The notes under the pieces are model-generated. The model was not told the DNA's origin and made no database searches. It worked only from the letters and a program-made list of their open reading frames with translations. From assembly GCF_900206265.1 (NCBI RefSeq), contig NZ_LT907782.1:1178001-1242000 (forward strand): a stretch of DNA of 64,000 bases, in the 5' to 3' direction. The first letter of the stretch is position 1. The number at the start of each line of letters is the position of its first letter. Source of the stretch: Nitrosomonas ureae (GTDB lineage: Bacteria > Pseudomonadota > Gammaproteobacteria > Burkholderiales > Nitrosomonadaceae). Of this stretch, positions 1 through 64,000 are shown piece by piece. The position numbers and the translations under genes were made by a program.

Positions 1-312
1 GAGCGCAAACTGTATTATGGCATCATGACCCCCGGCGCGGTGCTAACTGTAGTGTTCGGCGTGTGGCTTTGGCTGGGCTACGGTTTCTCGGGAAGCTGGT
101 TGTACGCCAAGCTGGCATTGGTATTGATACTGATCATCTATCATTATTACTGCGGAAAATATGTTAAAGCGTTTAAAAACAATGCCAATCAGCATGGTCA
201 CGTATTTTACCGCTGGTTCAATGAATTTCCAGTGTTAGTTTTGTTTGCGGTGGTGATACTGGTGGTGGTTAAGCCTGACCTGATGATAGTGATTTCCGGG
301 TTATTTGAGTAG
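1..312 (+). CDS. hemJ: HemJ-type protoporphyrinogen IX oxidase, C-terminal part
   Basis: The reading frame is open from the left edge, so the N-terminal part lies outside the window. The visible residues (ERKLYYGIMTPGAVL onward) show two hydrophobic membrane segments joined by a polar loop (YHYYCGKYVKAF ... HVFYRWFNEFPVL), which is the C-terminal half of the HemJ/UPF0093 family. HemJ is a four-helix inner-membrane protein that oxidises protoporphyrinogen IX to protoporphyrin IX in haem synthesis. It ends with TAG at 310-312. A decayed copy of its last codons lies downstream at about 1200-1301, beyond a toxin-antitoxin pair. Confidence 0.85.
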   Translation, partial: ERKLYYGIMTPGAVLTVVFGVWLWLGYGFSGSWLYAKLALVLILIIYHYYCGKYVKAFKNNANQHGHVFYRWFNEFPVLVLFAVVILVVVKPDLMIVISGLFE

Positions 313-467
313 CGACCAAAGCGCAAGACAGACTCCATCTCTCCAACCCAGACCACCATGCATCGATTCCCATTGAAGTTCATCACTGGTCAGCGTTTCC
401 CCTGCTTTGCAAGTTACTAGCCTTTTCAGGTCATAATCCATTCGATGCACCTTATCGGTACTGCTTT

Positions 468-752
468 TCAACTATCCTGACTAATAGAAACTTCAATTTT
501 ACAACCAAGAACGGCTGCAAATTTCTCTAAAGTCGATAGTTTGATATCTTCGGCATGATTTTCGATTCTCGATATTGCTGATTTCTTTGTGTTAAGTTTC
601 TCAGCAATCTGTTCTTGTGTTAGCCCGGAGGCTTCTCTGGCTTGTCGAAGCAGCACACCTATTTTAAAAGCCTGATAGCCTTCTTCATAATTCTCATTAA
701 ATGCAACATCAACCGCCTTCCGCTTGCTGACATATTTTCTTAAATCACTCAT
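468..752 (-). CDS. XRE-family antitoxin (HigA-like)
   Basis: 94 residues. A helix-turn-helix of the Xre/Cro type lies at about 32-85 (LLRQAREASGLTQEQIAEKL, then AISRIENHAEDI). It follows the toxin-like gene by two bases, and the toxin-first order is typical of HigBA. The expected role is to neutralise the toxin and, with it, repress the shared promoter. The inverted repeat just upstream of the toxin start is the likely operator. Assignment to the family is firm; activity is inferred. Confidence 0.85.
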   Translation of the reverse strand: MSDLRKYVSKRKAVDVAFNENYEEGYQAFKIGVLLRQAREASGLTQEQIAEKLNTKKSAISRIENHAEDIKLSTLEKFAAVLGCKIEVSISQDS

Positions 753-754
753 GA

Positions 755-1102
755 TTATTTTCTCCTTTTGAGATATTCTTTCTTACGCGCTTCGGCGATC
801 AGAATTTCTTTTGCAGGCGTTTTTTGTGTTTTTTTCTGAAAAGCATGATTTAGAATCACCACTTGCTTGCCTTCCAGAAAACCCAATAATCGAAAAATGT
901 TATTTCCTGCTTGAATTCGAACTTCCCATAAATCATCAGTATTCACCAGTTTCTTAAAATACTGCGCAGGAATAACTTCCAGATCTTCAATCAACTGCAA
1001 TACCCAAGTTACTTTTTGCACTTGCTCTCCCGATAAGGAATCCAAAAAATCTTCTACCGGACAAGCGCCTGACTCCGATCGGTAAAAATGAATCGTTCTC
1101 AT
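755..1102 (-). CDS. RelE/HigB-type toxin (phage Gp49-like family)
   Basis: 115 residues. The sequence (MRTIHFYRSESGACPVEDFLDSL start, DDLWEVRIQAGNNIFRLLGF core, ILNHAFQKKTQKTP tail) is that of the phage-derived Gp49-like/HigB toxin family, which adopts the RelE fold. Members cleave mRNA, usually at the ribosome. The conserved E-R and F-R positions (WEVRI, IFRLLG) and the Lys-rich C-terminus are present, so the toxin looks intact. It is the first gene of a two-gene unit with the Xre antitoxin and sits between hemJ and a hemJ remnant, which suggests acquisition. Confidence 0.87.
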   Translation of the reverse strand: MRTIHFYRSESGACPVEDFLDSLSGEQVQKVTWVLQLIEDLEVIPAQYFKKLVNTDDLWEVRIQAGNNIFRLLGFLEGKQVVILNHAFQKKTQKTPAKEILIAEARKKEYLKRRK

Positions 1103-1128
1103 TGTATGATGTTAACATACAAGTTAAC
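1102..1128 (-). promoter_or_regulatory. Inverted-repeat operator of the toxin-antitoxin pair
   Basis: TTGTATG (1102-1108) and CATACAA (1116-1122) form a perfect 7-bp inverted repeat with a 7-base spacer that abuts the toxin start codon. A GTTAAC hexamer occurs at 1111-1116 and again at 1123-1128. Such repeats at a TA promoter are normally bound by the antitoxin or the TA complex; binding here is inferred. Confidence 0.55.
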
Positions 1129-1199
1129 CAACGACAATTGGGGCGACACAAACTTATTGATCAATTGGTAAATTCCTCACTACGATGTGATACCTACGA

Positions 1200-1301
1200 A
1201 TTGTTACGATTGTATGAGATTCGGATTATCTAGTACTGGTTCTGTTTTCGGTGGTGATATTGGTAGTAATTAGACCTAATGTGGATGCAGTTGATTTCTG
1301 A
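1200..1301 (+). pseudogene. Decayed second copy of the hemJ 3' end
   Basis: From 1233 the plus strand reads VLVLFSVVILVVIRPNVDAV and two more residues to a TGA at 1299-1301. This closely matches the end of intact hemJ (VLVLFAVVILVVVKPDLMIV). Upstream, about 1200-1232 can be matched to the preceding FYRWFNEFP stretch only with indels and a frame change. No start or complete frame remains. It is therefore a relic of a second hemJ 3' end, separated from the intact gene by the toxin-antitoxin pair. Confidence 0.75.
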
Positions 1302-1336
1302 TATTCAACTTGATCATAGTTGTCACAACTCAGTAT

Positions 1337-1804
1337 CTAGTAGCTAATATTAAGATATTTCTTGAATTTCTGTTTCGTTGGCTCGAATTGTTGTGTTAGC
1401 CAATTAAGCTCAGTTTCTATTCCCTCACAAACTTTTTGATGATCATATCCATATGGTTTAGGTTGTGTAGAATCACGGTATTGCTTGTTCCAGGATTGAA
1501 GCTTCACACCATGCTGATATATTTCTTCGATATATTTTGAGATTTCTGGTTCAAATAAAAAATCTGCTTCAGAAACAGCTTTACGAAATTTTAATAAATC
1601 GTCATAACTCGCTCCTGCATCTCGAACAACAATACCCAGAATCTGTCGGACTTCCTCGTATACTTTTAGTCGTCTATCATAAAGATCAAGAAATAGCTTC
1701 TGTCGATTTATCTTCCATTGCTGATACGCAATGTATGTTGTAACCACAGCAATTGTTGGTGTCAATAACGCCTTTGAGATTTCGATAAACTGCTCAATAC
1801 ACAT
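1337..1804 (-). CDS. Membrane-anchored hypothetical protein
   Basis: 155 residues, function not recognised. One hydrophobic segment near the N-terminus (about residues 10-27, ALLTPTIAVVTTYIAYQQW) is followed by a charged, helix-rich domain with the motif KINRQKLFLDLYDRRLKVYEEV. That motif recurs in many small bacterial hypothetical proteins with an N-terminal anchor. The rest is soluble and probably cytoplasmic. It is convergent with nothing and has no clear operon partner. Its position next to the TA pair and the hemJ relic suggests accessory DNA. Confidence 0.6.
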   Translation of the reverse strand: MCIEQFIEISKALLTPTIAVVTTYIAYQQWKINRQKLFLDLYDRRLKVYEEVRQILGIVVRDAGASYDDLLKFRKAVSEADFLFEPEISKYIEEIYQHGVKLQSWNKQYRDSTQPKPYGYDHQKVCEGIETELNWLTQQFEPTKQKFKKYLNISY

Positions 1805-1839
1805 ACAAACCTAACAAATATCAGATAAATGGTATAAAT

Positions 1840-2373
1840 CTAATCATCCACAACCACCTGCCCCGGAAACAGCACCTCCGTAAACCCGAACTGTCTAAAA
1901 TCCTTGATCCGCATCGGATACAGAATCCCCTGCAAGTGATCACATTCATGCTGTACCACGCGCGCGTGAAAACCATTGACGTTGCGGTCGATCGCTGAGC
2001 CGTATTGATCGAAGCCCTGATAGCGCAGGCTCGTATAGCGTGGTACGACGCCGCGCAGGCCGGGTACGCTGAGGCAACCTTCCCAGCCGTCTTCTTTGTC
2101 GTCGGATAATGGCGTCAAATGCGGATTGAGGAGCACGGTAAAGGGCACTTCGTCGGCATCGGGATAACGTTGATTCTTTTCAAACCCAAAAATGACGACT
2201 TGCAGACTCATGCCGATTTGGGGCGCCGCCAGGCCCGCGCCATTCAAATGCGCCATGGTATCCTGCATATCCTGGATCAGCGCATGCAGTTCCGGGGTAT
2301 CGAATCGATCGACAGGTTTAGCCACTTGCAGCAGCAATGGCTCACCCATTTTGAGTACCGGTTTAATGGCCAT
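1840..2373 (-). CDS. def: Peptide deformylase
   Basis: 177 residues, the usual length. Removes the formyl group from the N-terminal methionine of new proteins with a Fe(II)/Zn site. All three family motifs are visible: GLAAPQIG at 47-54, EGCLSVP at 98-104 with the metal-binding Cys100, and HECDH at 142-146 supplying two His ligands and the catalytic Glu. Its start overlaps the end of the upstream nucleoside phosphorylase gene by 11 bases, so the two are probably co-translated. Confidence 0.95.
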
Positions 2374-3112
2374 CGCAGCTCACCACATGTTCCAGAATGT
2401 TTCTGACGCCCATCATCGCTTGCTCCAATACCGCATAAATCTCCTTCAACGGAATACCGTTCACGTTAGTGCCGCGTCCTGCGGCATAATTGGCAACCAC
2501 GGCAATGCTGGCATAATTTAAGTTCAGCTCCCTTGCCAGCGCGGCTTCCGGCATACCGGTCATGCCTACGATATCCGCGCCGTCGCGCTCCAGGCGGTTG
2601 ATCTCGGCGGCTGTTTCCAGCCGGGGACCTTGCGTCGCGGCATAAACTCCGCCATCGAAAACTGCTTCGTTGGCATTTTTTGCCGCTTGCAACAATAAGG
2701 CGCGGGTGTACTGACTATACGGCAATGTCATATCAATATGCGTGACGGGCTGTTCCTTGTCTTCAAAAAAAGTGAAACTGCGTCCATAAGTATAATCAAT
2801 AACCTGATCCGGAATCATGAGCCGCCCCGGTGCCAGATCAGCGCGAATACCGCCTACCGCCGCTACGGCGATGACATGCGAAGGCTGCAATGAATGCAGC
2901 GCCCATAAATTTGCGCGATAATTGATCGCATGCGGTGGAATCGTGTGTCCATGCCCATGCCGCGCCAGAAAAACGATATCTTCATTTTTCATCTTGCCAA
3001 AGGTCAATGGGCCGGAAGGCTCACCGTAAGGGGTACGTATGATTTCCCGGCGCGATATTTCCAGGCAGGATAATTGCGTCATTCCACTGCCGCCAATAAT
3101 TGCAAACATCAT
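2363..3112 (-). CDS. S-methyl-5'-thioinosine / methylthioadenosine phosphorylase
   Basis: 249 residues of the PNP/MTAP phosphorylase family. Motifs include the N-terminal IIGGSGM phosphate-binding loop, [19 protein letters not shown], and [15 protein letters not shown], then [20 protein letters not shown] near the purine site. The enzyme phosphorolyses methylthio-nucleosides from polyamine metabolism, releasing a base that neighbouring hpt could salvage. The family includes both MTA- and MTI-specific enzymes; the short bacterial form favours methylthioinosine, but specificity is not settled from sequence alone. Confidence 0.85.
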
Positions 3113-3128
3113 TCTCCCAAACTTGGAT

Positions 3129-3674
3129 TCAATCTTTTACTGCATAAACGGCGGGTAAATTCCGCCACACCCCGTGTATATCCATGCCGAACCCAAAAAC
3201 GTAGCGGTCCGGAACGATCAGCCCAACAAAATCAGCCTGAAGCGGCTTCGGCTTGCTCGTTTCTTTCTCGGTAAACACCGCGCTATAAAATGCTTTTGCG
3301 CCATTTTTCAGCACTTTATCACGAATGGCAGCAAGCGTAAGGCCTTGATCCAGAATATCATCCAGCACCAGCACAACCCGATCTTTGACACTCTCTCCAG
3401 GCTCAACCCGCCATTGAATTTCCCCACCCTGTAGCTGCTTGTTATAACGTGACAAATGCAAATAATCAAAATCCAGCGGAAAATGAAGTTGCGGTAACAA
3501 GTGCCCGGTAAATACCACCGCACCGCCCATCACGCATAAAACCAGTGGCTGTTGCTGCGATAACCGCTGCGTGATATCCCGTGCCATACGATGCACCGTT
3601 TGAGCAACCGTTCGCTCGGAATAAATCAGTTCCGCCGTTTCCAGGATTTGTTGCGCTTGTGAATAAGTCAGCAT
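3129..3674 (-). CDS. hpt: Hypoxanthine-guanine phosphoribosyltransferase
   Basis: About 181 residues. Joins PRPP to hypoxanthine or guanine. The PRPP-binding motif is VVLVLDDILDQGLTLAAI, and a Lys-rich base-contact region precedes the conserved DFVGLIVPDRYVFGFGMD. The frame extends upstream to 3731, but that part overlaps ligA. The ATG at 3674 (MLTYSQAQQILETAEL) lies just past the ligA stop and is the likely start. With the methylthio-nucleoside phosphorylase it forms a purine-salvage pair. Confidence 0.88.
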   Translation of the reverse strand: MLTYSQAQQILETAELIYSERTVAQTVHRMARDITQRLSQQQPLVLCVMGGAVVFTGHLLPQLHFPLDFDYLHLSRYNKQLQGGEIQWRVEPGESVKDRVVLVLDDILDQGLTLAAIRDKVLKNGAKAFYSAVFTEKETSKPKPLQADFVGLIVPDRYVFGFGMDIHGVWRNLPAVYAVKD

Positions 3675-3681
3675 GGCAATT

Positions 3682-5721
<2,040 letters not shown>

Positions 5722-5836
5722 TCAGTATAATGAATCCCGGTAAAACACGGTTTCAGTTCTTGACCAAAAATCCTTTATACTGCGCATTCGTCAAAAAACC
5801 AACCCTGTGACTTCATCTTGTTCTAAAAAGTACATT

Positions 5837-6661
5837 ATGAGCAATAATAACAATACATTAAAAATCCGCATTCAGATTCAGCAAGAACCTCCGCAAGCCA
5901 TCGAGGAAATTTACCCCGAACCTGAAATCGTTTATGAAGAATCCCTGGATTGGAGAAAAATTTCTATTGCCGCACTCACCCTGCTAACTATTTTAGTTTT
6001 ACTCGGTTATTTAATTTTCAGTAGCGAAAGCTCTGAGAGGTCCATAAATGATTCAGCAATTTCCACACCTGAGAGCACGTTGCCTCCGACAGAGATTGAA
6101 ACCAAACCCGACACATCCGACAACCCGGCAGGAATTGAGCCAGACACCCTGATCAACACGCATCCTACCCCATCAGCGCCGACAACCGACAGTAACATTA
6201 CCCCACCTCAAACCATCATCCTACCCGCCAGAAAACCAAAAACAAGCTCTATTAGTGATTTACCCACCTCACCAGACAAAAATGCTCCCAAAACCGCACC
6301 TCAATCCAAGCCGCAAAAAACATCGGATCAACCCGAAGTTCTTAGAGCCTTGTTAACCCATGCAATCAAAGGGCGCGAGCCCGTTGATTCGATTGATACT
6401 GTACAATTAAAACCGGGAGAAACCAAGCCCATCCATTTCTACCTGCAATTACAAAACCTGCAAGGAAAAAATATCCGGGTTAACTGGTATTTTAATAACA
6501 AACTGGATTCACAATTACGCTTGCAAGTACATAATAGCAATTGGCGCACTCACGCCAGCAAGCAACTGGATCACCAACGAATAGGTTCCTGGCGTGTGGA
6601 ATTAATCGATGAATCGGGAAATCAGCTGGCAATCAGGAATTTTACCGTCACGGAAAACTGA
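5837..6661 (+). CDS. Membrane protein with C-terminal DUF2914 domain
   Basis: About 274 residues from the ATG at 5837; an upstream GTG at 5807 in frame is possible. A cytoplasmic N-terminus (MSNNNNTLKIRIQ) leads to one membrane helix (SIAALTLLTILVLLGYLIF). A long Pro/Thr/Ser-rich linker follows, then a C-terminal beta domain of the DUF2914 type (KPIHFYLQLQNLQGKNIRVNWYF, then WRVELIDESGNQLAIRNFTV). The C-terminal domain probably faces the periplasm. The function of DUF2914 is unknown. Confidence 0.75.
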   Translation: MSNNNNTLKIRIQIQQEPPQAIEEIYPEPEIVYEESLDWRKISIAALTLLTILVLLGYLIFSSESSERSINDSAISTPESTLPPTEIETKPDTSDNPAGIEPDTLINTHPTPSAPTTDSNITPPQTIILPARKPKTSSISDLPTSPDKNAPKTAPQSKPQKTSDQPEVLRALLTHAIKGREPVDSIDTVQLKPGETKPIHFYLQLQNLQGKNIRVNWYFNNKLDSQLRLQVHNSNWRTHASKQLDHQRIGSWRVELIDESGNQLAIRNFTVTEN

Positions 6662-6699
6662 GTTTTTGATCTTACTGAATAAGCAAGTTAGGACGCACC

Positions 6700-7245
6700 A
6701 TGAAATATTGCAGCAACTGTAGTGCCACTGTCGTATTGATGATACCTGAGGGCGATTCTCTACCCCGCTATGTATGCAACACCTGTAATATCATTCATTA
6801 TCAGAATCCCAAAATGGTTGTGGGATGTATTCCTGAATGGGAAGATAAAATTTTATTGTGCAAGCGTGCGATAGAACCCCGTAAAGGCTGGTGGACTTTG
6901 CCCGCCGGTTTTATGGAAAATAACGAAACGCTGGCACAAGCCGCAGCGAGAGAAACTCTGGAAGAAGCTAATGCGCGTGTGGAAATTGGCGATTTATACG
7001 CAGTATATAGCCTGCCTCATATCAGCCAAGTTTATTTTATTTTCAGGGCAAAGTTGCTAGACCTCGATTTCAAGCCCGGAATCGAAAGCCTGGAAGTCAA
7101 ACTGGTATCCGAACAAGAAATGCCGTGGGAAGAAATGGCGTTTCGGGTCATTCACGATCCGCTCAAGCACTATTTCAAAGAACGCGTTCAAGGAAAATTC
7201 AATCTTCATGTCGATGTGATTAACAAAACTCAGAATGCCCCATAA
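6700..7245 (+). CDS. NUDIX hydrolase with N-terminal zinc ribbon
   Basis: 181 residues. An N-terminal zinc ribbon (CSNCS at the start, CNTC about 27 residues on) precedes a NUDIX fold with a complete Nudix box: G-x5-E-x7-R-E-x2-E-E, seen as GFMENNETLAQAAARETLEE. Such enzymes hydrolyse nucleoside diphosphates linked to another group. The zinc ribbon recalls NADH pyrophosphatase, but the NudC-specific SQPWPFPxS motif is absent, so the substrate is open. It is followed closely by a DUF4126 gene. Confidence 0.85.
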   Translation: MKYCSNCSATVVLMIPEGDSLPRYVCNTCNIIHYQNPKMVVGCIPEWEDKILLCKRAIEPRKGWWTLPAGFMENNETLAQAAARETLEEANARVEIGDLYAVYSLPHISQVYFIFRAKLLDLDFKPGIESLEVKLVSEQEMPWEEMAFRVIHDPLKHYFKERVQGKFNLHVDVINKTQNAP

Positions 7246-7266
7246 TATGGATGAATAAATTCTAAT

Positions 7267-8046
7267 ATGGAAAATTACGAAACACTGCTAGCAACAATCG
7301 CTTTAATGATGGGTGCTTCCTGGGCCAGCGGCATTAATCTGTATGCCGTTTTATTGGTGCTGGGAGTGGGTGGCTCGACAGGTCATATTAATTTGCCTGC
7401 TGAATTATCGGTATTACAAGAACCCCTGGTGATAGGTGCAGCCGGTATTATGTATTTCATTGAATTTTTTATGGATAAGATTCCTGGAATGGATTCTGCA
7501 TGGGATTCTATTCATACTTTTGTTCGAATTCCTGCAGGTGCCATGCTAGCAGCCGGCGCAGTCGGAGACGTGACACCTGCACTTGAAATTGCCGCAGGTA
7601 TTTTAGGAGCCGGTGTGGCTGCAACCAGCCATGCTACCAAAGCTGGCACACGGTTGTTGATAAACACATCTCCTGAACCGGTTTCGAATTGGTCAGCTTC
7701 CATCACGGAGGATTTTTTGGTGTTCACGGGGATGTGGGCAGCGCTGAAGCATCCGGAAATCTTCCTGATATTATTTGTTGTGTTTATGGGTATTACCCTG
7801 TGGGTATTACCAAGAGTATGGTATTTAATTAAAACATTGCTTTCAAAAATGGCAAAATTTCTCAGTTTTGCATCTAGGCAAACTGCAACAAGCAATGAGG
7901 CGGACTCTATTCTTCCATCAATGGAATCTCAACCACATGAACAGATAATGGCACTGGAACGATTGCGACAACTACGCGATTGCGGCGTGCTCACGGAACA
8001 AGAATTTGAACAGCAAAAAAGCGCCATTCTGAAAAAGAGCGACTAA
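7267..8046 (+). CDS. DUF4126 membrane protein with C-terminal SHOCT domain
   Basis: 259 residues. The first 180 or so are hydrophobic with several membrane segments (GASWASGINLYAVLLVLGVG, MLAAGAVGDVTPALEIAAGI, ILFVVFMGITLWVLPRVWYL), matching DUF4126. The tail is a SHOCT motif (MALERLRQLRDCGVLTEQEF ... KKSAILKK), a short helical module found on many unrelated proteins and thought to mediate oligomerisation. Function is unknown. It lies 21 bases after the NUDIX gene, probably in the same unit. Confidence 0.8.
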   Translation: MENYETLLATIALMMGASWASGINLYAVLLVLGVGGSTGHINLPAELSVLQEPLVIGAAGIMYFIEFFMDKIPGMDSAWDSIHTFVRIPAGAMLAAGAVGDVTPALEIAAGILGAGVAATSHATKAGTRLLINTSPEPVSNWSASITEDFLVFTGMWAALKHPEIFLILFVVFMGITLWVLPRVWYLIKTLLSKMAKFLSFASRQTATSNEADSILPSMESQPHEQIMALERLRQLRDCGVLTEQEFEQQKSAILKKSD

Positions 8047-8152
8047 GACGATAATTACGTGATTAAATTTCTCAATTATCGCGATGCAATACTCTTGGCA
8101 ATATCAGTGCTCACACAAAAGATGATTCCAAACATAACTTGTCGATAGTTCA

Positions 8153-9289
8153 ATGCGACGCCGGTGGGATATCTTTTGTACAGTTATCGATAATTTCGGT
8201 GATATTGGCGTATGTTGGCGCCTTGCCAAGCAACTGGTTCATGAACATGGCCATTCAGTACGATTGTGGGTTGATAATTTAGGCAGCTTTGCCAATATAG
8301 CACCGGATGTAAATTCTCGAGCTCAGTACCAAATCATTCAATGCGTTGAGATTTGCTATTGGCAACGATCATTTGTGGATACTGAACCGGGAGACGTAAT
8401 CATTGAAGCATTCGCGTGTGAATTGCCTGAAAAATATGTAATGGCGATGTTACAGAAAGAAACCAATCCTGTCTGGATTAATTTGGAATATCTGAGTGCC
8501 GAACCTTGGGTGACTGAATATCATGGTTTACCTTCACCGCATCCCCGTTTTTCTTTAACCAAAACATTCTTTTTTCCCGGCTTTGTGCCGGGCACTGGCG
8601 GATTGTTGCGGGAGAAGGATCTTCTGGCGAGCCATGATGCCTTTAACCATGCAGCAGAGCAGGAATTCTTCCGACGCAAAGATTTACCTAGAAGAAAATC
8701 CGGGGAGATACGCATTTCATTGTTTTGTTATCAAACCGCGCCCATCGAAAACTTCATTCAAGTATTATCAGAATCAACGGTACCCGTTTTATTGATCGTG
8801 CCGCAAGGAATTGCTGCTGATCGCATTTCAGCACTATTTAATCATACAACATGCCAGACTAAGGCATTAATAAGCTATAAGCGACTTACCATTCAGATTA
8901 TTCCGTTTATGGAACAAACGGAATACGACCTATTGCTGTGGAGTTGTGATTTTAATTTTGTACGCGGTGAAGATTCTTTTATACGCGCACAGTGGGCGAT
9001 TAAACCTTTCATATGGAATATTTACCCTCAGCAGGAGGATGCTCATCGGGATAAATTGGATGCGTTTCTTACGCTATACACAGCAGGGTTACCTGTCAAA
9101 GTTGCATCCGCCGTGCAAACAATGTGGCACGGTTGGAATGAGAAATATGAATTAAATAATCTTATTTGGAAAAACTTCGCAGCTTGTTACGAGCCTTTGG
9201 TTCAGCATAATAAGAACTGGGTTAAGCAATTGCTGAAACAGGAAGATTTAACATCCAATCTGGTGCAGTTTGCTGAAAATCAGCTATAA
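8153..9289 (+). CDS. earP: Protein-arginine rhamnosyltransferase EarP
   Basis: 378 residues. EarP transfers rhamnose from dTDP-beta-L-rhamnose to Arg32 of elongation factor P. The signature N-terminus (WDIFCTVIDNFGDIGVCWRL) and the C-terminal FVRGEDSFIRAQWAIKPFIW donor-site motif are both present. The efp gene follows 78 bases downstream and carries Arg32, which confirms the pair. In family members the glycosylation restores EF-P rescue of ribosomes stalled at polyproline. Confidence 0.94.
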   Translation: MRRRWDIFCTVIDNFGDIGVCWRLAKQLVHEHGHSVRLWVDNLGSFANIAPDVNSRAQYQIIQCVEICYWQRSFVDTEPGDVIIEAFACELPEKYVMAMLQKETNPVWINLEYLSAEPWVTEYHGLPSPHPRFSLTKTFFFPGFVPGTGGLLREKDLLASHDAFNHAAEQEFFRRKDLPRRKSGEIRISLFCYQTAPIENFIQVLSESTVPVLLIVPQGIAADRISALFNHTTCQTKALISYKRLTIQIIPFMEQTEYDLLLWSCDFNFVRGEDSFIRAQWAIKPFIWNIYPQQEDAHRDKLDAFLTLYTAGLPVKVASAVQTMWHGWNEKYELNNLIWKNFAACYEPLVQHNKNWVKQLLKQEDLTSNLVQFAENQL

Positions 9290-9367
9290 TTCCCGGTTAT
9301 CAAGCTCAAAGCTTACTGTTGATACCCACATTAATCTAACTTCTAACTTAAAATTTGGAATTGAACT

Positions 9368-9931
9368 ATGAAAACCGCAATGGAACTACGATCAGGCAAC
9401 GTCATAATGATTGGTAATGACCCTATGGTTGTACAACGGGCAGAGTTTACCAAGTCTGGCCGTAATGCATCTGTGGTAAAAATGAAATTGAAGAACCTGT
9501 TTTCCAGTACTACAACCGAAACTGTTTACAAAGCGGATGAAAAATTCGATTTAGTTGTTCTGGATAGAAAAGACTGTACATACAGTTATTACGCTGATCC
9601 GCTCTATGTTTTTATGGATGCGGATTATAATCAGATTGAAGTTGAGGCTGACAACATGTCAGACGTTCTGAATTACTTGACGGATGGTATGGAAGATGTA
9701 TGTCAGGTAACTTTCTACGATGGCAAGGCGATTTCTGTTGAGTTACCCAATACAATTGTACGCGAAGTCGAATATACCGAACCAGCAGTACGGGGCGATA
9801 CAACGGGCAAGATCATGAAACCCGCTCGCCTTGCGGGAACAAATTTTGAAATTCAAGTGGCGGCTTTTGTTGAGATTGGCGATAAAATCGAGATTGATCC
9901 GCACAACAACGAATTCCGAAAACGTGTTTGA
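9368..9931 (+). CDS. efp: Elongation factor P (Arg32 type)
   Basis: 187 residues, three beta-barrel domains. Relieves ribosome stalling at Pro-Pro motifs. The tip of domain I reads [11 protein letters not shown] with Arg at position 32, the residue rhamnosylated by EarP; lysine-type EF-P carries Lys there. The C-terminus [17 protein letters not shown] is typical. It is adjacent to its modifying enzyme, and transcription ends at a hairpin 16 bases after the stop. Confidence 0.97.
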
Positions 9932-9946
9932 TGACTGATCGAAATT

Positions 9947-9970
9947 AAGGTGGCTATGCCACCTTTCTTT
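9947..9970. terminator. Bidirectional terminator between efp and nfu
   Basis: Perfect 8-bp stem AAGGTGGC (9947-9954) / GCCACCTT (9958-9965) with loop TAT, followed by a T-rich run on the plus strand and flanked by A/T on the other side. It lies between the convergent efp and nfu genes and can serve both. Confidence 0.8.
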
Positions 9971-9981
9971 ATGCCGGACAT

Positions 9982-10542
9982 TTAACTGGCAACAACTTGA
10001 ATATCAGGCTCTAGGGTTCTAAGCATATTCTCAATTCCTCTCAGGGTACCCGAAATTGAACTGGGACATGTACCGCATGCACCTTGATAATGGATACGCA
10101 GAATGTTGCCCTCCAGTCCCAGGATATGCAAATCACCACCATCACTTTGCAGATAAGGGCGTACCTCTTCATCTAATAAAATATTGATTTTCTCCAAACG
10201 CAGTTGATCTTCCGGATTCAAGTTCGCCAGAGCCTGGCTAGCAGTAGCGATGGTTTCGGCAGATTGCGCAGAAGCGGCCGGCGCTGCACGGATAGGGTCG
10301 GCGATATCTCGCGCCAAGTCTTGCCAATTAGCCTCACCATCCTGGGTAACAGTGATCCAATGATCGATATAAAAGACATTCGTGACATGATCAATATCGA
10401 ATAACGCAGATGCTAACGGGTCGTCTCTAGCGGCTTCAGCATTATCGAATGAACGTGCAACGCCCCATGTCAATGGTTCTTTAAGAATGAATTTTAAAGC
10501 ATTCTTATTGGGTGTTCCTTCAATGTCAGAGATTTTTGGCAT
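9982..10542 (-). CDS. Nfu-type Fe-S carrier protein
   Basis: 186 residues. N-terminal Nfu_N domain (FILKEPLTWGVARSFDNAEA ... FYIDHWITVTQDG), a short Ala-rich linker, and a C-terminal NifU-like domain with the cluster-binding CGTC motif (GACGTCPSS, about residues 155-163). The family carries Fe-S clusters from the assembly scaffold to target enzymes. It lies 85 bases after sufU on the same strand, as the likely last gene of the Suf group. Confidence 0.9.
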   Translation of the reverse strand: MPKISDIEGTPNKNALKFILKEPLTWGVARSFDNAEAARDDPLASALFDIDHVTNVFYIDHWITVTQDGEANWQDLARDIADPIRAAPAASAQSAETIATASQALANLNPEDQLRLEKINILLDEEVRPYLQSDGGDLHILGLEGNILRIHYQGACGTCPSSISGTLRGIENMLRTLEPDIQVVAS

Positions 10543-10627
10543 TTTGTGAGTATTAAGGTATTGAAACTGCGATTGATATGCAGTATGGATGGCTAATAGA
10601 TGTTATGCACAGATCTTAAACTGACAC

Positions 10628-11116
10628 TCAACCAACAGAATGATTCGATACTACTTGTGCGGAATCATTATTGGCTTCGGTCGAAGTATTAGAAATAGAG
10701 TTGAGTGCGGCATGCAAAGTATGCCACGGCAAAATTGCGCATTTAACCCGCGTCGGTAAGTCGCGAATGCCTGAGAAAACCGTTAATCGCCCAAGATGAT
10801 GCGGATGACTCGTATCCAGTTTTCCAGTAGCCAGTTCGCGAAATTCATGAATCAGTATTTCCGCATTCGAACGAGATTTCCCTTTGACTGCAGTTGTCAT
10901 CATCGATGCGGAAGCCTTGCAGATTGCGCAGGATTCTCCTTGGAATGCAATATCACAGATCTGCTCATTCTCAAGTTGCAATGTAATATCCAGACGATCA
11001 CCGCATAACGGATTGTGACCCACTGCATGATGACTCGCTTGATCCAGCTTGCCATAATTACGCGGCTTTCTGTTGTGGTCGAGAATGACCTCTTGATACA
11101 AAGAATTGGTATGCAT
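10628..11116 (-). CDS. sufU: SufU/IscU-like scaffold or sulfur acceptor
   Basis: 162 residues. The three cysteines of the U-type scaffold are present in NPLCGD, CAIC and RVKCA, with the Asp next to the first Cys. The insertion between second and third Cys (GKSRSNAEILIHEFRELATG) is a SufU feature. SufU takes sulfur from SufS. Its ATG overlaps the sufS stop by one base, and a C-terminal tail of about 20 Ser/Asn-rich residues is longer than usual. Confidence 0.92.
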   Translation of the reverse strand: MHTNSLYQEVILDHNRKPRNYGKLDQASHHAVGHNPLCGDRLDITLQLENEQICDIAFQGESCAICKASASMMTTAVKGKSRSNAEILIHEFRELATGKLDTSHPHHLGRLTVFSGIRDLPTRVKCAILPWHTLHAALNSISNTSTEANNDSAQVVSNHSVG

Positions 11117-12375
11117 TATAAGAAAACCTTCTGAACTGTTTTAATCCCGGCAATCAAAGCATCAACCTCTGTCTTGCTATTATAGAAAGCAAATGAAGCT
11201 CTGGAGGTGGCCGGTACATTAAATCGCTGCATGACAGGTTGTGCACAGTGATGCCCGGTACGAACGGCAATGCCATCTTGATTTAAGATGGTTCCAATAT
11301 CATGTGGATGGACTCCATCAATGGTGAAAGAAATGACAGCAGTTTTTTCATTCGCTGTACCAATAATCTTAACACCAGGGATTTGAGCAAGACATTCGGT
11401 TGCGTAATCAAGCAATGTAAATTCATACGCAGCAATATTCTCGATACCAATAGCCGTCAAATAATCAATGGCAGCGCCAAAACCAATTGCAGCGGCAATC
11501 GGTGGAGTACCTGCCTCAAATTTATGAGGAATGGTGTTATAGATCGTTTCTTCAAAAGTTACCGATGCGATCATATCCCCGCCACCTTTATAAGGCTGCA
11601 TGGATTCCAGGAGTGCAGCTTTACCATAGAGCATGCCTACTCCGGTCGGACCACATAATTTATGCGCTGAGAATGCATAAAAATCGCAATCAAGCGCCTG
11701 CACATCAATAGGTATATGAGGAGCAGCCTGTGCACCATCAATTAACACAGGAACATCATATCGATGAGCGAAATCGATCATTCTTTTAATCGGATTAATC
11801 GTACCGAGTGCATTCGAAACATGGATCAAACCGACAAACTTAGTACGCTCATTAAATAACCTTTCATATTCGTCGACATCTAATTCGCCTTTGTCATTAA
11901 TTGGGACAACACGAATTTTTGCACCTTTTTCGTTAGCCAGCATTTGCCACGGAACAATATTAGAGTGATGTTCCAATGTGGTAAGAATAATTTCATCGTT
12001 TGCTTGGATAAATTTGCGTCCATATCCTTGCATAACCAAGTTAATGGAATCTGTTGTACCGCTGGTAAAAATAACTTCCCGATCTTCGCGTGCATTGATG
12101 AATTGTTGTAACTTACATCGTGCATCGTGATATTCCTGCGTGGCAACTTCAGATAAATAATGTACGGCACGATTAATATTTGCGTGTTGTTTAGTTTGAT
12201 AGCGTACTAAGCGATCAATGACTAATTGTGGCATTTGACTGGATGCAGCATTATCAAGGTAGACAAGCGGTTTTCCGTCAATTTTCAGATCGAGAATAGG
12301 AAAATCGGTGCGAACCTTTCTCCAATTGATGTCAGAAGTAATTTCTGATTTCAGAGAAGCATGCGCTGAATTCAT
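11116..12375 (-). CDS. sufS: Cysteine desulfurase SufS
   Basis: 419 residues, class II (group II) aminotransferase fold. Converts cysteine to alanine and gives persulfide sulfur for cluster assembly. The PLP lysine lies in AFSAHKLCGPTGVGMLYG and the catalytic Cys in RTGHHCAQP on a short loop, as in SufS rather than IscS. Its ATG overlaps the sufD stop by four bases, and sufU follows directly, so the genes are translationally coupled. Confidence 0.96.
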   Translation of the reverse strand: MNSAHASLKSEITSDINWRKVRTDFPILDLKIDGKPLVYLDNAASSQMPQLVIDRLVRYQTKQHANINRAVHYLSEVATQEYHDARCKLQQFINAREDREVIFTSGTTDSINLVMQGYGRKFIQANDEIILTTLEHHSNIVPWQMLANEKGAKIRVVPINDKGELDVDEYERLFNERTKFVGLIHVSNALGTINPIKRMIDFAHRYDVPVLIDGAQAAPHIPIDVQALDCDFYAFSAHKLCGPTGVGMLYGKAALLESMQPYKGGGDMIASVTFEETIYNTIPHKFEAGTPPIAAAIGFGAAIDYLTAIGIENIAAYEFTLLDYATECLAQIPGVKIIGTANEKTAVISFTIDGVHPHDIGTILNQDGIAVRTGHHCAQPVMQRFNVPATSRASFAFYNSKTEVDALIAGIKTVQKVFL

Positions 12376-13679
12376 AATTTACTACCCCGAGTTTGATTAA
12401 GTACAGTTTGTTCCAACTGCTGCCTGAGTGAATTTACGGGAATACGATTGATTATTTCCGCACCGAAGGCGTAAGTTAATAAACTGCGTGCTGTTGCTTC
12501 TGATAAGCCACGGCTTTGTAGATAAAAAATTTCTTCTTGATCAAGCTGCCCAACTGTTGCTCCATGCGCACATTTAACATCATCGGCAAAAATCTCCAGT
12601 TGTGGCTTTGTATCTATTTGTGCAGTTTTACTCAGTAACAAGTTACGGCTCGATTGTGATGAATTTGTTTGCTGCGCATGAGGCCGTACGATAATTTTTC
12701 CATTAAATACAGCATGAGCTTTATCATTGACGATACATTTATGTTGTTGACGACTGATTCCATTTGGTTTTATGTGATCAATGCAGGTATGCGTATCGGC
12801 CAACTGGTTATCTGAAATTAACGCAAGCCCATCAATCGTGCACTCTGCAGCTTCATCACCTAATTGAACATTCAGATTGTAGCGGGAAATCTGCGCTCCT
12901 AATGAAATGCTGACCGATTGATAGTTACTTCCATGAACCAATGAAACTGCGCAATTTGCCAGATGATAAGCTTGTGCGCTTTCACGTTGAATTCTAATGT
13001 GTTTCGCGTGCGCATTCGCTGACAAGCTAATTTCTGTTACTGAATTTGTCACATAGGCGGTCTCCCGAAGAGAGACATAATCCTCAACAAATGTTACGTT
13101 ACTTCCGGGCTCTCCAATTATCAAACAGCGTGGATAGCAAGTTACCTCTGATTGTGTCGCAATGAACAATAAGTGAATGGGTTCTGCGATGACGGTATTC
13201 TTTGGCGCAATGATCAATGCGCAATCACGAAGGAATGCTGTATTGAGCGCAGCAAATACGTTGTTATCAAATTTAGCGTATTGACCAAAATGAGATTCCA
13301 GAACTGATGCATGTGTTAATAAGAATGTTGATAAATTGCCAATCTGAAGTACTGCGGGATCAACATGGGTCGATAACTGCGGAGAGTAATAGCCATCTAC
13401 AAACACCAGAGAGCTTTTTGCTTCCTTCAGATACAAATGTTCAATATCCTGCGTTTGCAAATTAGTGTGCGGTTGTGCAGACTGAAAGGATAGGCGAGTA
13501 AGTGCCGAGATATCAGTGAAGCGCCATTCTTCGTCACGCTTCGTGGGTAATCTCTGCGTACTGACATGATCAATGGCACGAGCACGTAATTGATTTAACC
13601 ATGATAACGGCTCATTTGATTTTGTCGACCAAGATTTCAGTAAGCAATCAAGGTAATCGGTAGCAACTGTTTCGCTCAT
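12372..13679 (-). CDS. sufD: Fe-S assembly protein SufD
   Basis: 435 residues. Partner of SufB in the SufB-C-D scaffold complex. The C-terminal beta-helix core shows the family stretch HKCIVNDKAHAVFNGKIIV, SSQSSRNLLLSKTAQIDTKP and CAHGATVGQLDQEEIFYLQS with the conserved CxHG-type site. The N-terminal half is divergent, as usual for SufD. It overlaps sufC and sufS by four bases each. Confidence 0.95.
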   Translation of the reverse strand: MSETVATDYLDCLLKSWSTKSNEPLSWLNQLRARAIDHVSTQRLPTKRDEEWRFTDISALTRLSFQSAQPHTNLQTQDIEHLYLKEAKSSLVFVDGYYSPQLSTHVDPAVLQIGNLSTFLLTHASVLESHFGQYAKFDNNVFAALNTAFLRDCALIIAPKNTVIAEPIHLLFIATQSEVTCYPRCLIIGEPGSNVTFVEDYVSLRETAYVTNSVTEISLSANAHAKHIRIQRESAQAYHLANCAVSLVHGSNYQSVSISLGAQISRYNLNVQLGDEAAECTIDGLALISDNQLADTHTCIDHIKPNGISRQQHKCIVNDKAHAVFNGKIIVRPHAQQTNSSQSSRNLLLSKTAQIDTKPQLEIFADDVKCAHGATVGQLDQEEIFYLQSRGLSEATARSLLTYAFGAEIINRIPVNSLRQQLEQTVLNQTRGSKL

Positions 13680-14470
13680 GCGATTGCTCCGGCAATTGAC
13701 CGTTTATTTGCAGTAACCCAGTCATAACCTCGTGTTTCCAGTTCAAGTGCTAATTCCTTACCACCTGTCAACACAATATGGCCTGACTGCATAATATGCA
13801 CAAAATCAGGCACAACATAATCCAATAAACGTTGATAGTGCGTTACTAAAATTGTGGCATTGTCTTTATTAGTAATATGATTAACACCATTGGCTACGGT
13901 TTTAAGTGCATCGATATCAAGCCCGGAGTCCATTTCATCCAAGATACTCAATTTGGGTTCTAACAAGGCCATTTGCAAAATTTCGTTTCGTTTTTTCTCA
14001 CCACCTGAGAACCCCTCATTGACACTACGATCCAAGAAATCGGGATTCATATCTAATAATTTCATTTTTTCGCGCACAAAATCATCAAATTCGAGAGGAT
14101 CCAACTCTTCCTTGCCTCGTTGGGCTTGTATTGTGTTATAGGCAAGACGAAGAAATTGCGTGTTTGCTACACCTGGGATTTCGATCGGATATTGGAAAGC
14201 CAAAAATAATCCAGCGCGTGCGCGATCCTCAGGTACCATTTCCAACAAATCTTTATCTTCAAACCGCACGGTTCCTGCTGTAATTTCATACGCAGCGTGG
14301 CCTGCCAGCACTTTTGCCAAAGTGCTTTTTCCGGATCCATTCAAACCCATAATTGCATGAATCTCTCCACTTTTTATCGTGAGATCAATGCCTCTGAGAA
14401 TCTCAGTGCCATTAATACTGGCACGCAGCCCCTGAACCATGAGAAGGGTTTTACTGTTATTAACAATCAT
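13676..14470 (-). CDS. sufC: Fe-S assembly ATPase SufC
   Basis: 264 residues, ABC-type ATPase that drives conformational change of SufB-SufD. Walker [10 protein letters not shown], signature [14 protein letters not shown], Walker [13 protein letters not shown] and H-loop [14 protein letters not shown] are all intact. It has no membrane partner; its partners are the two flanking suf genes. Four-base overlaps on both sides. Confidence 0.97.
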
Positions 14471-15903
14471 CCGACACTCCCTTCCAACTTAAAACTGAGA
14501 AGCTTGGTAGCTTCAACAGCAAACTCCATTGGCAATTGCTGAAACACATCCTTACAAAAACCATTAATGATCATTGAAACTGCTTCTTCTGCATCGATGC
14601 CGCGTTGCGAAAAATAAAAAAGCTGATCTTCGCCAATTTTAGAAGTAGACGCCTCATGCTCAACAATTGCACTGTTATTATGAACTTGAATATAAGGAAA
14701 AGTATGCGCACCACATTGATCGCCAATAAGCATAGAGTCGCATTGCGAGTAATTTCGCGCACCTTCGGCGGTCGGAGAGATACGTACCAGACCACGATAG
14801 CTACTGTTAGAATGGCCAGCCGAGATACCTTTACTCACTATGGTGCTGCGCGTATTTTTCCCGAGATGAATCATTTTCGTCCCAGTATCAGCTTGTTGAT
14901 AATTATTGGTTACCGCAACTGAATAAAATTCTCCAACCGAATTATCACCCCGCAATATGCATGACGGATACTTCCACGTGATTGCGGAACCGGTTTCTAC
15001 CTGTGTCCATGAAATTCGAGAATTCTTCCCTTTTGCCAAACCCCTCTTAGTAACAAAGTTGTATATACCACCAATCCCATTCTCATCACCAGCATACCAA
15101 TTCTGGACTGTTGAATACTTGATATCTGCATTATCTAACGCAACCAGCTCAACCACTGCAGCATGTAACTGATTAGTATCAAATCTAGGCGCCGTACAGC
15201 CTTCAAGATAAGACACAGTAGCATCTTCCTCTGCAATGATTAATGTACGCTCAAACTGTCCGGATCCTTCTGTATTAATGCGAAAATAGGTGGACAGATC
15301 CATCGGGCATTTGACACCTTTAGGAATAAAGCAAAAAGAACCATCCGTAAATACTGCAGAATTCAAAGCTGCAAAATAATTATCACCCACAGGCACAACA
15401 GTTCCCAGATATCTCTGAATAAGCTCTGGATGGTTATGCACGGCTTCAGAAATGGAGCAGAAAATGATGCCGACTTCCGCAAGCTTTTGCTTATAAGTAG
15501 TAGCTACCGAAACACTGTCAAAGATAACATCGACAGCGACACCTGCAAGTGCCGCGCGTTCATGCATCGGCACACCAAGCTTTTCAAATGTACGCAATAA
15601 TTCAGGATCAACTTCATCCATACTTGCCAATTTTTTCTTGGGCTTTGGTGCTGAATAATAACTGATAGCTTGAAAATCAATTTTTGGATAATGAACGTTT
15701 TGCCATTCAGGTTCTTTCATTGTTAACCATTTTTGATAAGCTTCCAGGCGAAATGACAAAAGCCACTCAGGCTCATTTTTCTTGGCTGAAATTAATCGAA
15801 TGATATCTTCATTGAGCCCTTTGGGAGCAACATCAGATTCAATTTTAGTGACGAAGCCGTGTTTATACGGTTGATTAACCAGACTTTGCAGTACTGCACT
15901 CAT
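14467..15903 (-). CDS. sufB: Fe-S cluster scaffold SufB
   Basis: 478 residues. Central scaffold of the SUF system. Recognised from [60 protein letters not shown] and the C-terminal [20 protein letters not shown], which holds the conserved region for cluster assembly with SufD. A clear ribosome site (AAAGGAAG) precedes the ATG. It opens the sufBCDSU run, 129 bases after the A-type carrier gene. Confidence 0.97.
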
Positions 15904-16032
15904 TTGGTTTCTTCCTTTATTTTAGTATTTATATAATTTGAAACAGATATCCTACAATCTTAAATTACATCAAAACGACTACTGATATACAAACCGGAAA
16001 TATACTGGAATCGAAATTACTATTAATTAAAT

Positions 16033-16368
16033 CTAAACGGATTCTTTTACGCTGAAGCTATCGCCACAACCGCATGTATTATCAATATTCGGATTAATAA
16101 ACTGGAAAGAACTGTTGAGACCTTCCTTGACAAAATCGATTTGAGAACCATTCAAATAAGGCAGGCTGTATCTATCAACTACTATCTTAGTTTTATGTGA
16201 CTCAAATAACTCATCATCGGGGTTAATCTCATCAGCATAATCAAACGTATAAGAAAATCCTGAACAACCCGATTTTTTAATCCCAACACGGAGTGCAAGT
16301 CCTTTACCGCGCTTCGCAAGTTGTTGCTGAATATATTTTGCAGCATTTTCAGTTAGTGTAATAAGCAT
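16033..16368 (-). CDS. A-type Fe-S carrier (SufA/IscA/ErpA family)
   Basis: 111 residues of the HesB/IscA fold. Three conserved cysteines are visible: one in GIKKSGCSGFSYTF and two in the C-terminal CGCGDSF. These proteins carry clusters between scaffold and apo-enzymes. The location between iscR and sufB suggests SufA, but the family members cannot be told apart by sequence alone. Confidence 0.92.
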   Translation of the reverse strand: MLITLTENAAKYIQQQLAKRGKGLALRVGIKKSGCSGFSYTFDYADEINPDDELFESHKTKIVVDRYSLPYLNGSQIDFVKEGLNSSFQFINPNIDNTCGCGDSFSVKESV

Positions 16369-16516
16369 AATTTAGTCCAATGTATTATTTCTTCGTATAA
16401 GCAAAAACTTATCCTAATTTAATTAGACACAGACTTAATAATATTGTTCTATAGCAATTTATCTATAAAGCATTGTTAGATTTTTTGAGAATGGAAAATC
16501 TTATTAAAAACGAATA

Positions 16517-17005
16517 TCAGCTGTACGCAACCGTTGTTTCACGTCGTATATCAGCTTCACGTCGCATATCAAGAAGGGGAACGATTGCTTCATTCTGTTG
16601 ATTGATTTGATTATCCACCAATTCCTTAAGTGTAACAGCACCAAGATACTCAAAAATGAGCTCATTCAATTTCGCCCATAAATCATGTGTCATGCACTTT
16701 CCATCATTATGACAATTTTCTTTACCGCCGCATTGCGTGGCATCGATAGGCTCATCAACCGCAAGAATAATGTCGGCTATCGATACTTTATCTAAATCTT
16801 TTGAAAGACAATAACCACCTCCAGGACCACGCACACTATCCACCAATTCAGATTGGCGCAACTTTGCAAATAACTGTTCCAAGTACGACAAGGAAATCTT
16901 CTGTCTTTGACTGATATCCGCCAGTGTTATTGGATGACTGCTTTGCTGCAAAGCAAGATCAAGTAACGCGGTAACCGCAAATCTTCCTTTTGTAGTTAAT
17001 CTCAT
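16517..17005 (-). CDS. iscR: Rrf2-family Fe-S regulator IscR
   Basis: 162 residues. N-terminal winged helix-turn-helix (TLADISQRQKISLSYLEQLF) and a cluster-binding region with Cys92, Cys98, Cys104 and His107, the ligand set of E. coli IscR. Senses [2Fe-2S] status; the holo form represses type-1 promoters. A good ribosome site (AGAGGA) precedes the ATG. It heads the Fe-S gene group, and its own promoter carries two type-1-like sites, so it is expected to autoregulate. Confidence 0.94.
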   Translation of the reverse strand: MRLTTKGRFAVTALLDLALQQSSHPITLADISQRQKISLSYLEQLFAKLRQSELVDSVRGPGGGYCLSKDLDKVSIADIILAVDEPIDATQCGGKENCHNDGKCMTHDLWAKLNELIFEYLGAVTLKELVDNQINQQNEAIVPLLDMRREADIRRETTVAYS

Positions 17006-17038
17006 GATTAATCCTCTAAATAAGTGTTAGCAAAAATA

Positions 17039-17091
17039 ATACCCGATTAATTTTATCAACTATACAATACCCGATTGATTTAGTCAACAAT
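17039..17091 (-). promoter_or_regulatory. iscR promoter with two IscR type-1-like sites
   Basis: On the minus strand TTGACT (17082-17087) and TATAGT (17059-17064) are spaced by exactly 17 bases, a near-consensus sigma-70 promoter 50 bases before iscR. Two 25-base copies of a type-1-like IscR box lie at 17039-17063 and 17067-17091 (minus strand: ATAGTTGA..., ATTGTTGACT..., each ending CGGGTAT). They cover both promoter elements, as expected for repression. Confidence 0.82.
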
Positions 17092-17489
17092 AAGCGAGGT
17101 AATTTTCTGATCATGACAATAACCTGATACTCATCTGATAATTAATCAACTGCTTCTAAAATTATCCAACAATCAAAGCGATCAATAGTGGGTACATTGT
17201 TCTACATTTTTGCATTGTTCTGTTTTCTCTCTCTGTTTCATCAGGTTTCCTTGCGCGGCGCAAGTTATCAATACCACTGCAATGATTTGTGGTGACATCA
17301 CCTTTGCATATGTGCGAGGAATACCAATGATAGTCAGATTTCAGCAACTCATTGCTCGATATATTCGTTTCTTGCAAGCTCTGGAGATATTCTGAAATTC
17401 TTTGGTAAGATTGAATAGCCTTACTTTGTATTCAATAATGGGATTGTCAGAATATGAGCGTTTCTTTCCTCTTGGCTCAGATAGTGTAG
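17092..17489. other. Intergenic region upstream of iscR, no gene seen
   Basis: AT-rich DNA between the iscR promoter and an IS remnant. Short frames exist on both strands, but none shows a recognisable domain or a ribosome site. One 15-base palindrome (CTTGCGC/G/GCGCAAG) lies at 17250-17264; its role is unknown. Confidence 0.5.
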
Positions 17490-17710
17490 TCACGAGATAT
17501 TTGGAGCAATACATCTGATTTATACAGCGGCGAAGAAAGAGGTGGTGTTTTTGGCGTATCGTGTAGCGATGCCGCGCCATCTCTTGAGGTGCAGAAAAGC
17601 ATTTTCGACAAGATGCCGCAATTCATACAATGCTTTATCGTAGAACCTTTGCGCTATACGGCTTTTCTTTGCAGGGATTATAGCTTCCATGCCCTGATTT
17701 TCCCCCTCAC
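17490..17710 (-). pseudogene. IS5-family transposase remnant (C-terminal end)
   Basis: The minus strand reads GMEAIIPAKKSRIAQRFYDK, ALYELRHLVENAFLHLKRWR and GIATRYAKNTTSFFAAV, then a stop in place of one codon, then IRCIAPNIS and a second stop at 17490-17492. This is the C-terminus of an IS5-type DDE transposase, including the catalytic Glu region (RHLVENAF). The N-terminal two thirds, a start and terminal repeats are missing, so it is a dead fragment. Confidence 0.8.
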
Positions 17711-18108
17711 TCCGGCGGCAAGTCCCGCCATAGCGCACCCGTACGCATAATCCAGAATACAGCATTGTGGAATTGGCAGTTAAACCCTCCCCAACGCCTT
17801 GGCATCCAAGCAGATGGCCTCTAGCTGCTCCTATACTTCGTCTGATATGTCATATCTGTAGTGTATAAAGCATATGAAATCCTTACGTTTCCACAGGAAT
17901 CTCATAGCTTTAATCTCGTGACTGCATTATCTGAGGTTGGAGCCCCTATCAAACTCGGCGATACTCTCGATTTCCAGGGTTCTATATAATTTAATTAGAC
18001 CTCAACGGGTAGAGCAAATAGATCATGTATCGGAAACGCCGCACCCGATACCACTTCTGCCACATCATCTAGTGGTACGGATAATCTTATTTTTGTATCT
18101 GATAGCCC
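17711..18108. other. Intergenic region, no gene seen
   Basis: Between the transposase remnant and the LOV gene. No frame with a credible product. It may include more decayed IS sequence, but nothing can be aligned by eye. Confidence 0.45.
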
Positions 18109-18561
18109 TTATTTCTTAAGTACCGCCAGCTGCTCCTTCAGTGCTTTGATTTCTTCTTCCGCCCGGATTTGCGGAGTAATATCGTACTGTACCCCGAGGA
18201 AATAGAGTAAGTTTTCGTTTGAATCAAAAAGTGGGGACACCAGCAGATGGTTATAAAATAGTTCGCCATTTTTGCGATAGTTTCGCAATACCACTTCTAC
18301 AGGTTTTTTATTTTTAATGGCTTCCTGGAGTTGCTTAACACCAGATTGATCATGCTCACTTCCCTGCAAGAAACGGCAATTCTTACCCACGGTTTCCGCC
18401 AACGTATAACCCGTTATAATTTCAAATGCCTTATTAACATACACTAAAGGCAAATCCTCTTGGTCAGGATCGGCCAGTGTCACTCCATTGACACAAGAAT
18501 CAAGAATCTTGGACAATACTTGCGGAATCAATCCAGGGTCTTTTTCAACGATAAAATCCAT
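18109..18561 (-). CDS. Short LOV-domain blue-light receptor
   Basis: 150 residues with almost nothing but a LOV/PAS domain and a C-terminal helix. The photochemical motif GKNCRFLQG carries the flavin-adduct cysteine Cys62. The flavin-contact residues Asn94 (RNYRKNG), Asn104 (FYNHLLVSP) and Gln125 (FLGVQYDIT) are all present, so it should bind FMN and form the light adduct. The last 20 residues (AEEEIKALKEQLAVLKK) form a charged helix suited to dimerisation. There is no output domain, so partners are expected; it precedes none and follows an SRPBCC gene on the same strand. Confidence 0.9.
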   Translation of the reverse strand: MDFIVEKDPGLIPQVLSKILDSCVNGVTLADPDQEDLPLVYVNKAFEIITGYTLAETVGKNCRFLQGSEHDQSGVKQLQEAIKNKKPVEVVLRNYRKNGELFYNHLLVSPLFDSNENLLYFLGVQYDITPQIRAEEEIKALKEQLAVLKK

Positions 18562-18615
18562 GATTTTTTCTCCAGGTTAATCAGCTATTGGCTAAATACG
18601 CATTGTAATGATTGA

Positions 18616-19095
18616 TTATTTTGAGCTGGCCAAATCTGCCTCAATAATTTTTTTGATGTTTTTTACAGTTCTTTCCGTTCCATCCTGAACTGCTATGCGC
18701 ACCAGCTTCTCAAAAGGCCTCACATGAAGATCAAGACTCAGCAGTTCAAAGGTAAACGTCATTTTGCTATCAGTCGCATTGACTGATTCCATCACATAGT
18801 CACATCGATAGGGATTGGATGTTCCTTCAAAACAAATACGTGTACCAACATCAAAAATCTTAACTTTGAAAGTTGATTCCGATCGATTGCCTTGGTCAAT
18901 GCGTACTTGACGGCATACCGTTCCCAACTGTATTGGGCCATCCGTCAATTTTTCCAGTTCTTTAACTTCAGGTGACCATCTGGGGTAGTTAATAAGCAGA
19001 TCATTACCAATGAAATTGAAAAGCTTATCTGCCGGACTTTGAATAATTGTACTGGCCTTGCCTATTACAGGACTATCTTTGAACAAACCAAGCAT
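18616..19095 (-). CDS. SRPBCC (START-like) family protein
   Basis: 159 residues. The pattern ASTIIQSPADKLFNFIGNDL, then WSPEVKELEKLTDGPIQLGT and later MTFTFELLSLDLHVRPFEKL, followed by a long C-terminal helix (TERTVKNIKKIIEADL), is that of the SRPBCC/polyketide-cyclase fold with a hydrophobic ligand cavity. The ligand is unknown. It lies 54 bases before the LOV gene and 23 bases after the flavoprotein gene, so the three genes are likely one transcript. Confidence 0.8.
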   Translation of the reverse strand: MLGLFKDSPVIGKASTIIQSPADKLFNFIGNDLLINYPRWSPEVKELEKLTDGPIQLGTVCRQVRIDQGNRSESTFKVKIFDVGTRICFEGTSNPYRCDYVMESVNATDSKMTFTFELLSLDLHVRPFEKLVRIAVQDGTERTVKNIKKIIEADLASSK

Positions 19096-19118
19096 ATATA
19101 TCTCCTGCGTAGTGTCTG

Positions 19119-20282
19119 CTAAACCACGTAAGTATCGATTCCTGCCAATAATAAGTCATATTGGGTTTCTACGAGCTCTTTTATTGTCAGTGCCGGAATA
19201 CCGGTGATCAGGTTTCCTTCCGAAACCAGCCAACCAACAGCATCCGCAGCTCCAATGCTTACCACATAGCCTAATTCGTGGTGTATATAAGGCTCAAGCA
19301 ATCCCGGAAAACCTGAATGGCGCAATACATTACGCGCCACTAACTTTCCTTTACGAACAGCTGATTGTGCCGTCAGCGTATTTGATCCCGGAGATTGATA
19401 GTACGAACAATCACCAGCCGTAAAAATATTTTGTAACGGCTTCCGGTTAATTACTATCTGTCCAAAAGCGTTAGCCGTATAGGTTTTTTGCTGCTTCTTG
19501 CCCAGAAACAAAATTGCCAGTCTGGATGGTAATTCAAATTGCTTTTTTGTTATTTTTTCAGTCAGAAGAATCTTATCAGAACCCTGCTCACTGTAGTATG
19601 TGTTAGGATAAAAAGCAATTTCCAAATCGCGCATCCGAGATTCAGCATACCTACCAAAACCATCAGGAAATTGCTCAAGAACACGCTCACCTGAATGAAT
19701 CAGACGTAACTCTGTTTTATACTTCTTACGCATCAGGAATTGCTTTATCTCAAACAGAAACTGTATGCCGGTTGCCCCTCCCCCTACAACTGAAATCGAT
19801 TGATTCGGAACATTGTTTTGATTGAGAAAATTTCCTAATAGATCAGATCCCGTTGCGGTAGTAAAATCAGACAAGTTCAATACATTTTTTGAAGCCATAG
19901 GACCTGATGCACTGTTTTCGCAGCCGGATGCAATAATCATATAATCAAAATTCAAAACCGCCTCATCAAGAATTAATTGTTTGCTGTCTTGACAATCCTG
20001 CAACGTATTTTGATCAAAATCCACTGATGCCAGCACATGCTTGCATCCGTAACGAATCTCTAAATCACCAAATGAAAACAATAAATCTGTTAGAGGATAC
20101 CTGAATGTTTCATGCAAATGCGTAATCTTCAGATGCTGTGTTCTGGGATCTATGAGTGTGATATCCGTATCGGGAGCAAATTGCAACAGATTGGTCAATG
20201 CAGCAAGCCCTGCATATCCTCCGCCTACAATAATCACTTTCAGTTTTTTTTGTTTGGTTATATTAAAAGGCAAAAAAGCCAC
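19119..20282 (-). CDS. NDH-2-like FAD-dependent oxidoreductase
   Basis: 387 residues, pyridine nucleotide-disulfide oxidoreductase fold. FAD-binding GGGYAGLAAL near residue 20, a second Rossmann motif SVVGGGATGIQFLFEI for NAD(P)H, and NIFTAGDCSYY for the FAD ribityl contact. No redox-active CxxxxC is seen, so it resembles NDH-2 or sulfide:quinone reductases rather than disulfide reductases. The C-terminal region lacks an obvious membrane helix. It is the first gene of the likely LOV operon. Confidence 0.82.
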   Translation of the reverse strand: MAFLPFNITKQKKLKVIIVGGGYAGLAALTNLLQFAPDTDITLIDPRTQHLKITHLHETFRYPLTDLLFSFGDLEIRYGCKHVLASVDFDQNTLQDCQDSKQLILDEAVLNFDYMIIASGCENSASGPMASKNVLNLSDFTTATGSDLLGNFLNQNNVPNQSISVVGGGATGIQFLFEIKQFLMRKKYKTELRLIHSGERVLEQFPDGFGRYAESRMRDLEIAFYPNTYYSEQGSDKILLTEKITKKQFELPSRLAILFLGKKQQKTYTANAFGQIVINRKPLQNIFTAGDCSYYQSPGSNTLTAQSAVRKGKLVARNVLRHSGFPGLLEPYIHHELGYVVSIGAADAVGWLVSEGNLITGIPALTIKELVETQYDLLLAGIDTYVV

Positions 20283-20444
20283 GCCATCTCCTTACCTGCT
20301 GTCGCTTGGGAATACTCAATTTCCCCGTTAACGTAATTCTCAACCTCAGCATCTTTCTAAGACACTTCTAATCGTCGTTACTACAGACTAGCACAAATAT
20401 TGTTTGATAGCTTCAATTCGAAATTAATTACAATACAGAAGAAA

Positions 20445-21338
20445 TTATCGAGGAATAAGATTGACTTGCCAGTTTTCTCTCGCCCATTGCCAAAAAGAAG
20501 AGATATCTCCTTCAAGAATTACCGCTGGAGGCGTCTGTCCTAGAAAACACAGTGCCTTAAACAATTGCAGCAGCACATTTGCCATATCAATGGGCTCGGC
20601 GTTGGTTTGTTTACTGAGTTTCTCACCCACCGCATTGGTTACGATCGGAAGATGCATATATCGCGGCGTACTATACCCTAACAATCGCTGTAGAAATATT
20701 TGGCGCGGCGTAGAATCCAAAAGATCCGCGCCACGAACAACATGCGTGATACCCTGCTCAGCATCATCGACTACAACGGCCAATTGATAAGCATATATCC
20801 CATCAGCCCGGCGTAGTACAAAATCGCCAATTTCCCGCTTGAGTTTTTGTGCATACGGGCCCTTTAAAATATCTTGAAATTGAATTTCATTCTCATTCGT
20901 TTGAATACGCAGTGAACATGCTTTGTCTGATAAAGAAGGATTTTTCAAACACGTCCCAGGATAGATGGGGCCACCAAGACCGATGATGCTGGAATCAGCA
21001 ATTTCTTTTCTTGAACAAGTACACGGATATATTAAATTTTGTTTCTCTAATCTATTCAGTGCTTCCCGATAGGCTTCAAGACGCCGGCTTTGAAAAACGA
21101 CTTCTTCATCCCACTCCATGCCAAGCCTTTCCAGTACAAATAAGATTTCACTTACGGCTCCGGGCACTTCCCGCTGAAAATCTATATCTTCTATCCTGAT
21201 CAGCCACTTACCTTGATTAAATTTTGCATCGAGATAACTGCCTATAGCCGCAACCAGTGAACCAAAATGCAACGGCCCTGTTGGAGATGGCGCAAACCGA
21301 CCACGATAACTTTTTTCTATCAATGGGTGAATATTCAC
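20445..21338 (-). CDS. gluQRS: Glutamyl-Q tRNA(Asp) synthetase
   Basis: 297 residues. A GluRS catalytic-core paralogue lacking the anticodon-binding domain; it attaches Glu to queuosine 34 of tRNA-Asp. HIGH-type motif GRFAPSPTGPLHFGSLVAAI, zinc ligands CTCSRKEI and YPGTC, and a KMSKS-type motif GEKLSKQTNA. The short length separates it from true GluRS. Confidence 0.94.
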   Translation of the reverse strand: MNIHPLIEKSYRGRFAPSPTGPLHFGSLVAAIGSYLDAKFNQGKWLIRIEDIDFQREVPGAVSEILFVLERLGMEWDEEVVFQSRRLEAYREALNRLEKQNLIYPCTCSRKEIADSSIIGLGGPIYPGTCLKNPSLSDKACSLRIQTNENEIQFQDILKGPYAQKLKREIGDFVLRRADGIYAYQLAVVVDDAEQGITHVVRGADLLDSTPRQIFLQRLLGYSTPRYMHLPIVTNAVGEKLSKQTNAEPIDMANVLLQLFKALCFLGQTPPAVILEGDISSFWQWARENWQVNLIPR

Positions 21339-21483
21339 TAAGAAAAGTATGTTGAATTTATAAAATACTACACTACTACGTTACATGGGTATTACTGACT
21401 GAGCTTATAAACTATAATTTACACAGAAGCGCAATCTATTCATTTTCGATTTTCTCTAATTAAGATTTCTTTTAAGCTGGATC

Positions 21484-22878
21484 ATGCATATTCACATTGT
21501 TGGGATTTGCGGCACTTTCATGGGAGGCATTGCAGCCATTGCGAGAGAGTCCGGATACAAAGTAACAGGTTGCGATCAAGATGTTTATCCGCCGATGAGT
21601 ACACAGCTTGAATCTCAGGGAATAGAATTAATACAGGGTTATTCAATCGAGCAGATCCGGCTTCAGCCGGATATATTCGTAATTGGTAATGTGGTTACCC
21701 GCGGAAACCCGTTGATGGAAGAAATTCTCAATCGGAATTTACCTTATATTTCCGGCCCACAGTGGTTATCAGAAAATATTTTGAGGCATCGCTGGGTGCT
21801 TGCCGTTGCCGGTACGCACGGCAAAACCACGACCAGCTCGATGCTGGCCTGGATATTAGATTACGCGGGATTAAATCCAGGTTTTCTGATTGGTGGAATT
21901 CCCGAGAATTTTGGTCTATCTGCAAGAATTGGAATTATTCGATCAGAACACCCACAGGATTCTGAATCAAATTTAGCGGAAATTTCACCATTCTTCGTTA
22001 TTGAAGCCGACGAATATGACACGGCTTTCTTCGATAAACGTTCTAAATTTGTTCATTATCATCCCAGAACTGCAATATTAAATAATATTGAATATGATCA
22101 TGCAGATATCTTTCCTGATCTTTCAGCCATCAAACGTCAATTTCATCACTTTGTACGAATCATTCCCAATAACGGCTTGATCATTGCCAATGGAAAAGAT
22201 GAGAATATAAAACACGTTTTGACACAAGGCTGCTGGACTCCCCTAGAGGAATTTGGAACTGAAACTGATTGGAATGCTCAATTGCTTGCAAACAATGTAA
22301 TAGATATTTATTCTGCTCAAATCCATCAGGGCTGTTTGCATTGGGATTTATTAGGTGAGCATAATCGCATGAATGCTCTGGCAGCATTAATCGCTGCCCG
22401 ACATGCCGGAGTACCGGTCGAAACAGGAATTGCGGCATTATCAGAATTCAAGAATGTTAAACGTCGCATGGAGAAACGCGGCACTGTCAACGGCGTTACG
22501 GTTTATGATGATTTTGCACACCACCCTACTGCAATTCAAACAACACTGAATGGTTTAAGAACCCATGTTGGTCAAAAAAGAATCATTGCAGTACTCGAAC
22601 CTCGCTCCAATACAATGAAGATGGGTGTTTGGAAAGATTATCTTGCGCACAGTCTGCAAGAAGCAGATCATGTTTTTTGCTTTACGGGTGACTCACAATG
22701 GGCAAAAGCAGCTCTCAGCACGTTAAATAATCGAGTCGATTACTGCGATGATTTAAATCAGCTAATACAAAATATCGTGGCAACCACAAAACCAGAAGAT
22801 CATGTCTTGATCATGAGCAATGGCGGCTTTGGCGGCATTCATGATAAATTATTATCAGCCTTACAAGAGGATCAGTGA
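21484..22878 (+). CDS. mpl: Murein peptide ligase Mpl
   Basis: 464 residues of the Mur ligase family. Joins recycled tripeptide L-Ala-D-Glu-meso-DAP to UDP-N-acetylmuramate in cell-wall recycling. N-terminal HIHIVGICGTFMGGIAAIAR, the ATP loop GTHGKTTTSSMLAW, the EADEYDTAFFDKRSKFVHY metal/substrate region and the C-terminal FDDFAHHP-type motif (YDDFAHHPTAIQTTL) are all visible. The C in GICGT and the length fit Mpl rather than MurC. Confidence 0.95.
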   Translation: MHIHIVGICGTFMGGIAAIARESGYKVTGCDQDVYPPMSTQLESQGIELIQGYSIEQIRLQPDIFVIGNVVTRGNPLMEEILNRNLPYISGPQWLSENILRHRWVLAVAGTHGKTTTSSMLAWILDYAGLNPGFLIGGIPENFGLSARIGIIRSEHPQDSESNLAEISPFFVIEADEYDTAFFDKRSKFVHYHPRTAILNNIEYDHADIFPDLSAIKRQFHHFVRIIPNNGLIIANGKDENIKHVLTQGCWTPLEEFGTETDWNAQLLANNVIDIYSAQIHQGCLHWDLLGEHNRMNALAALIAARHAGVPVETGIAALSEFKNVKRRMEKRGTVNGVTVYDDFAHHPTAIQTTLNGLRTHVGQKRIIAVLEPRSNTMKMGVWKDYLAHSLQEADHVFCFTGDSQWAKAALSTLNNRVDYCDDLNQLIQNIVATTKPEDHVLIMSNGGFGGIHDKLLSALQEDQ

Positions 22879-22916
22879 TGCCTCTTGGTGCAAATTCCGG
22901 AACAGGCTAGCGATAG

Positions 22917-23444
22917 CTACTCGCCCTCGAATTCACATAATGCAAAGACTCTATGTCCAAGCTTTTCCAAACGAGCTCTCCCCCCCACATCCGGCAAATC
23001 AATAACGAAACAACATTCCACGACTTCCCCGCCCATATCCTCTATCAGTCCTGCAGCCGCTTCTGCAGTACCACCGGTTGCAATCAGATCATCAATCAAA
23101 AGTATCTGATCTCCCGGTTGAATTGCATCTAGGTGAATTTCAATACGGTCACTGCCATATTCTAATTGGTAGTCTCTTCCCAATGTTTCTGCAGGAAGTT
23201 TATTTTGTTTACGGATAGGCACGAAGCCTTTGCCTAATTGGTACGCAACCGGCGCACCGATGATGAATCCTCGCGACTCGATCCCAGCCACCTTATCAAT
23301 CGTAACTGCGTCGTAACGGCTTGCGATCTCTTGTATTGTGGTATACAACCCGCAAGGATCTTTTAATAGCGTTGTGATATCACGAAACATGATTCCATGC
23401 CGTGGATAATTCGGAATGGTGCGAATACGAGATTTAATTGGCAT
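22917..23444 (-). CDS. apt: Adenine phosphoribosyltransferase
   Basis: About 175 residues. Salvages adenine to AMP with PRPP. Motifs: [30 protein letters not shown], and the PRPP loop [18 protein letters not shown]. An upstream ATG in frame at 23504 would place the N-terminus inside the nirK terminator hairpin; the family start is [14 protein letters not shown] at 23444, which is preferred. Confidence 0.92.
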
Positions 23445-23491
23445 ATTCGTGTTTATTTGAACAAATAATAAGCAAACGATGGTTTTTAATG

Positions 23492-23529
23492 AAAAAGGCC
23501 TCAACCTGTAATAGGTTGAGGCCTTTTTT
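23492..23529 (-). terminator. Strong terminator after nirK
   Basis: Perfect 11-bp stem GGCCTCAACCT (23497-23507) / AGGTTGAGGCC (23513-23523), 5-base loop, flanked by A5 and T6. It lies between the nirK stop and apt on the minus strand and would end nirK transcription. Confidence 0.92.
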
Positions 23530-23562
23530 AGAATGATTTCAATAGCTACACTAAATCAAATC

Positions 23563-24660
23563 TTAGTGATCCATTGCAGCTTTTGCATCAAAGCTTGCCG
23601 GTGCTTTAAGTTGAGTCATCATGTTGTCATCCCATTTGCCTTCTACATTCATATGCAGTGCAGCACCCAGCAGTACAGCTTCAATCAGATTATGACTGAG
23701 GTATACATATAGGCCTGGTTGATGGAATTCATAGGCTGCAGCAACTGCGGAACCGGCTGGAACAAACCAAGTTTCTTGGCTGGTCAACGGTGTATCGCTG
23801 AATGAACCACCTACCCAGTACAGATCAGCATGACCACCAATCAAATGCGGATAGGAAGCACGGTTAGCTTGAGAGTGGATAAACAATACTTTTTCACCTA
23901 CTTTAGCTTTCAGCGCATTGTCACCGGTAATCGCACCAACCGCACCGTTGAACACTACGTGAGTTGGAATGAGACCTTTAGCTACTTCCAACATGTCTGC
24001 CATACCTTCGGCTGGTGAGCCATAGGCTTTGAAGTTGCCTTTGTCGTCTTTCGGCAGATAGAAATCCTGTTCGCCAATGTAAAAAGCTTTGTCGTATTTG
24101 TATGGTTTGCCTTTCGCATCTTTCAGGCCATCTTTTGGCAATACCATAATAGCACCGCTCATACCTGAAATGACGTGGAACGGAATCATGGTTCCACCTG
24201 GTGCGCAATGGTAAACAAATACACCCGGTTTAACAGCTTTCCAGCGTAAAACCACTTCTTCGCCTGGTTGTACCAGTGTTAAGCCAGCACCACCCAATGC
24301 ACCGGTTGCTGCATGGAAATCTACGTTATGGGCCAATGTGCTTGATTTTGGATTGGCCAAGGTCAGCTCAACATAATCGCCTTCGTGCACAATAATCAGC
24401 GGACCTGGAATGCTGCCATTAAATGTCAGACCCCAGACTTTTGCACCTGGCGCAACCTCCATCAGCTTTTCAGTGGTTTCCATGCGAACTTCAACAACTT
24501 TTGGTCCTTTAGAAACCTGATCGTGCACAGGTACATTTGGTGGGGCCACCAGTTGTTGTTTTACCCGTGGTAATTTAGAAATGTCTTGTGCTACCGCTAC
24601 TTGTGTAGCAGCAAAACAAAGCAATCCTAATCCTACTACTGCCTGAACAGCTTTAATCAT
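23563..24660 (-). CDS. nirK: Copper-containing nitrite reductase NirK
   Basis: 365 residues. Reduces nitrite to nitric oxide in the periplasm. Signal peptide [20 protein letters not shown] with cleavage near AVA-Q. Two cupredoxin domains. Type-1 copper ligands His111, Cys152, His162 and Met167; type-2 ligands His116, His151 and His323; catalytic Asp114 and His277 (IGGHADLYW). All are intact. An ATG four codons upstream (24672) is possible, but GGAGGGAG lies just before the ATG at 24660, which decides the start. It is transcribed alone, with a terminator behind it. Confidence 0.96.
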
Positions 24661-24716
24661 ATCTCCCTCCATAAATGATGAATTTTGCGCTTTTTTTATG
24701 CGCCATTCTTAATTCG

Positions 24717-24731
24717 TTGAGACAATCTCAA
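24717..24731 (-). promoter_or_regulatory. Inverted repeat upstream of nirK
   Basis: TTGAGA-CAA-TCTCAA, a perfect 6-bp inverted repeat 57 bases before the nirK start codon. It resembles an Fnr/NNR-type half-site pair but with one extra central base, so the binding protein is uncertain. Confidence 0.4.
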
Positions 24732-25407
24732 ATTGCTTCAACACCTTCCCTTTTCTAAATCTCAAGAGTAAAGGGCAGTGCCGGAACTATACACTTTCTT
24801 CGTTGCACTGTCTATTTTTGCGTAACGTAAACTACTGAAATCTTTTTGATAAAGTCACAATATGAACAGGGGATTTTCTCATTGCGTGTATGCAGAACCC
24901 TCCCTGTTAATCTGGTAATAATTTAATTTTTGTAGCGATTAGATTTTCTTGTGCACCTCTAAGCACAATAATAACGTCACCAATTTCTAATCCTGTCTCA
25001 TTGGCAACCACCAATGCTTCTTCTTTTCCTCGCAGTTACTTCACCAAGCAGGTCCGCAAACTTACATTCTCCAAAGTCCTATTGATGGCTACTGCACTTC
25101 TAGTCCTCATTATTCATTATCACTACGAGGAGTTACAAAAACAATCCTCATGATCGTTTTCCGTTTCATCGGTTACTCCATGATAGAAGCTGCATAACAA
25201 AAATTGACAGTAATGCTGCCGTCACAGCGAGCTGAAAAAACCTTACACTAACCCTATCGCGCTTGCTTGCACCGCTCCAAAACCAAATATAATACATACG
25301 TTTCATAACAATGAGAGCAACCCTAGAGGACACTCCAGAGTTGAGTGAATCACAATCTATTTAAGCCATAATGCTATAATGGCCCTGATTTAATAATTCA
25401 AAGCAAA
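24732..25407. other. Intergenic region between nirK and gshA
   Basis: 676 bases without an intact gene. It holds the nirK upstream region at its left, a decayed minus-strand coding remnant at about 24907-25095 (listed separately) and the gshA leader at its right. No tRNA or riboswitch is recognised. Confidence 0.5.
24907..25095 (-). pseudogene. Decayed C-terminal fragment of an unidentified protein
   Basis: The minus strand reads KEEALVVANETGLEIGDVII then VLRGAQENLIATKIKLLPD to a TAA at 24907-24909. Upstream the frame is broken; continuity resumes in another frame as FADLLGEVTAR, preceded by AVAINRTLENV. The composition looks like real former coding DNA and faintly like the C-terminal domain of a TrkA/ion-channel type protein, but that identity is a guess. 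No start or ribosome site remains. Confidence 0.45.
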
Positions 25408-26703
25408 ATGCCAGTACCTCATCTTTCCACAGCCCTGCGCGGCCCTATTCTTGACCTCGAAAATCGTATCATTAATGCCATGCCGACCATCGAACATTGG
25501 ATGAGAGGCAAATGGCGTGAGCATACTGTGCCATTTTACTGTTCCGTAGATTTACGTAACAGCGGTTTTAAACTCGCACCTGTTGACACCAATTTGTTTC
25601 CTGGCGGATTTAACAATCTGAATCCGGACTTCATTCCTTTATGTGTGCAAGCGATGATGAATGCGATCGAGAAAATATGCCCGGATACACATAGTGTATT
25701 GTTAATCCCGGAGAATCACACACGCAATATTTTTTATCTGCAAAACATTGCCACCTTGCAAAATATTATGCAACGGGCCGGATTGAATGTCCGTATTGGC
25801 ACCTTATTGCCGGAAGTCACTACAACTATCGATATTGATCTTCCCGATGGCCAGTCTATTCAGCTGGAGCCGATTGTGCGGAAAAATAATCAATTGGGCG
25901 TAGAAAATTTTCAACCCTGCGCGGTGTTGCTTAACAATGATCTATCCACAGGCATTCCGGAGATTTTACAAAATCTGAATCAAATTGTGATCCCTCCTCT
26001 GCATGCCGGCTGGGCAACACGTCTAAAATCTAATCATTTTGCCGCTTATGATCGCATTGCTCTGGAATTTGCGGATTTGATTGGCATTGATCCTTGGTTA
26101 ATCAATCCACGTTTTAGCTCATGCGGAGAAATTAATTTTCATGAAAAACAAGGTGAGGAATGTGTAGCAGCCGCTGTTGACCGGATCCTCTCGGTGATCA
26201 GGAAAAAGTATCAACAATATGGTGTTAAGGAAGATCCTTTTGTCATTGTCAAAGCCGATTCGGGAACTTATGGAATGGGAATCATGACAGTAAAAGACGG
26301 CACCGAAATTTATAATTTAAACCGCAAACAGCGGAATAAAATGGCCGTAGTGAAAGAAGGATTGCAAGTTTCCCATGTGCTGGTACAAGAAGGCGTTTAC
26401 ACATTCGAGACGATCAATCAAGCGGTAGCGGAACCCGTTATCTATATGATAGATCGCCACGTCGTCGGAGGGTTTTATCGCGTTCATACCGGACGCGGTA
26501 TCGACGAAAACCTTAATGCTCCCGGCATGCATTTTGTTCCCTTGGCATTTGAAACCACTTGCCTGGAGCCGAACGCCTCCCAACCCAATATTATTCCGAA
26601 TCGTTTTTATGCCTATGGCGTTGTAGCACGTTTGGCGCTATTAGCAGCCGCATTGGAATTGCAGCACACCGATACTTCGGATGCAAAATTAAGTTCCGCA
26701 TAA
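25408..26703 (+). CDS. gshA: Glutamate-cysteine ligase (proteobacterial GshA type)
   Basis: 431 residues. First step of glutathione synthesis. It matches the non-canonical GshA family of betaproteobacteria and relatives (PF08886 type): RGKWREHTVPFYCSVDLRNS, FKLAPVDTNLFPGGFNNLNP, then the ATP-grasp-like DPFVIVKADSGTYGMGIMTV and the C-terminal GGFYRVHTGRGIDENLNAPG. It is followed eight bases later by gshB, so the pathway is encoded as an operon. Confidence 0.95.
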   Translation: MPVPHLSTALRGPILDLENRIINAMPTIEHWMRGKWREHTVPFYCSVDLRNSGFKLAPVDTNLFPGGFNNLNPDFIPLCVQAMMNAIEKICPDTHSVLLIPENHTRNIFYLQNIATLQNIMQRAGLNVRIGTLLPEVTTTIDIDLPDGQSIQLEPIVRKNNQLGVENFQPCAVLLNNDLSTGIPEILQNLNQIVIPPLHAGWATRLKSNHFAAYDRIALEFADLIGIDPWLINPRFSSCGEINFHEKQGEECVAAAVDRILSVIRKKYQQYGVKEDPFVIVKADSGTYGMGIMTVKDGTEIYNLNRKQRNKMAVVKEGLQVSHVLVQEGVYTFETINQAVAEPVIYMIDRHVVGGFYRVHTGRGIDENLNAPGMHFVPLAFETTCLEPNASQPNIIPNRFYAYGVVARLALLAAALELQHTDTSDAKLSSA

Positions 26704-26711
26704 GCTCCATT

Positions 26712-27698
26712 ATGAAGCTTGCCTTTATCATTGATCCGCTGGATTCCATCAAAACGCATAAGGACACCAGCTATGCCTTGATCTGTGAGGCAATTGCGCG
26801 GAACCATCAGGTCTGGGTACTTTATCAACATGACATCGCATTGATCAACCATGTTGTCACAGGCTTTTCGCGCGCATTGTCACTTACAAATCCATCATCT
26901 GCGGATGGTTTGTGGTACAAAATCAGTGATATTTCGGCAACTCCTTTGCACGAATTTGACATTGTATTAATGCGCAAGGACCCGCCATTTGATATGGAAT
27001 ATATTTACAGCACGTACTTGCTGGAATTAGCTGAGACCCAGGGTGCCTGGGTGATCAATAACCCCAGGAGTATCCGCGATTACAACGAAAAGTTTGCTAT
27101 CACTCAATTTCCACAATTTATTACCCCTACACTAGTAACCAGCCAGGCGCACTTAATTAGAGAATTCCTAGTTATTCATCAGGATATTATATTAAAACCA
27201 CTGGATGGTATGGGTGGTGCCAACGTGTTTCGTATCCATCTTGCAGACTATAATATCAGCGTGATTCTCGAAATGCTCACTCACTATGGGACACGAACTA
27301 TCATGGTGCAGCGCTTCATTCCTGAAATCGCTCAAGGCGACAAACGTATCCTTCTGATTGCAGGCAAAGCGGTACCTTTTGCTTTAGCGCGCATTCCTAA
27401 GCTCGGTGAAACGCGCGGCAATCTTGCTGCCGGCGGTACGGGAACAACGCAGCCCCTATCTACGCGCGACAAAGACATTGCAGATTCACTAGGCCCGGAA
27501 TTGGTTAAAAATGGTTTAATGTTGGTAGGATTAGATGTAATTGGCGACTATTTAACAGAGATTAATGTCACTAGTCCTACAGGAATGCAGGAAATCACAC
27601 AGCAGACCGGCTTAAACGTTGCAGCCATGATGCTGGATGCCATTGAAGAAAACTTCAAATCAAGAAATACTGAAATAATCCCTATATCAAAATCATGA
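26712..27698 (+). CDS. gshB: Glutathione synthetase
   Basis: About 328 residues. Adds glycine to gamma-glutamylcysteine. ATP-grasp fold: MKLAFIIDPLDSIKTHKDTS start, IVLMRKDPPFDMEYIYSTYL, DIILKPLDGMGGANVFRI and GDKRILLIAGKAVPFALARI, ending with EINVTSPTGMQEI. The frame is open into gshA upstream, but the family start is the ATG at 26712. Confidence 0.96.
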   Translation: MKLAFIIDPLDSIKTHKDTSYALICEAIARNHQVWVLYQHDIALINHVVTGFSRALSLTNPSSADGLWYKISDISATPLHEFDIVLMRKDPPFDMEYIYSTYLLELAETQGAWVINNPRSIRDYNEKFAITQFPQFITPTLVTSQAHLIREFLVIHQDIILKPLDGMGGANVFRIHLADYNISVILEMLTHYGTRTIMVQRFIPEIAQGDKRILLIAGKAVPFALARIPKLGETRGNLAAGGTGTTQPLSTRDKDIADSLGPELVKNGLMLVGLDVIGDYLTEINVTSPTGMQEITQQTGLNVAAMMLDAIEENFKSRNTEIIPISKS

Positions 27699-27856
27699 TC
27701 AGTTCACTTTGTGCATAACCTTAAAGAAGGCGCTAATTATCATCACATTACCAAGGCTCCTCAATACGAAACTGCATCTTATCCAAAATGAATTGCCTCA
27801 GCTAGGCATCTGTCAGTAAAATCCAATTTCAATCCACACAAAAATACCCAATCATC

Positions 27857-28774
27857 ATGCGCGCCAGTCCAATCTTATATAAAACCGTATTGTTTGCCTG
27901 TTTGTGTTTCTTATCGCCCATTACACACGCTAATCGAGTTGCTTGCTTTACAACCAATATGGGGCAATTTTGTATTGAGCTTTTTGAAACACAGACACCG
28001 GTCACAACCGCCAACTTCATCAGCTACATTAACAGTGGTGGCTATACTGATGGAATCTTTCATCGCAGTGTCCCTGATTTTGTCATTCAAGGCGGCGGTT
28101 TTAAAATTATTCCTGGCACCACCGGAGAATCGCTCACCGCTGTTAATCCCCTTCCTCCAATTATTAATGAATTTAAAATTTCCAATACCCGTGGCACCGT
28201 CGCTATGGCAAAAATTGGCGGCAATCCCAATAGTGCAACCAACCAATGGTTTGTCAACTTAAATGACAACGCTTTGAATCTGGATAATCAGAATGGAGGA
28301 TTTACCGTGTTTGGCCGCGTTATTTTTGATGGCATGACAGTCTTTGATGCTATTGAAGAACTTCCAATAAGAAACTTTGGAGGAAGTTTTACTGACACGC
28401 CACTGAAAGACTATGATGGTTCATCATCAGTATCGCTTAATAATTTAGTCCGGATAAATAGTGTTGAACTCATTGACACAGCAAGCGTTTTCAGCCATGA
28501 AATTTTGAGTTTTGCGGTGGATATTGGAGCGGGAAATGCACTGGAGGTCAACTTACGGTTGATTCAAAATAGCCCTTCCATTGTATTTGAACTCGACCTG
28601 AACAATATCGTAGCACTGAATAGTAAACCTCTTAATATCGCCACTTTCTCGAGCATAGATGGCCAATTACACATCCCATCGGCAATGATCAATCCATCCA
28701 CCATTCTCAGAAACGTGCAAATGCAATTAACCGATGCAGAATCATTTCAATTCACATTAGTCAGTTACGAATAA
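27857..28774 (+). CDS. Secreted cyclophilin-type peptidyl-prolyl isomerase with extra C-terminal domain
   Basis: 305 residues. Signal peptide (ILYKTVLFACLCFLSPITHA). Cyclophilin core at about 27-195: MGQFCIELFETQTPVTTANF, GIFHRSVPDFVIQGGGF with the catalytic Arg, and NQWFVNLNDNALNLDNQ. About 100 C-terminal residues (VDIGAGNALEVNLRLIQN onward) are not part of cyclophilin and look like a small beta domain of unknown role. Probably acts on folding in the periplasm. Confidence 0.86.
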   Translation: MRASPILYKTVLFACLCFLSPITHANRVACFTTNMGQFCIELFETQTPVTTANFISYINSGGYTDGIFHRSVPDFVIQGGGFKIIPGTTGESLTAVNPLPPIINEFKISNTRGTVAMAKIGGNPNSATNQWFVNLNDNALNLDNQNGGFTVFGRVIFDGMTVFDAIEELPIRNFGGSFTDTPLKDYDGSSSVSLNNLVRINSVELIDTASVFSHEILSFAVDIGAGNALEVNLRLIQNSPSIVFELDLNNIVALNSKPLNIATFSSIDGQLHIPSAMINPSTILRNVQMQLTDAESFQFTLVSYE

Positions 28775-28799
28775 AATTTCGATGCGGCAAAGATACACC

Positions 28800-30623
28800 T
28801 CAATGGGGTACGCTGGAAATTATTGTTCGCTTTAATTTAAGTATTTCAGGTTGATTGAGCGTTTCTTTTTCCAATAGCTCTTGCGCAGTTTGATCCAGCA
28901 AACCACGATTGGATTGAAGTATATTGAGCGCACGTTCCAGGGCTTGATCAACCAACATACGAATTGCAACATCAATCTTACTGGCAGTTTCTTCACTGTA
29001 ATTGCGGCTTTGTGGCATAGGCACATTGGGTTGTAGAAATACTGACTGCTCCCGATCATACGCCACGTTACCCAATGCGTCGCTCATGCCATACCTCAAC
29101 ACCATGGCGCGCGCAATATCGGTGACGCGTATTAGATCGTCTGCCGCGCCGGTGGAAACTTCGTTAAATACGATCTCCTCGGCTGCACGCCCTCCCAGCA
29201 ATACCGCCATTTTATTTTGCAGTTCCGCGCGAGTCATCAAATAGCGATCTTCGGTAGGGCGTTGAATAGTGTAACCCAGTGCACCGACACCCCGCGGAAT
29301 AATGGATACTTTATGAATCTCATCGGTACCCGGTAACGCCAACGCCACCATCGTATGCCCAAGTTCATGAAATGCCACTACACGGCGTTCATCGGGGTTT
29401 AACAGGCGGTTACGTTTTTCCAATCCTGCCACGATGCGCTCAATCGCATTATTAAAATCCGCCATCGTAACCGATGGTGCGGCACGCCGGGTTGCTAACA
29501 GAGTCGCCTCGTTGATAAGGTTAGCCAGATCCGCTCCGGTAAATCCCGGTGTCAACGCTGCAACTTCCTCAATTCTAACGTCGCTGTGCAACTTTACCTT
29601 TCTTGCATGGACATTAAGAATTTGTTCCCGCCCAATTTTATCAGGACGATCCACCAACACCTGGCGATCAAACCGTCCGGCCCGCAACAGTGCCGGATCA
29701 AGAATTTCCGGTCTGTTGGTCGCTGCCAGCAGCACGATACCACTGCTGGAATCGAAACCATCCAGTTCAGCCAACAGTTGATTCAGGGTTTGCTCCTTTT
29801 CGTCATGCCCGCCACCCAATCCGTAAGCACCACGTGCGCGCCCCAGCGCATCCAGTTCATCAATAAAAATTATTGCTGGCGCCATCTGCCTTGCTTGTTC
29901 AAACAAGTCACGCACCCTGGCTGCACCCACACCGACAAACATTTCTACAAATTCCGAACCGGAAATGGAGAAAAAGGGTACTCCTGCCTCGCCCGCCACT
30001 GCGCGTGCCAACAATGTTTTCCCGGTACCTGGCGGCCCCACCAGCAAAATCCCTTTCGGTGCCCGTCCACCTAAACGACCATAATCCACCGGATTTTTCA
30101 AGAAATTGATAATTTCAACCAATTCCTCCTTGGCTTCATCGACACCCGCCACATCGTCGAAAGTAACCTTGGTTTCCTTTTCCACAAATACTTTGGCGTG
30201 GCTTTTACCAATCGACATCAACCCGCCTCCCATACTGCTTCCCATGCGGCGAATCACAAATAACCAGATTCCGACAAAAATTGCTGTCGGCACAATCCAG
30301 GACAATAAATCACGCAACCAAGTGCTTTGTACCACACCGGTATAAACCACATGATATTTATCCAGAATTTCCGCTAATTCCGGTTCCACCCGTGTCGTAA
30401 CAAAATCTTTATATCCATCCGCGTGTTTTTCTTTCAATGTTCCAAAAATCTGATTCTCGGTAATCGCAATCTCGGCTACCTGCCCCTGCTCTAGCAAATA
30501 CTGGAAACGACTATAGGGAATGGGCTCAACTTGAGTATATTGCTTATACAAATTCTGCACTAACAGCAAAGCTAATAGCGCCATGGTAATAAACCAGAAA
30601 TTAAGATGCGTTCTTCTGTCCAT
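28800..30623 (-). CDS. ftsH: ATP-dependent zinc metalloprotease FtsH
   Basis: 607 residues. Two N-terminal membrane helices (about 9-25 and 105-124) around a small periplasmic domain, then an AAA+ domain with Walker A GPPGTGKT (196-203), Walker B IIFIDE (251-256) and [23 protein letters not shown], and a peptidase domain with HELGH at 419-423. Membrane quality-control protease. It stands apart from the usual rlmE-ftsH pair, so it may be a second FtsH of the genome. Confidence 0.93.
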
Positions 30624-30744
30624 TGATCAATTCCAAAATTGGATTAAAAAGTTTATCCATTACACCGATACAGACGACACTATAAGATAATGCAGCTCTG
30701 CATAAGTTTCAGCACCGCAACCCAATCAATTGTGACAATCAGGA

Positions 30745-32094
30745 TTAGAAACGCCAGTCTAGTTGCAGACCGCCGATATTGATTTGCTCGGAAAACTGCC
30801 CGGAAAGGAAATCTCCCGTTACGCCCCTACGACTGATTGAAGGACTATCCATAAACAGATGCGCATACGCACCATGAATGGAAATATTATTCCGCACCGC
30901 ATAAGTAAAACCAAAAGTCAGCCAATAACGATCGCTATCGGGAATTCGAGGCGATCTGTGTTGTGCATTGGGAATCGGCGTTTGATCATAAGCAAATCCT
31001 GTTCGCCATATCCATTTATGAGTTGCGGAAAAATAATTAACCCCGAAAGCATAACGCCACGTATCGTTCCATTTCAGATTTTGCACATCATCGGATTGCG
31101 ATGAGGAAAAATTCGTTCTGAGCTCCCGAACCAAACTCCAGTGCGTCCATAAAGCATCCGCAGAAACTTCCCAGCGCGGATTGAGACGGTGCGAGAAACC
31201 GAATAAGACCGAGTCCGGCAAAGTTACCGGCGTAACCGCATGCGTATCCACCAAAATATTCCCTTGCGTCAGCGCAATGGCTTTATCCGGCAGGGTGAAA
31301 TTTGCATCTCCCTTTACGTCATGGGCAATGCGGGAACGATAACTGACGCCGAATCGAGCATCAGGGGTCAGCGTGTAAAATGCGCCTAAATTGTAGCCGA
31401 AACCGACACTGTCACCCTTGAGCGAAACATGCCCGTCCGCGGCTTGCGGCGCAATTCCCTGACTTAAGCATGGCAATGCTCCCTGCAATAAAAAACATGC
31501 CGGTCCCAGATCAATTGCGTTGGTTAATTTGGATCGCAAGTACTGCACATTAAAGCCGGCGCCCAAAGAAAATTTTTCAGTCAGCTTGAACGACAGAGAC
31601 GGATTAAAATTAATCGTCAGAACTTCTGAATCAATGGCCTGGTAGCGCCCTTTCCAGTCCGAATCATAGCTATTGCGCATACCATAAGGTAGATTAAATC
31701 CAAAACCAAAAGCTACGCGGTTCGACAATTCCTGCACATAATAAAAATTCGGAATAAAAACCGATCGCCCGCTATCTCCGCCATCCCCACCCGTAAGCGG
31801 CGCGCTACCCAACCGTGAAGCACTATCATGAAAAGTTACCGACGGTACGATATAGTAACTCGCGGCCGAAATCAATTTACCGCGCACCTGGCTCATCGCA
31901 GCCGGATTAAAAAACACCATACTACCATCGCTCGTATTAGTAGGAGCACCGGAGAACGCTTGACCTAATTCTTTTACACTGTGTTCCATCACAGCAATAC
32001 CGGCACCGAATACCGGGGCAGAAGCCACGAGCAGAATAAGTCCGGCTCGATACAGAAACTTCCAATAAAATAAACTTTCTGCAATACGTCTCAT
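30745..32094 (-). CDS. FadL/TodX-type outer-membrane transport protein
   Basis: About 449 residues from MRRIAESLFYWKF at 32094; an upstream in-frame start at 32142 is less likely. Signal peptide ends near VFGAG. The family motif AGIAVMEHSVKELGQAFSGA and DGSMVFFNPAAMSQVRG is followed by a 14-stranded barrel pattern ending in aromatic WRF. Members import long-chain or aromatic hydrophobic compounds. A typical NPA motif is present. Substrate unknown. Confidence 0.9.
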   Translation of the reverse strand: MRRIAESLFYWKFLYRAGLILLVASAPVFGAGIAVMEHSVKELGQAFSGAPTNTSDGSMVFFNPAAMSQVRGKLISAASYYIVPSVTFHDSASRLGSAPLTGGDGGDSGRSVFIPNFYYVQELSNRVAFGFGFNLPYGMRNSYDSDWKGRYQAIDSEVLTINFNPSLSFKLTEKFSLGAGFNVQYLRSKLTNAIDLGPACFLLQGALPCLSQGIAPQAADGHVSLKGDSVGFGYNLGAFYTLTPDARFGVSYRSRIAHDVKGDANFTLPDKAIALTQGNILVDTHAVTPVTLPDSVLFGFSHRLNPRWEVSADALWTHWSLVRELRTNFSSSQSDDVQNLKWNDTWRYAFGVNYFSATHKWIWRTGFAYDQTPIPNAQHRSPRIPDSDRYWLTFGFTYAVRNNISIHGAYAHLFMDSPSISRRGVTGDFLSGQFSEQINIGGLQLDWRF

Positions 32095-32442
32095 GTTAAT
32101 GAGCATGCTCCCGTAATTTATTCTCCAGTGCCTTACCCGCACATTGCACTATAGAAGCTTACTTTATTTCAAAAGATATTATGCACAATTTTTTGGGTAT
32201 GGATATAAGAATTTTCTGACATATAACACTATGAATATTTTATATCTTTTACGCAATCAACATTTTGCCACAGAAAACTGCATAGGTTACTTACCGATTT
32301 CAAAGCGCTGAAAATTTATGCACCCTTACTCGAAACTGCGCTTGTACATTTATCATAAACATTCAGTAATACTCCGAAAATCTCCATTATCTTGCCGCAA
32401 AAAAGCCTTATTATATGACGTCAAGATCCAATTAATTGCAAT
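32095..32442. other. Divergent promoter region
   Basis: 348 bases between the FadL-like gene (minus) and the GGDEF-EAL gene (plus). AT-rich; promoters for both are expected here, but no single -35/-10 pair stands out and no operator was seen. Confidence 0.5.
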
Positions 32443-34839
32443 GTGAATTCCCAATCTCCCTCCCCCAATCGTTCTGGCGCATTACTGGCGGAACAAATCA
32501 AGCTGGCTTATCAGCAAGCTCCTAAGGCATTATTTGTCACCTTGATTGTTGCCACTATGTTAGCTTATATTTTTTGGGGATTGGTCGGAAAAAACTGGCT
32601 TCTAGGCTGGTTGGCGGCAATTTATGCTCTCACTTTCGTCAGGTTTCTGATGGTCAAGGCCTATTTCCGTAAAAAACCATCTGCTGCCGAATCAGTAATC
32701 TGGGGACAGCAATTTTATATCGGTGCACTGTTAGCAGGGATACTGTGGGGTTCCGCCGGAAGCATTTTCTTTATTGCTGATAGTGCTATCCATCAATTAT
32801 TCCTAGCCTACTTGCTGGGCGGCATGGTTGCAGGTGCAATGGCGACCTTATCGTCGTATAAAGGTGTCTTTTTAGCTTTTTCGATACCTGTTGCGCTTCC
32901 TTTCACTTATCAGGTCATTACGTACGAAAGTGATACTCAGATAATCATCGCGCTGACTTATTTGTTATTTGTATTTACGATGGGCAGAATTTCGTACCAA
33001 CTGCATCAAACAATTACGGATTCGCTAAAACTTCGTTTTGACAAAAACGAGCTGCTAATGCGCCTGATTCAAACCAAAAATCAGCTGGAACAGCGAGTAG
33101 CAGAGCGTACCGAAGCGCTCACCATAACCAACGATATTCTGCATCAGGAAAAAGAGCTATTTCAGATTACGCTGGCAAGCATCAGTGATGCAGTCATCAC
33201 CACAGATACGAATGGAAAGATTACTTTTCTGAATCCGACAGCGGAAAGATTTACCGGTTGGAGTAATGAGGAAATGCATGACACACCTCTACAGGAAGTG
33301 TTCAATATTATGGACATAGCCACCCATAAGCCGGCCCCGGATCCACTGGCAGATCACTTAAACGAACTTGAAATTTCTCCCAAGTACAGCGAATGTATAT
33401 TGATCCATCGGGACAAGAAAGAATACATCATCGATTACTCCGTAGCACCGATCCAAAACGAACAAAAACATAGTATTGGTGCCGTGATAACGTTTCGCGA
33501 TGTGACAGAACAACGTAAGCTGACGTTGAAACTTGCCTACCAAGCTGCACATGACTCGTTAACCGGTCTGCTCAATCGCAAGGAATTCGAGAATCGCCTC
33601 AGCAAAATCCTGACATCCATGCGCAAAAATGACATGCATGCGCTGCTGTATCTTGACCTCGATCAATTCAAAATTGTCAACGACAGTTGCGGCCACAGTG
33701 CCGGCGATAAGCTACTACGCCAAGTAACCGCACTATTACATTCCAAGCTGCGCGCAAGAGATACATTGGCACGTCTGGGTGGTGATGAATTCGGTGTTAT
33801 TCTAGAGCACTGCCCCAAAGATCAAGCGCTAAAAGTAGCCGACACATTACGTGAGTTGGTACAAAATTTCCGTTTCCAGTGGCGGGGAAAAACTTTCACT
33901 ATTGGGGTAAGCATCGGATTATTTCCGATCACTCATGAAAATCAAGGTCTTGAGCATGCACTCAATGCAGCTGACAACGCCTGTTATGCCGCCAAAGAAC
34001 AAGGGCGCAATCGAGTACAGATATATCAATTCGTACCTCATCTGCAAGGTTCTGTTGAAATGCAGCAATGGTTGCCGCGTATTCAAAACGCCCTGACAGA
34101 GCAACGTTTTCAGCTTTATTATCAACCAATCCAATTAATCTCGTCGAAACACGCGGAACAAGAACAACATGGTGAAATTTTATTGCGCCTGCAAGATGAG
34201 AATGGTCAACTGATTATGCCTGGAGCATTTCTACCTGCGGCGGGGCGGCATGATCAAATACTGCTAATTGATCGCTGGGTGGTACAGCAGTCACTACAGC
34301 TCATAAAAGCGCATGCAACGCACACGATCAATGCAATCTACACCATCAATATATCCGGACAAGCACTGGTAAACGAAGATTTTCTTGATTTCACGGTAAA
34401 CAGCATCAAAGCCAGTCAGCTGGATCCCGCTTGTATCTGTTTCGAAATCAGCGAACAGACTGCGCTGAACGATTTACAGCATGTCATACGTTTTGTCACC
34501 ACCTTGAAAGAATTGGGCTGTCGCGTTTCCATCGATGATTTTAGCAGCAACTTATCATCGTTCAGTTATTTGAAAGATATTCCACTTGATTATCTGAAAA
34601 TCGACGGACGATTGATCAAAAATATGCTTACTGATCCAGTCAACCAGGCAATGGTTGAATCGATTCATCACATCGGCCATATCATGCGGCTTAAAACGAT
34701 CGCCGTATGGGTGGAAAATGATCAAACACTACAAATCCTGGAAAATATCGGTGTCGATTATGTACAAGGCTTCTGGGTAGCTGAACCCACACCCCTGAAT
34801 GCGAGCTTACCCTTAACTGACAAAAAAGCTCAGGAATAA
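32443..34839 (+). CDS. Membrane PAS-GGDEF-EAL cyclic-di-GMP protein
   Basis: 798 residues from a GTG start. Several N-terminal membrane helices (to about residue 180), a coiled linker, a PAS domain (about 240-355), then GGDEF with intact GGDEF (446-450) and an RxxD I-site (437-440), which together predict an active, product-inhibited diguanylate cyclase. The EAL domain is altered: EILLR instead of EALLR, DDFS instead of DDFG, and AVWVE where AEGVE is usual. It may therefore be an inactive phosphodiesterase or a sensor. Confidence 0.88.
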   Translation: MNSQSPSPNRSGALLAEQIKLAYQQAPKALFVTLIVATMLAYIFWGLVGKNWLLGWLAAIYALTFVRFLMVKAYFRKKPSAAESVIWGQQFYIGALLAGILWGSAGSIFFIADSAIHQLFLAYLLGGMVAGAMATLSSYKGVFLAFSIPVALPFTYQVITYESDTQIIIALTYLLFVFTMGRISYQLHQTITDSLKLRFDKNELLMRLIQTKNQLEQRVAERTEALTITNDILHQEKELFQITLASISDAVITTDTNGKITFLNPTAERFTGWSNEEMHDTPLQEVFNIMDIATHKPAPDPLADHLNELEISPKYSECILIHRDKKEYIIDYSVAPIQNEQKHSIGAVITFRDVTEQRKLTLKLAYQAAHDSLTGLLNRKEFENRLSKILTSMRKNDMHALLYLDLDQFKIVNDSCGHSAGDKLLRQVTALLHSKLRARDTLARLGGDEFGVILEHCPKDQALKVADTLRELVQNFRFQWRGKTFTIGVSIGLFPITHENQGLEHALNAADNACYAAKEQGRNRVQIYQFVPHLQGSVEMQQWLPRIQNALTEQRFQLYYQPIQLISSKHAEQEQHGEILLRLQDENGQLIMPGAFLPAAGRHDQILLIDRWVVQQSLQLIKAHATHTINAIYTINISGQALVNEDFLDFTVNSIKASQLDPACICFEISEQTALNDLQHVIRFVTTLKELGCRVSIDDFSSNLSSFSYLKDIPLDYLKIDGRLIKNMLTDPVNQAMVESIHHIGHIMRLKTIAVWVENDQTLQILENIGVDYVQGFWVAEPTPLNASLPLTDKKAQE

Positions 34840-34966
34840 TCCGCAACCCGCTTTCTTGTCTGCACTATACGCGTACAAACCAACTTTATTTTGAAATCCT
34901 TAGCAAAAGGATAAAAGCTTCAAATTGCGTTTTATCATTCATCATTCCCTTCTGCCCCGTATACTA

Positions 34967-35704
34967 TTAAGTGTCGTATTGAGCGAAATACTTGCCGAGT
35001 ATTCTTTTGTTCTGCTCCCTAACTACTCCATAACACTCGCAAGTGGTAGTCAACAACCCCTTGCGATCAAGCAATTCTATTTTACCCCGTGTGCGTTTAA
35101 TAAGTCCTTTTTCCTGAAGTTGAGTAGCCGCGAGGGAAACACTTTCGCGGCGCACACCCAACACTTGTGAGATTCGCGCTTGCGTCAAATTAAAAACGGT
35201 AGATCGTAAAGTGTCGTTATAGATCAGTAGATATCGGCACAACTGCTGCTCAATGGAGTGCAGACGATTACAGATGATACTTTGCGAGAGTTGAACTATC
35301 AGCGTCTGGGTATAACATAAACAAATTTCCTGAAAACACGGTAATTCCTCAAAAAATTTCTCTACGTATTTAGCCTCCATGACATAAGCTTGACCAGGGT
35401 TCATGACCACTGCTCTTTTAGCCATTCGGGCATCTCCGACAAAGGTTACAATGCCAACCATACCTTGCCGCCCTGTCATTCCGACCTCAATCGAATTTCC
35501 GTCTTCAGTATCGTAGAGCATGCAGATCATGACAGTGGTAGGAAAATAGATATGCTTACGTCTTTCATCCATCTCCCATAAGACTTGATCCATTTCCAGA
35601 TCGACCAGCCTTAACGAAGGCTTAATCGCGTCAAATTCGTTTTGTGGCAAAGCCGCTAAAAGCTGATTCTGTATTTTAGCGGTTACTTTTTCAACCGTAG
35701 ACAT
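34967..35704 (-). CDS. Crp/Fnr-family transcription regulator
   Basis: 245 residues. N-terminal cyclic-nucleotide-like beta domain (VLWEMDERRKHIYFPTTVMI, GMTGRQGMVGIVTFVG), long dimer helix, and an HTH_Crp domain (FNLTQARISQVLGVRRESVS). No Cys cluster of the Fnr type is seen in the N-terminus. The effector is not deducible. It is convergent with the GGDEF-EAL gene. Confidence 0.88.
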   Translation of the reverse strand: MSTVEKVTAKIQNQLLAALPQNEFDAIKPSLRLVDLEMDQVLWEMDERRKHIYFPTTVMICMLYDTEDGNSIEVGMTGRQGMVGIVTFVGDARMAKRAVVMNPGQAYVMEAKYVEKFFEELPCFQEICLCYTQTLIVQLSQSIICNRLHSIEQQLCRYLLIYNDTLRSTVFNLTQARISQVLGVRRESVSLAATQLQEKGLIKRTRGKIELLDRKGLLTTTCECYGVVREQNKRILGKYFAQYDT

Positions 35705-36176
35705 ATTGACATCTAGATTGCGATCTTTATCTGCATTGTCAGTTGACCCGAGAGCCTTTACTTTTAGAAAATCGTTAACGGTTTTGATACTAGCACATTA
35801 AAGTCTGATCAGTCATTATACTTTACCATTACTCAATATGAGGATGGCGATGGCAATCCATCTTGCGGGAAAACCCATAACACGGCCCACCTAACTCCAT
35901 GCTTGGTATCGAGTAAATCACCACCGAAGTGCTATTAAGCCATATGATACAGACCAGCACTATCACTTATTTTATAAGGTTTATCTTTGAATTAGCTTGA
36001 CTAATGGCTATATGCGTAAGCATATGATGGTATCTCGTAAAGTGGCTTGAGGGAACTACCACCAAAATTATGGTATGTAAAGCTTTCTTATGAGATTATC
36101 TGATATATAAATATGCATTAAAACTTAACGAATTCAATGCATTTGATACGATATGAAACTTTCTGAAAACCTTTAT
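35705..36176. other. Intergenic region before the prophage, no gene seen
   Basis: 472 bases between the Crp/Fnr-like gene and the attachment site. No frame with a recognised product or ribosome site. It contains the promoter of the regulator at its left. Confidence 0.5.
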
Positions 36177-36236
36177 TGGTGCCGAGAGGGGGAATCGAAC
36201 CCCCATGATGTTACCATCGCGGGATTTTGAGTCCCG
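36177..36236 (-). other. attL: 3' fragment of tRNA-Leu(CAA)
   Basis: The minus strand gives the anticodon arm with loop CTCAAAA (anticodon CAA), a long variable arm, a T-arm with a five-G/five-C stem and TTCGATT loop, the acceptor strand TCTCGGC and ACCA. The D-arm and 5' acceptor strand are absent; unrelated AT-rich DNA starts at 36237. This is the host-side relic left when a phage integrates in a tRNA gene. The intact tRNA should lie at the far right end of the prophage. Confidence 0.88.
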
Positions 36237-36378
36237 ATTTGATTTTATTGTTATTAATTAGTTATATAAAGAACCTGTTCCGCAAATCACTATGATTTGA
36301 TGATCCAAGATCGTTTATCCATGCTGGGCAATTTATTTTTGCGGAATAGATTTATTTTCATTTTATTTGAAATAATGC

Positions 36379-36407
36379 TTGAAACTGTCGCAAATACGAC
36401 ATACAAT
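36379..36407 (+). promoter_or_regulatory. Promoter with operator of the Aca2-like operon
   Basis: TTGAAA (36379-36384), 17-base spacer, TACAAT (36402-36407). Within the spacer a perfect inverted repeat TGTCG (36386-36390) / CGACA (36397-36401) occupies the space between the two elements, where a bound HTH dimer would block polymerase. Confidence 0.8.
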
Positions 36408-36415
36408 AATCACAT

Positions 36416-36436
36416 GCTTCGGAATTGGTTCGAAGC
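36416..36436 (+). promoter_or_regulatory. Leader stem-loop next to the ribosome binding site
   Basis: GCTTCG (36416-36421) and CGAAGC (36431-36436) flank 9 bases. It begins at about the predicted transcription start and ends six bases before the AAGGAGA ribosome site (36442-36448). In RNA it would form a 6-bp hairpin; as DNA it could be a second operator. Confidence 0.6.
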
Positions 36437-36454
36437 TACTCAAGGAGAGATAAA

Positions 36455-36607
36455 ATGAAACAATATTACATTACAGAAGAATCAAACAGTGTTTGCGTTT
36501 GGAATGGCAAAACTGGCGAATGCGTGTTTCAAATATCACGATACGTTGATGGTTATACAGGTTACGAACAAGCTGTAGCAAAATGTGCAGAACTAAATGC
36601 TCAATAA
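36455..36607 (+). CDS. 50-residue protein, anti-CRISPR candidate
   Basis: Starts MKQYYITEESNSVCVWNGKT after a strong ribosome site AAGGAGA at 7 bases. No recognised domain; the sequence suggests a small beta-hairpin followed by a helix (TGYEQAVAKCAELNAQ). It is the first gene of a two-gene operon whose second gene encodes an Aca2/YdiL-like HTH protein, overlapping by 11 bases. Position, size, orientation against the late genes and promoter layout match anti-CRISPR operons. Function is inferred only from this context. Confidence 0.7.
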   Translation: MKQYYITEESNSVCVWNGKTGECVFQISRYVDGYTGYEQAVAKCAELNAQ

Positions 36608-36953
36608 AGAACTAAAAGCACTCAGGAAGATATTCTTCTTGAGTGTGGCAGAAGCAGCCGAGCATATCGGTTATGTTTCTGCGCGCACTTGGCAACGCTG
36701 GGAGTTGGGAGAATATAAAATTCCCGATGACGTTGAGAAAAAAATGAACGATTTGGCAGAGCGCAGACTTCAAATGATCGAATCTTGCGACGATGTCATG
36801 AGCGAACATGATCCGGAGTCGACTGTCTTTGATTTCGATATGACGTTTGATGATTACAGATCGCGGCATCCTGAAGCAAGCGTTATTGATTGGAAGCTTT
36901 CTCAAAGTGTTGCAGCATACTTCCTAGGCGAAGGTATCGCCAGTCTGAAATAA
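36597..36953 (+). CDS. Aca2/YdiL-like HTH regulator
   Basis: 118 residues. N-terminal HTH (ELKALRKIFFLSVAEAAEHI, then YVSARTWQRWELGEYKIPDD) and a C-terminal part ending VIDWKLSQSVAAYFLGEGIA. This is the whole-length pattern of E. coli YdiL (DUF1870) and of Aca2, the anti-CRISPR-associated autorepressor first studied in Pectobacterium phage ZF40. Aca2 represses its operon through inverted repeats in the promoter and also binds an RNA stem-loop. Both kinds of repeat are found upstream here. The stop abuts the end of a convergent tail gene. Confidence 0.82.
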   Translation: MLNKELKALRKIFFLSVAEAAEHIGYVSARTWQRWELGEYKIPDDVEKKMNDLAERRLQMIESCDDVMSEHDPESTVFDFDMTFDDYRSRHPEASVIDWKLSQSVAAYFLGEGIASLK

Positions 36954-37244
36954 TTACACCACCAAAACTAAATCCGGATTAGGATTCAGACCGCGCAAAT
37001 TATCATTTTCAGTAGCTGTTATTTTTAGCCGGTAAGTGCCAGGATCCGTGATCTGATCATCCTCGATCCGGAGATTAATACTTGATCCCACCTTGGTAAT
37101 CTGCCCGGCTTCCATGGTAAAGCTATAAACGTTTCCACTTTGACTTTCCAAAGCAATCGACATGTCCGTTATGTCGCCGACATCGATGCCGGTAACATTG
37201 ATCGTTATATCGACGTCCGTTTGTTTAAATATTTTGATCGTCAT
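36954..37244 (-). CDS. Small phage tail-associated protein, beta-sandwich like
   Basis: 96 residues, not recognised. Alternating hydrophobic strands (VDITINVTGIDVGDITDMSI, TDPGTYRLKITATENDN) suggest an Ig-like or receptor-binding beta domain. It overlaps the repeat-containing tail protein by four bases and is the last gene of the late operon before the convergent Aca2-like gene. Confidence 0.65.
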   Translation of the reverse strand: MTIKIFKQTDVDITINVTGIDVGDITDMSIALESQSGNVYSFTMEAGQITKVGSSINLRIEDDQITDPGTYRLKITATENDNLRGLNPNPDLVLVV

Positions 37245-38416
37245 GGCGTGGCCTGTATTGTTAAAGTTTCATATGCTGCAGATACTTCATGTTGTTCTAG
37301 CGCCGCATTGATCGAGTGCGTTTGGTAAGTTACATTGATAATTCCGGATGCTACTATTTCACCGTTACGGGTGCGGCCTGTAATGAGTGACCCTTGGCCA
37401 AGGAGATCACCGGCCGCAGTGTGAACAGTAACCGAGTCGGATCGATCAGCATCGCCGCTTAACTGTGCGCCCTGCCCCACCAACTCGCCGTCTGCATGGT
37501 GAGAGCGGTATCTAATTGCCAGGCCGAATAGTTCCGATCCTTGCCCGATCAGCTCCGCATTCGAGTCATGCGATCGATACCTGATGGCTTCGCCGCTGAT
37601 ATTACTTCCACCGGCAACCAAATTACCGGACGCATCTAAATGCCTGAATCTGCGTGCCGAGCCATCGATGTCAGATCCTTGACCTGATAACGCTCCCGAT
37701 ACTTCATGCGAGACATTATGGACCGCACTCCCCGCCAAGGTTGATCCTTGTCCGGATAGTGATCCACTGGCAGTATGGGTAACGGCGGCTTGCTTAAATG
37801 TCGCTACGGCCGCAACCCAGGTTTGTGCACTATCGATTTGCGCGGTGTAATCAACTGATGTATTTGCGTCAACAACCTGGGCAGCCAGTACGGTAGTATT
37901 TCTGGATGCCGTGGTACCGCCGGTTGATTGGGATGTGCCGACGATTGTTTGGCTTTGACCAAACGCTGTAAAATTTACAGTATCGCGCGCGCTGAAAAGA
38001 TTAATAACAAGCTCCGCCGCTTGCGATAGTGTGCCAGTAGCGCCTGTATTTAATACTATGCTAGCAACGCCATTGTTGCCGTTGAATTTGTCCAGTGGAG
38101 TCGCATGAATTCCAGACCATTCGCTGGCCGCTCCGCTGGTTTTCTGACTCCCCGATAGCGTAAATTGCGCCGTGGTCGGTTCTGATGATCCAGCTATCTT
38201 GTAATAAATGGCGCCGTCAATGTTGGTACCATTGCCGGTACTAGCAGCAAGATTCCATCCCGACGGCACTCCGGTAACAGCGACATCGCCACGCCAAGCG
38301 AAACCTGCAACGAGTAAATTGCCGGGTGTCGGAGTATTCGGATAGTTGAATGTGACAGTTGTTAACTGACCAGCACCGACCGTATTGCGCTGCGCTGTGA
38401 GTTCAGTTATTGCCAC
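37241..38416 (-). CDS. Phage tail/fibre protein with 23-residue repeats
   Basis: 391 residues. The N-terminal half (to about 212) is a beta-rich domain seen in phage tip proteins (NTPTPGNLLVAGFAWRGDV, VINLFSARDTVNFTAFGQSQ). Residues 214-355 are six tandem repeats of about 23 residues built on GxLxGQGSxLxG. A short tail follows. Probably an adhesin or fibre part; exact role unknown. Confidence 0.75.
   Translation of the reverse strand: MAITELTAQRNTVGAGQLTTVTFNYPNTPTPGNLLVAGFAWRGDVAVTGVPSGWNLAASTGNGTNIDGAIYYKIAGSSEPTTAQFTLSGSQKTSGAASEWSGIHATPLDKFNGNNGVASIVLNTGATGTLSQAAELVINLFSARDTVNFTAFGQSQTIVGTSQSTGGTTASRNTTVLAAQVVDANTSVDYTAQIDSAQTWVAAVATFKQAAVTHTASGSLSGQGSTLAGSAVHNVSHEVSGALSGQGSDIDGSARRFRHLDASGNLVAGGSNISGEAIRYRSHDSNAELIGQGSELFGLAIRYRSHHADGELVGQGAQLSGDADRSDSVTVHTAAGDLLGQGSLITGRTRNGEIVASGIINVTYQTHSINAALEQHEVSAAYETLTIQATP
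37352..37777 (-). repeat. Six tandem repeats of about 23 codons in a tail gene
   Basis: Units begin at residues 214, 237, 260, 283, 306 and 332 of the protein. Consensus: H-x3-G-x-L-x-G-Q-G-S-x-L-x-G-x-A-x-R. The first four units are exactly 23 residues, the fifth is 26. The spacing points to a solenoid or beta-helix. Confidence 0.85.
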
Positions 38417-38426
38417 GGCAATACCT

Positions 38427-38816
38427 TTATGCGGTCAAAGCGGTATAGGTAAGGCTCGACACTTCAACCGTATCACCAGGCGCAATAGTTAAACCACCCG
38501 TCATATTAATATCCGATCCGGATGCGCCAACTGCGCAATGAATAACAACGGTACCGCCCGAAGTTTCAAGCGTTGCATTGGCCACTGGCGATGCATTGCC
38601 TGTTGCATCCGTATCTGAACTGATGGCATTCGCCGTAGCCGTTCCATTCGATGAGTCACCGAATGCATCCGCTGACAATGGCAAAGTTGCAACCACCGCA
38701 CCAGGCGCACCGATATTACCAGCCAATCTTAATTTTAAATTACCGGACGCTCCTATCAGGAGCGTCACTGCGTCCGTCGCTGCATCCCGCGCTGCCGTGC
38801 TGTGTGTCACTGTCAT
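38427..38816 (-). CDS. Small phage structural protein
   Basis: 129 residues, Ala/Thr/Gly-rich and beta-rich (DAVTLLIGASGNLKLRLAGN, TLETSGGTVVIHCAVGASGS). It resembles small tail or head-associated proteins of siphophages. Ribosome site TAGGAGA precedes the ATG. It is 11 bases upstream of the repeat protein and probably cofunctional with it. Confidence 0.7.
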   Translation of the reverse strand: MTVTHSTAARDAATDAVTLLIGASGNLKLRLAGNIGAPGAVVATLPLSADAFGDSSNGTATANAISSDTDATGNASPVANATLETSGGTVVIHCAVGASGSDINMTGGLTIAPGDTVEVSSLTYTALTA

Positions 38817-38937
38817 GCTGTTCTCCTAAATTATCTCCAAGCTTGCCAACCATGTTGTAAGTTTCCGCCCTTCCGGTGGCCGCTCTCGTTACTTTCAATT
38901 TGAATTTAAGCTCACCTTCCTGCCCGTGCAAATTCAT
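38740..38937 (-). CDS. Small phage protein of unknown function
   Basis: 65 residues. The first half (MNLHGQEGELKFKLKVTRAA, TGRAETYNMVGKL) has the look of small conserved phage proteins that precede tail-tip genes. The start has a good ribosome site (TTGGAGG). The last 25 residues overlap the next gene in another frame by 77 bases, an unusually long overlap, so the C-terminus may be misread. Confidence 0.55.
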   Translation of the reverse strand: MNLHGQEGELKFKLKVTRAATGRAETYNMVGKLGDNLGEQHDSDTQHGSAGCSDGRSDAPDRSVR

Positions 38938-38960
38938 TAATCCTCCAATTAGGTAATTAC

Positions 38961-39422
38961 TTAAGGTCTGCAGAAAGTATTATTGTTCCAAGCCTTTTTA
39001 CCTGCCAACAATACTGCAAAGAATCTAGCCCATATCCATGGATAAAACCAAGGCACGAATGAAAACAAACTCTTTAGCCATGCTAGTTTTGATTTCTTAA
39101 ATGGATTTGAACTCACTACCATTCCGACCAAAAAACCCAAATCAGTAGCCCATTTGGTTGTTGGTCTCCCATAAAAGTCTAAGTGCGTGCGATACCTAAA
39201 ATCATGCTTCTTGCATTCCCGCTTTAGGTATTGGCTTGCCCTACTACACCCATCCGAATGGACATAAAGCCCGATCAAGTCACAATCCTCATCGGTTAAT
39301 TCCAGGTCATTACCGGTCGATAACTTCGACAGAAATTCTCCTACGTCATGATAGGTACCTAATTTGTCCGGCCAGAAGACATTCTTGATAGTGTTAAGAA
39401 GGAATACAATTATTTCTGTCAT
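38961..39422 (-). CDS. Phospholipase A2-like phage protein
   Basis: 153 residues. The central part carries SDGCSR, then CKKHDFRYRTHLDFYGRPTT and ATDLGFLVGM: a Cys followed by HD, a Tyr three later and an Asp further on, the pattern of the phospholipase A2 catalytic helices. The C-terminus is hydrophobic (FSFVPWFYPWIWARFFAVLL), suggesting membrane contact. It lies beside the spanin and holin-like genes, so a role in lysis or membrane damage is plausible but inferred. Confidence 0.55.
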   Translation of the reverse strand: MTEIIVFLLNTIKNVFWPDKLGTYHDVGEFLSKLSTGNDLELTDEDCDLIGLYVHSDGCSRASQYLKRECKKHDFRYRTHLDFYGRPTTKWATDLGFLVGMVVSSNPFKKSKLAWLKSLFSFVPWFYPWIWARFFAVLLAGKKAWNNNTFCRP

Positions 39423-39515
39423 TTTTCAATAACCTTTTAATATCGATAAGTTAATCATCCTTTCCTTATCCGATTACTAATTTAAAGAAAATGCGTTTTC
39501 CTTTAAAATCTTCGT

Positions 39516-39986
39516 TCATTCGCTAACTTGTATTTGATTAATCCAAAGTTCACAAGAATTCGCTAGCGCTATTGCGGTTGACGCAATTGCTGTATCAATT
39601 GCATGATCCTCTCTTTCTCTGCTTTCGGAATCGTCAACGGTTCCGGGCATGGAGTTTCTACAGCGACCGGCACTGTTTGACATGCGCTTAGTAAGATTAT
39701 CAACATCACGCTGAAATTTGCTCGCATGATCCGCGTATATTTCCGCTGCATTGTATGACCTCTCTGCGTTTTGTTTATTGATTGCGTCTACTTCTTTGTT
39801 CTTCTTATCCAAAAGCCGTTGCGTTGCTTTTTGATATTCTGATACGGCGCGGTCATAGCCGCCCTGATCAATTTTGTGATAGATGTAGGCCAGCGCAATT
39901 AATGCCGCAACAACACCAATTGCATGCGGAAGATATTTGAAAAATACCTCTTTGATTAAACTTGGCGGCATGGGAATCATCACCAC
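39516..39986 (-). CDS. Rz-like inner-membrane spanin
   Basis: 156 residues. One N-terminal membrane helix (HAIGVVAALIALAYIYHKID) and a long periplasmic coiled region rich in Lys/Glu/Gln. A second frame nested inside encodes a lipoprotein, the hallmark of Rz/Rz1 pairs. Joins inner and outer membrane in the last lysis step. Overlaps the upstream holin-like gene by seven bases. Confidence 0.85.
   Translation of the reverse strand: MVMIPMPPSLIKEVFFKYLPHAIGVVAALIALAYIYHKIDQGGYDRAVSEYQKATQRLLDKKNKEVDAINKQNAERSYNAAEIYADHASKFQRDVDNLTKRMSNSAGRCRNSMPGTVDDSESREREDHAIDTAIASTAIALANSCELWINQIQVSE
39569..39727 (-). CDS. Rz1-like outer-membrane lipoprotein, nested in Rz
   Basis: About 52 residues from MRANFSVMLIILLSACQ, with a lipobox LSAC and a Pro-rich mature part (ETPCPEPLTIPKAEKERI). 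It lies wholly inside the Rz gene in another frame, as in lambda. An upstream in-frame start at 39751 is possible. The outer-membrane partner of the spanin complex. Confidence 0.85.
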   Translation of the reverse strand: MRANFSVMLIILLSACQTVPVAVETPCPEPLTIPKAEKERIMQLIQQLRQPQ

Positions 39987-40354
39987 ACCCCCAATGTTTT
40001 AAGGGCTGTCACCAATCCAGCCAGGCTAAGTATTGAAACAACTACTATCTTCCACATGGTTCCGGTAATTTCCCACCAATCCACCGCCCTATCCCACCAT
40101 GTCTGGAACGTTTTGGAACGCTTAACAATTGGATCGTGATCTTTTTCTACTTTTTCAGCCAAAGCGAAAACTGCCGCGGTAAGCTCGGTCATGGCTTTAG
40201 TCTGCTCAACGGATGCTTTAGTGTTCTGATCCAGAGCACTATCGCTGCGGCTGGCCCGCTCTTGCATATCTTTGTGCATCAGTTCACAAGATTCCATTTG
40301 CCCCTCGATCTTGGTCACCCTTTTGTCGAGGTCTTTTATAATCTCTTCGCTCAT
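39980..40354 (-). CDS. Holin candidate with coiled coil and C-terminal membrane helix
   Basis: About 124 residues from MSEEIIKDLDK (start fixed by GGAGG six bases upstream; an earlier frame start at 40378 lacks support). A coiled coil (DKRVTKIEGQMESCELMHKD) is followed by one membrane helix near the C-terminus (WKIVVVSILSLAGLVTALKT). The topology resembles XhlA-type or similar lysis membrane proteins. It directly precedes the spanin genes. Confidence 0.65.
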   Translation of the reverse strand: MSEEIIKDLDKRVTKIEGQMESCELMHKDMQERASRSDSALDQNTKASVEQTKAMTELTAAVFALAEKVEKDHDPIVKRSKTFQTWWDRAVDWWEITGTMWKIVVVSILSLAGLVTALKTLGVW

Positions 40355-40370
40355 GGTTCCTCCGGAATCT

Positions 40371-41567
40371 TTACGCAAAATAAGAAGGGAAAGTACTTAC
40401 CGGCCGCTCGGAAGGGTTGTTTGCTAGCAATAGCGGCAATATTCTTTGCCGCCACGTATCACCAGCAGTGCCGGAGACAGTAGCAACCACATGCCACAAA
40501 ATGATATTGACACCTCGCGCACGCGCTTCCTGGGCGAGTTGAGACGGCGTTGCCGGAGGTGTGGGGTTCTGCTTATCCCCATTGCTCGAAAACAAAGACC
40601 CGCCATTTGACATATTTGTAAAGCGCGGTGTAATGCCAGCCATGGCATCGTTTGCATCGTAGCTAACATTAAGTGTCTGACCGACAATACCCGATCTCGG
40701 GTAGAAATCCTGCTCATGGCCACCGATCCCATTTGCAAGCATCCTTGCCTGAATCGTGGGATTGAAATCAGCAGGATCAAAAATACTTAATATGCCAGCA
40801 GCGGGGAAATTCGCCATCCATGTCATGGGCGTGGTCGGGAAAGCCGCCCTCGCGGCAATGACTGCATCCGACCATTTGTTGAAGAAATCACCCGTGACAG
40901 AAACGCTGGTTCTGGGATCAACCGGAGTCATGCCGGTACCAACTCCGCCAAGCATAGCGGTCTCATTAATCGTCATGCCCACAAGATCAGGATTGCCGTC
41001 GTACCTCTGCCCTATTGCAATCGCCGCATCCCTGTAACGATCGGCAACATCTTGCACCCATAGCTTGGCCTGGAATTGCTTGCCCGTCACGACGCCTTGA
41101 GCGTTTACTAAATCAGCACCTTTATATTCACCGTTGCGTGATTCGTTCGTGCCGCCAGTTGTGCCCGCATAATCCGTTCCCGCGGCTGACTGCATATAGG
41201 CTGGCACAGCACTGCTAAACCCGCCGTAAGTACGAGCTAAAAAATTGATCATAAATTTGCAGCCAGCACCGCCGATTCCAGACGGCGAGTTATTTATCAA
41301 GGCTATTTTGCTATCGATAAAATCCCAGTTATAAACACCCGGACTGGTTGGTTCGATATCATTCCAATAGACATGTATTTGGATATGCGGAGCCGGTGCG
41401 CCAGCCGCAACAATAGCCGGGATGTCAGTATTGAATAATTGATTGCGGCTTTGCGTACTTGTCCACATGCCCGGAGCCATCCAGAGCGCATGGCCAGGAT
41501 GCCACTTGAGTGGATTGGCTTCGATTGAGATAGGAAGCTTTACATAAGACTGGGAGAATGGATTCAT
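40371..41567 (-). CDS. Phage protein with glycoside-hydrolase-like TIM barrel
   Basis: 398 residues. The stretch HIQIHVYWNDIEPTSPGVYN, WDFIDSKIALINN, AIAIGQRYDGNPDLVGMTIN-ET and VNIILWHVVATVSG follows the beta-strand pattern of GH5/GH42-type barrels: a W-x-x-I-E-P motif and an N-E pair at the end of strand 4 (acid/base Glu). It overlaps the tail-fibre gene by one base. It could be a tail-borne polysaccharide-degrading enzyme or the lysis enzyme. The family is uncertain. Confidence 0.6.
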   Translation of the reverse strand: MNPFSQSYVKLPISIEANPLKWHPGHALWMAPGMWTSTQSRNQLFNTDIPAIVAAGAPAPHIQIHVYWNDIEPTSPGVYNWDFIDSKIALINNSPSGIGGAGCKFMINFLARTYGGFSSAVPAYMQSAAGTDYAGTTGGTNESRNGEYKGADLVNAQGVVTGKQFQAKLWVQDVADRYRDAAIAIGQRYDGNPDLVGMTINETAMLGGVGTGMTPVDPRTSVSVTGDFFNKWSDAVIAARAAFPTTPMTWMANFPAAGILSIFDPADFNPTIQARMLANGIGGHEQDFYPRSGIVGQTLNVSYDANDAMAGITPRFTNMSNGGSLFSSNGDKQNPTPPATPSQLAQEARARGVNIILWHVVATVSGTAGDTWRQRILPLLLANNPSERPVSTFPSYFA

Positions 41568-43126
41568 TACACCTCCCAGGCTGCTCTGATCATGTTGTAA
41601 GTAATTGATTCCGTACCAACCGGAACACTAGCATTCCCAAGAATCGCAATAATATTCATCGTTGTTGCAGCGGCATGAGCAAAGCTTCCGGTTGCCGGAA
41701 CGGCGCTACTTGCCGCCTTACCTCCCGCAACACCGATTCCCAATGTCGCTTGTTTCAAAGTTGTACTATTGAGGTTGATAATCATCGGGCCTTGATAGGT
41801 AGCATCATTGCCTGACGTATTGTCATTTCTGTTGAAAAATCTGACACCTCCCCAGTCAACAACAGTCCTTTTGGTTTCTGTGCTGTCGTTATACAAGCTG
41901 GCGACAAACACTTCGATCGAGGATTTATCAGTTAAGGGCGGGATGCTGACGGTTTTTACTACTATCTCATCCGTCGCATTTCCTCGCGCAACCGTCGGTG
42001 TTCCCAGTGCGCCAGAGTAAGTCACATCCGGCAGATCGTAAGTGTTCGCGCTGACGTAAGTAAACCGGTAAAGACCTGCCGTCCAAGTTCCACCGCCAGA
42101 GATATAAATTCGTCCATTATTTTGCCCGGCGGTTAGTCCATGTGAGTTTGCCGTAACCCTGACCTTTCCTGATCCGTTGTCTGCAATTGCGGAGGCCAGC
42201 ACCGCCGGGGCTATTACAGTTAATGGAAGTCCTGACGCTCTATAGATATTCGCCCTTCCATTCACTGGCCACCACTCGCCGCCATTCGCATAAACAAAAC
42301 AATCTTGTGCAGTTACGTAATAAACATTTAGAGGTACTGTCGTCGGATCAGGCAGAGCGGAGAAAGTAGCAACGGCCGTGGTTCCTGATTTATCCACGCC
42401 ATCGACCATCAGTCGACCCGTTACCGGATCGATATTGATATTGCTCGTGCCGTTGATCTGGAATACGCAGGGATCCTCATCAACAAATGCAGATTCCGAA
42501 ATAGCCAGGTTGGTTATGGGTACGGTGAACCAGCCGGTATTGTTCGTCGGTGACTCGTCGAACTGAAACACAGCAAGCGTACTCCCCTCGGGCGAGTCAG
42601 TGCTGAGCATGAACTTGGCCCCGCCCGGTATTGCATTCAATAGAGCCGTCAAGTCCATTCCGGAGGGCGACATTGCCGAAATATACATTTCCGTTGCGAG
42701 GCCAGGGTTCGCATTGTTGAACTTAATGCCCCCCTGATCCGGCTGTGTTTCGTCAGTATCGGAACTGTATATGCAAGGAAAGCCGCCATTCTTACCGTTG
42801 ATTCCGTCAGCCCCAGGAATGCTGACACCCGGCAATCCTTTTCTGTGGAACCACAATCCGGAGAAATCGGCGACCGTCAGCACAGCATCAGGCGCTGCAA
42901 CTTTGATGGCAATGTATTCCAGTTCTGTAGAAGTTGTTAGGATGAAACCGGTACCGCTTGGATCCGAAGCGTAGGCAAAATGCGGGATCAATCCGCTGCC
43001 GCCGTTATTTTCTAAATTAATCGGGATAGGATTTCCATCAGCGTCAATAAATGCACCCTCTAAAAAACGGACAAAATTCTCATTCAAAATTTTTCTGATG
43101 ATGTTTTCTATCAAGGTAGTTGCCAT
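41567..43126 (-). CDS. Tail fibre protein
   Basis: 519 residues. Short collagen-like stretch (GLPGVSIPGADGINGKNG, about residues 98-115), then long beta-rich regions typical of fibre shafts (SNINIDPVTGRLMVDGVDKS, GGTWTAGLYRFTYVSANTYD). The N-terminus MATTLIENIIRKILNENFVR is helical and may attach to the baseplate. Binds a cell-surface receptor by analogy. Confidence 0.75.
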   Translation of the reverse strand: MATTLIENIIRKILNENFVRFLEGAFIDADGNPIPINLENNGGSGLIPHFAYASDPSGTGFILTTSTELEYIAIKVAAPDAVLTVADFSGLWFHRKGLPGVSIPGADGINGKNGGFPCIYSSDTDETQPDQGGIKFNNANPGLATEMYISAMSPSGMDLTALLNAIPGGAKFMLSTDSPEGSTLAVFQFDESPTNNTGWFTVPITNLAISESAFVDEDPCVFQINGTSNINIDPVTGRLMVDGVDKSGTTAVATFSALPDPTTVPLNVYYVTAQDCFVYANGGEWWPVNGRANIYRASGLPLTVIAPAVLASAIADNGSGKVRVTANSHGLTAGQNNGRIYISGGGTWTAGLYRFTYVSANTYDLPDVTYSGALGTPTVARGNATDEIVVKTVSIPPLTDKSSIEVFVASLYNDSTETKRTVVDWGGVRFFNRNDNTSGNDATYQGPMIINLNSTTLKQATLGIGVAGGKAASSAVPATGSFAHAAATTMNIIAILGNASVPVGTESITYNMIRAAWEV

Positions 43127-43155
43127 TAGTCGCCCCTGTAATTTACAAAATAAAA

Positions 43156-43175
43156 AAGCCGCTCTATGGCGGCTT
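43156..43175 (-). terminator. Terminator within the tail genes
   Basis: AAGCCGC (43156-43162) and GCGGCTT (43169-43175), loop of six, followed on the minus strand by T6. It lies between two fibre genes and may attenuate or end transcripts. Confidence 0.8.
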
Positions 43176-43203
43176 GCGGTTTGCTGCTTAAATATTTGGT
43201 TAT

Positions 43204-44955
43204 CTATCCAACCTCTATTGTCTTGGCGCTCAGGAAAGTCGAAGCGTTACGGGTTACTTGCATGACATGGGATGAATCAAGAACCTCACAGGCAAGATAA
43301 CCAAGTGCATTTACCACGCCTGGATCAATCATCTCGGATGCTTTATTAATGATTACCTGATCATCGCTCGTGACGGTCAATATCATGGCATCGACTCCGC
43401 CGCTATACCCGCCTGTCCAGCTCAGATAGATTCTAGTAGGATCGAGTTTGACAGCAGACAAATTCGCCCCGGAGGTAAACAAGTCCGCCGGAATATTTTT
43501 AAAAGTAACAAGTACCGGAGTGCTGCCAGTTATGTTAATTAACCATAAAGTTATATCACCGTATGTACGATCATATGATCGGATCACAACAGCCCTGGAA
43601 GTATCTAAAATCACCACACAAAATGTTGCCGATGGCGCTGTGCTAACACTCGGGCCAGTAAGAATCAATGCAGACCCGGACGGAGCCGGAGTCGATCCGC
43701 TTACTGTTTGAAGTCTTAGCACAATCTGAAAAGATGGCCCTACAAAAGCAACTATGGATTTTGTCTCGCTGATGGATTCTGCGATTAAAAGCGGAGTATG
43801 AAGCGTTGAAAACGATGATGTATCCGCGGTCACTTCAGAATTCTCAGTGATCGTGGCACCGGACACATCGAGCACGCGCTCTTTGATTGTGGTCGCCCCG
43901 GAGTACATGTAAGCCAGTAACAGCTTGGTTGATGACAGCGCGGTCAATGATGTGCCATTAGCCCCTGTGGTTCCGGCCGCTGTCACGATTGTTTTAACGG
44001 TACCCGGCGTGATTGTGTTGCCGGAAATATCCAGCACATACCCTTTAATGTTCGTGCTGCCCGCATTCGCCTGGTATACCACAACGGCTTTTGTACCGGA
44101 CAATGCTGCGATGCTGATGTTTTTTACCGCTTCGGCGGATATTTCCAGTGGTGTTCCGGATGCCGAGCCATAATTTAATACCACCGCTTCCATGAAACCG
44201 GTCGACAAATTCTTGTACGCGCATATTGCTTTGGTTGGTGACAATATAGCAACTGAAATAAAGCGCGAATCTACCGAATTCAAAACCTCCGGCGTGTTGC
44301 CGCTGTATATGTTTTCTATGTTATTGCCACTGGCCACCCATACACCCGCAGCCGTTGAAATATCCGCGCAGCTGAAGGCTACAACTTGTCCCGGATTCAC
44401 ATAGCAAATAAATATGCCGCCGTTCTTACGCACTCCAAACCGGTAAGCACCTGCATTCTTGATCACATAAAGATTGGCGCCTTTCTGCAGAGAGTTTGCA
44501 GCTGGTAAAGTTACCTTCTTACCCGATGCGGTCATGCTCACAACTTGCAACCGGCCGCTGGATGATGTCAGGGTGATATCCACTGCGCTGCTGGTCGTGT
44601 CTGATCCGCCGTAAGTGGTGCGTGTTTGCAATGCCCAGTTCGTAGGATCAAGACTCGGGTCGGTTGTGCCGGCGCCATTGGTTTTTCTGCGATAACTGAA
44701 AAAATCAATCGGGCTATATCTGACTTGGCCTGCGGTATATGTGGTACCGGATACCCAGGCCGCATTAGCCAGTTCTCCAGCTGCAGATTCTGCATTGAGG
44801 GCCAGTTGATTCATTTCTGACACGGCAGAATTAACCGCGGCAAAAATCGGATTAAGCTCGCTCACCAACGTATTCGCGCTTTGCTCAAACTCTTCTGCGG
44901 TTTGACTTAGAGTATTTGGCAGCGGTGTAGAAAATAATGGTATTACTGTGCCCAT
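43204..44955 (-). CDS. Tail fibre protein with propeller-like repeats
   Basis: 583 residues. The N-terminal part (VIPLFSTPLPNTLSQTAEEF, then AWVSGTTYTAGQVRYSPIDF) is a common phage-fibre attachment region. From about 220 onward short repeats of the form SxTKAxxAY (LSPTKAICAY, LSGTKAVVVYQ, LSSTKLLLAY, ISETKSIVAF) recur about every 40-60 residues, suggesting a beta-propeller. Confidence 0.78.
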   Translation of the reverse strand: MGTVIPLFSTPLPNTLSQTAEEFEQSANTLVSELNPIFAAVNSAVSEMNQLALNAESAAGELANAAWVSGTTYTAGQVRYSPIDFFSYRRKTNGAGTTDPSLDPTNWALQTRTTYGGSDTTSSAVDITLTSSSGRLQVVSMTASGKKVTLPAANSLQKGANLYVIKNAGAYRFGVRKNGGIFICYVNPGQVVAFSCADISTAAGVWVASGNNIENIYSGNTPEVLNSVDSRFISVAILSPTKAICAYKNLSTGFMEAVVLNYGSASGTPLEISAEAVKNISIAALSGTKAVVVYQANAGSTNIKGYVLDISGNTITPGTVKTIVTAAGTTGANGTSLTALSSTKLLLAYMYSGATTIKERVLDVSGATITENSEVTADTSSFSTLHTPLLIAESISETKSIVAFVGPSFQIVLRLQTVSGSTPAPSGSALILTGPSVSTAPSATFCVVILDTSRAVVIRSYDRTYGDITLWLINITGSTPVLVTFKNIPADLFTSGANLSAVKLDPTRIYLSWTGGYSGGVDAMILTVTSDDQVIINKASEMIDPGVVNALGYLACEVLDSSHVMQVTRNASTFLSAKTIEVG

Positions 44956-44958
44956 TTT

Positions 44959-45873
44959 TTAGATGCCTTTAAGGGATAGATTAATTTCTGCTTCTGCTGG
45001 GTTGCTGATATCAATCTGGAAATTTCTGTAAACACCAAATAAAATTAGTGCTTCTTGATATGGATGCTCAATATCATCCATACCGGACCATACAATAGCT
45101 TTAGCATTGGCCAGCTCTCTGAATTGCCGAACAGCATTCAATCTGTTTTTCTTAACTAAAATCTTTAATTCGTTGGTTGGTATGCTGGGTATCGGAGTGA
45201 GCGTCGCCTTACCAAATTCGCCCCAGTCAATCTTTGAATAGTTATCTGAATCATCAATAGGATTCCACTGTATAGCTCCTATATCGATTGATGATCCAAT
45301 GGCCAGCCTGCCTAATTCAACAAATCCGGATGGATCTGATAGCGTCAAATAGATGACCGGATCAGCAGCCGGGGGGATATGAAAGTTTGCAACGGCTTTC
45401 GTATATGTGAACGGCGCGAAGAAATACTCATAGAACGAGTTGACATTGCGTGATCTCAGATATCCATCCAGTGTAAATATTGTGGCCCCATCTATTCCAT
45501 TCTTTACAGTCAGATCAAGAAGCGAAGCCTTCAGACCATCGAACATGATGGCGTCGATTCTTTTGCCCGGGCGCAATACCACAGTCATGGGCGAAGTGCC
45601 CACGCTTGGATTGCCCTGGTTGTAATCGAACATGCGCCAACGGTTCGTATTGCCTTTCAATATCCACTTGGTTTCATCGGTCACCGGATTGCCGATATTT
45701 CCGGAAACGAGCGATTCATAAACCAGGTGCGTGTCAATATCGATCACACTGACTTGATCAAATTCCGCATAAGTAACTTCAAAGCTGTATCCGGGTTCGG
45801 ATGTATCCGGTTCTGCAATCGTGCTGCTGATCAGCTTTGAATCAGTAATTGGATATGGCAGAAATGCTTTCAT
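44959..45873 (-). CDS. Phage distal tail / baseplate protein
   Basis: 304 residues. No named family certain. Contains beta-rich jelly-roll-like parts (YFFAPFTYTKAVANFHIPPA, DPVIYLTLSDPSGFVELGRL). It lies directly after the tape measure and overlaps it by four bases, the place of distal-tail or tip proteins in siphophages. Confidence 0.7.
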   Translation of the reverse strand: MKAFLPYPITDSKLISSTIAEPDTSEPGYSFEVTYAEFDQVSVIDIDTHLVYESLVSGNIGNPVTDETKWILKGNTNRWRMFDYNQGNPSVGTSPMTVVLRPGKRIDAIMFDGLKASLLDLTVKNGIDGATIFTLDGYLRSRNVNSFYEYFFAPFTYTKAVANFHIPPAADPVIYLTLSDPSGFVELGRLAIGSSIDIGAIQWNPIDDSDNYSKIDWGEFGKATLTPIPSIPTNELKILVKKNRLNAVRQFRELANAKAIVWSGMDDIEHPYQEALILFGVYRNFQIDISNPAEAEINLSLKGI

Positions 45874-48800
45874 GCTACCGTCTTAACCCGAATGAAATCA
45901 CCACCTTGAATTACCTGATCAAGCTTCTTAATCAATTTTTTAACGGAAGCGACAACCTCATCATTACCAATCGTTTTCTTTAGGTTGTTATTGCTGGTTA
46001 TATGGCTCGGCCCTGTTCTTTCCAGTTCCGGTCCACGCTCGCCGACAATACGCAACCCGCCGCGGTGGAATCCACCATCGGCGAATCTTGGAATATGCGA
46101 ATTATCCCGAAAGAACTTATCCGCTTCGGCTTGAGTGAATCTGCCGGTGTTAATTATCTGTTGAGATGTCACGCCATTTGCAGCAGCATCTCTTGCAATT
46201 TCTTCAGGCGTGCGTGGGACTTTGAAGTAATCAATGATGGCTTGATTGGAAATATTCGGATTACCGGAAATTTCGCCACCCCCAATTACGCCACCTCCAC
46301 CCTGGCTCGATGCCAGATTGAAATTTGCGATCGCTTTGGTCAGATCAACAATGGAAGTATTCAATCCGTTGATCGAATTGATCTCCAATTGCGCCCGCTC
46401 AATCAGCGAATCCAGTCTATCCATCTCATTCTGGAACCCTTCCTGCAAAGTTCGTTGATGACCTTCCAATTGCTTCAGGCTACGTTCTTCAATGGTCAAT
46501 TGAGAATCAGTGAGATCGCCCAGCTCTTGAACCAGATTGGCCGTCTTAGCCTGTTCCCGTGCCAGCTCAAAACTGCTGCGAGCGCCGGTAATATTGTTTG
46601 ATTGCAATGCACTTAAAGCTTTGTTGATATCTCCTACTTCCGGCAATCCACCGCCCGCTTTGGCGGTATTGATTGCGCTCAATATCTGGAACTTCGCTTC
46701 ATCCCGGCTGATCGGCCGCAGGGCATCAACCGTATTTGCCAATGCACCGGATAAATTCTTAAGCTTTCCGATGGAATCGGAAACCTGCTGGATACGGGAA
46801 TTGACTTGTTCAAGCGCGACATTGTATTGATCAGTCGCGCGTTTTCTTTCCGCATCGACCGATTTTTGCAAATCAACAAAAGCGCTATTGAGTGCTACCG
46901 CGGCATTTTGTTTTATGGTATTGGCTGCGGCATCGGCTGCACTGTTCACCGCAAACAGCGCATCACCCAAACCCAACAGCTTGATCCGCGTCTCATCGGA
47001 CAGGCTGACCGTTTGAATCAATGCCTTGTACTGATCATTGGTCAGATCGGCCGCCAACCCTAAGCCGGTTAACTGAGTTTTGAGATCATCACGGACAATC
47101 GCCAACCGTTCTGCATCGGTCAGAAAGTTTTTTGAGAAAGATGATGTCAGATTGGCCAATCGTTCCGGCCCGCCAGCCAGGTCAATAAATGCCGTCCGAG
47201 CTTCTATCGACATGTTCTTGATAAGCTCGCGCGCAAATTGCGAGGATGCACCCAGATTCTTAGCAGATTCAGTCAGCGCGGAGAATTCAGCTCCCAGACG
47301 GTTAACCGTTTGTATTGCCGTCTCGCCACGCTTCGCGAAGTTATCCACTTCCGGCAATAACCCACGGGCCAGGCCATCAGTAATGCGCGCGATCTCTTCC
47401 GATATTTGCTCATCGGACAGCATCTTGCCTTTCTCTGATACCAACTCGATGGTATGGCTGAAGTTATTAATGCCATCGACACTCAAGCCCAAATCAGCAC
47501 CGATCTTGCGTAGACCCTCAGAGGTTTGTGTTGTGGTCTCGCTAATCAATCCGAGGATATCTTTTGACACTCTGGCCAGTCCGGCGGCAAACTCATTGAG
47601 CTTGCGATTATCCGTTTCTATTGCGCCGGTAACCGCATCGATTCTGGCAAAATCATTCTTATCGCTGCGGAATAAACCACCCTTGGCCACGAAATCAGTT
47701 TGCAGGAATCCGCTCTCAAAACCTTCCGCACCAATGGTACCGGTAAGCGATGTTGATTTTTGTTTGAGCGGGCCGCGACCGAACAGGCCATTGATTAATG
47801 GGCCAATGACAGGCACATAATTCAGAATCTTGCCAGCCGCTCCCCCGAGCATCTTGTCACCGGCCAGCAGGCGGGTAATCTGATCAACGGCAGCCACAAC
47901 AATCGCTGGGCCAGCAAAGGCGGCAACCGACGCCCCGAGGCTGGCGGCACTAGCGGCACCTGATGTGAACCCACCTGCCGCCAATCCACCAATTGCGTCT
48001 CCTGCGAATCCTCCGCCGAATGCTGCGATTGATCCTGAGTTAAGAAAGCTACCAGCACCACTAATTGCCGAACCCAACAATCCAGTTGCACCAAATCCTG
48101 TTTTGAATAGTGTCGCAGCATTTGCACTGAGACTGGCAATATCAAATGCACTGGCACCGGTACCGCCAACACCTGATGCACTTGCCGCCCCAGGTACAGC
48201 AAACATTGCGCTCAGGCCAATGCTTTGGGAAAATTTCAATGCGGCAAATTCCGACAGAATGCGGCCAACTGCTGACTTAGCGTTGCGCCACATTCCATCC
48301 AGGCCATCATTAAAAAAGTCAAAAATGCTATTGGCAAATGTGGATTGGATATTCCGCCCGGCCTGGATCCATAACTGATCCATCTCAGTGGTAACTTGCC
48401 TGTTGACCGCGCCCACATCCTGCAATTCCCGCTTCGCTTTATCGAGTGCGCGTGTGTAGGCTTCTACGGTAAAGTAGGGTTTGAGCCGCTCTAGTTCTTC
48501 CAGGGTTTGGTTGTAACGCTCTTGCTTGGTGGCTACGCTGTCGGTAATGTCACGCGCCCGCTTAGCTTCGGATTCGTATTGCTTGAGTTTTACTACTTCC
48601 AGGTCGAATGCTTTCGTCTGCTTATCAATTGATTTAGTTGCGGCATCGACTGCAACGGGAAGTTTGACTTGGAAATCGATAGCTTTATTTGTTCCACCGA
48701 CATCGATGGCTTGCGCTATTTGCTGTTCTCCGTTTAAAACGGTGTCAACAAACTTACGAAATTCTGCACGCGCTTTGATATTGTCCTCGGCATACGCTTG

Positions 48801-49754
48801 CCCGATGAACTTGGCCCCGGAAAAATCAAGGTTTGTCAATGCGGCAAATTGTGCCGCACGCGCGCCAATTCCCCGCCCAAGCTCATCTATGATACCAACC
48901 ACAGAGGCACCCGCAATGGCCAATCCTTTTAGTACTGCACTTGCCGCAGTGCTAACAACTGAAAAAGAACTGATCTGCCCGGTGGAATTATTGACCGCCA
49001 AGGCAATATTATTCAGAGTGGGCAGAAGATCAACAGACAGGGAGGTAAAGAATCCGGTCACTCTGGCTTTACCCAAAGCCAACTGATCATTGAATAACGC
49101 AGCTTGGGCGGCGTTTGCCTGCGTTACTGCGGTGACATGATCAACACCTTGCGCCAGATTGTTAAGCATCGGCAATAATTCAGCACCGCTTTTACCGAAC
49201 AGGGCTTGTGCTACGGCTGTCTTCCTGGTGCCATCTTCATATTGCTGTAGCGATCGCGCTACATCGATGTACACATCAGCCGCTGTTCGCAGCTCGCCAT
49301 TACTATCGCGGGCTGATACACCGATGGCATCCAGCGCGCGAATTGCATTGGATGTGGGATCATCGATCTCTGCCAGACCTTTTGCCAGGCGGGTGATGCC
49401 TTGTTCAATTGGATTAAATGCATCACCGAAATTCCGTGCGACTTGTTCGATTCTGGATAAGTCTTCAATGCTTGATCCGGTTTTCTGCGCAGCATCATCC
49501 AGGCTGTTGAGAATATTGATGGATTCGGTAATGCGCGAGAATGCCGAATTCAAACCAACCACCGAAACTATCGCGCCCGCTACATTGCCAGCAACATTAC
49601 CCAGGAATTCTTTCGCGCTGTTGCCCGCCTTGTCGAATGAAGTCTGCGCATTCTTGGCGAACTTGAGCGCTTCCTGGCTGGATTTATCTAGCCCTTGGGT
49701 GTACTCCGCATATTCAAGCGCAAGTTTTACAACTAGGCTACCCAATGCAGACAT
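45870..49754 (-). CDS. Tail tape measure protein
   Basis: 1294 residues, the longest gene here. Helix- and Ala/Gln-rich, with an N-terminal coiled coil (YAEYTQGLDKSSQEALKFAK), Gly/Ala-rich hydrophobic stretches in the middle, and heptad-like repeats later (VALNSAFVDLQKSVDAERKR). Sets tail length; at about 0.15 nm per residue a tail near 190 nm is expected. The ATG overlaps the stop of the tail-assembly GT frame (TAATG). Confidence 0.92.
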   Translation of the reverse strand: MSALGSLVVKLALEYAEYTQGLDKSSQEALKFAKNAQTSFDKAGNSAKEFLGNVAGNVAGAIVSVVGLNSAFSRITESINILNSLDDAAQKTGSSIEDLSRIEQVARNFGDAFNPIEQGITRLAKGLAEIDDPTSNAIRALDAIGVSARDSNGELRTAADVYIDVARSLQQYEDGTRKTAVAQALFGKSGAELLPMLNNLAQGVDHVTAVTQANAAQAALFNDQLALGKARVTGFFTSLSVDLLPTLNNIALAVNNSTGQISSFSVVSTAASAVLKGLAIAGASVVGIIDELGRGIGARAAQFAALTNLDFSGAKFIGQAYAEDNIKARAEFRKFVDTVLNGEQQIAQAIDVGGTNKAIDFQVKLPVAVDAATKSIDKQTKAFDLEVVKLKQYESEAKRARDITDSVATKQERYNQTLEELERLKPYFTVEAYTRALDKAKRELQDVGAVNRQVTTEMDQLWIQAGRNIQSTFANSIFDFFNDGLDGMWRNAKSAVGRILSEFAALKFSQSIGLSAMFAVPGAASASGVGGTGASAFDIASLSANAATLFKTGFGATGLLGSAISGAGSFLNSGSIAAFGGGFAGDAIGGLAAGGFTSGAASAASLGASVAAFAGPAIVVAAVDQITRLLAGDKMLGGAAGKILNYVPVIGPLINGLFGRGPLKQKSTSLTGTIGAEGFESGFLQTDFVAKGGLFRSDKNDFARIDAVTGAIETDNRKLNEFAAGLARVSKDILGLISETTTQTSEGLRKIGADLGLSVDGINNFSHTIELVSEKGKMLSDEQISEEIARITDGLARGLLPEVDNFAKRGETAIQTVNRLGAEFSALTESAKNLGASSQFARELIKNMSIEARTAFIDLAGGPERLANLTSSFSKNFLTDAERLAIVRDDLKTQLTGLGLAADLTNDQYKALIQTVSLSDETRIKLLGLGDALFAVNSAADAAANTIKQNAAVALNSAFVDLQKSVDAERKRATDQYNVALEQVNSRIQQVSDSIGKLKNLSGALANTVDALRPISRDEAKFQILSAINTAKAGGGLPEVGDINKALSALQSNNITGARSSFELAREQAKTANLVQELGDLTDSQLTIEERSLKQLEGHQRTLQEGFQNEMDRLDSLIERAQLEINSINGLNTSIVDLTKAIANFNLASSQGGGGVIGGGEISGNPNISNQAIIDYFKVPRTPEEIARDAAANGVTSQQIINTGRFTQAEADKFFRDNSHIPRFADGGFHRGGLRIVGERGPELERTGPSHITSNNNLKKTIGNDEVVASVKKLIKKLDQVIQGGDFIRVKTVA

Positions 49755-50125
49755 TATTGTTTCTCCCGGAAAACATCCAGCGCCGCTGATTCCATCATGC
49801 GCACATCCATAAATAGCGATGCGCGTTTTTTCTTTTTAACGGCTGACATTTTCATAGTGGATTCAAGCGAACCATAATTGATACCGAGAGGGTGACCGGC
49901 CGGGCTGATGTTCCACTGCGTACCCATTGCCAAAAACAGCAGGACGGACTCCCAGTTTTCCTGCCAAACTTCGCAGTCGTCTGAATCTTTGCCGCTAAAA
50001 TTGCGCCGGGCTGCTTCAATAACTGCTTGCGGCGCATTGGCAGCAACCAGGCCATCGATAACATTTTGATCGATGCTTGGATTATCTTGACGGTCACCCG
50101 CCCAATAACGGGCAACCGCTTCTAG
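49754..50125 (-). CDS. Tail assembly T extension, DUF1799-like, made by -1 frameshift
   Basis: About 123 residues with no start codon of its own, read in the -1 frame from the slippery site in the upstream gene. Sequence LEAVARYWAGDRQDNPSIDQ, then WQENWESVLLFLAMGTQWNI and GHPLGINYGSLESTM matches the DUF1799 pattern (WxENW ... TQW ... GLDY). The product is a G-T fusion of about 231 residues that chaperones tail assembly. Ends at TAA overlapping the tape-measure ATG. Confidence 0.82.
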   Translation of the reverse strand, partial: LEAVARYWAGDRQDNPSIDQNVIDGLVAANAPQAVIEAARRNFSGKDSDDCEVWQENWESVLLFLAMGTQWNISPAGHPLGINYGSLESTMKMSAVKKKKRASLFMDVRMMESAALDVFREKQ

Positions 50126-50448
50126 TTTTTTTCGCGCGCCTTAACGACTGAATTCCAAAATGCTATTGATAAACCATGCAAGGCTTCCGGGATACGAATC
50201 AGCGCCTCAAGGTTGTCATCATTAAATTCAACCGGCTGATTATCATCAGCAAGGAAATCCTCCCATCCTGATAATTTCTTGCGCATTAAATCCTGCTGCG
50301 GCAATTTGCGCAGCTCATCCAGTTCGCCAACGTCGGTACGCAGGAATATCGCTTTGAATTTTGAATGATCATGCCCGCACTTTTCATTCGGGGTGTACAC
50401 ATCCACTTGAGCGGTGAACGTTGGTTTCTTTGTTATTTTGAATGCCAT
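50122..50448 (-). CDS. Tail assembly chaperone (G-like)
   Basis: 108 residues: MAFKITKKPTFTAQVDVYTP, then FKAIFLRTDVGELDELRKLP and ALHGLSIAFWNSVV. It matches small tail-assembly chaperones located between tail tube and tape measure. The short form ends at TAG after the slip site; the long form continues into the T region. Confidence 0.85.
   Translation of the reverse strand: MAFKITKKPTFTAQVDVYTPNEKCGHDHSKFKAIFLRTDVGELDELRKLPQQDLMRKKLSGWEDFLADDNQPVEFNDDNLEALIRIPEALHGLSIAFWNSVVKAREKN
50125..50131 (-). promoter_or_regulatory. Slippery site A AAA AAC for -1 frameshifting
   Basis: The G gene ends GAA AAA AAC TAG. The heptamer A AAA AAC in zero frame is a classical -1 slip site and the next -1 codon (CTA) opens the DUF1799 frame. 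The stop directly follows the heptamer. Confidence 0.88.
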
Positions 50449-50463
50449 GATTTACCTTATTGA

Positions 50464-51396
50464 TTATGTCAATGCGATCGACAATTCGTCATTGCCGGTA
50501 TCCGGGAGCAATTGCAGAGCAAGCCCCAGCATTACCACACCATCTTTATCCTGGTATTGCGGATTCGTCAGCTGCACTTTTGGCGCTGAGATTGTGAAGG
50601 TTTTGCCAGCACCACTGCCATGCGTCATTGATATGGCCGCAAGGGTTCCGTCTCGAACCATGTTATGCCATGCCTTAGTTGCTACGGATGTCATAGGTAT
50701 TGATATGCTTCCGGTAACACGCCGATCGGTGATCAGAACTTCTTCCAGGGTTGGCATGTTGCGATACACAACTGTATTGCCTAAATCCAAAGAGAATTGA
50801 TCGAATGGGTTAGTGGCTCCATGCAAAGTGAAAGCGGTAGTGTTTACCTTATTCACAGCTTGCGGAGCCAGGAATGCGGAGTAATCGGAATCTGTCGGTA
50901 GCGCGGTATCCGTTGTGTTTGAATATAGGCCGGTCAGCTTGACACTCACCCTCGGTATGCCGCGCGAGTTAAGCGTAAATGTCGCCGTCCCCATGCATCC
51001 AATCATTTTATGCAGCAGGCCATCCAGGAAGTAATAAATGGATACTGACTTGAAAGCGGTAGATATCGGCTCATAAGTAACGCTGGTATCTGCCACGATG
51101 GTTTCACCGAACCCGCAGGCTTTCAGCAACGCAGCCCAGCCTGGCACGACCCCTGCTGCTGATGCTCCGGCTAATTCAAATTCAACAGTCAGCTCGGAAT
51201 GGGCAGAAACCTGCACGCTGCCTGACGAGCCCAGGTATGGTTTTACGTTATCCCGCTCCGCAAACTCTGCCACCACTGGCTGCACGTCAGATACTTTGGC
51301 GAGTATGGAATTAGCTGCTGATGTTGGTACGATATCAACGCCGTTTGTGGTTTCTTCTTTCACCGCTAAAACCACATTGCGCATTAGCTTTGCCAT
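50464..51396 (-). CDS. Tail tube protein
   Basis: 310 residues. Pattern of the siphophage tail-tube family: LMRNVVLAVKEETTNGVDIV start, FELAGASAAGVVPGWAALLK, ACGFGETIVADTSVTYEPIS, and a C-terminal ISMTHGSGAGKTFTISAPKV domain. Polymerises around the tape measure. Position between terminator and chaperone agrees. Confidence 0.86.
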   Translation of the reverse strand: MAKLMRNVVLAVKEETTNGVDIVPTSAANSILAKVSDVQPVVAEFAERDNVKPYLGSSGSVQVSAHSELTVEFELAGASAAGVVPGWAALLKACGFGETIVADTSVTYEPISTAFKSVSIYYFLDGLLHKMIGCMGTATFTLNSRGIPRVSVKLTGLYSNTTDTALPTDSDYSAFLAPQAVNKVNTTAFTLHGATNPFDQFSLDLGNTVVYRNMPTLEEVLITDRRVTGSISIPMTSVATKAWHNMVRDGTLAAISMTHGSGAGKTFTISAPKVQLTNPQYQDKDGVVMLGLALQLLPDTGNDELSIALT

Positions 51397-51405
51397 GTTT
51401 GCTCC

Positions 51406-51750
51406 TTAAGTAGTCGTTCGGATTCTAAAATTTTGGAAATAGGCATACACGCCCGGCAACTCTTCGAAAGAAGCATCGCCGCTTTCTTCTTCGGTGATGA
51501 AACCGGTGATGGCCTCCATTGCCGTTTGGATGGCCGCTTTGTAAGTTGAGAGTTCTGTTTTGGTATAGGCGAAGGTAACTACCGTTATCACGTGCTGTGT
51601 ATAGCCTCCGCCAAGAACCCAGTCTGATTCCGGCGTGCTGTCGATTTCAAACACGATGGCAGGAAATGTTGGTTCCGGCGGCAATTCGACTGCCCAGGAG
51701 TTAGCCAGCACAGCAGCCAATGCTGTGGTGACTGTGGTTCCTATGGTCAT
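51406..51750 (-). CDS. Tail terminator-like protein
   Basis: 114 residues. VTTALAAVLANSWAVELPPE, then FPAIVFEIDSTPESDWVLGG and an alternating strand YTQHVITVVTFAYTKTEL fit gpU-type tail terminator folds. Located between the HK97 gp10-like gene and tail tube, the expected site. Overlaps the upstream gene by four bases. Confidence 0.78.
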   Translation of the reverse strand: MTIGTTVTTALAAVLANSWAVELPPEPTFPAIVFEIDSTPESDWVLGGGYTQHVITVVTFAYTKTELSTYKAAIQTAMEAITGFITEEESGDASFEELPGVYAYFQNFRIRTTT

Positions 51751-52301
51751 GGGTTGTTGTATTTAGCCAGGTCTTTGACTAGACGATCTTCCATTGCGGC
51801 GATGGCTTCTTGTTTTTTGTTAACCAATGCTTGTCCAATAAATGATCTTCCGGGAATTCTTCTTGCACTTTGAGCGTTCCTTATTGCTTGCTTCTTTCCA
51901 GTGCCACCTCTTAATGCTTCCCCTGGGCCACGTGGAATCCACCCAAATTCAAGAAAACTCCAATAATAAGGATCATCGACATATCGAATACTGCCCTTAC
52001 GCAGCACAAGCTTGCTCTTCTTCATCGCACTTTTGGTCAGATCCTTGCCGTGTCTGACACCAAGGTGATATTGCTCAACGCCCTGGGGAACCCTGCTTTC
52101 ACGTTTAATTGCAATGTTTCTAATCAACGCCCCACTTTTATTGAATCCATGGGATTGAGCAATTGCCTTTGCTTCTTTGCGTAATACCCCACCACCCGTG
52201 GCCGCCATTCTGCGCGAAGTTTTATGCACCATTTCTTGGCGCAACTCCAGGAATTTTCCCAGCAACTTATCCCCGCCAGTGATAATAGTCTTACCTGCCA
52301 T
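51747..52301 (-). CDS. HK97 gp10-family tail-completion protein
   Basis: About 184 residues from MAGKTIITGGDKLL (a run GGGGGA serves as ribosome site; an in-frame start at 52319 lies within it). Conserved DDPYYWSFLEFGWIPR and a Lys/Arg-rich IPGRSFIGQALVNKKQEAI end match the family. Bridges head and tail. Overlaps the adaptor gene by 11 bases. Confidence 0.87.
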   Translation of the reverse strand: MAGKTIITGGDKLLGKFLELRQEMVHKTSRRMAATGGGVLRKEAKAIAQSHGFNKSGALIRNIAIKRESRVPQGVEQYHLGVRHGKDLTKSAMKKSKLVLRKGSIRYVDDPYYWSFLEFGWIPRGPGEALRGGTGKKQAIRNAQSARRIPGRSFIGQALVNKKQEAIAAMEDRLVKDLAKYNNP

Positions 52302-52638
52302 GATTCCCCCCGGTATCACAGGTAATAATCAAATACTCATTGGCTTCCATAAAATTATTCACATGCCGAACATTGAAATACTTGCCGTTAAACATGATCC
52401 TCATTTGATTAGTCACGCCTTCCAGAAAGTACAGAGTAAATTCAGTGCGAGATTCCAATGTTCGGCCACCTTGTTGAGTAATCGAACGCTCATTGCCGGA
52501 TAGGTTGTTGACCTTCGCCCAGATATTCGCCGCAAAATCAGTCCATGTATCTATCATCCCACCCTCGTCATCCTTAGTCTGACTAAGCTGCTGAATGGTT
52601 ATTTGTTTATTCAGTTGGCCTGCGCCCGGTACCGGCAT
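52291..52638 (-). CDS. Head-tail adaptor (SPP1 gp16-like)
   Basis: 115 residues. LNKQITIQQLSQTKDDEGGM, TDFAANIWAKVNNLSGNERS and RTEFTLYFLEGVTNQMRIMF are typical of Phage_H_T_join proteins, which close the head after packaging. It follows the connector gene by two bases. Confidence 0.87.
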   Translation of the reverse strand: MPVPGAGQLNKQITIQQLSQTKDDEGGMIDTWTDFAANIWAKVNNLSGNERSITQQGGRTLESRTEFTLYFLEGVTNQMRIMFNGKYFNVRHVNNFMEANEYLIITCDTGGNHGR

Positions 52639-52640
52639 GG

Positions 52641-53210
52641 TTATAAGTTATAAATTCGGTAAGCATTCAGCAGGTTGTCAACAAAATCCATTTTGCTTAC
52701 GATGTTTCCGACATTCACAGATTCACGATTCCGGAACCAGTGGCTGATTTGCAATTTCATCCATTGCTTAAGTGCCTCGGGTACGGCATCTGCATTGGCA
52801 TATCCGGCTACATAGCGGACACGAACATTGTTGATCCCGTTGTATAATTGCGGCCAGGATTTATTTGGCGCGATTACTACACGTGCGATTGAATTGCTGG
52901 CGTTATCCAAGACATACTCTGTGCTGGCCAACGTTTGCTCAGCCCCTTCCCAATCAGTAAATTTAACACTGGTGATACTTGCGACCGGAACCCGATGCAG
53001 GCGCATTTCACTCATAAAACAATCCAAGGATAATTCCCAGGTCTGCGGCAACAGCGCCCGCCCTGTTTCCTCTTCACATAGATTCCGCGCCGCTTTAATT
53101 AAAGATTGAATAAGCTCATCCTCAGCACTGCTAGTCCAACGCAAATGGGCCTTTGCCTGCGCGAGAGTCAAAGGCTCAGTGGCAGGAGCTGTGATTAATT
53201 TTTCAGGCAT
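52641..53210 (-). CDS. Head-tail connector (gp6-like)
   Basis: 189 residues. N-terminal helix EPLTLAQAKAHLRWTSSAED, AARNLCEEETGRALLPQTWE, and a C-terminal helical part VPEALKQWMKLQISHWFRNR match phage gp6-like connectors that form the ring below the portal. Confidence 0.88.
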   Translation of the reverse strand: MPEKLITAPATEPLTLAQAKAHLRWTSSAEDELIQSLIKAARNLCEEETGRALLPQTWELSLDCFMSEMRLHRVPVASITSVKFTDWEGAEQTLASTEYVLDNASNSIARVVIAPNKSWPQLYNGINNVRVRYVAGYANADAVPEALKQWMKLQISHWFRNRESVNVGNIVSKMDFVDNLLNAYRIYNL

Positions 53211-53216
53211 GAGTGA

Positions 53217-53432
53217 TTATTTTGTGAGATGCTTTTTAATCACAGGATCTTTCAACGAAAGGCAGTAATCCACAGCAGATTGATTTGCATCAACGGATGA
53301 TCCTAAATTTTTAATCACATTCGGATCCGCCTCGATAATGTTATCCGACTCATAACGCACGCCATTCAGAGTAAATCCGCCCAAAACCCTGGCGCGTTGC
53401 ATCGTGTCTGTTTTCTCTTTTTTACTTGTCAT
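53217..53432 (-). CDS. Small phage protein of head region
   Basis: About 71 residues from MTSKKEKTDTMQRARVLGGF; an upstream in-frame start at 53540 is less likely. It contains ESDNIIEADPNVIKNLGSSV, a pattern of short head-associated proteins with no clear function. Overlaps the ubiquitin-like gene by 11 bases. Confidence 0.7.
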   Translation of the reverse strand: MTSKKEKTDTMQRARVLGGFTLNGVRYESDNIIEADPNVIKNLGSSVDANQSAVDYCLSLKDPVIKKHLTK

Positions 53433-53682
53433 CTTGGTTTTGTGGCGCAGCATCAGCAGGTTTTGGGCCAATGGCGGTAAACGAAGAATTTTCGAAAGCA
53501 ATGGTTTTCTGCCCAGAAACCAATTCTCCACTTTCACCATTTTTATGCTTGAACGTTATTGATTCAACTTTAGTCGGATCAATACCCGCCAGTTCAGCCA
53601 CCTTTTCTCGACCTAATTTGTATGATCTACGATCAAGCGCTTTGCCAAGCTCGTGTTTATTTCCATTCACCGTTATTTTCAT
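53422..53682 (-). CDS. Small phage protein with ubiquitin-like pattern
   Basis: 86 residues: MKITVNGNKHELGKAL, YKLGREKVAELAGIDPTKVE, SITFKHKNGESGELVSGQKT, IAFENSSFTAIGPKP. The order strand-strand-helix(GREKVAELAG)-strand-strand ending FTAI resembles bacterial multiubiquitin-type beta-grasp domains. No C-terminal GlyGly is present. Its place between capsid and connector genes is unusual for such a fold. Family assignment is tentative. Confidence 0.6.
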   Translation of the reverse strand: MKITVNGNKHELGKALDRRSYKLGREKVAELAGIDPTKVESITFKHKNGESGELVSGQKTIAFENSSFTAIGPKPADAAPQNQDDK

Positions 53683-53761
53683 TTCATCACCTAAAGTAAA
53701 ATACGAATAATTTTATGTTCCATTCGTAACGGGAATTACCGTCACGAATGGTTGAAAGCAA

Positions 53762-54184
53762 TTAAACAGGCGGGTTAGGTGTAGGCATGTTGGCCGGGTT
53801 GCCCAGGATGGCAACAGCAGACAATAAAGCTGCACTGGCATTGCCCACAGGGGTGATGGTCAACCGCGTGTAGCGTTTGTTTCCAATGTAGCCAAGTTTG
53901 CGGCATTCGTTGTCGTCATCGAACTGGAACGCTGCCAAGACTTCTGTACCTAGCAAGTATTTATCATCTACCGCATTAGCTCCAGACATTCCCGAATCAT
54001 CACTTTCTTCCAGCAACACAGTAAATGTTGCATCGGCGTCTCCGATCGATCCGGTGGCAATTACATATTCCAGGGTATCGAATCCCTGGCGGTCAATAAT
54101 TTGGCCAACTTGCGCGGTTGTGTCTGCCACGGATACCGGGCTGATGACGCGCTTTACATCAACATTGTTATGTCCATCACGCAT
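53762..54184 (-). CDS. Head decoration candidate
   Basis: 140 residues: RVISPVSVADTTAQVGQIID, TLEYVIATGSIGDADATFTV, KRYTRLTITPVGNASAALLS. It is a beta-rich protein found directly after HK97-type capsid genes in many prophages and is probably exposed on the head. Function not shown by sequence. Confidence 0.75.
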   Translation of the reverse strand: MRDGHNNVDVKRVISPVSVADTTAQVGQIIDRQGFDTLEYVIATGSIGDADATFTVLLEESDDSGMSGANAVDDKYLLGTEVLAAFQFDDDNECRKLGYIGNKRYTRLTITPVGNASAALLSAVAILGNPANMPTPNPPV

Positions 54185-54203
54185 TATGTGTCTCCTAAAT
54201 AAG

Positions 54204-54223
54204 AAACCCGCCGAAGCGGGTTT
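54204..54223 (-). terminator. Terminator after the capsid gene
   Basis: Perfect 8-bp stem AAACCCGC (54204-54211) / GCGGGTTT (54216-54223) with a tetraloop (TTCG on the minus strand) between the capsid gene and the decoration candidate. The following T run is weak, so read-through is likely. Confidence 0.75.
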
Positions 54224-54247
54224 TATGGATATCTACAAATCAAACTT

Positions 54248-55624
54248 TTAGCTTTCGGCGAATTTCATTAATTTGATAGCTTCAAAGTTTTTGATGCCGC
54301 CACCGACACGCTTTCGGAAATTGAATTTCGTGGTTCCCTTAGTGGTAAGGTTGTCACGAATCAATGTAATACCTTTACGATCCACTATACGGTAAGCGCG
54401 TTTGAAGTTTGCGTATGCAATAGAGTAGGAATTAGCTTCAATCACTGGCATGTTGTCATCGATCACCACAGGCGCACCTAATACTAGTCCGGAGAATTGT
54501 CCTGTAGGATCAAGCTGAAACAGATAAAAATGTCCAGTTCCATCTTTGATCTGACGCACTTTTGCCAGACTGGTATCAGCCATCAGTAATTGCGCGTCTG
54601 TCCGATAGATCGATTTCAACGAATGAAGAAAATCAATTATCTTATCGCCGGGATTGGATGCTGCAAATACGCCAGCTCCACCAGACGGAACATAGCCAAC
54701 TTTACCCCAGGCGTAGGATGCATTTGCAACCATTGGGTATTTTAGAATACCGCGCGGTTTTTTTACCCCAGTGCCATTGATGAATGCATCGGCTTCTGCT
54801 TCACCAAAACCTATTCCAGCTTCTTCAACAATATCAGACTCAATATCAAAGTCGGCATCTTCCAGGGACTCATTATAGGCCCAGGGTTCTATTTCCATTT
54901 CTTCAGCAAGGATTTCTATCGCTGCATATTTCGCATTGGTTGTTTCTCCACCCGCCTCACCTTCTCCAACCCAGCGTGCTGATGTTCCGCTGGTTTTGAC
55001 ACGAGACTTCAATCCCATGGCGCCAATGGTGCGCACATCGGCAATATTTCTTAATGCAGCAACAGTGCCCGCAACCCGATCAATACTTGCTTCCATTTCA
55101 GAGTGAATCAATAATCCGCCATCCACATCGGATCCACGCTGGAATGCCTTCTTCTCCAATTTGGATAATTGGCTCGCATCCCCACCCTTGCGCAAGAACT
55201 TTTGCAGCGCCACTTTATATTCCAGTTGCTCCGGAGTTAAACCTTTGGTATCAATTGCCTGCGGACGATTGGATTTTTTGGCGACTTCCTGAATATCTCT
55301 GCTGAGTTGCGTTAAGTCGGAATCAATCTTCGCAACCTTTTCTACAGTGTCCGCAGGCGCATATCCTTTTTCTTCAATGGCCTTCAGCCTTGAATCATTA
55401 GCCGCCTTGTACTGTTCCCACGCATCGCCTTGTTTCTTAAGCAAATCTGTGATCTCTCCCATATTGACTGTATCACCCATCAGGAATGGAAGTAATGCTG
55501 CCGCCCCTAGCGCTTCCGGAGAAATGAGATCTGCAGTTGTAACGATATCGCAGGCTGTCAGGATGAACATAACACTCACGACAAAAACAATTGTCGCTAA
55601 TCTTGATTTGATTATGGAATTCAT
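54248..55624 (-). CDS. HK97-type major capsid protein
   Basis: 458 residues as an open frame. The N-terminal 54 residues (VFVVSVMFILTACDIVTTAD) look like a lipoprotein signal and are not part of known capsid proteins. The capsid proper begins at Met55 (MGEITDLLKKQGDAWEQYKA) with a coiled scaffold (delta) region, then the HK97 fold: KAFQRGSDVDGGLLIHSEME, VKTSGTSARWVGEGEAGGET, EPWAYNESLEDADFDIESDI, GTGVKKPRGILKY, and the C-terminal VDRKGITLIRDNLTTKGTTK. The frame's first ATG has the better ribosome site (AAGGGAAA). Confidence 0.9.
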   Translation of the reverse strand: MNSIIKSRLATIVFVVSVMFILTACDIVTTADLISPEALGAAALLPFLMGDTVNMGEITDLLKKQGDAWEQYKAANDSRLKAIEEKGYAPADTVEKVAKIDSDLTQLSRDIQEVAKKSNRPQAIDTKGLTPEQLEYKVALQKFLRKGGDASQLSKLEKKAFQRGSDVDGGLLIHSEMEASIDRVAGTVAALRNIADVRTIGAMGLKSRVKTSGTSARWVGEGEAGGETTNAKYAAIEILAEEMEIEPWAYNESLEDADFDIESDIVEEAGIGFGEAEADAFINGTGVKKPRGILKYPMVANASYAWGKVGYVPSGGAGVFAASNPGDKIIDFLHSLKSIYRTDAQLLMADTSLAKVRQIKDGTGHFYLFQLDPTGQFSGLVLGAPVVIDDNMPVIEANSYSIAYANFKRAYRIVDRKGITLIRDNLTTKGTTKFNFRKRVGGGIKNFEAIKLMKFAES

Positions 55625-55640
55625 TTGATTTCCCTTACTG

Positions 55641-56351
55641 TTATTGATTGGAAAAAATTGAGATGTTTCTTTTTAAATGTGCCGCCAGCTCATCCATTAC
55701 CTCAGCGTCGCACTGATCTAAGGATTTGAATCCGTGAGCCAGAATTGCTTTTGACTCACTGCGAGAGAACCCGGCATCACGCAGGGCACGCTCGGCTATT
55801 TTGATATTGAGCCCGCTTTTAACCGATAACACGCGAGCTTCCGTGTTTGCTGGAAATGTCACCAAAGACACTTCCATCAATTTGATTTTTGTTAATGTTC
55901 GGTAAGCTTCATCAGGCCCAGGATTGTCATTGCGCTTCCATTCAACAGGAATATAACCAATGGATAATCCGTTGATTGCGGGTCGGGGTGACATCTTCAT
56001 CAACGTGTAGGCATCACGACCGCGTTCGATATCTGCCAGTATCGCATCCATCTTCAGGCCGGTGTCATCCTCACCCATGTCGCTGATGATTCCGATCGGC
56101 GTCATGTCTTCGGCCGTTCCTGACCAGCCGCCATGCTGTAGCAACAATGATGGCCATATGCCTGTTTTCTTAATTTCTTTTAACGTTTCCCGAAATGCGC
56201 CTTTTTGTATTGCATCGCCATAACTATCCACATTGCCGAACACAGCGCCGTATCCGGAAAACTTCATCTCTTTGCTATCGACCTGATCCTCTCCGGTGCC
56301 ATCTGAGAATTTCAACTCCATCAAGCTGCAGTTAAGATGCTGTATCGCCAT
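55641..56351 (-). CDS. HK97-family prohead protease
   Basis: About 236 residues from MAIQHLNCSLMELKFS (AAGGAA ribosome site; in-frame upstream start at 56402). Peptidase U35/S78 pattern: FSGYGAVFGNVDSYGDAI, His in WPSLLLQHGG, Ser in INGLSIGYIPVEWKR. Cuts the capsid delta domain during maturation. Overlaps the portal gene by 20 bases. Confidence 0.92.
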   Translation of the reverse strand: MAIQHLNCSLMELKFSDGTGEDQVDSKEMKFSGYGAVFGNVDSYGDAIQKGAFRETLKEIKKTGIWPSLLLQHGGWSGTAEDMTPIGIISDMGEDDTGLKMDAILADIERGRDAYTLMKMSPRPAINGLSIGYIPVEWKRNDNPGPDEAYRTLTKIKLMEVSLVTFPANTEARVLSVKSGLNIKIAERALRDAGFSRSESKAILAHGFKSLDQCDAEVMDELAAHLKRNISIFSNQ

Positions 56352-57600
56352 TGTCATTTCCTTGCTTGTCTGAATTGTCGGGATCTTCTGTTGATGTACC
56401 ACCGGGCTGTTCTGTATTCATGGCCACACGGTATTCGTCGCCGCCTTCATACGGGTTCATTTCTTCCAAATCCCTGACCTCGTTTGGATTCATCGCACCT
56501 ATGTTGCACATCTTGGTGTAGTAATCCGCGCGATCTTTGGTGGCTCCCTGCATCAGAGCATTAACAACAAACTTTGGGTAATAACCTTCTTTTCTTTCCA
56601 CTTCGGTAAGTAAGTTTACTGATGCTGACTGGCTAACCCGTGCATACCAGGATAGAAGCGTGTATTTGACATGCGCGCCAAACATTGCTTCGGCTGAAGC
56701 GTATGTGGCCGCCTTATCCGAGTGGCCGATCATTATTGGCATCACCCGAGCGCTTCTGCAGATTTCTTCTACTTGAAATCGCCTTTGCTCCAAATGTTGG
56801 GCATCCACGCCTGTCATCGCCAACGATTGCCATTTAAGCCCGCCATGTAATATTGCGGTCCTATAAGCGTTTTCATTTCCACCCTGCATGGATTGCCAAG
56901 CTTCTCTTAATTCATCAAGAGTTTCTTTTTTTAAGGTTGAGTCAGTTGATAGTACCCCACCGGTACGAGCGCCATTGCTAAACATTCTTGCGCCATGTTC
57001 TTCGGCTGCCAGTGATAAGCCTATCGCCTCGCGAGCTAGTTTCACCGCTTCCATACCGATCACCCCATCCCAGGATGGTCCGCGGATGTGCCACATGTTC
57101 TCGCAGGAAACCTTAATTAATCCTCCTTTGCCGTCGTAAACTTCAAAGCGCCGATCCCAACCATCCCTGACAATCCGCACGCTTTCCGGAGTAAATGGCA
57201 ATAGCTCTACTATTTCGCCGCGCAGTCCACGCACTTTATATACATAGGCATTGAAATGGATCGCCAGATGAAGACCGATTTGCTCTCTAAGTTCAAATGA
57301 TGTTTGCCACTCATTTGGCCTTAGATAAAGTAATTCATATAATGAATGATCGTCAGCAATATCCGATCCGCGGCCGCTCGATCGTTTCTTGTATAACTTG
57401 AACGGAACCTGCGCCAATCCTTCAGCAATGACTCGCGCGCATGCAAATACAGTGCTGACATGTAATGCATTGCGCCAGGTTACCGATACTCCGCTCTTGG
57501 AATTTGTTGTGCCAAAAATCTCTTTGTACAAATCCCTGGCGTTGATTATGGATTCACTTTTCTTGCCCCACGGAATCAGTGATGAAATTGAAAAACTCAT
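56332..57600 (-). CDS. Portal protein (HK97 family)
   Basis: About 422 residues from ATG at 57600 (an upstream TTG is also in frame). Pattern VTWRNALHVSTVFACARVIA, EGLAQVPFKLYKKR, MWHIRGPSWDGVIGMEAVKL and GHSDKAATYASAEAMFGAHV is the HK97 portal family. Forms the dodecameric ring for DNA entry and tail attachment. The C-terminus is acidic and Asn/Asp-rich. Confidence 0.94.
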   Translation of the reverse strand: MSFSISSLIPWGKKSESIINARDLYKEIFGTTNSKSGVSVTWRNALHVSTVFACARVIAEGLAQVPFKLYKKRSSGRGSDIADDHSLYELLYLRPNEWQTSFELREQIGLHLAIHFNAYVYKVRGLRGEIVELLPFTPESVRIVRDGWDRRFEVYDGKGGLIKVSCENMWHIRGPSWDGVIGMEAVKLAREAIGLSLAAEEHGARMFSNGARTGGVLSTDSTLKKETLDELREAWQSMQGGNENAYRTAILHGGLKWQSLAMTGVDAQHLEQRRFQVEEICRSARVMPIMIGHSDKAATYASAEAMFGAHVKYTLLSWYARVSQSASVNLLTEVERKEGYYPKFVVNALMQGATKDRADYYTKMCNIGAMNPNEVRDLEEMNPYEGGDEYRVAMNTEQPGGTSTEDPDNSDKQGNDNGDTAS

Positions 57601-57607
57601 GAGCGCC

Positions 57608-59314
57608 TTAGAGAACAAATATTCCGGGTTCGGCAGATTCAGATGTTTTATTGCTCAATGCAACACCAGCACCCATTACAGCCGCTACTATCAAATCAAT
57701 GCGGCCCGTGGCTTTAATCTTGTTGAATTTTCTATTGCCAGCCTCATCACCAGCCACGATGGCATTGGCTGCGCACATGGTCAATACCGGATGCCCATTG
57801 TGAGCTACATCGCCATTGAGCAATGCAGTCTCAAACATCTCGATTGCCGGACTCATTTCTTTGTATCCTTGTCCAAAAGGTATCAATTCCGGCAGTGGAT
57901 AACCATCATCAGATGCCATCTGAATCAAATCCTCCATGCGCCAACGATCGTAGGCGATGCACTGGATATCAAAGCAATCCATTAATTCAGAAATTCTTTG
58001 CAAAATAAATCTTTTGCTTATTGCTCTTCCGGGTGTGGTTTCCAAAAATCCAGCAGTTTTCCATGCAAAGTATGGAACTTTGTCTTGCTCTTCTTTCCGC
58101 CCAAGACCTTCATCTGGCAGCCAAGCGAAAGCTATCAATAGCCATGGCTCTCCTGGATTGTTTGGTTCTATCCACAACACGAGACCTGTCAGATCTGTTG
58201 TTGATCCTAGATCTAGACCTCCATATGCACGCCTGCCACGCAGGTCTTGCCAGTCATATACTCTACGCGCGCCATTCCAAATCTCATACGATATCCATGG
58301 ATTGGATGCTTCTGTCCATTGACAAAAATTTATACGCCTGACCACAGCCTCCTGGCTCGGCATACCTATAGCATCTCTGACTTGCCCATTAAGATATTTC
58401 TTAGTCGGCAAACCGTAACGCAAGCTTGGATTGACTTTATGCCAGCATTTTTTATCCTTGAATGGATCATCATTCTCATCAAGTGCGCACACATATGCGA
58501 ATAACTGATCGTCATTTCGTGACCCAGTCACGACTTTTATTGAATAGTCGTGATAAACCCCGCATGGCGTTTTTTTATCTGACCCGCTATTGGTAATCAT
58601 TGCGATCAACGGCTGTGTGCGAAACTTGAATCCCGCTTTCATCATATCTATGACGTGCGCAGTTTTATGTTCATGCACCTCATCAATAAGGCCGATATGT
58701 GGTCTCGGTCCTGATTGCGCATCGTCGGAGGATATTGTGCGAAAAAAACTACCGTTTTTTAAATATGATAAATTCCATGTCTTGTCGTGACGCCCGGTTT
58801 TCTTTAATGCCTTTGAGAGAATCGGAGATTGATCCACCATCGCAACAGCATCGCGAAACAGCACCATCGCCTGATCTTTCTTTGTTGCAGCAGCGTATAC
58901 CTCGGATCTCATTTCTCCATCAGCAACCAATCCATACAACCCTATGCCCGCTTCCATAGGAGACTTGCCACTTCCTTTGGCGGTCTCAATATAGACAATT
59001 CTGAATCTTCTAAGGCCAGCAGCATCAACCCAGCCGAAGATGCTTCCTACTACAAACTTTTGCCAATCGAGAAGTTCGTAAGGTTTGCCTTCATACTCAC
59101 CACCATTGAGCCTAAGTACATCTCGAAAAAAACCAATTACTCGATCAACTTTTTCAAGGTCGAAAAAAAAGCCACGGTCAGTGGCTTTTTCCAAATCGTT
59201 AAGATGTCTTTGACACGCAGCTCGTACGGGCGGACCTGCAATTATTTTTCCTTGGACTACCTTCCGAGCGTATGTGGTTACCGGATCACGTGAGGTAATT
59301 TTTACCGGGTTCAT
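57608..59314 (-). CDS. Large terminase subunit
   Basis: About 568 residues from ATG at 59314 (GTG at 59332 in frame). Walker A ETAKGSGKSPMEAGIG near residue 115, Walker B HIGLIDEVHEHK, motif III IAMITNSGSD, and a C-terminal nuclease part with GGLDLGSTTDLTGLVLWIEP and YDRWRMEDLIQ. Packs DNA into the prohead. Overlaps terS by 29 bases. Confidence 0.94.
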   Translation of the reverse strand: MNPVKITSRDPVTTYARKVVQGKIIAGPPVRAACQRHLNDLEKATDRGFFFDLEKVDRVIGFFRDVLRLNGGEYEGKPYELLDWQKFVVGSIFGWVDAAGLRRFRIVYIETAKGSGKSPMEAGIGLYGLVADGEMRSEVYAAATKKDQAMVLFRDAVAMVDQSPILSKALKKTGRHDKTWNLSYLKNGSFFRTISSDDAQSGPRPHIGLIDEVHEHKTAHVIDMMKAGFKFRTQPLIAMITNSGSDKKTPCGVYHDYSIKVVTGSRNDDQLFAYVCALDENDDPFKDKKCWHKVNPSLRYGLPTKKYLNGQVRDAIGMPSQEAVVRRINFCQWTEASNPWISYEIWNGARRVYDWQDLRGRRAYGGLDLGSTTDLTGLVLWIEPNNPGEPWLLIAFAWLPDEGLGRKEEQDKVPYFAWKTAGFLETTPGRAISKRFILQRISELMDCFDIQCIAYDRWRMEDLIQMASDDGYPLPELIPFGQGYKEMSPAIEMFETALLNGDVAHNGHPVLTMCAANAIVAGDEAGNRKFNKIKATGRIDLIVAAVMGAGVALSNKTSESAEPGIFVL

Positions 59315-59747
59315 CAGATGCGAATAAATCACCTTGCAATCCAGGCGTCACGCGGGTACGCGCAGCAGGCGACAAACCAAATTGTTGTAAATATTTATAA
59401 CAATCTTCCATGGCACGATTAGCAACAATTAAATACGGATTTTGTATTGGGTATCCGTTTGGCGATGTAATGATCATTCCGTCACCACCATCAGCTTTAT
59501 TCTCTCTAATTCTCTTTTCAGCTTCTTGCCACCTACCATAAGCTACGCAATAAAGAGCTAGCGCTGCCGTGTCAATGTCAGTGATGAGTTTGTATTTTTC
59601 AAGCAATAAAATTATTCTTAACCATTCTTGTTTTGCCGCGCCAGTCACATGTGCCGGACATTCTGGAGCTAAATATTTAGGTTTATTGTCGCCAACTGTC
59701 TTGAGCTCGGTTACATTATTTTTCTTTGGTACTGGTCCAGGTTTCAT
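59286..59747 (-). CDS. Small terminase subunit (P27 family)
   Basis: 153 residues. MKPGPVPKKNNVTELKTVGD, GAAKQEWLRIILLLEKYKLI, TDIDTAALALYCVAYGRWQE and SPNGYPIQNPYLIVANRAME follow the P27 small-terminase pattern. Binds the packaging site. Together with the upstream HNH gene it suggests cos-type packaging. Confidence 0.92.
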   Translation of the reverse strand: MKPGPVPKKNNVTELKTVGDNKPKYLAPECPAHVTGAAKQEWLRIILLLEKYKLITDIDTAALALYCVAYGRWQEAEKRIRENKADGGDGMIITSPNGYPIQNPYLIVANRAMEDCYKYLQQFGLSPAARTRVTPGLQGDLFASDEPGKNYLT

Positions 59748-59875
59748 AATTTATTAAAATGACGGTTAAAGTAATTTAACCCCCCCTACCTTTAATTCAA
59801 TTTTTTGCACACGAATTTAGGCGAACGGTCTATAAGCAAAAAGTTGTAGAGATTTGACCCGCCCCCGGTCAGTTG

Positions 59876-60205
59876 CTATCTATTCCAATGGTGATTAATG
59901 TCTGTAGGTTTACCGGTCAAGTCACATCCAGTATCAATTCCTGATTTCTCAAGTCTTTGCTTATGACTATCGTGGCAATGACTGCACAATGACTGCCAGT
60001 TATTCCTGTCCCAAAATAGATTCATATCGCCGCGATGAGGAACAATGTGATCAACCACCGTTGCGGCAACAACCTGCCCTCTCGCCTCATGATCAACACA
60101 CAAAGGGTGATTTTTTAGAAATCCTTCCCTGGATTTCTGCCACTTATATCCATAACCTCGCTGAGCTGCAGATTTTCTATCGTCATATTTATGTGGTTTA
60201 GGCAT
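59876..60205 (-). CDS. HNH endonuclease
   Basis: 109 residues. Zinc-knuckle-like CVDH, HNH core VVDHIVPHRGD, NWQSLCSHCHDSHKQRLE with metal ligands Cys and His. HNH enzymes of HK97-like phages sit beside terminase genes and are needed for cutting at cos. A terminator lies just upstream, so this gene starts a new transcript block. Confidence 0.93.
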   Translation of the reverse strand: MPKPHKYDDRKSAAQRGYGYKWQKSREGFLKNHPLCVDHEARGQVVAATVVDHIVPHRGDMNLFWDRNNWQSLCSHCHDSHKQRLEKSGIDTGCDLTGKPTDINHHWNR

Positions 60206-60210
60206 AAAAA

Positions 60211-60234
60211 AAGCCAGCTCGCAATGGCTGGCTT
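60211..60234 (-). terminator. Terminator upstream of the HNH gene
   Basis: AAGCCAGC (60211-60218) and GCTGGCTT (60227-60234) form an 8-bp stem with eight-base loop; on the minus strand T7 follows. It separates the regulator gene from the packaging genes, so an antiterminator may control late expression. Confidence 0.85.
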
Positions 60235-60257
60235 CTGGAGTTTCTGTGAATGTTTGG

Positions 60258-60683
60258 TTATGCTGAACGTACTTCTAAACAACTTAGCAGATTTATATCA
60301 TTTTTGTGCACCATGTGCAAATTTAAATTTAAATTATTTGCCACGATCTCACGGGCGTGATCTAAATAATTATAGTAAGAACGCTTCGAAATACCGCATG
60401 CATGAGCCTTTACTGCAGAATCTTTATATCCAGAAATATATTCGACTCGAACAACAATAAGCAATACATAAGGTAGCGCTTCAACAGCCTGGTTAGTTTG
60501 CACACACTCAGAATCAATCGCCTGACCACACCACTCGCTAGGACTGCTAGGATTTAACCCAACAAACGCAGCAGCGGACGGATACCCGAGCGCAACGCCG
60601 CTCCGCATCTTCCACTGGCCCCACTTTATCAATCGTGACGAAACCGTACCTTTATCAAACGTGTACAAATTATCTTTATCCAT
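60258..60683 (-). CDS. Putative late regulator (antiterminator or RinA-like)
   Basis: About 141 residues from MDKDNLYTFDKGTVS; a GGAG ribosome site supports the start. C-terminal AVEALPYVLLIVVRVEYISG, then ACGISKRSYYNYLDHAREIV looks like a sigma-70 region-4/HTH pattern found in phage late regulators. It lies just before a terminator and the late genes, the usual place of an antiterminator Q or RinA. Identity is tentative. Confidence 0.65.
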   Translation of the reverse strand: MDKDNLYTFDKGTVSSRLIKWGQWKMRSGVALGYPSAAAFVGLNPSSPSEWCGQAIDSECVQTNQAVEALPYVLLIVVRVEYISGYKDSAVKAHACGISKRSYYNYLDHAREIVANNLNLNLHMVHKNDINLLSCLEVRSA

Positions 60684-60694
60684 CATTATCTCCA

Positions 60695-60898
60695 CTATTG
60701 ATCACGAAACCACTTGCACCGATGCCCTACTCTCGGCACACCAACTTGACGATCATTCCTTCCATCACCACAAACCAACCGATCAAACACCAAGCGATGC
60801 GACAAACACGCCCGGCATCCAAGGTCATCCAGCTCTAATTTCTCCACCACATCCGCCGGATCACCATAAAAATAATGTGGTACCGCATTACTTCGCAT
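60695..60898 (-). CDS. Small Cys-rich phage protein
   Basis: About 67 residues from MRSNAVPHYFYGDPADVVEK. It has LGCRACLSHRLVFDRLVCGD and a late HRCKWF: four Cys in a zinc-binding arrangement. Such proteins are common near the regulators of betaproteobacterial prophages; function unknown. Overlaps the upstream gene by 11 bases. Confidence 0.68.
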   Translation of the reverse strand: MRSNAVPHYFYGDPADVVEKLELDDLGCRACLSHRLVFDRLVCGDGRNDRQVGVPRVGHRCKWFRDQ

Positions 60899-61133
60899 GA
60901 GGTTTGTCCTTTTCCATATCACCCTCACTGGCACCATCCCCGGTCAATGGGTTACCTTGGAGGATGTCCTTCAAACTAACGGCCACATCCGGATCACACT
61001 CAGACTTCTTCCCGATAGACCGGCCACCTTCCTCGGCATAAGTCATCTTCACGCCAGGCCCGAACACATTGCGCACATGGTTAGCAAACTCAACACAGCT
61101 CGGGAATAAACGCCGAACCTCATCTTTATTCAC
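60888..61133 (-). CDS. Small phage protein of unknown function
   Basis: 81 residues: VRRLFPSCVEFANHVRNVFG, PGVKMTYAEEGGRSIGKKSE. Charged, helical at first, no domain recognised. Part of the block of small genes between the primase and the late regulator; overlaps neighbours on both sides by a few bases. Confidence 0.65.
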   Translation of the reverse strand: MNKDEVRRLFPSCVEFANHVRNVFGPGVKMTYAEEGGRSIGKKSECDPDVAVSLKDILQGNPLTGDGASEGDMEKDKPHAK

Positions 61134-61504
61134 AAAATACGGTAGGACGTCTCGCCCGATCTCATCATAGGATGGGCTTCTGCCTCATATTCCAACTCAA
61201 CAAGCAGGAACTCGATCACATCATGCAAAGGAATAAATGGAGGATTCTGCACATTCGCATATATCCAATTCGATATATATTGATCTCTCGTGACCTTCTT
61301 TATACGATCATTTCCAGTAATTAAAGAAATTGCTTTACGTCTAAATTTTGGATCACAGTCATTAAAAGCCTCGATCATTCTCATGTAATACATATCGATA
61401 ATCGCGAGCAAAGCAACTGCACGATCATGAATAGGTAATTGCTTATCCGAAACCACACCACAGGCCTTCCTCTTAATAACCTCCCCTTCAACATACTCAA
61501 TCAT
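61130..61504 (-). CDS. Phage protein of unknown function
   Basis: 124 residues: MIEYVEGEVIKRKACGVVSD, DRAVALLAIIDMYYMRMIEA, VTRDQYISNWIYANVQNPPF. Mostly helical, no recognised domain. First gene after the origin-like region, and perhaps its transcript starts there. Confidence 0.62.
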   Translation of the reverse strand: MIEYVEGEVIKRKACGVVSDKQLPIHDRAVALLAIIDMYYMRMIEAFNDCDPKFRRKAISLITGNDRIKKVTRDQYISNWIYANVQNPPFIPLHDVIEFLLVELEYEAEAHPMMRSGETSYRIL

Positions 61505-61541
61505 ATTAATTCCTTGTTTGTAAGTTACTGATTATTAAAAC

Positions 61542-61784
61542 TGTTACGGTGTTACGACACTGTTACGGCAAAGTTACGACATAAGTTATTGAATATATTA
61601 ATTGTTACGGTGTTACGGCTATTTTTTCCCTATATAGAAAAAATAAAAATTTTTATTATTTCTATATTGGAGAAATATAAAAAAATAAAATGCATACGCG
61701 CGCACGCGAGAAAATGCCGTAACACAATAAACCATGCGGGTTACAGCCGTAACTTTGCCGTAACAGTGTCGTAACACCGTAACA
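61542..61784. repeat. Origin-like block: 37-bp inverted repeat with GTTACG repeats
   Basis: A perfect 37-bp inverted repeat (61542-61578 and 61748-61784) flanks 169 bases. Each arm contains four GTTACG units in the same spacing; more occur at 61593-61608. The middle is very AT-rich, with a 36-bp near-perfect palindrome at 61632-61667 (one mismatch pair). It lies right after the primase-helicase gene. Iterons, dyad and AT-rich core together suggest a phage replication origin. Confidence 0.6.
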
Positions 61785-61796
61785 TTTGAGGCGCGA

Positions 61797-64000
61797 TCAA
61801 TCTTCATCCTGAAACCCCCGCTTATATTTGCTTAAAAAGCCAGCAAACAAATCGATACAGCCAATTGCCCACTCGCCAATTTTGCCGTTACCAGGCCCAT
61901 TATTTGCCGGAATCCACATCTTCACGCTGCTTTGTTCATTTCTTGTCGAAGGCAGCCTGACAACCTTCACATCAAGAATCGCGGCGCCATCTTGAGTACG
62001 CAGATGAGGAAGATCAATCGCTTTCCTCGCCGATGACCCGAAAGCACTCTTTTCCGGATAAAATCGAACGCCGTTCAATCTGCACCAATGCATGAATGCT
62101 TGATATAACTGCTCGACGGAGCAACCCATCAGAGGGAGAGGGAGAAAACCTTTAATCCATTCGTACATGAAACGTTGCGCAGGCCTGAGGCCCAGATCAA
62201 TCAGCTCTTTCTTGGCAATCGTCATGATCGGCCGGGTGTATTCATTGAAGTCACCTAAATCCAAATGCATCAGGTGATAATAAAATGCCTCAATACCACC
62301 ATTCTTAAGACATTGAGAAACTTCATCATATAAACCATCGGTACGCTGCGGCGGTGTGTAAACTACGAAATACCGTCGGTCGGACGGCTCAAGCGCTAAT
62401 GGTTGATCCTCATTGGAAAGAAATACAACGTTGATATGATTTTTCTCTGTCCGAAGAGGAAGAAATTTAGGATTTACCTGGATAGTCTCGCCGGTGATAA
62501 ATGCTTTCAGCTTGTTTTTTTGGTGATAAAGCTCCTGCCTGGCAATAACCTCATCACCGATCAAAAACAATTTGCATGACATCCAATCGTTATAAATACC
62601 TTCCAACTGCTCTTGACCAACGACCAAGGCATACCGGCCGTAAATGGCGGATATTATTTCAAAGAACAGATTTTTACCCGTACCCTGGGGCCCATGAAAA
62701 ACCAACGAAGAGCGCATCTTTGCCCCCGGCTTCTGCAGTGGCAAAGCCAGCCATTTAAGCACCCAATTCATTACCTCATAAACACCCTCATCAGACCCTG
62801 CAGATTCAGCACAAAGATGATGGAGCAGCTCTAGAATCGGTACAAATCGACCCTGCTTAGGTTTTATATCGAAACCACGAAATAAATTGACTTCCTCATC
62901 CGAACAAGTTCGGCTCGGATCAAAAACCAACTGAGAAGGCAAAATCATCCTCCTGGATGGAGACTTCAACCACATATTGGCGTAATCGTTGGTGACAGCG
63001 AGGCGGAAATTCTTTACCTGCATGATGATCCCTTCTTGGATGTCATAGCAGGTATCGGTGCCATAGATCAGCACATATCGTTTAGTTATTGACTCAAATA
63101 TGTTCCAATTGATATTATCTTCTTTACTTACCTTGGATTTCTTTGAAGATTCCTTTTTAGCCTTCTGCTCAGCGAAATCAATCACATTCGCTTTTGCCCC
63201 AGCAATACACGCACGCACCGTTTCTATACCCATCAATTTATGCATATCGTTAAAATCGGTATCGCTATCAGTGCGGCCTGTGCCGAACCCAGGCTTAACC
63301 ATAAACCCATTGATAGCCACAGCCGCTTCAGCTGCTTTCGACATACCAGGATTGCCGTCAGTATTAAAATCATCATCTGCGCAAATCACAATCTTTGATT
63401 TCGGATATCTACTCCGCCACGCATTGCAAACCGGCAGAAAATTACCCGCATCAAAACAAACCACCACAGGTTTTTCGGTAGCTTCATAAACGCTACACCC
63501 AGTCGCCCATCCTTCAACGAAATAAATCGTATCTGAATCAAAATGTTCACCCCCTTCCGGACTAATTAGGCTAAAACATCCCTTTTTTCGCCCACCGGTA
63601 AGAAATTGCTTCGCACTATCCGGCATAATAAATTGCAACGAATGGAGCTCGCCATCAATGTCTCGCATTGGCAAAACCAGCATATTCTTTATCTGTTTTG
63701 CGGCAACAGGCTTAATCCCTTTCTTAATCAAATAAGCATGCTTTGCATCAACCATGCCGGAACGCAACCAAAGCTTGTTAGCTTTTTCCCTAGCCTGAGA
63801 TCGAAGCTCCAGCTCCTCCCTTTCCCTCTGTTTGCGCGCGGCCGCCATACGCCTCTTATTCTCGGAGATTTGCTCCGGAGTCAGATCATCAACTTTATGA
63901 GCGCACCAATTTATAGGTGCCAGACCATTACTCCATGATCCAAATGCTCCCGCCGGCACACCATCTAGATGCAAAACATACCAGCCGTTTTTCTTTCCTT
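61797..64000 (-). CDS. Phage primase-helicase (Toprim plus SF3), 5' end outside window
   Basis: The frame is open through the right edge, so the N-terminus is missing. It reads KKNGWYVLHLDGVPAGAFGS, then a Toprim-like region (YFVEGWATGCSVYEATEKPV, VICADDDFNTDG) for primer synthesis, and a D5/DUF5906-type SF3 helicase: Walker A FHGPQGTGKN, Walker B LFLIGDE, sensor VVFLSNE. Acts in phage replication. The origin-like repeat block follows its stop. Confidence 0.9.
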   Translation of the reverse strand, partial: GKKNGWYVLHLDGVPAGAFGSWSNGLAPINWCAHKVDDLTPEQISENKRRMAAARKQREREELELRSQAREKANKLWLRSGMVDAKHAYLIKKGIKPVAAKQIKNMLVLPMRDIDGELHSLQFIMPDSAKQFLTGGRKKGCFSLISPEGGEHFDSDTIYFVEGWATGCSVYEATEKPVVVCFDAGNFLPVCNAWRSRYPKSKIVICADDDFNTDGNPGMSKAAEAAVAINGFMVKPGFGTGRTDSDTDFNDMHKLMGIETVRACIAGAKANVIDFAEQKAKKESSKKSKVSKEDNINWNIFESITKRYVLIYGTDTCYDIQEGIIMQVKNFRLAVTNDYANMWLKSPSRRMILPSQLVFDPSRTCSDEEVNLFRGFDIKPKQGRFVPILELLHHLCAESAGSDEGVYEVMNWVLKWLALPLQKPGAKMRSSLVFHGPQGTGKNLFFEIISAIYGRYALVVGQEQLEGIYNDWMSCKLFLIGDEVIARQELYHQKNKLKAFITGETIQVNPKFLPLRTEKNHINVVFLSNEDQPLALEPSDRRYFVVYTPPQRTDGLYDEVSQCLKNGGIEAFYYHLMHLDLGDFNEYTRPIMTIAKKELIDLGLRPAQRFMYEWIKGFLPLPLMGCSVEQLYQAFMHWCRLNGVRFYPEKSAFGSSARKAIDLPHLRTQDGAAILDVKVVRLPSTRNEQSSVKMWIPANNGPGNGKIGEWAIGCIDLFAGFLSKYKRGFQDED

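Follow-up and report, generated by a model that had tools for sequence, protein, structure and literature searches.

A candidate anti-CRISPR operon under predicted Aca2 control at the edge of a tRNA-Leu prophage

Known acr-aca2 systems and the layout of the locus

The closest described systems are operons in which a small anti-CRISPR (acr) gene stands before aca2. The acrIF8-aca2 operon of Pectobacterium phage ZF40 (L014) shares several features with the locus studied here, namely the regulator family, an inverted repeat (IR1) in the promoter spacer, a small first gene and a leader hairpin, which has the loop AUGG and lies about as far behind the -10 element as in the window (the whole stretch of 64 kb of DNA that was analysed). 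The two operons differ in the first gene, AcrIF8 (92 aa as annotated) being unrelated in sequence to the 50-aa protein of the window, in the genes of the window overlapping by 11 nt, and in the effector of the host, which for the window is Cas9. The record and the PDB chain of AcrIF8 start at an ATG within the hairpin loop (hairpin at L014 1203-1226, annotated ATG at 1212), while the start taken in this analysis lies 11 codons later, behind a Shine-Dalgarno sequence. A TTG at 36425 of the window occupies the loop position equivalent to the ZF40 ATG and is in frame with the 50-aa gene; when the gene was read from this TTG, a sub-threshold Pfam match (E 0.09) was obtained and was taken as chance. 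The AcrIF9-aca2 locus (L003) has an IR1 that is 15/16 identical to the IR1 of the window, with the same placement relative to the -10 element, and a regulator 42% identical to that of the window, while its hairpin stem differs in sequence, its loop is AAGGG and its cargo is unrelated. Aca2 reportedly binds hairpins in leader RNA.

Aca2 orthologues also accompany inhibitors of Cas9. According to PMC6282205, an aca2 orthologue directly follows each of the acrIIC1Boe, acrIIC4 and acrIIC5 genes, and AcrIIC4 and AcrIIC5 were found by seeking ORFs of ~50-150 aa before aca2 in hosts with type II-C systems. The acrIIC4-aca2 and acrIIC5-aca2 loci resemble the window locus in having a small ORF before aca2, near genes associated with phages or mobile genetic elements, in a host with a type II-C Cas9. 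In the same paper, AcrIIC4 (88 aa) and AcrIIC5 (130 aa) inhibit NmeCas9 by experiment, whereas the 50-aa candidate of the window is proposed by sequence alone. The window locus fits the criteria that found AcrIIC4 and AcrIIC5 and has operator evidence in addition. PMC9410906 gives a known acr upstream of 35 of 1223 Aca2-like proteins of bacterial genomes, and a literature search on anti-CRISPRs and Nitrosomonas listed one paper, which deals with inoviruses (PMC6813254). The locus is a well-supported new candidate among acr-aca2 systems of the known kind and is not a new kind of system.

The source genome consisted of 3.06 Mb on one contig, and the window corresponds to C1:1178001-1242000. The original prediction, made from the letters of the window, had described a promoter, two inverted repeats, a 50-aa ORF and an overlapping 118-aa helix-turn-helix (HTH) gene, and all of these were found where it had placed them (Table 1). 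Its placing of the operon at a prophage edge was likewise borne out. The segment listed as attL core was 60/60 identical in blastn to the tRNA-Leu(CAA) at C1:1253996-1254082, and this intact tRNA gene lies 39.8 kb beyond the segment, directly behind an integrase gene; ARAGORN called it at L026 12997-13083, at the other prophage end, and a tRNA search over the 64-kb window found none. The 60-bp repeats are interpreted as the two att sites flanking a ~39.9-kb prophage in a tRNA-Leu gene. The operon starts ~140 bp inside attL, stands alone at the att site and has the opposite orientation to the neighbouring phage genes. Because the operon is situated inside the prophage att sites, the 50-aa gene and the HTH gene are both considered phage-borne.

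Table 1. Features of the candidate operon and the adjoining putative att site, in window coordinates
Feature	Position	Strand	Remarks
Putative attL core	36177..36236	.	60 bp, equal to the 3' part of the intact tRNA-Leu(CAA) at the opposite prophage end
Sigma-70-like promoter TTGAAA-17-TACAAT	36379..36407	+	10/12 consensus letters; -35 TTGAAA 36379-36384, 17-nt spacer, -10 TACAAT 36402-36407
IR1, predicted Aca2-type DNA operator TGTCGCAAATACGACA (TGTCG-caaata-CGACA)	36386..36401	.	In the promoter spacer
IR2, leader hairpin GCTTCGGAATTGGTTCGAAGC (GCTTCG-n9-CGAAGC)	36416..36436	+	Predicted 5' end of the mRNA
Shine-Dalgarno AAGGAG	36443..36448	+	6 nt upstream of the ATG
50-aa protein gene, candidate anti-CRISPR	36455..36607	+	Predicted beta-beta-beta-alpha fold
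aca2, predicted 118-aa Aca2 autoregulator	36597..36953	+	Matches to Pfam, ZF40 Aca2 and PDB

Taken alone, the promoter and the repeats are weak and not beyond chance. A promoter scan over 1.6 kb counted 4 promoter-like sites where 5.4 are expected, and when the 115-nt leader was shuffled 2000 times with dinucleotides preserved, 16% of the shuffles contained one repeat with arms of at least 6 plus another with arms of at least 5. The site is raised above chance by its match to an operator model from which the window was held out and by the codon evidence for the 50-aa ORF.

The regulator and its predicted two-part operator

The HTH protein matched the Pfam family Aca2_YdiL (PF08965) with an E of 1.5e-21 and 77.2 bits against a cut-off of 23.8, and the match covered residues 1-113 of 118 on model positions 1-113 of 118, including the HTH and the C-terminal dimerisation domain. 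YdiL belongs to the same family and has the same length; its locus lies between ydiK and ydiM and, unlike the window, has no Aca2-type operator. The assignment of the HTH protein to Aca2 in the original prediction held, the protein being far nearer to Aca2 than to YdiL: identity to ZF40 Aca2 was 49.6% over 99%, and a PDB search gave 1e-29 (106 bits) for Aca2 against 2e-12 (50 bits) for YdiL. Residue R30 of the recognition helix, which according to PMC8434428 is key to DNA binding by ZF40 Aca2, was invariant in 9/9 aligned sequences, ZF40 included.

Phylogenetic analysis of 21 sequences showed YdiL on the longest end branch (4.92), with L037 at 3.99. The nearest rows to the window Aca2 were P0008/P0009, P0011, P0010 and ZF40 Aca2, in a tree whose deep branches were mostly unresolved and whose rooting on YdiL was by choice and is therefore no proof in itself that YdiL lies outside. 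The 21 rows came from 25 listed, the near copies L004, L045, P0012 and P0014 having been dropped, and L005, L038, L039, L044, L046 and L047 were at no stage part of the tree. Two metagenomic proteins were 89% identical to the window Aca2, and the lineage is therefore present elsewhere; a search of 198 relatives with the Aca2 protein gave one further weak match (G006, E 8.2e-4). From its sequence, the locus is almost certainly an Aca2-controlled operon in a prophage.

Besides the window, 18 aca2-like loci were collected, and the leaders of nine were examined, with first-gene starts set by eye. Among the 18, L039, L044 and L046 match other loci in sequence, and L004, L005 (no upstream ORF found), L034, L045, L038 and L047 stood outside the nine. 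The nine leaders share a GTCGC/GTTCGC-like palindrome between the -35 and -10 elements and a hairpin ~8-10 nt behind the -10 element, with loops that by eye follow the pattern A-N1-2-GG (AUGG, AAUGG, AGUGG, ACGG or AAGGG). The leader hairpin of the window has a stem of 8 bp and the loop AUUGG, which by eye falls into the same loop class. In six training loci, 48/48 hairpin cells were paired and 4/8 pairs had changed on both sides, against 58.3% or less in slid controls, a figure that leans towards structure because the training loci were picked for a bulge-free hairpin alignment. L035, L037 and L040, whose hairpins do not align free of bulges, were kept out of the training set.

The operator model R1, a covariance model that combines the palindrome with the hairpin, was trained on those six aca2 loci, and the window was held out. 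In the 64-kb window, R1 matched positions 36385-36439 with 36.6 bits and an E of 9.4e-8, and the next best site scored 9.4 bits (27 lower). Both repeats to which the original prediction had given a role in Aca2 control thus agree with the operator seen at other aca2 loci. Across 85 genomes of the genus, this site was the sole match at E<=0.01, in a scan with stricter filters (66 candidates scored per genome listed). The model was also run on 14 other loci of the Aca2/YdiL family, namely L004, L005, L034, L035, L037, L038, L040, L045, L047 and L071-L075, and reached at least 25 bits in seven of these (L035, L037, L040, L072, L073, L074 and L075). Low scores were obtained for L034 (16.0 bits, palindrome part only) and L045 (14.2 bits), nothing above 11 bits was found in L004, L005, L038, L047 and the E. 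coli ydiL locus (L071), and nothing above 13.2 bits was found in the weak relatives L006-L010 or in L011, L025 and L026. A model of the palindrome plus an A-N1-2-GG hairpin provides a sharp and cheap finder of acr-aca2 operons.

Among the plasmid loci, L075 (Shewanella baltica) has an Aca2-type operator at 1649-1704, behind the aca2-like gene and before a 225-aa gene. Because the operator directly precedes it, the 225-aa gene may be a counter-defence gene.

AcrIF9 occupies the first position in L003 (E 1.9e-24), AcrIF8 does so in L014 and L041, and L036 has a relative of AcrIF8 there, giving a known Acr or relative in 4/9 of the aca2 loci with examined leaders. The first genes of L035, L037, L040, L042 and L043 had no match in Pfam or NCBIfam, and those of L042 and L043 had no Acr match in PDB; that of L040 resembles AcrIF9 on visual inspection. 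Further anti-CRISPR candidates are the unnamed small first genes that follow Aca2-type operators at L042 4755-4955, L043 4687-4953, L037 4720-4998 and L035 4496-4918, in contigs of viral or genomic origin.

The 50-aa protein and a relative beside a different regulator

The original prediction had left the small protein outside any family, and database comparison agreed with this: there was no family match in Pfam, NCBIfam or PADLOC, and the best PHROGs match had an E of 0.19. No similarity to named Acr families was found among the Acrs present in Pfam, NCBIfam, PADLOC, PHROGs and PDB. The predicted structure contained three strands and one helix (beta-beta-beta-alpha) with a pLDDT of 85.8; a structure search with this model gave no confident fold match, and a PDB profile search with the 50-aa protein returned mostly short WD-repeat look-alikes.

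A search of 5.8 billion proteins revealed nine relatives with 70-80% identity, of which one, on viral contig L011, had a readable context. Between the 50-aa ORF and the L011 relative, 28/45 base differences were at third positions, and 21 of the 50 codons differed synonymously and 10 non-synonymously; dN was 0.20, and dS was not computable and was read as saturated. On this codon pattern, the 50-aa ORF is evidently a real gene under purifying selection. Viral contigs searched with the single protein, A1 and A3 as queries contained no relative beyond L011, and no relatives of the 50-aa protein were found in genome contigs and plasmids or in the 198 relatives besides its own genome, while phages gave three weak partial matches with E 1 to 10. 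Six matches besides the window, obtained from 369 genomes of the class (E 4.7e-4 to 0.009), were set aside as probable chance; one of these (L028) was inspected, and its matched frame has a stop.

The L011 relative is located at the start of a 47-kb viral contig, between ninG and terminase genes. The small gene follows a TTGACA-TAGAAT promoter with two CGAAATAGTTT copies, one of which is a full palindrome in the spacer, and is itself followed by a 44-aa ORF and then by a 60-aa HTH gene (572-754). Another contig, L049, has an HTH gene (3001-3168) that is 80% identical to that of L011, behind a different small ORF, and its promoter region reads TTGACA...TGAAATAGTTTCA. The 60-aa HTH family was present in 23 viral contigs (L011 included), with variable small genes preceding it in the 19 that were read; among these 19 of the 23 loci, the promoter-type GAAATAGTTTC palindrome occurred in L011 and L049 only. 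The L011 HTH protein matched Pfam Phage_CI_repr just above the cut-off and had two weak matches in PDB. It presumably binds its palindrome, and, judged against Pfam and PDB, the 60-aa HTH protein with GAAATAGTTTC is a candidate for a new Aca-like regulator.

The expectation that relatives of the small protein would recur beside Aca2 was not borne out by the context that could be read. That context, available for one of the nine relatives, shows another HTH gene and another palindrome, and no relative next to Aca2 was found. The small protein thus adjoins HTH genes of two Pfam families, Aca2 in the window and the other HTH in L011. PMC9410906 states that AcrIF17 occurs with Aca5, Aca9 and Aca10 and that acr genes switch aca partners. 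One small gene under two regulators provides a second bait for guilt-by-association searches.

Host CRISPR-Cas and the proposed function of the operon

The host genome has a Cas9 locus at C1:2345842-2350790. The Cas9 has 1044 aa in an uninterrupted frame, with RuvC and HNH motifs by eye, and the genome also contains type II Cas1 and Cas2, an array of 6 repeats and 5 spacers, and an anti-repeat-like match of 23 nt that ends up 88 bp ahead of cas9. No Cas3 over the cut-off and no RAMP was found in this genome. Because of the gene content and PDB Cas9 relatives of about 1080 aa, the host system appears to be type II-C. Across the genus, Cas9 over the cut-off was found in 11/85 genomes and Cas3 over the cut-off in 35/85, and type I targets in sister hosts are therefore possible. 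The 5 host spacers, compared with the window and its flanks (which together cover the whole prophage) and with the other loci at up to 8 mismatches, matched their own array only. A comparison of the array with the whole genome showed no strong second spacer match (best 24/29); apart from weak hits it gave the anti-repeat-like match next to cas9. As no spacer matches the prophage, an inhibitor is not called for by self-targeting.

The locus is probably an acr-aca2 operon that belongs to a temperate phage and whose first gene encodes an anti-CRISPR, with type II-C Cas9 as the likeliest target. In favour of this, a small ORF shares its operon with an aca gene within a mobile element, an arrangement that is customary and not defining, and the host has a Cas9 system of its own as a possible target, a supporting feature that again does not define an anti-CRISPR. 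Against it stand the first genes with no Acr match in 5/9 aca2 loci, the low share of Aca2-like proteins with a known acr upstream (35 of 1223), the lack of similarity between the 50-aa protein and a known Acr or a confident fold in the databases compared, and the lack of a spacer targeting the prophage, the last also a supporting and not a defining criterion. The anti-CRISPR interpretation given in the original prediction has accordingly stood in part: Aca2 identity, the operator and the prophage edge favour it, and the small protein fits no family, as it had stated, while recurrence beside Aca2 and the spacers do not support it. Under the acr-aca2 reading, the promoter would be free on phage entry and a burst of the 50-aa protein would be made, which would block the CRISPR-Cas effector of the host, in this host most likely Cas9. 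Aca2 would then accumulate through coupled translation and bind IR1, stopping transcription, and would bind the leader hairpin, as is reported for ZF40 Aca2, so that translation of the remaining mRNA would also stop and the lysogen would be left with only a trickle of the 50-aa protein.

A wider form of this proposal is put forward tentatively. The 50-aa protein could found an anti-CRISPR family that would be among the smallest, with a sheet like a single WD40 blade and a helix cap, and could inhibit type II-C Cas9; it would be under at least two unrelated autoregulators, namely Aca2 with a DNA-plus-RNA operator, and the 60-aa HTH protein with the GAAATAGTTTC operator (L011, L049), which would make up an undescribed Aca family.

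Alternatively, and with rather low probability, the 50-aa protein would act against another defence system, for example restriction-modification, CBASS or Thoeris, under the same Aca2 control. Such regulators can have cargo of more than one kind, and the plasmid loci L072 and L073 carry unnamed small genes under an Aca2-type operator; the same absence of a targeting spacer and the same five unmatched first genes (compared with Pfam and NCBIfam, and with PDB for L042 and L043 only) would also suit this explanation. However, all four nameable first genes are anti-CRISPRs, and the CRISPR effector type of the host is one that earlier aca2-linked Acrs inhibit. The occurrence of one small protein with HTH genes of two Pfam families and two palindromes, in two differently organised phages, follows a pattern published for acr genes. 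Together with the isolated position of the gene at the att site, in the orientation opposite to its phage neighbours, this argues against a phage gene, early or lysogenic, that serves another use (host takeover, superinfection exclusion or timing) and is kept low by an HTH autorepressor. That explanation is improbable, even with the L011 relative situated at a place for phage regulatory genes and with relatives of the L011 HTH regulator following many unrelated small genes.

A toxin-antitoxin pair, with a small toxin first and an autoregulating HTH antitoxin second, would account for the gene order and the autoregulation, which are as in type II pairs, and PMC9410906 describes structure common to Aca2 and the antitoxin MqsA. 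The HTH protein reached the MqsA family model with an E of 0.0029 and 17.4 bits against a cut-off of 61.8. This explanation is very improbable: the regulator is nearest to Aca2 and not to an antitoxin, no toxin family matched over the cut-off, the L011 relative has a different partner, unlike a co-evolved pair, and control through a leader hairpin is the Aca2 pattern. If the acr-aca2 reading is true, a Cas9 inhibitor of 50 residues could readily be produced and fused to other proteins, and it would raise the question of how so small a protein stops so large an enzyme.

Two further Cas1 genes were observed in the host genome. A solo Cas1 of 506 aa at C1:2841253-2847045 (L019 11254-17046) had no other cas gene among the surrounding ORFs of at least 150 aa; its Cas1 domain covers residues 199-479, and its N-terminal part had a sub-threshold match to an IS66 accessory protein. 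A nearby protein of 774 aa shows polymerase-like motifs by eye and no more than a sub-threshold exonuclease match, and the locus may be a mobile Cas1 element, casposon-like or of another type. A similar solo Cas1 was present as a second, broken copy at C1:577176-577924 (L023 15177-15925) as two stretches, one with an internal stop, in a region containing genes that look transposase-like by eye.
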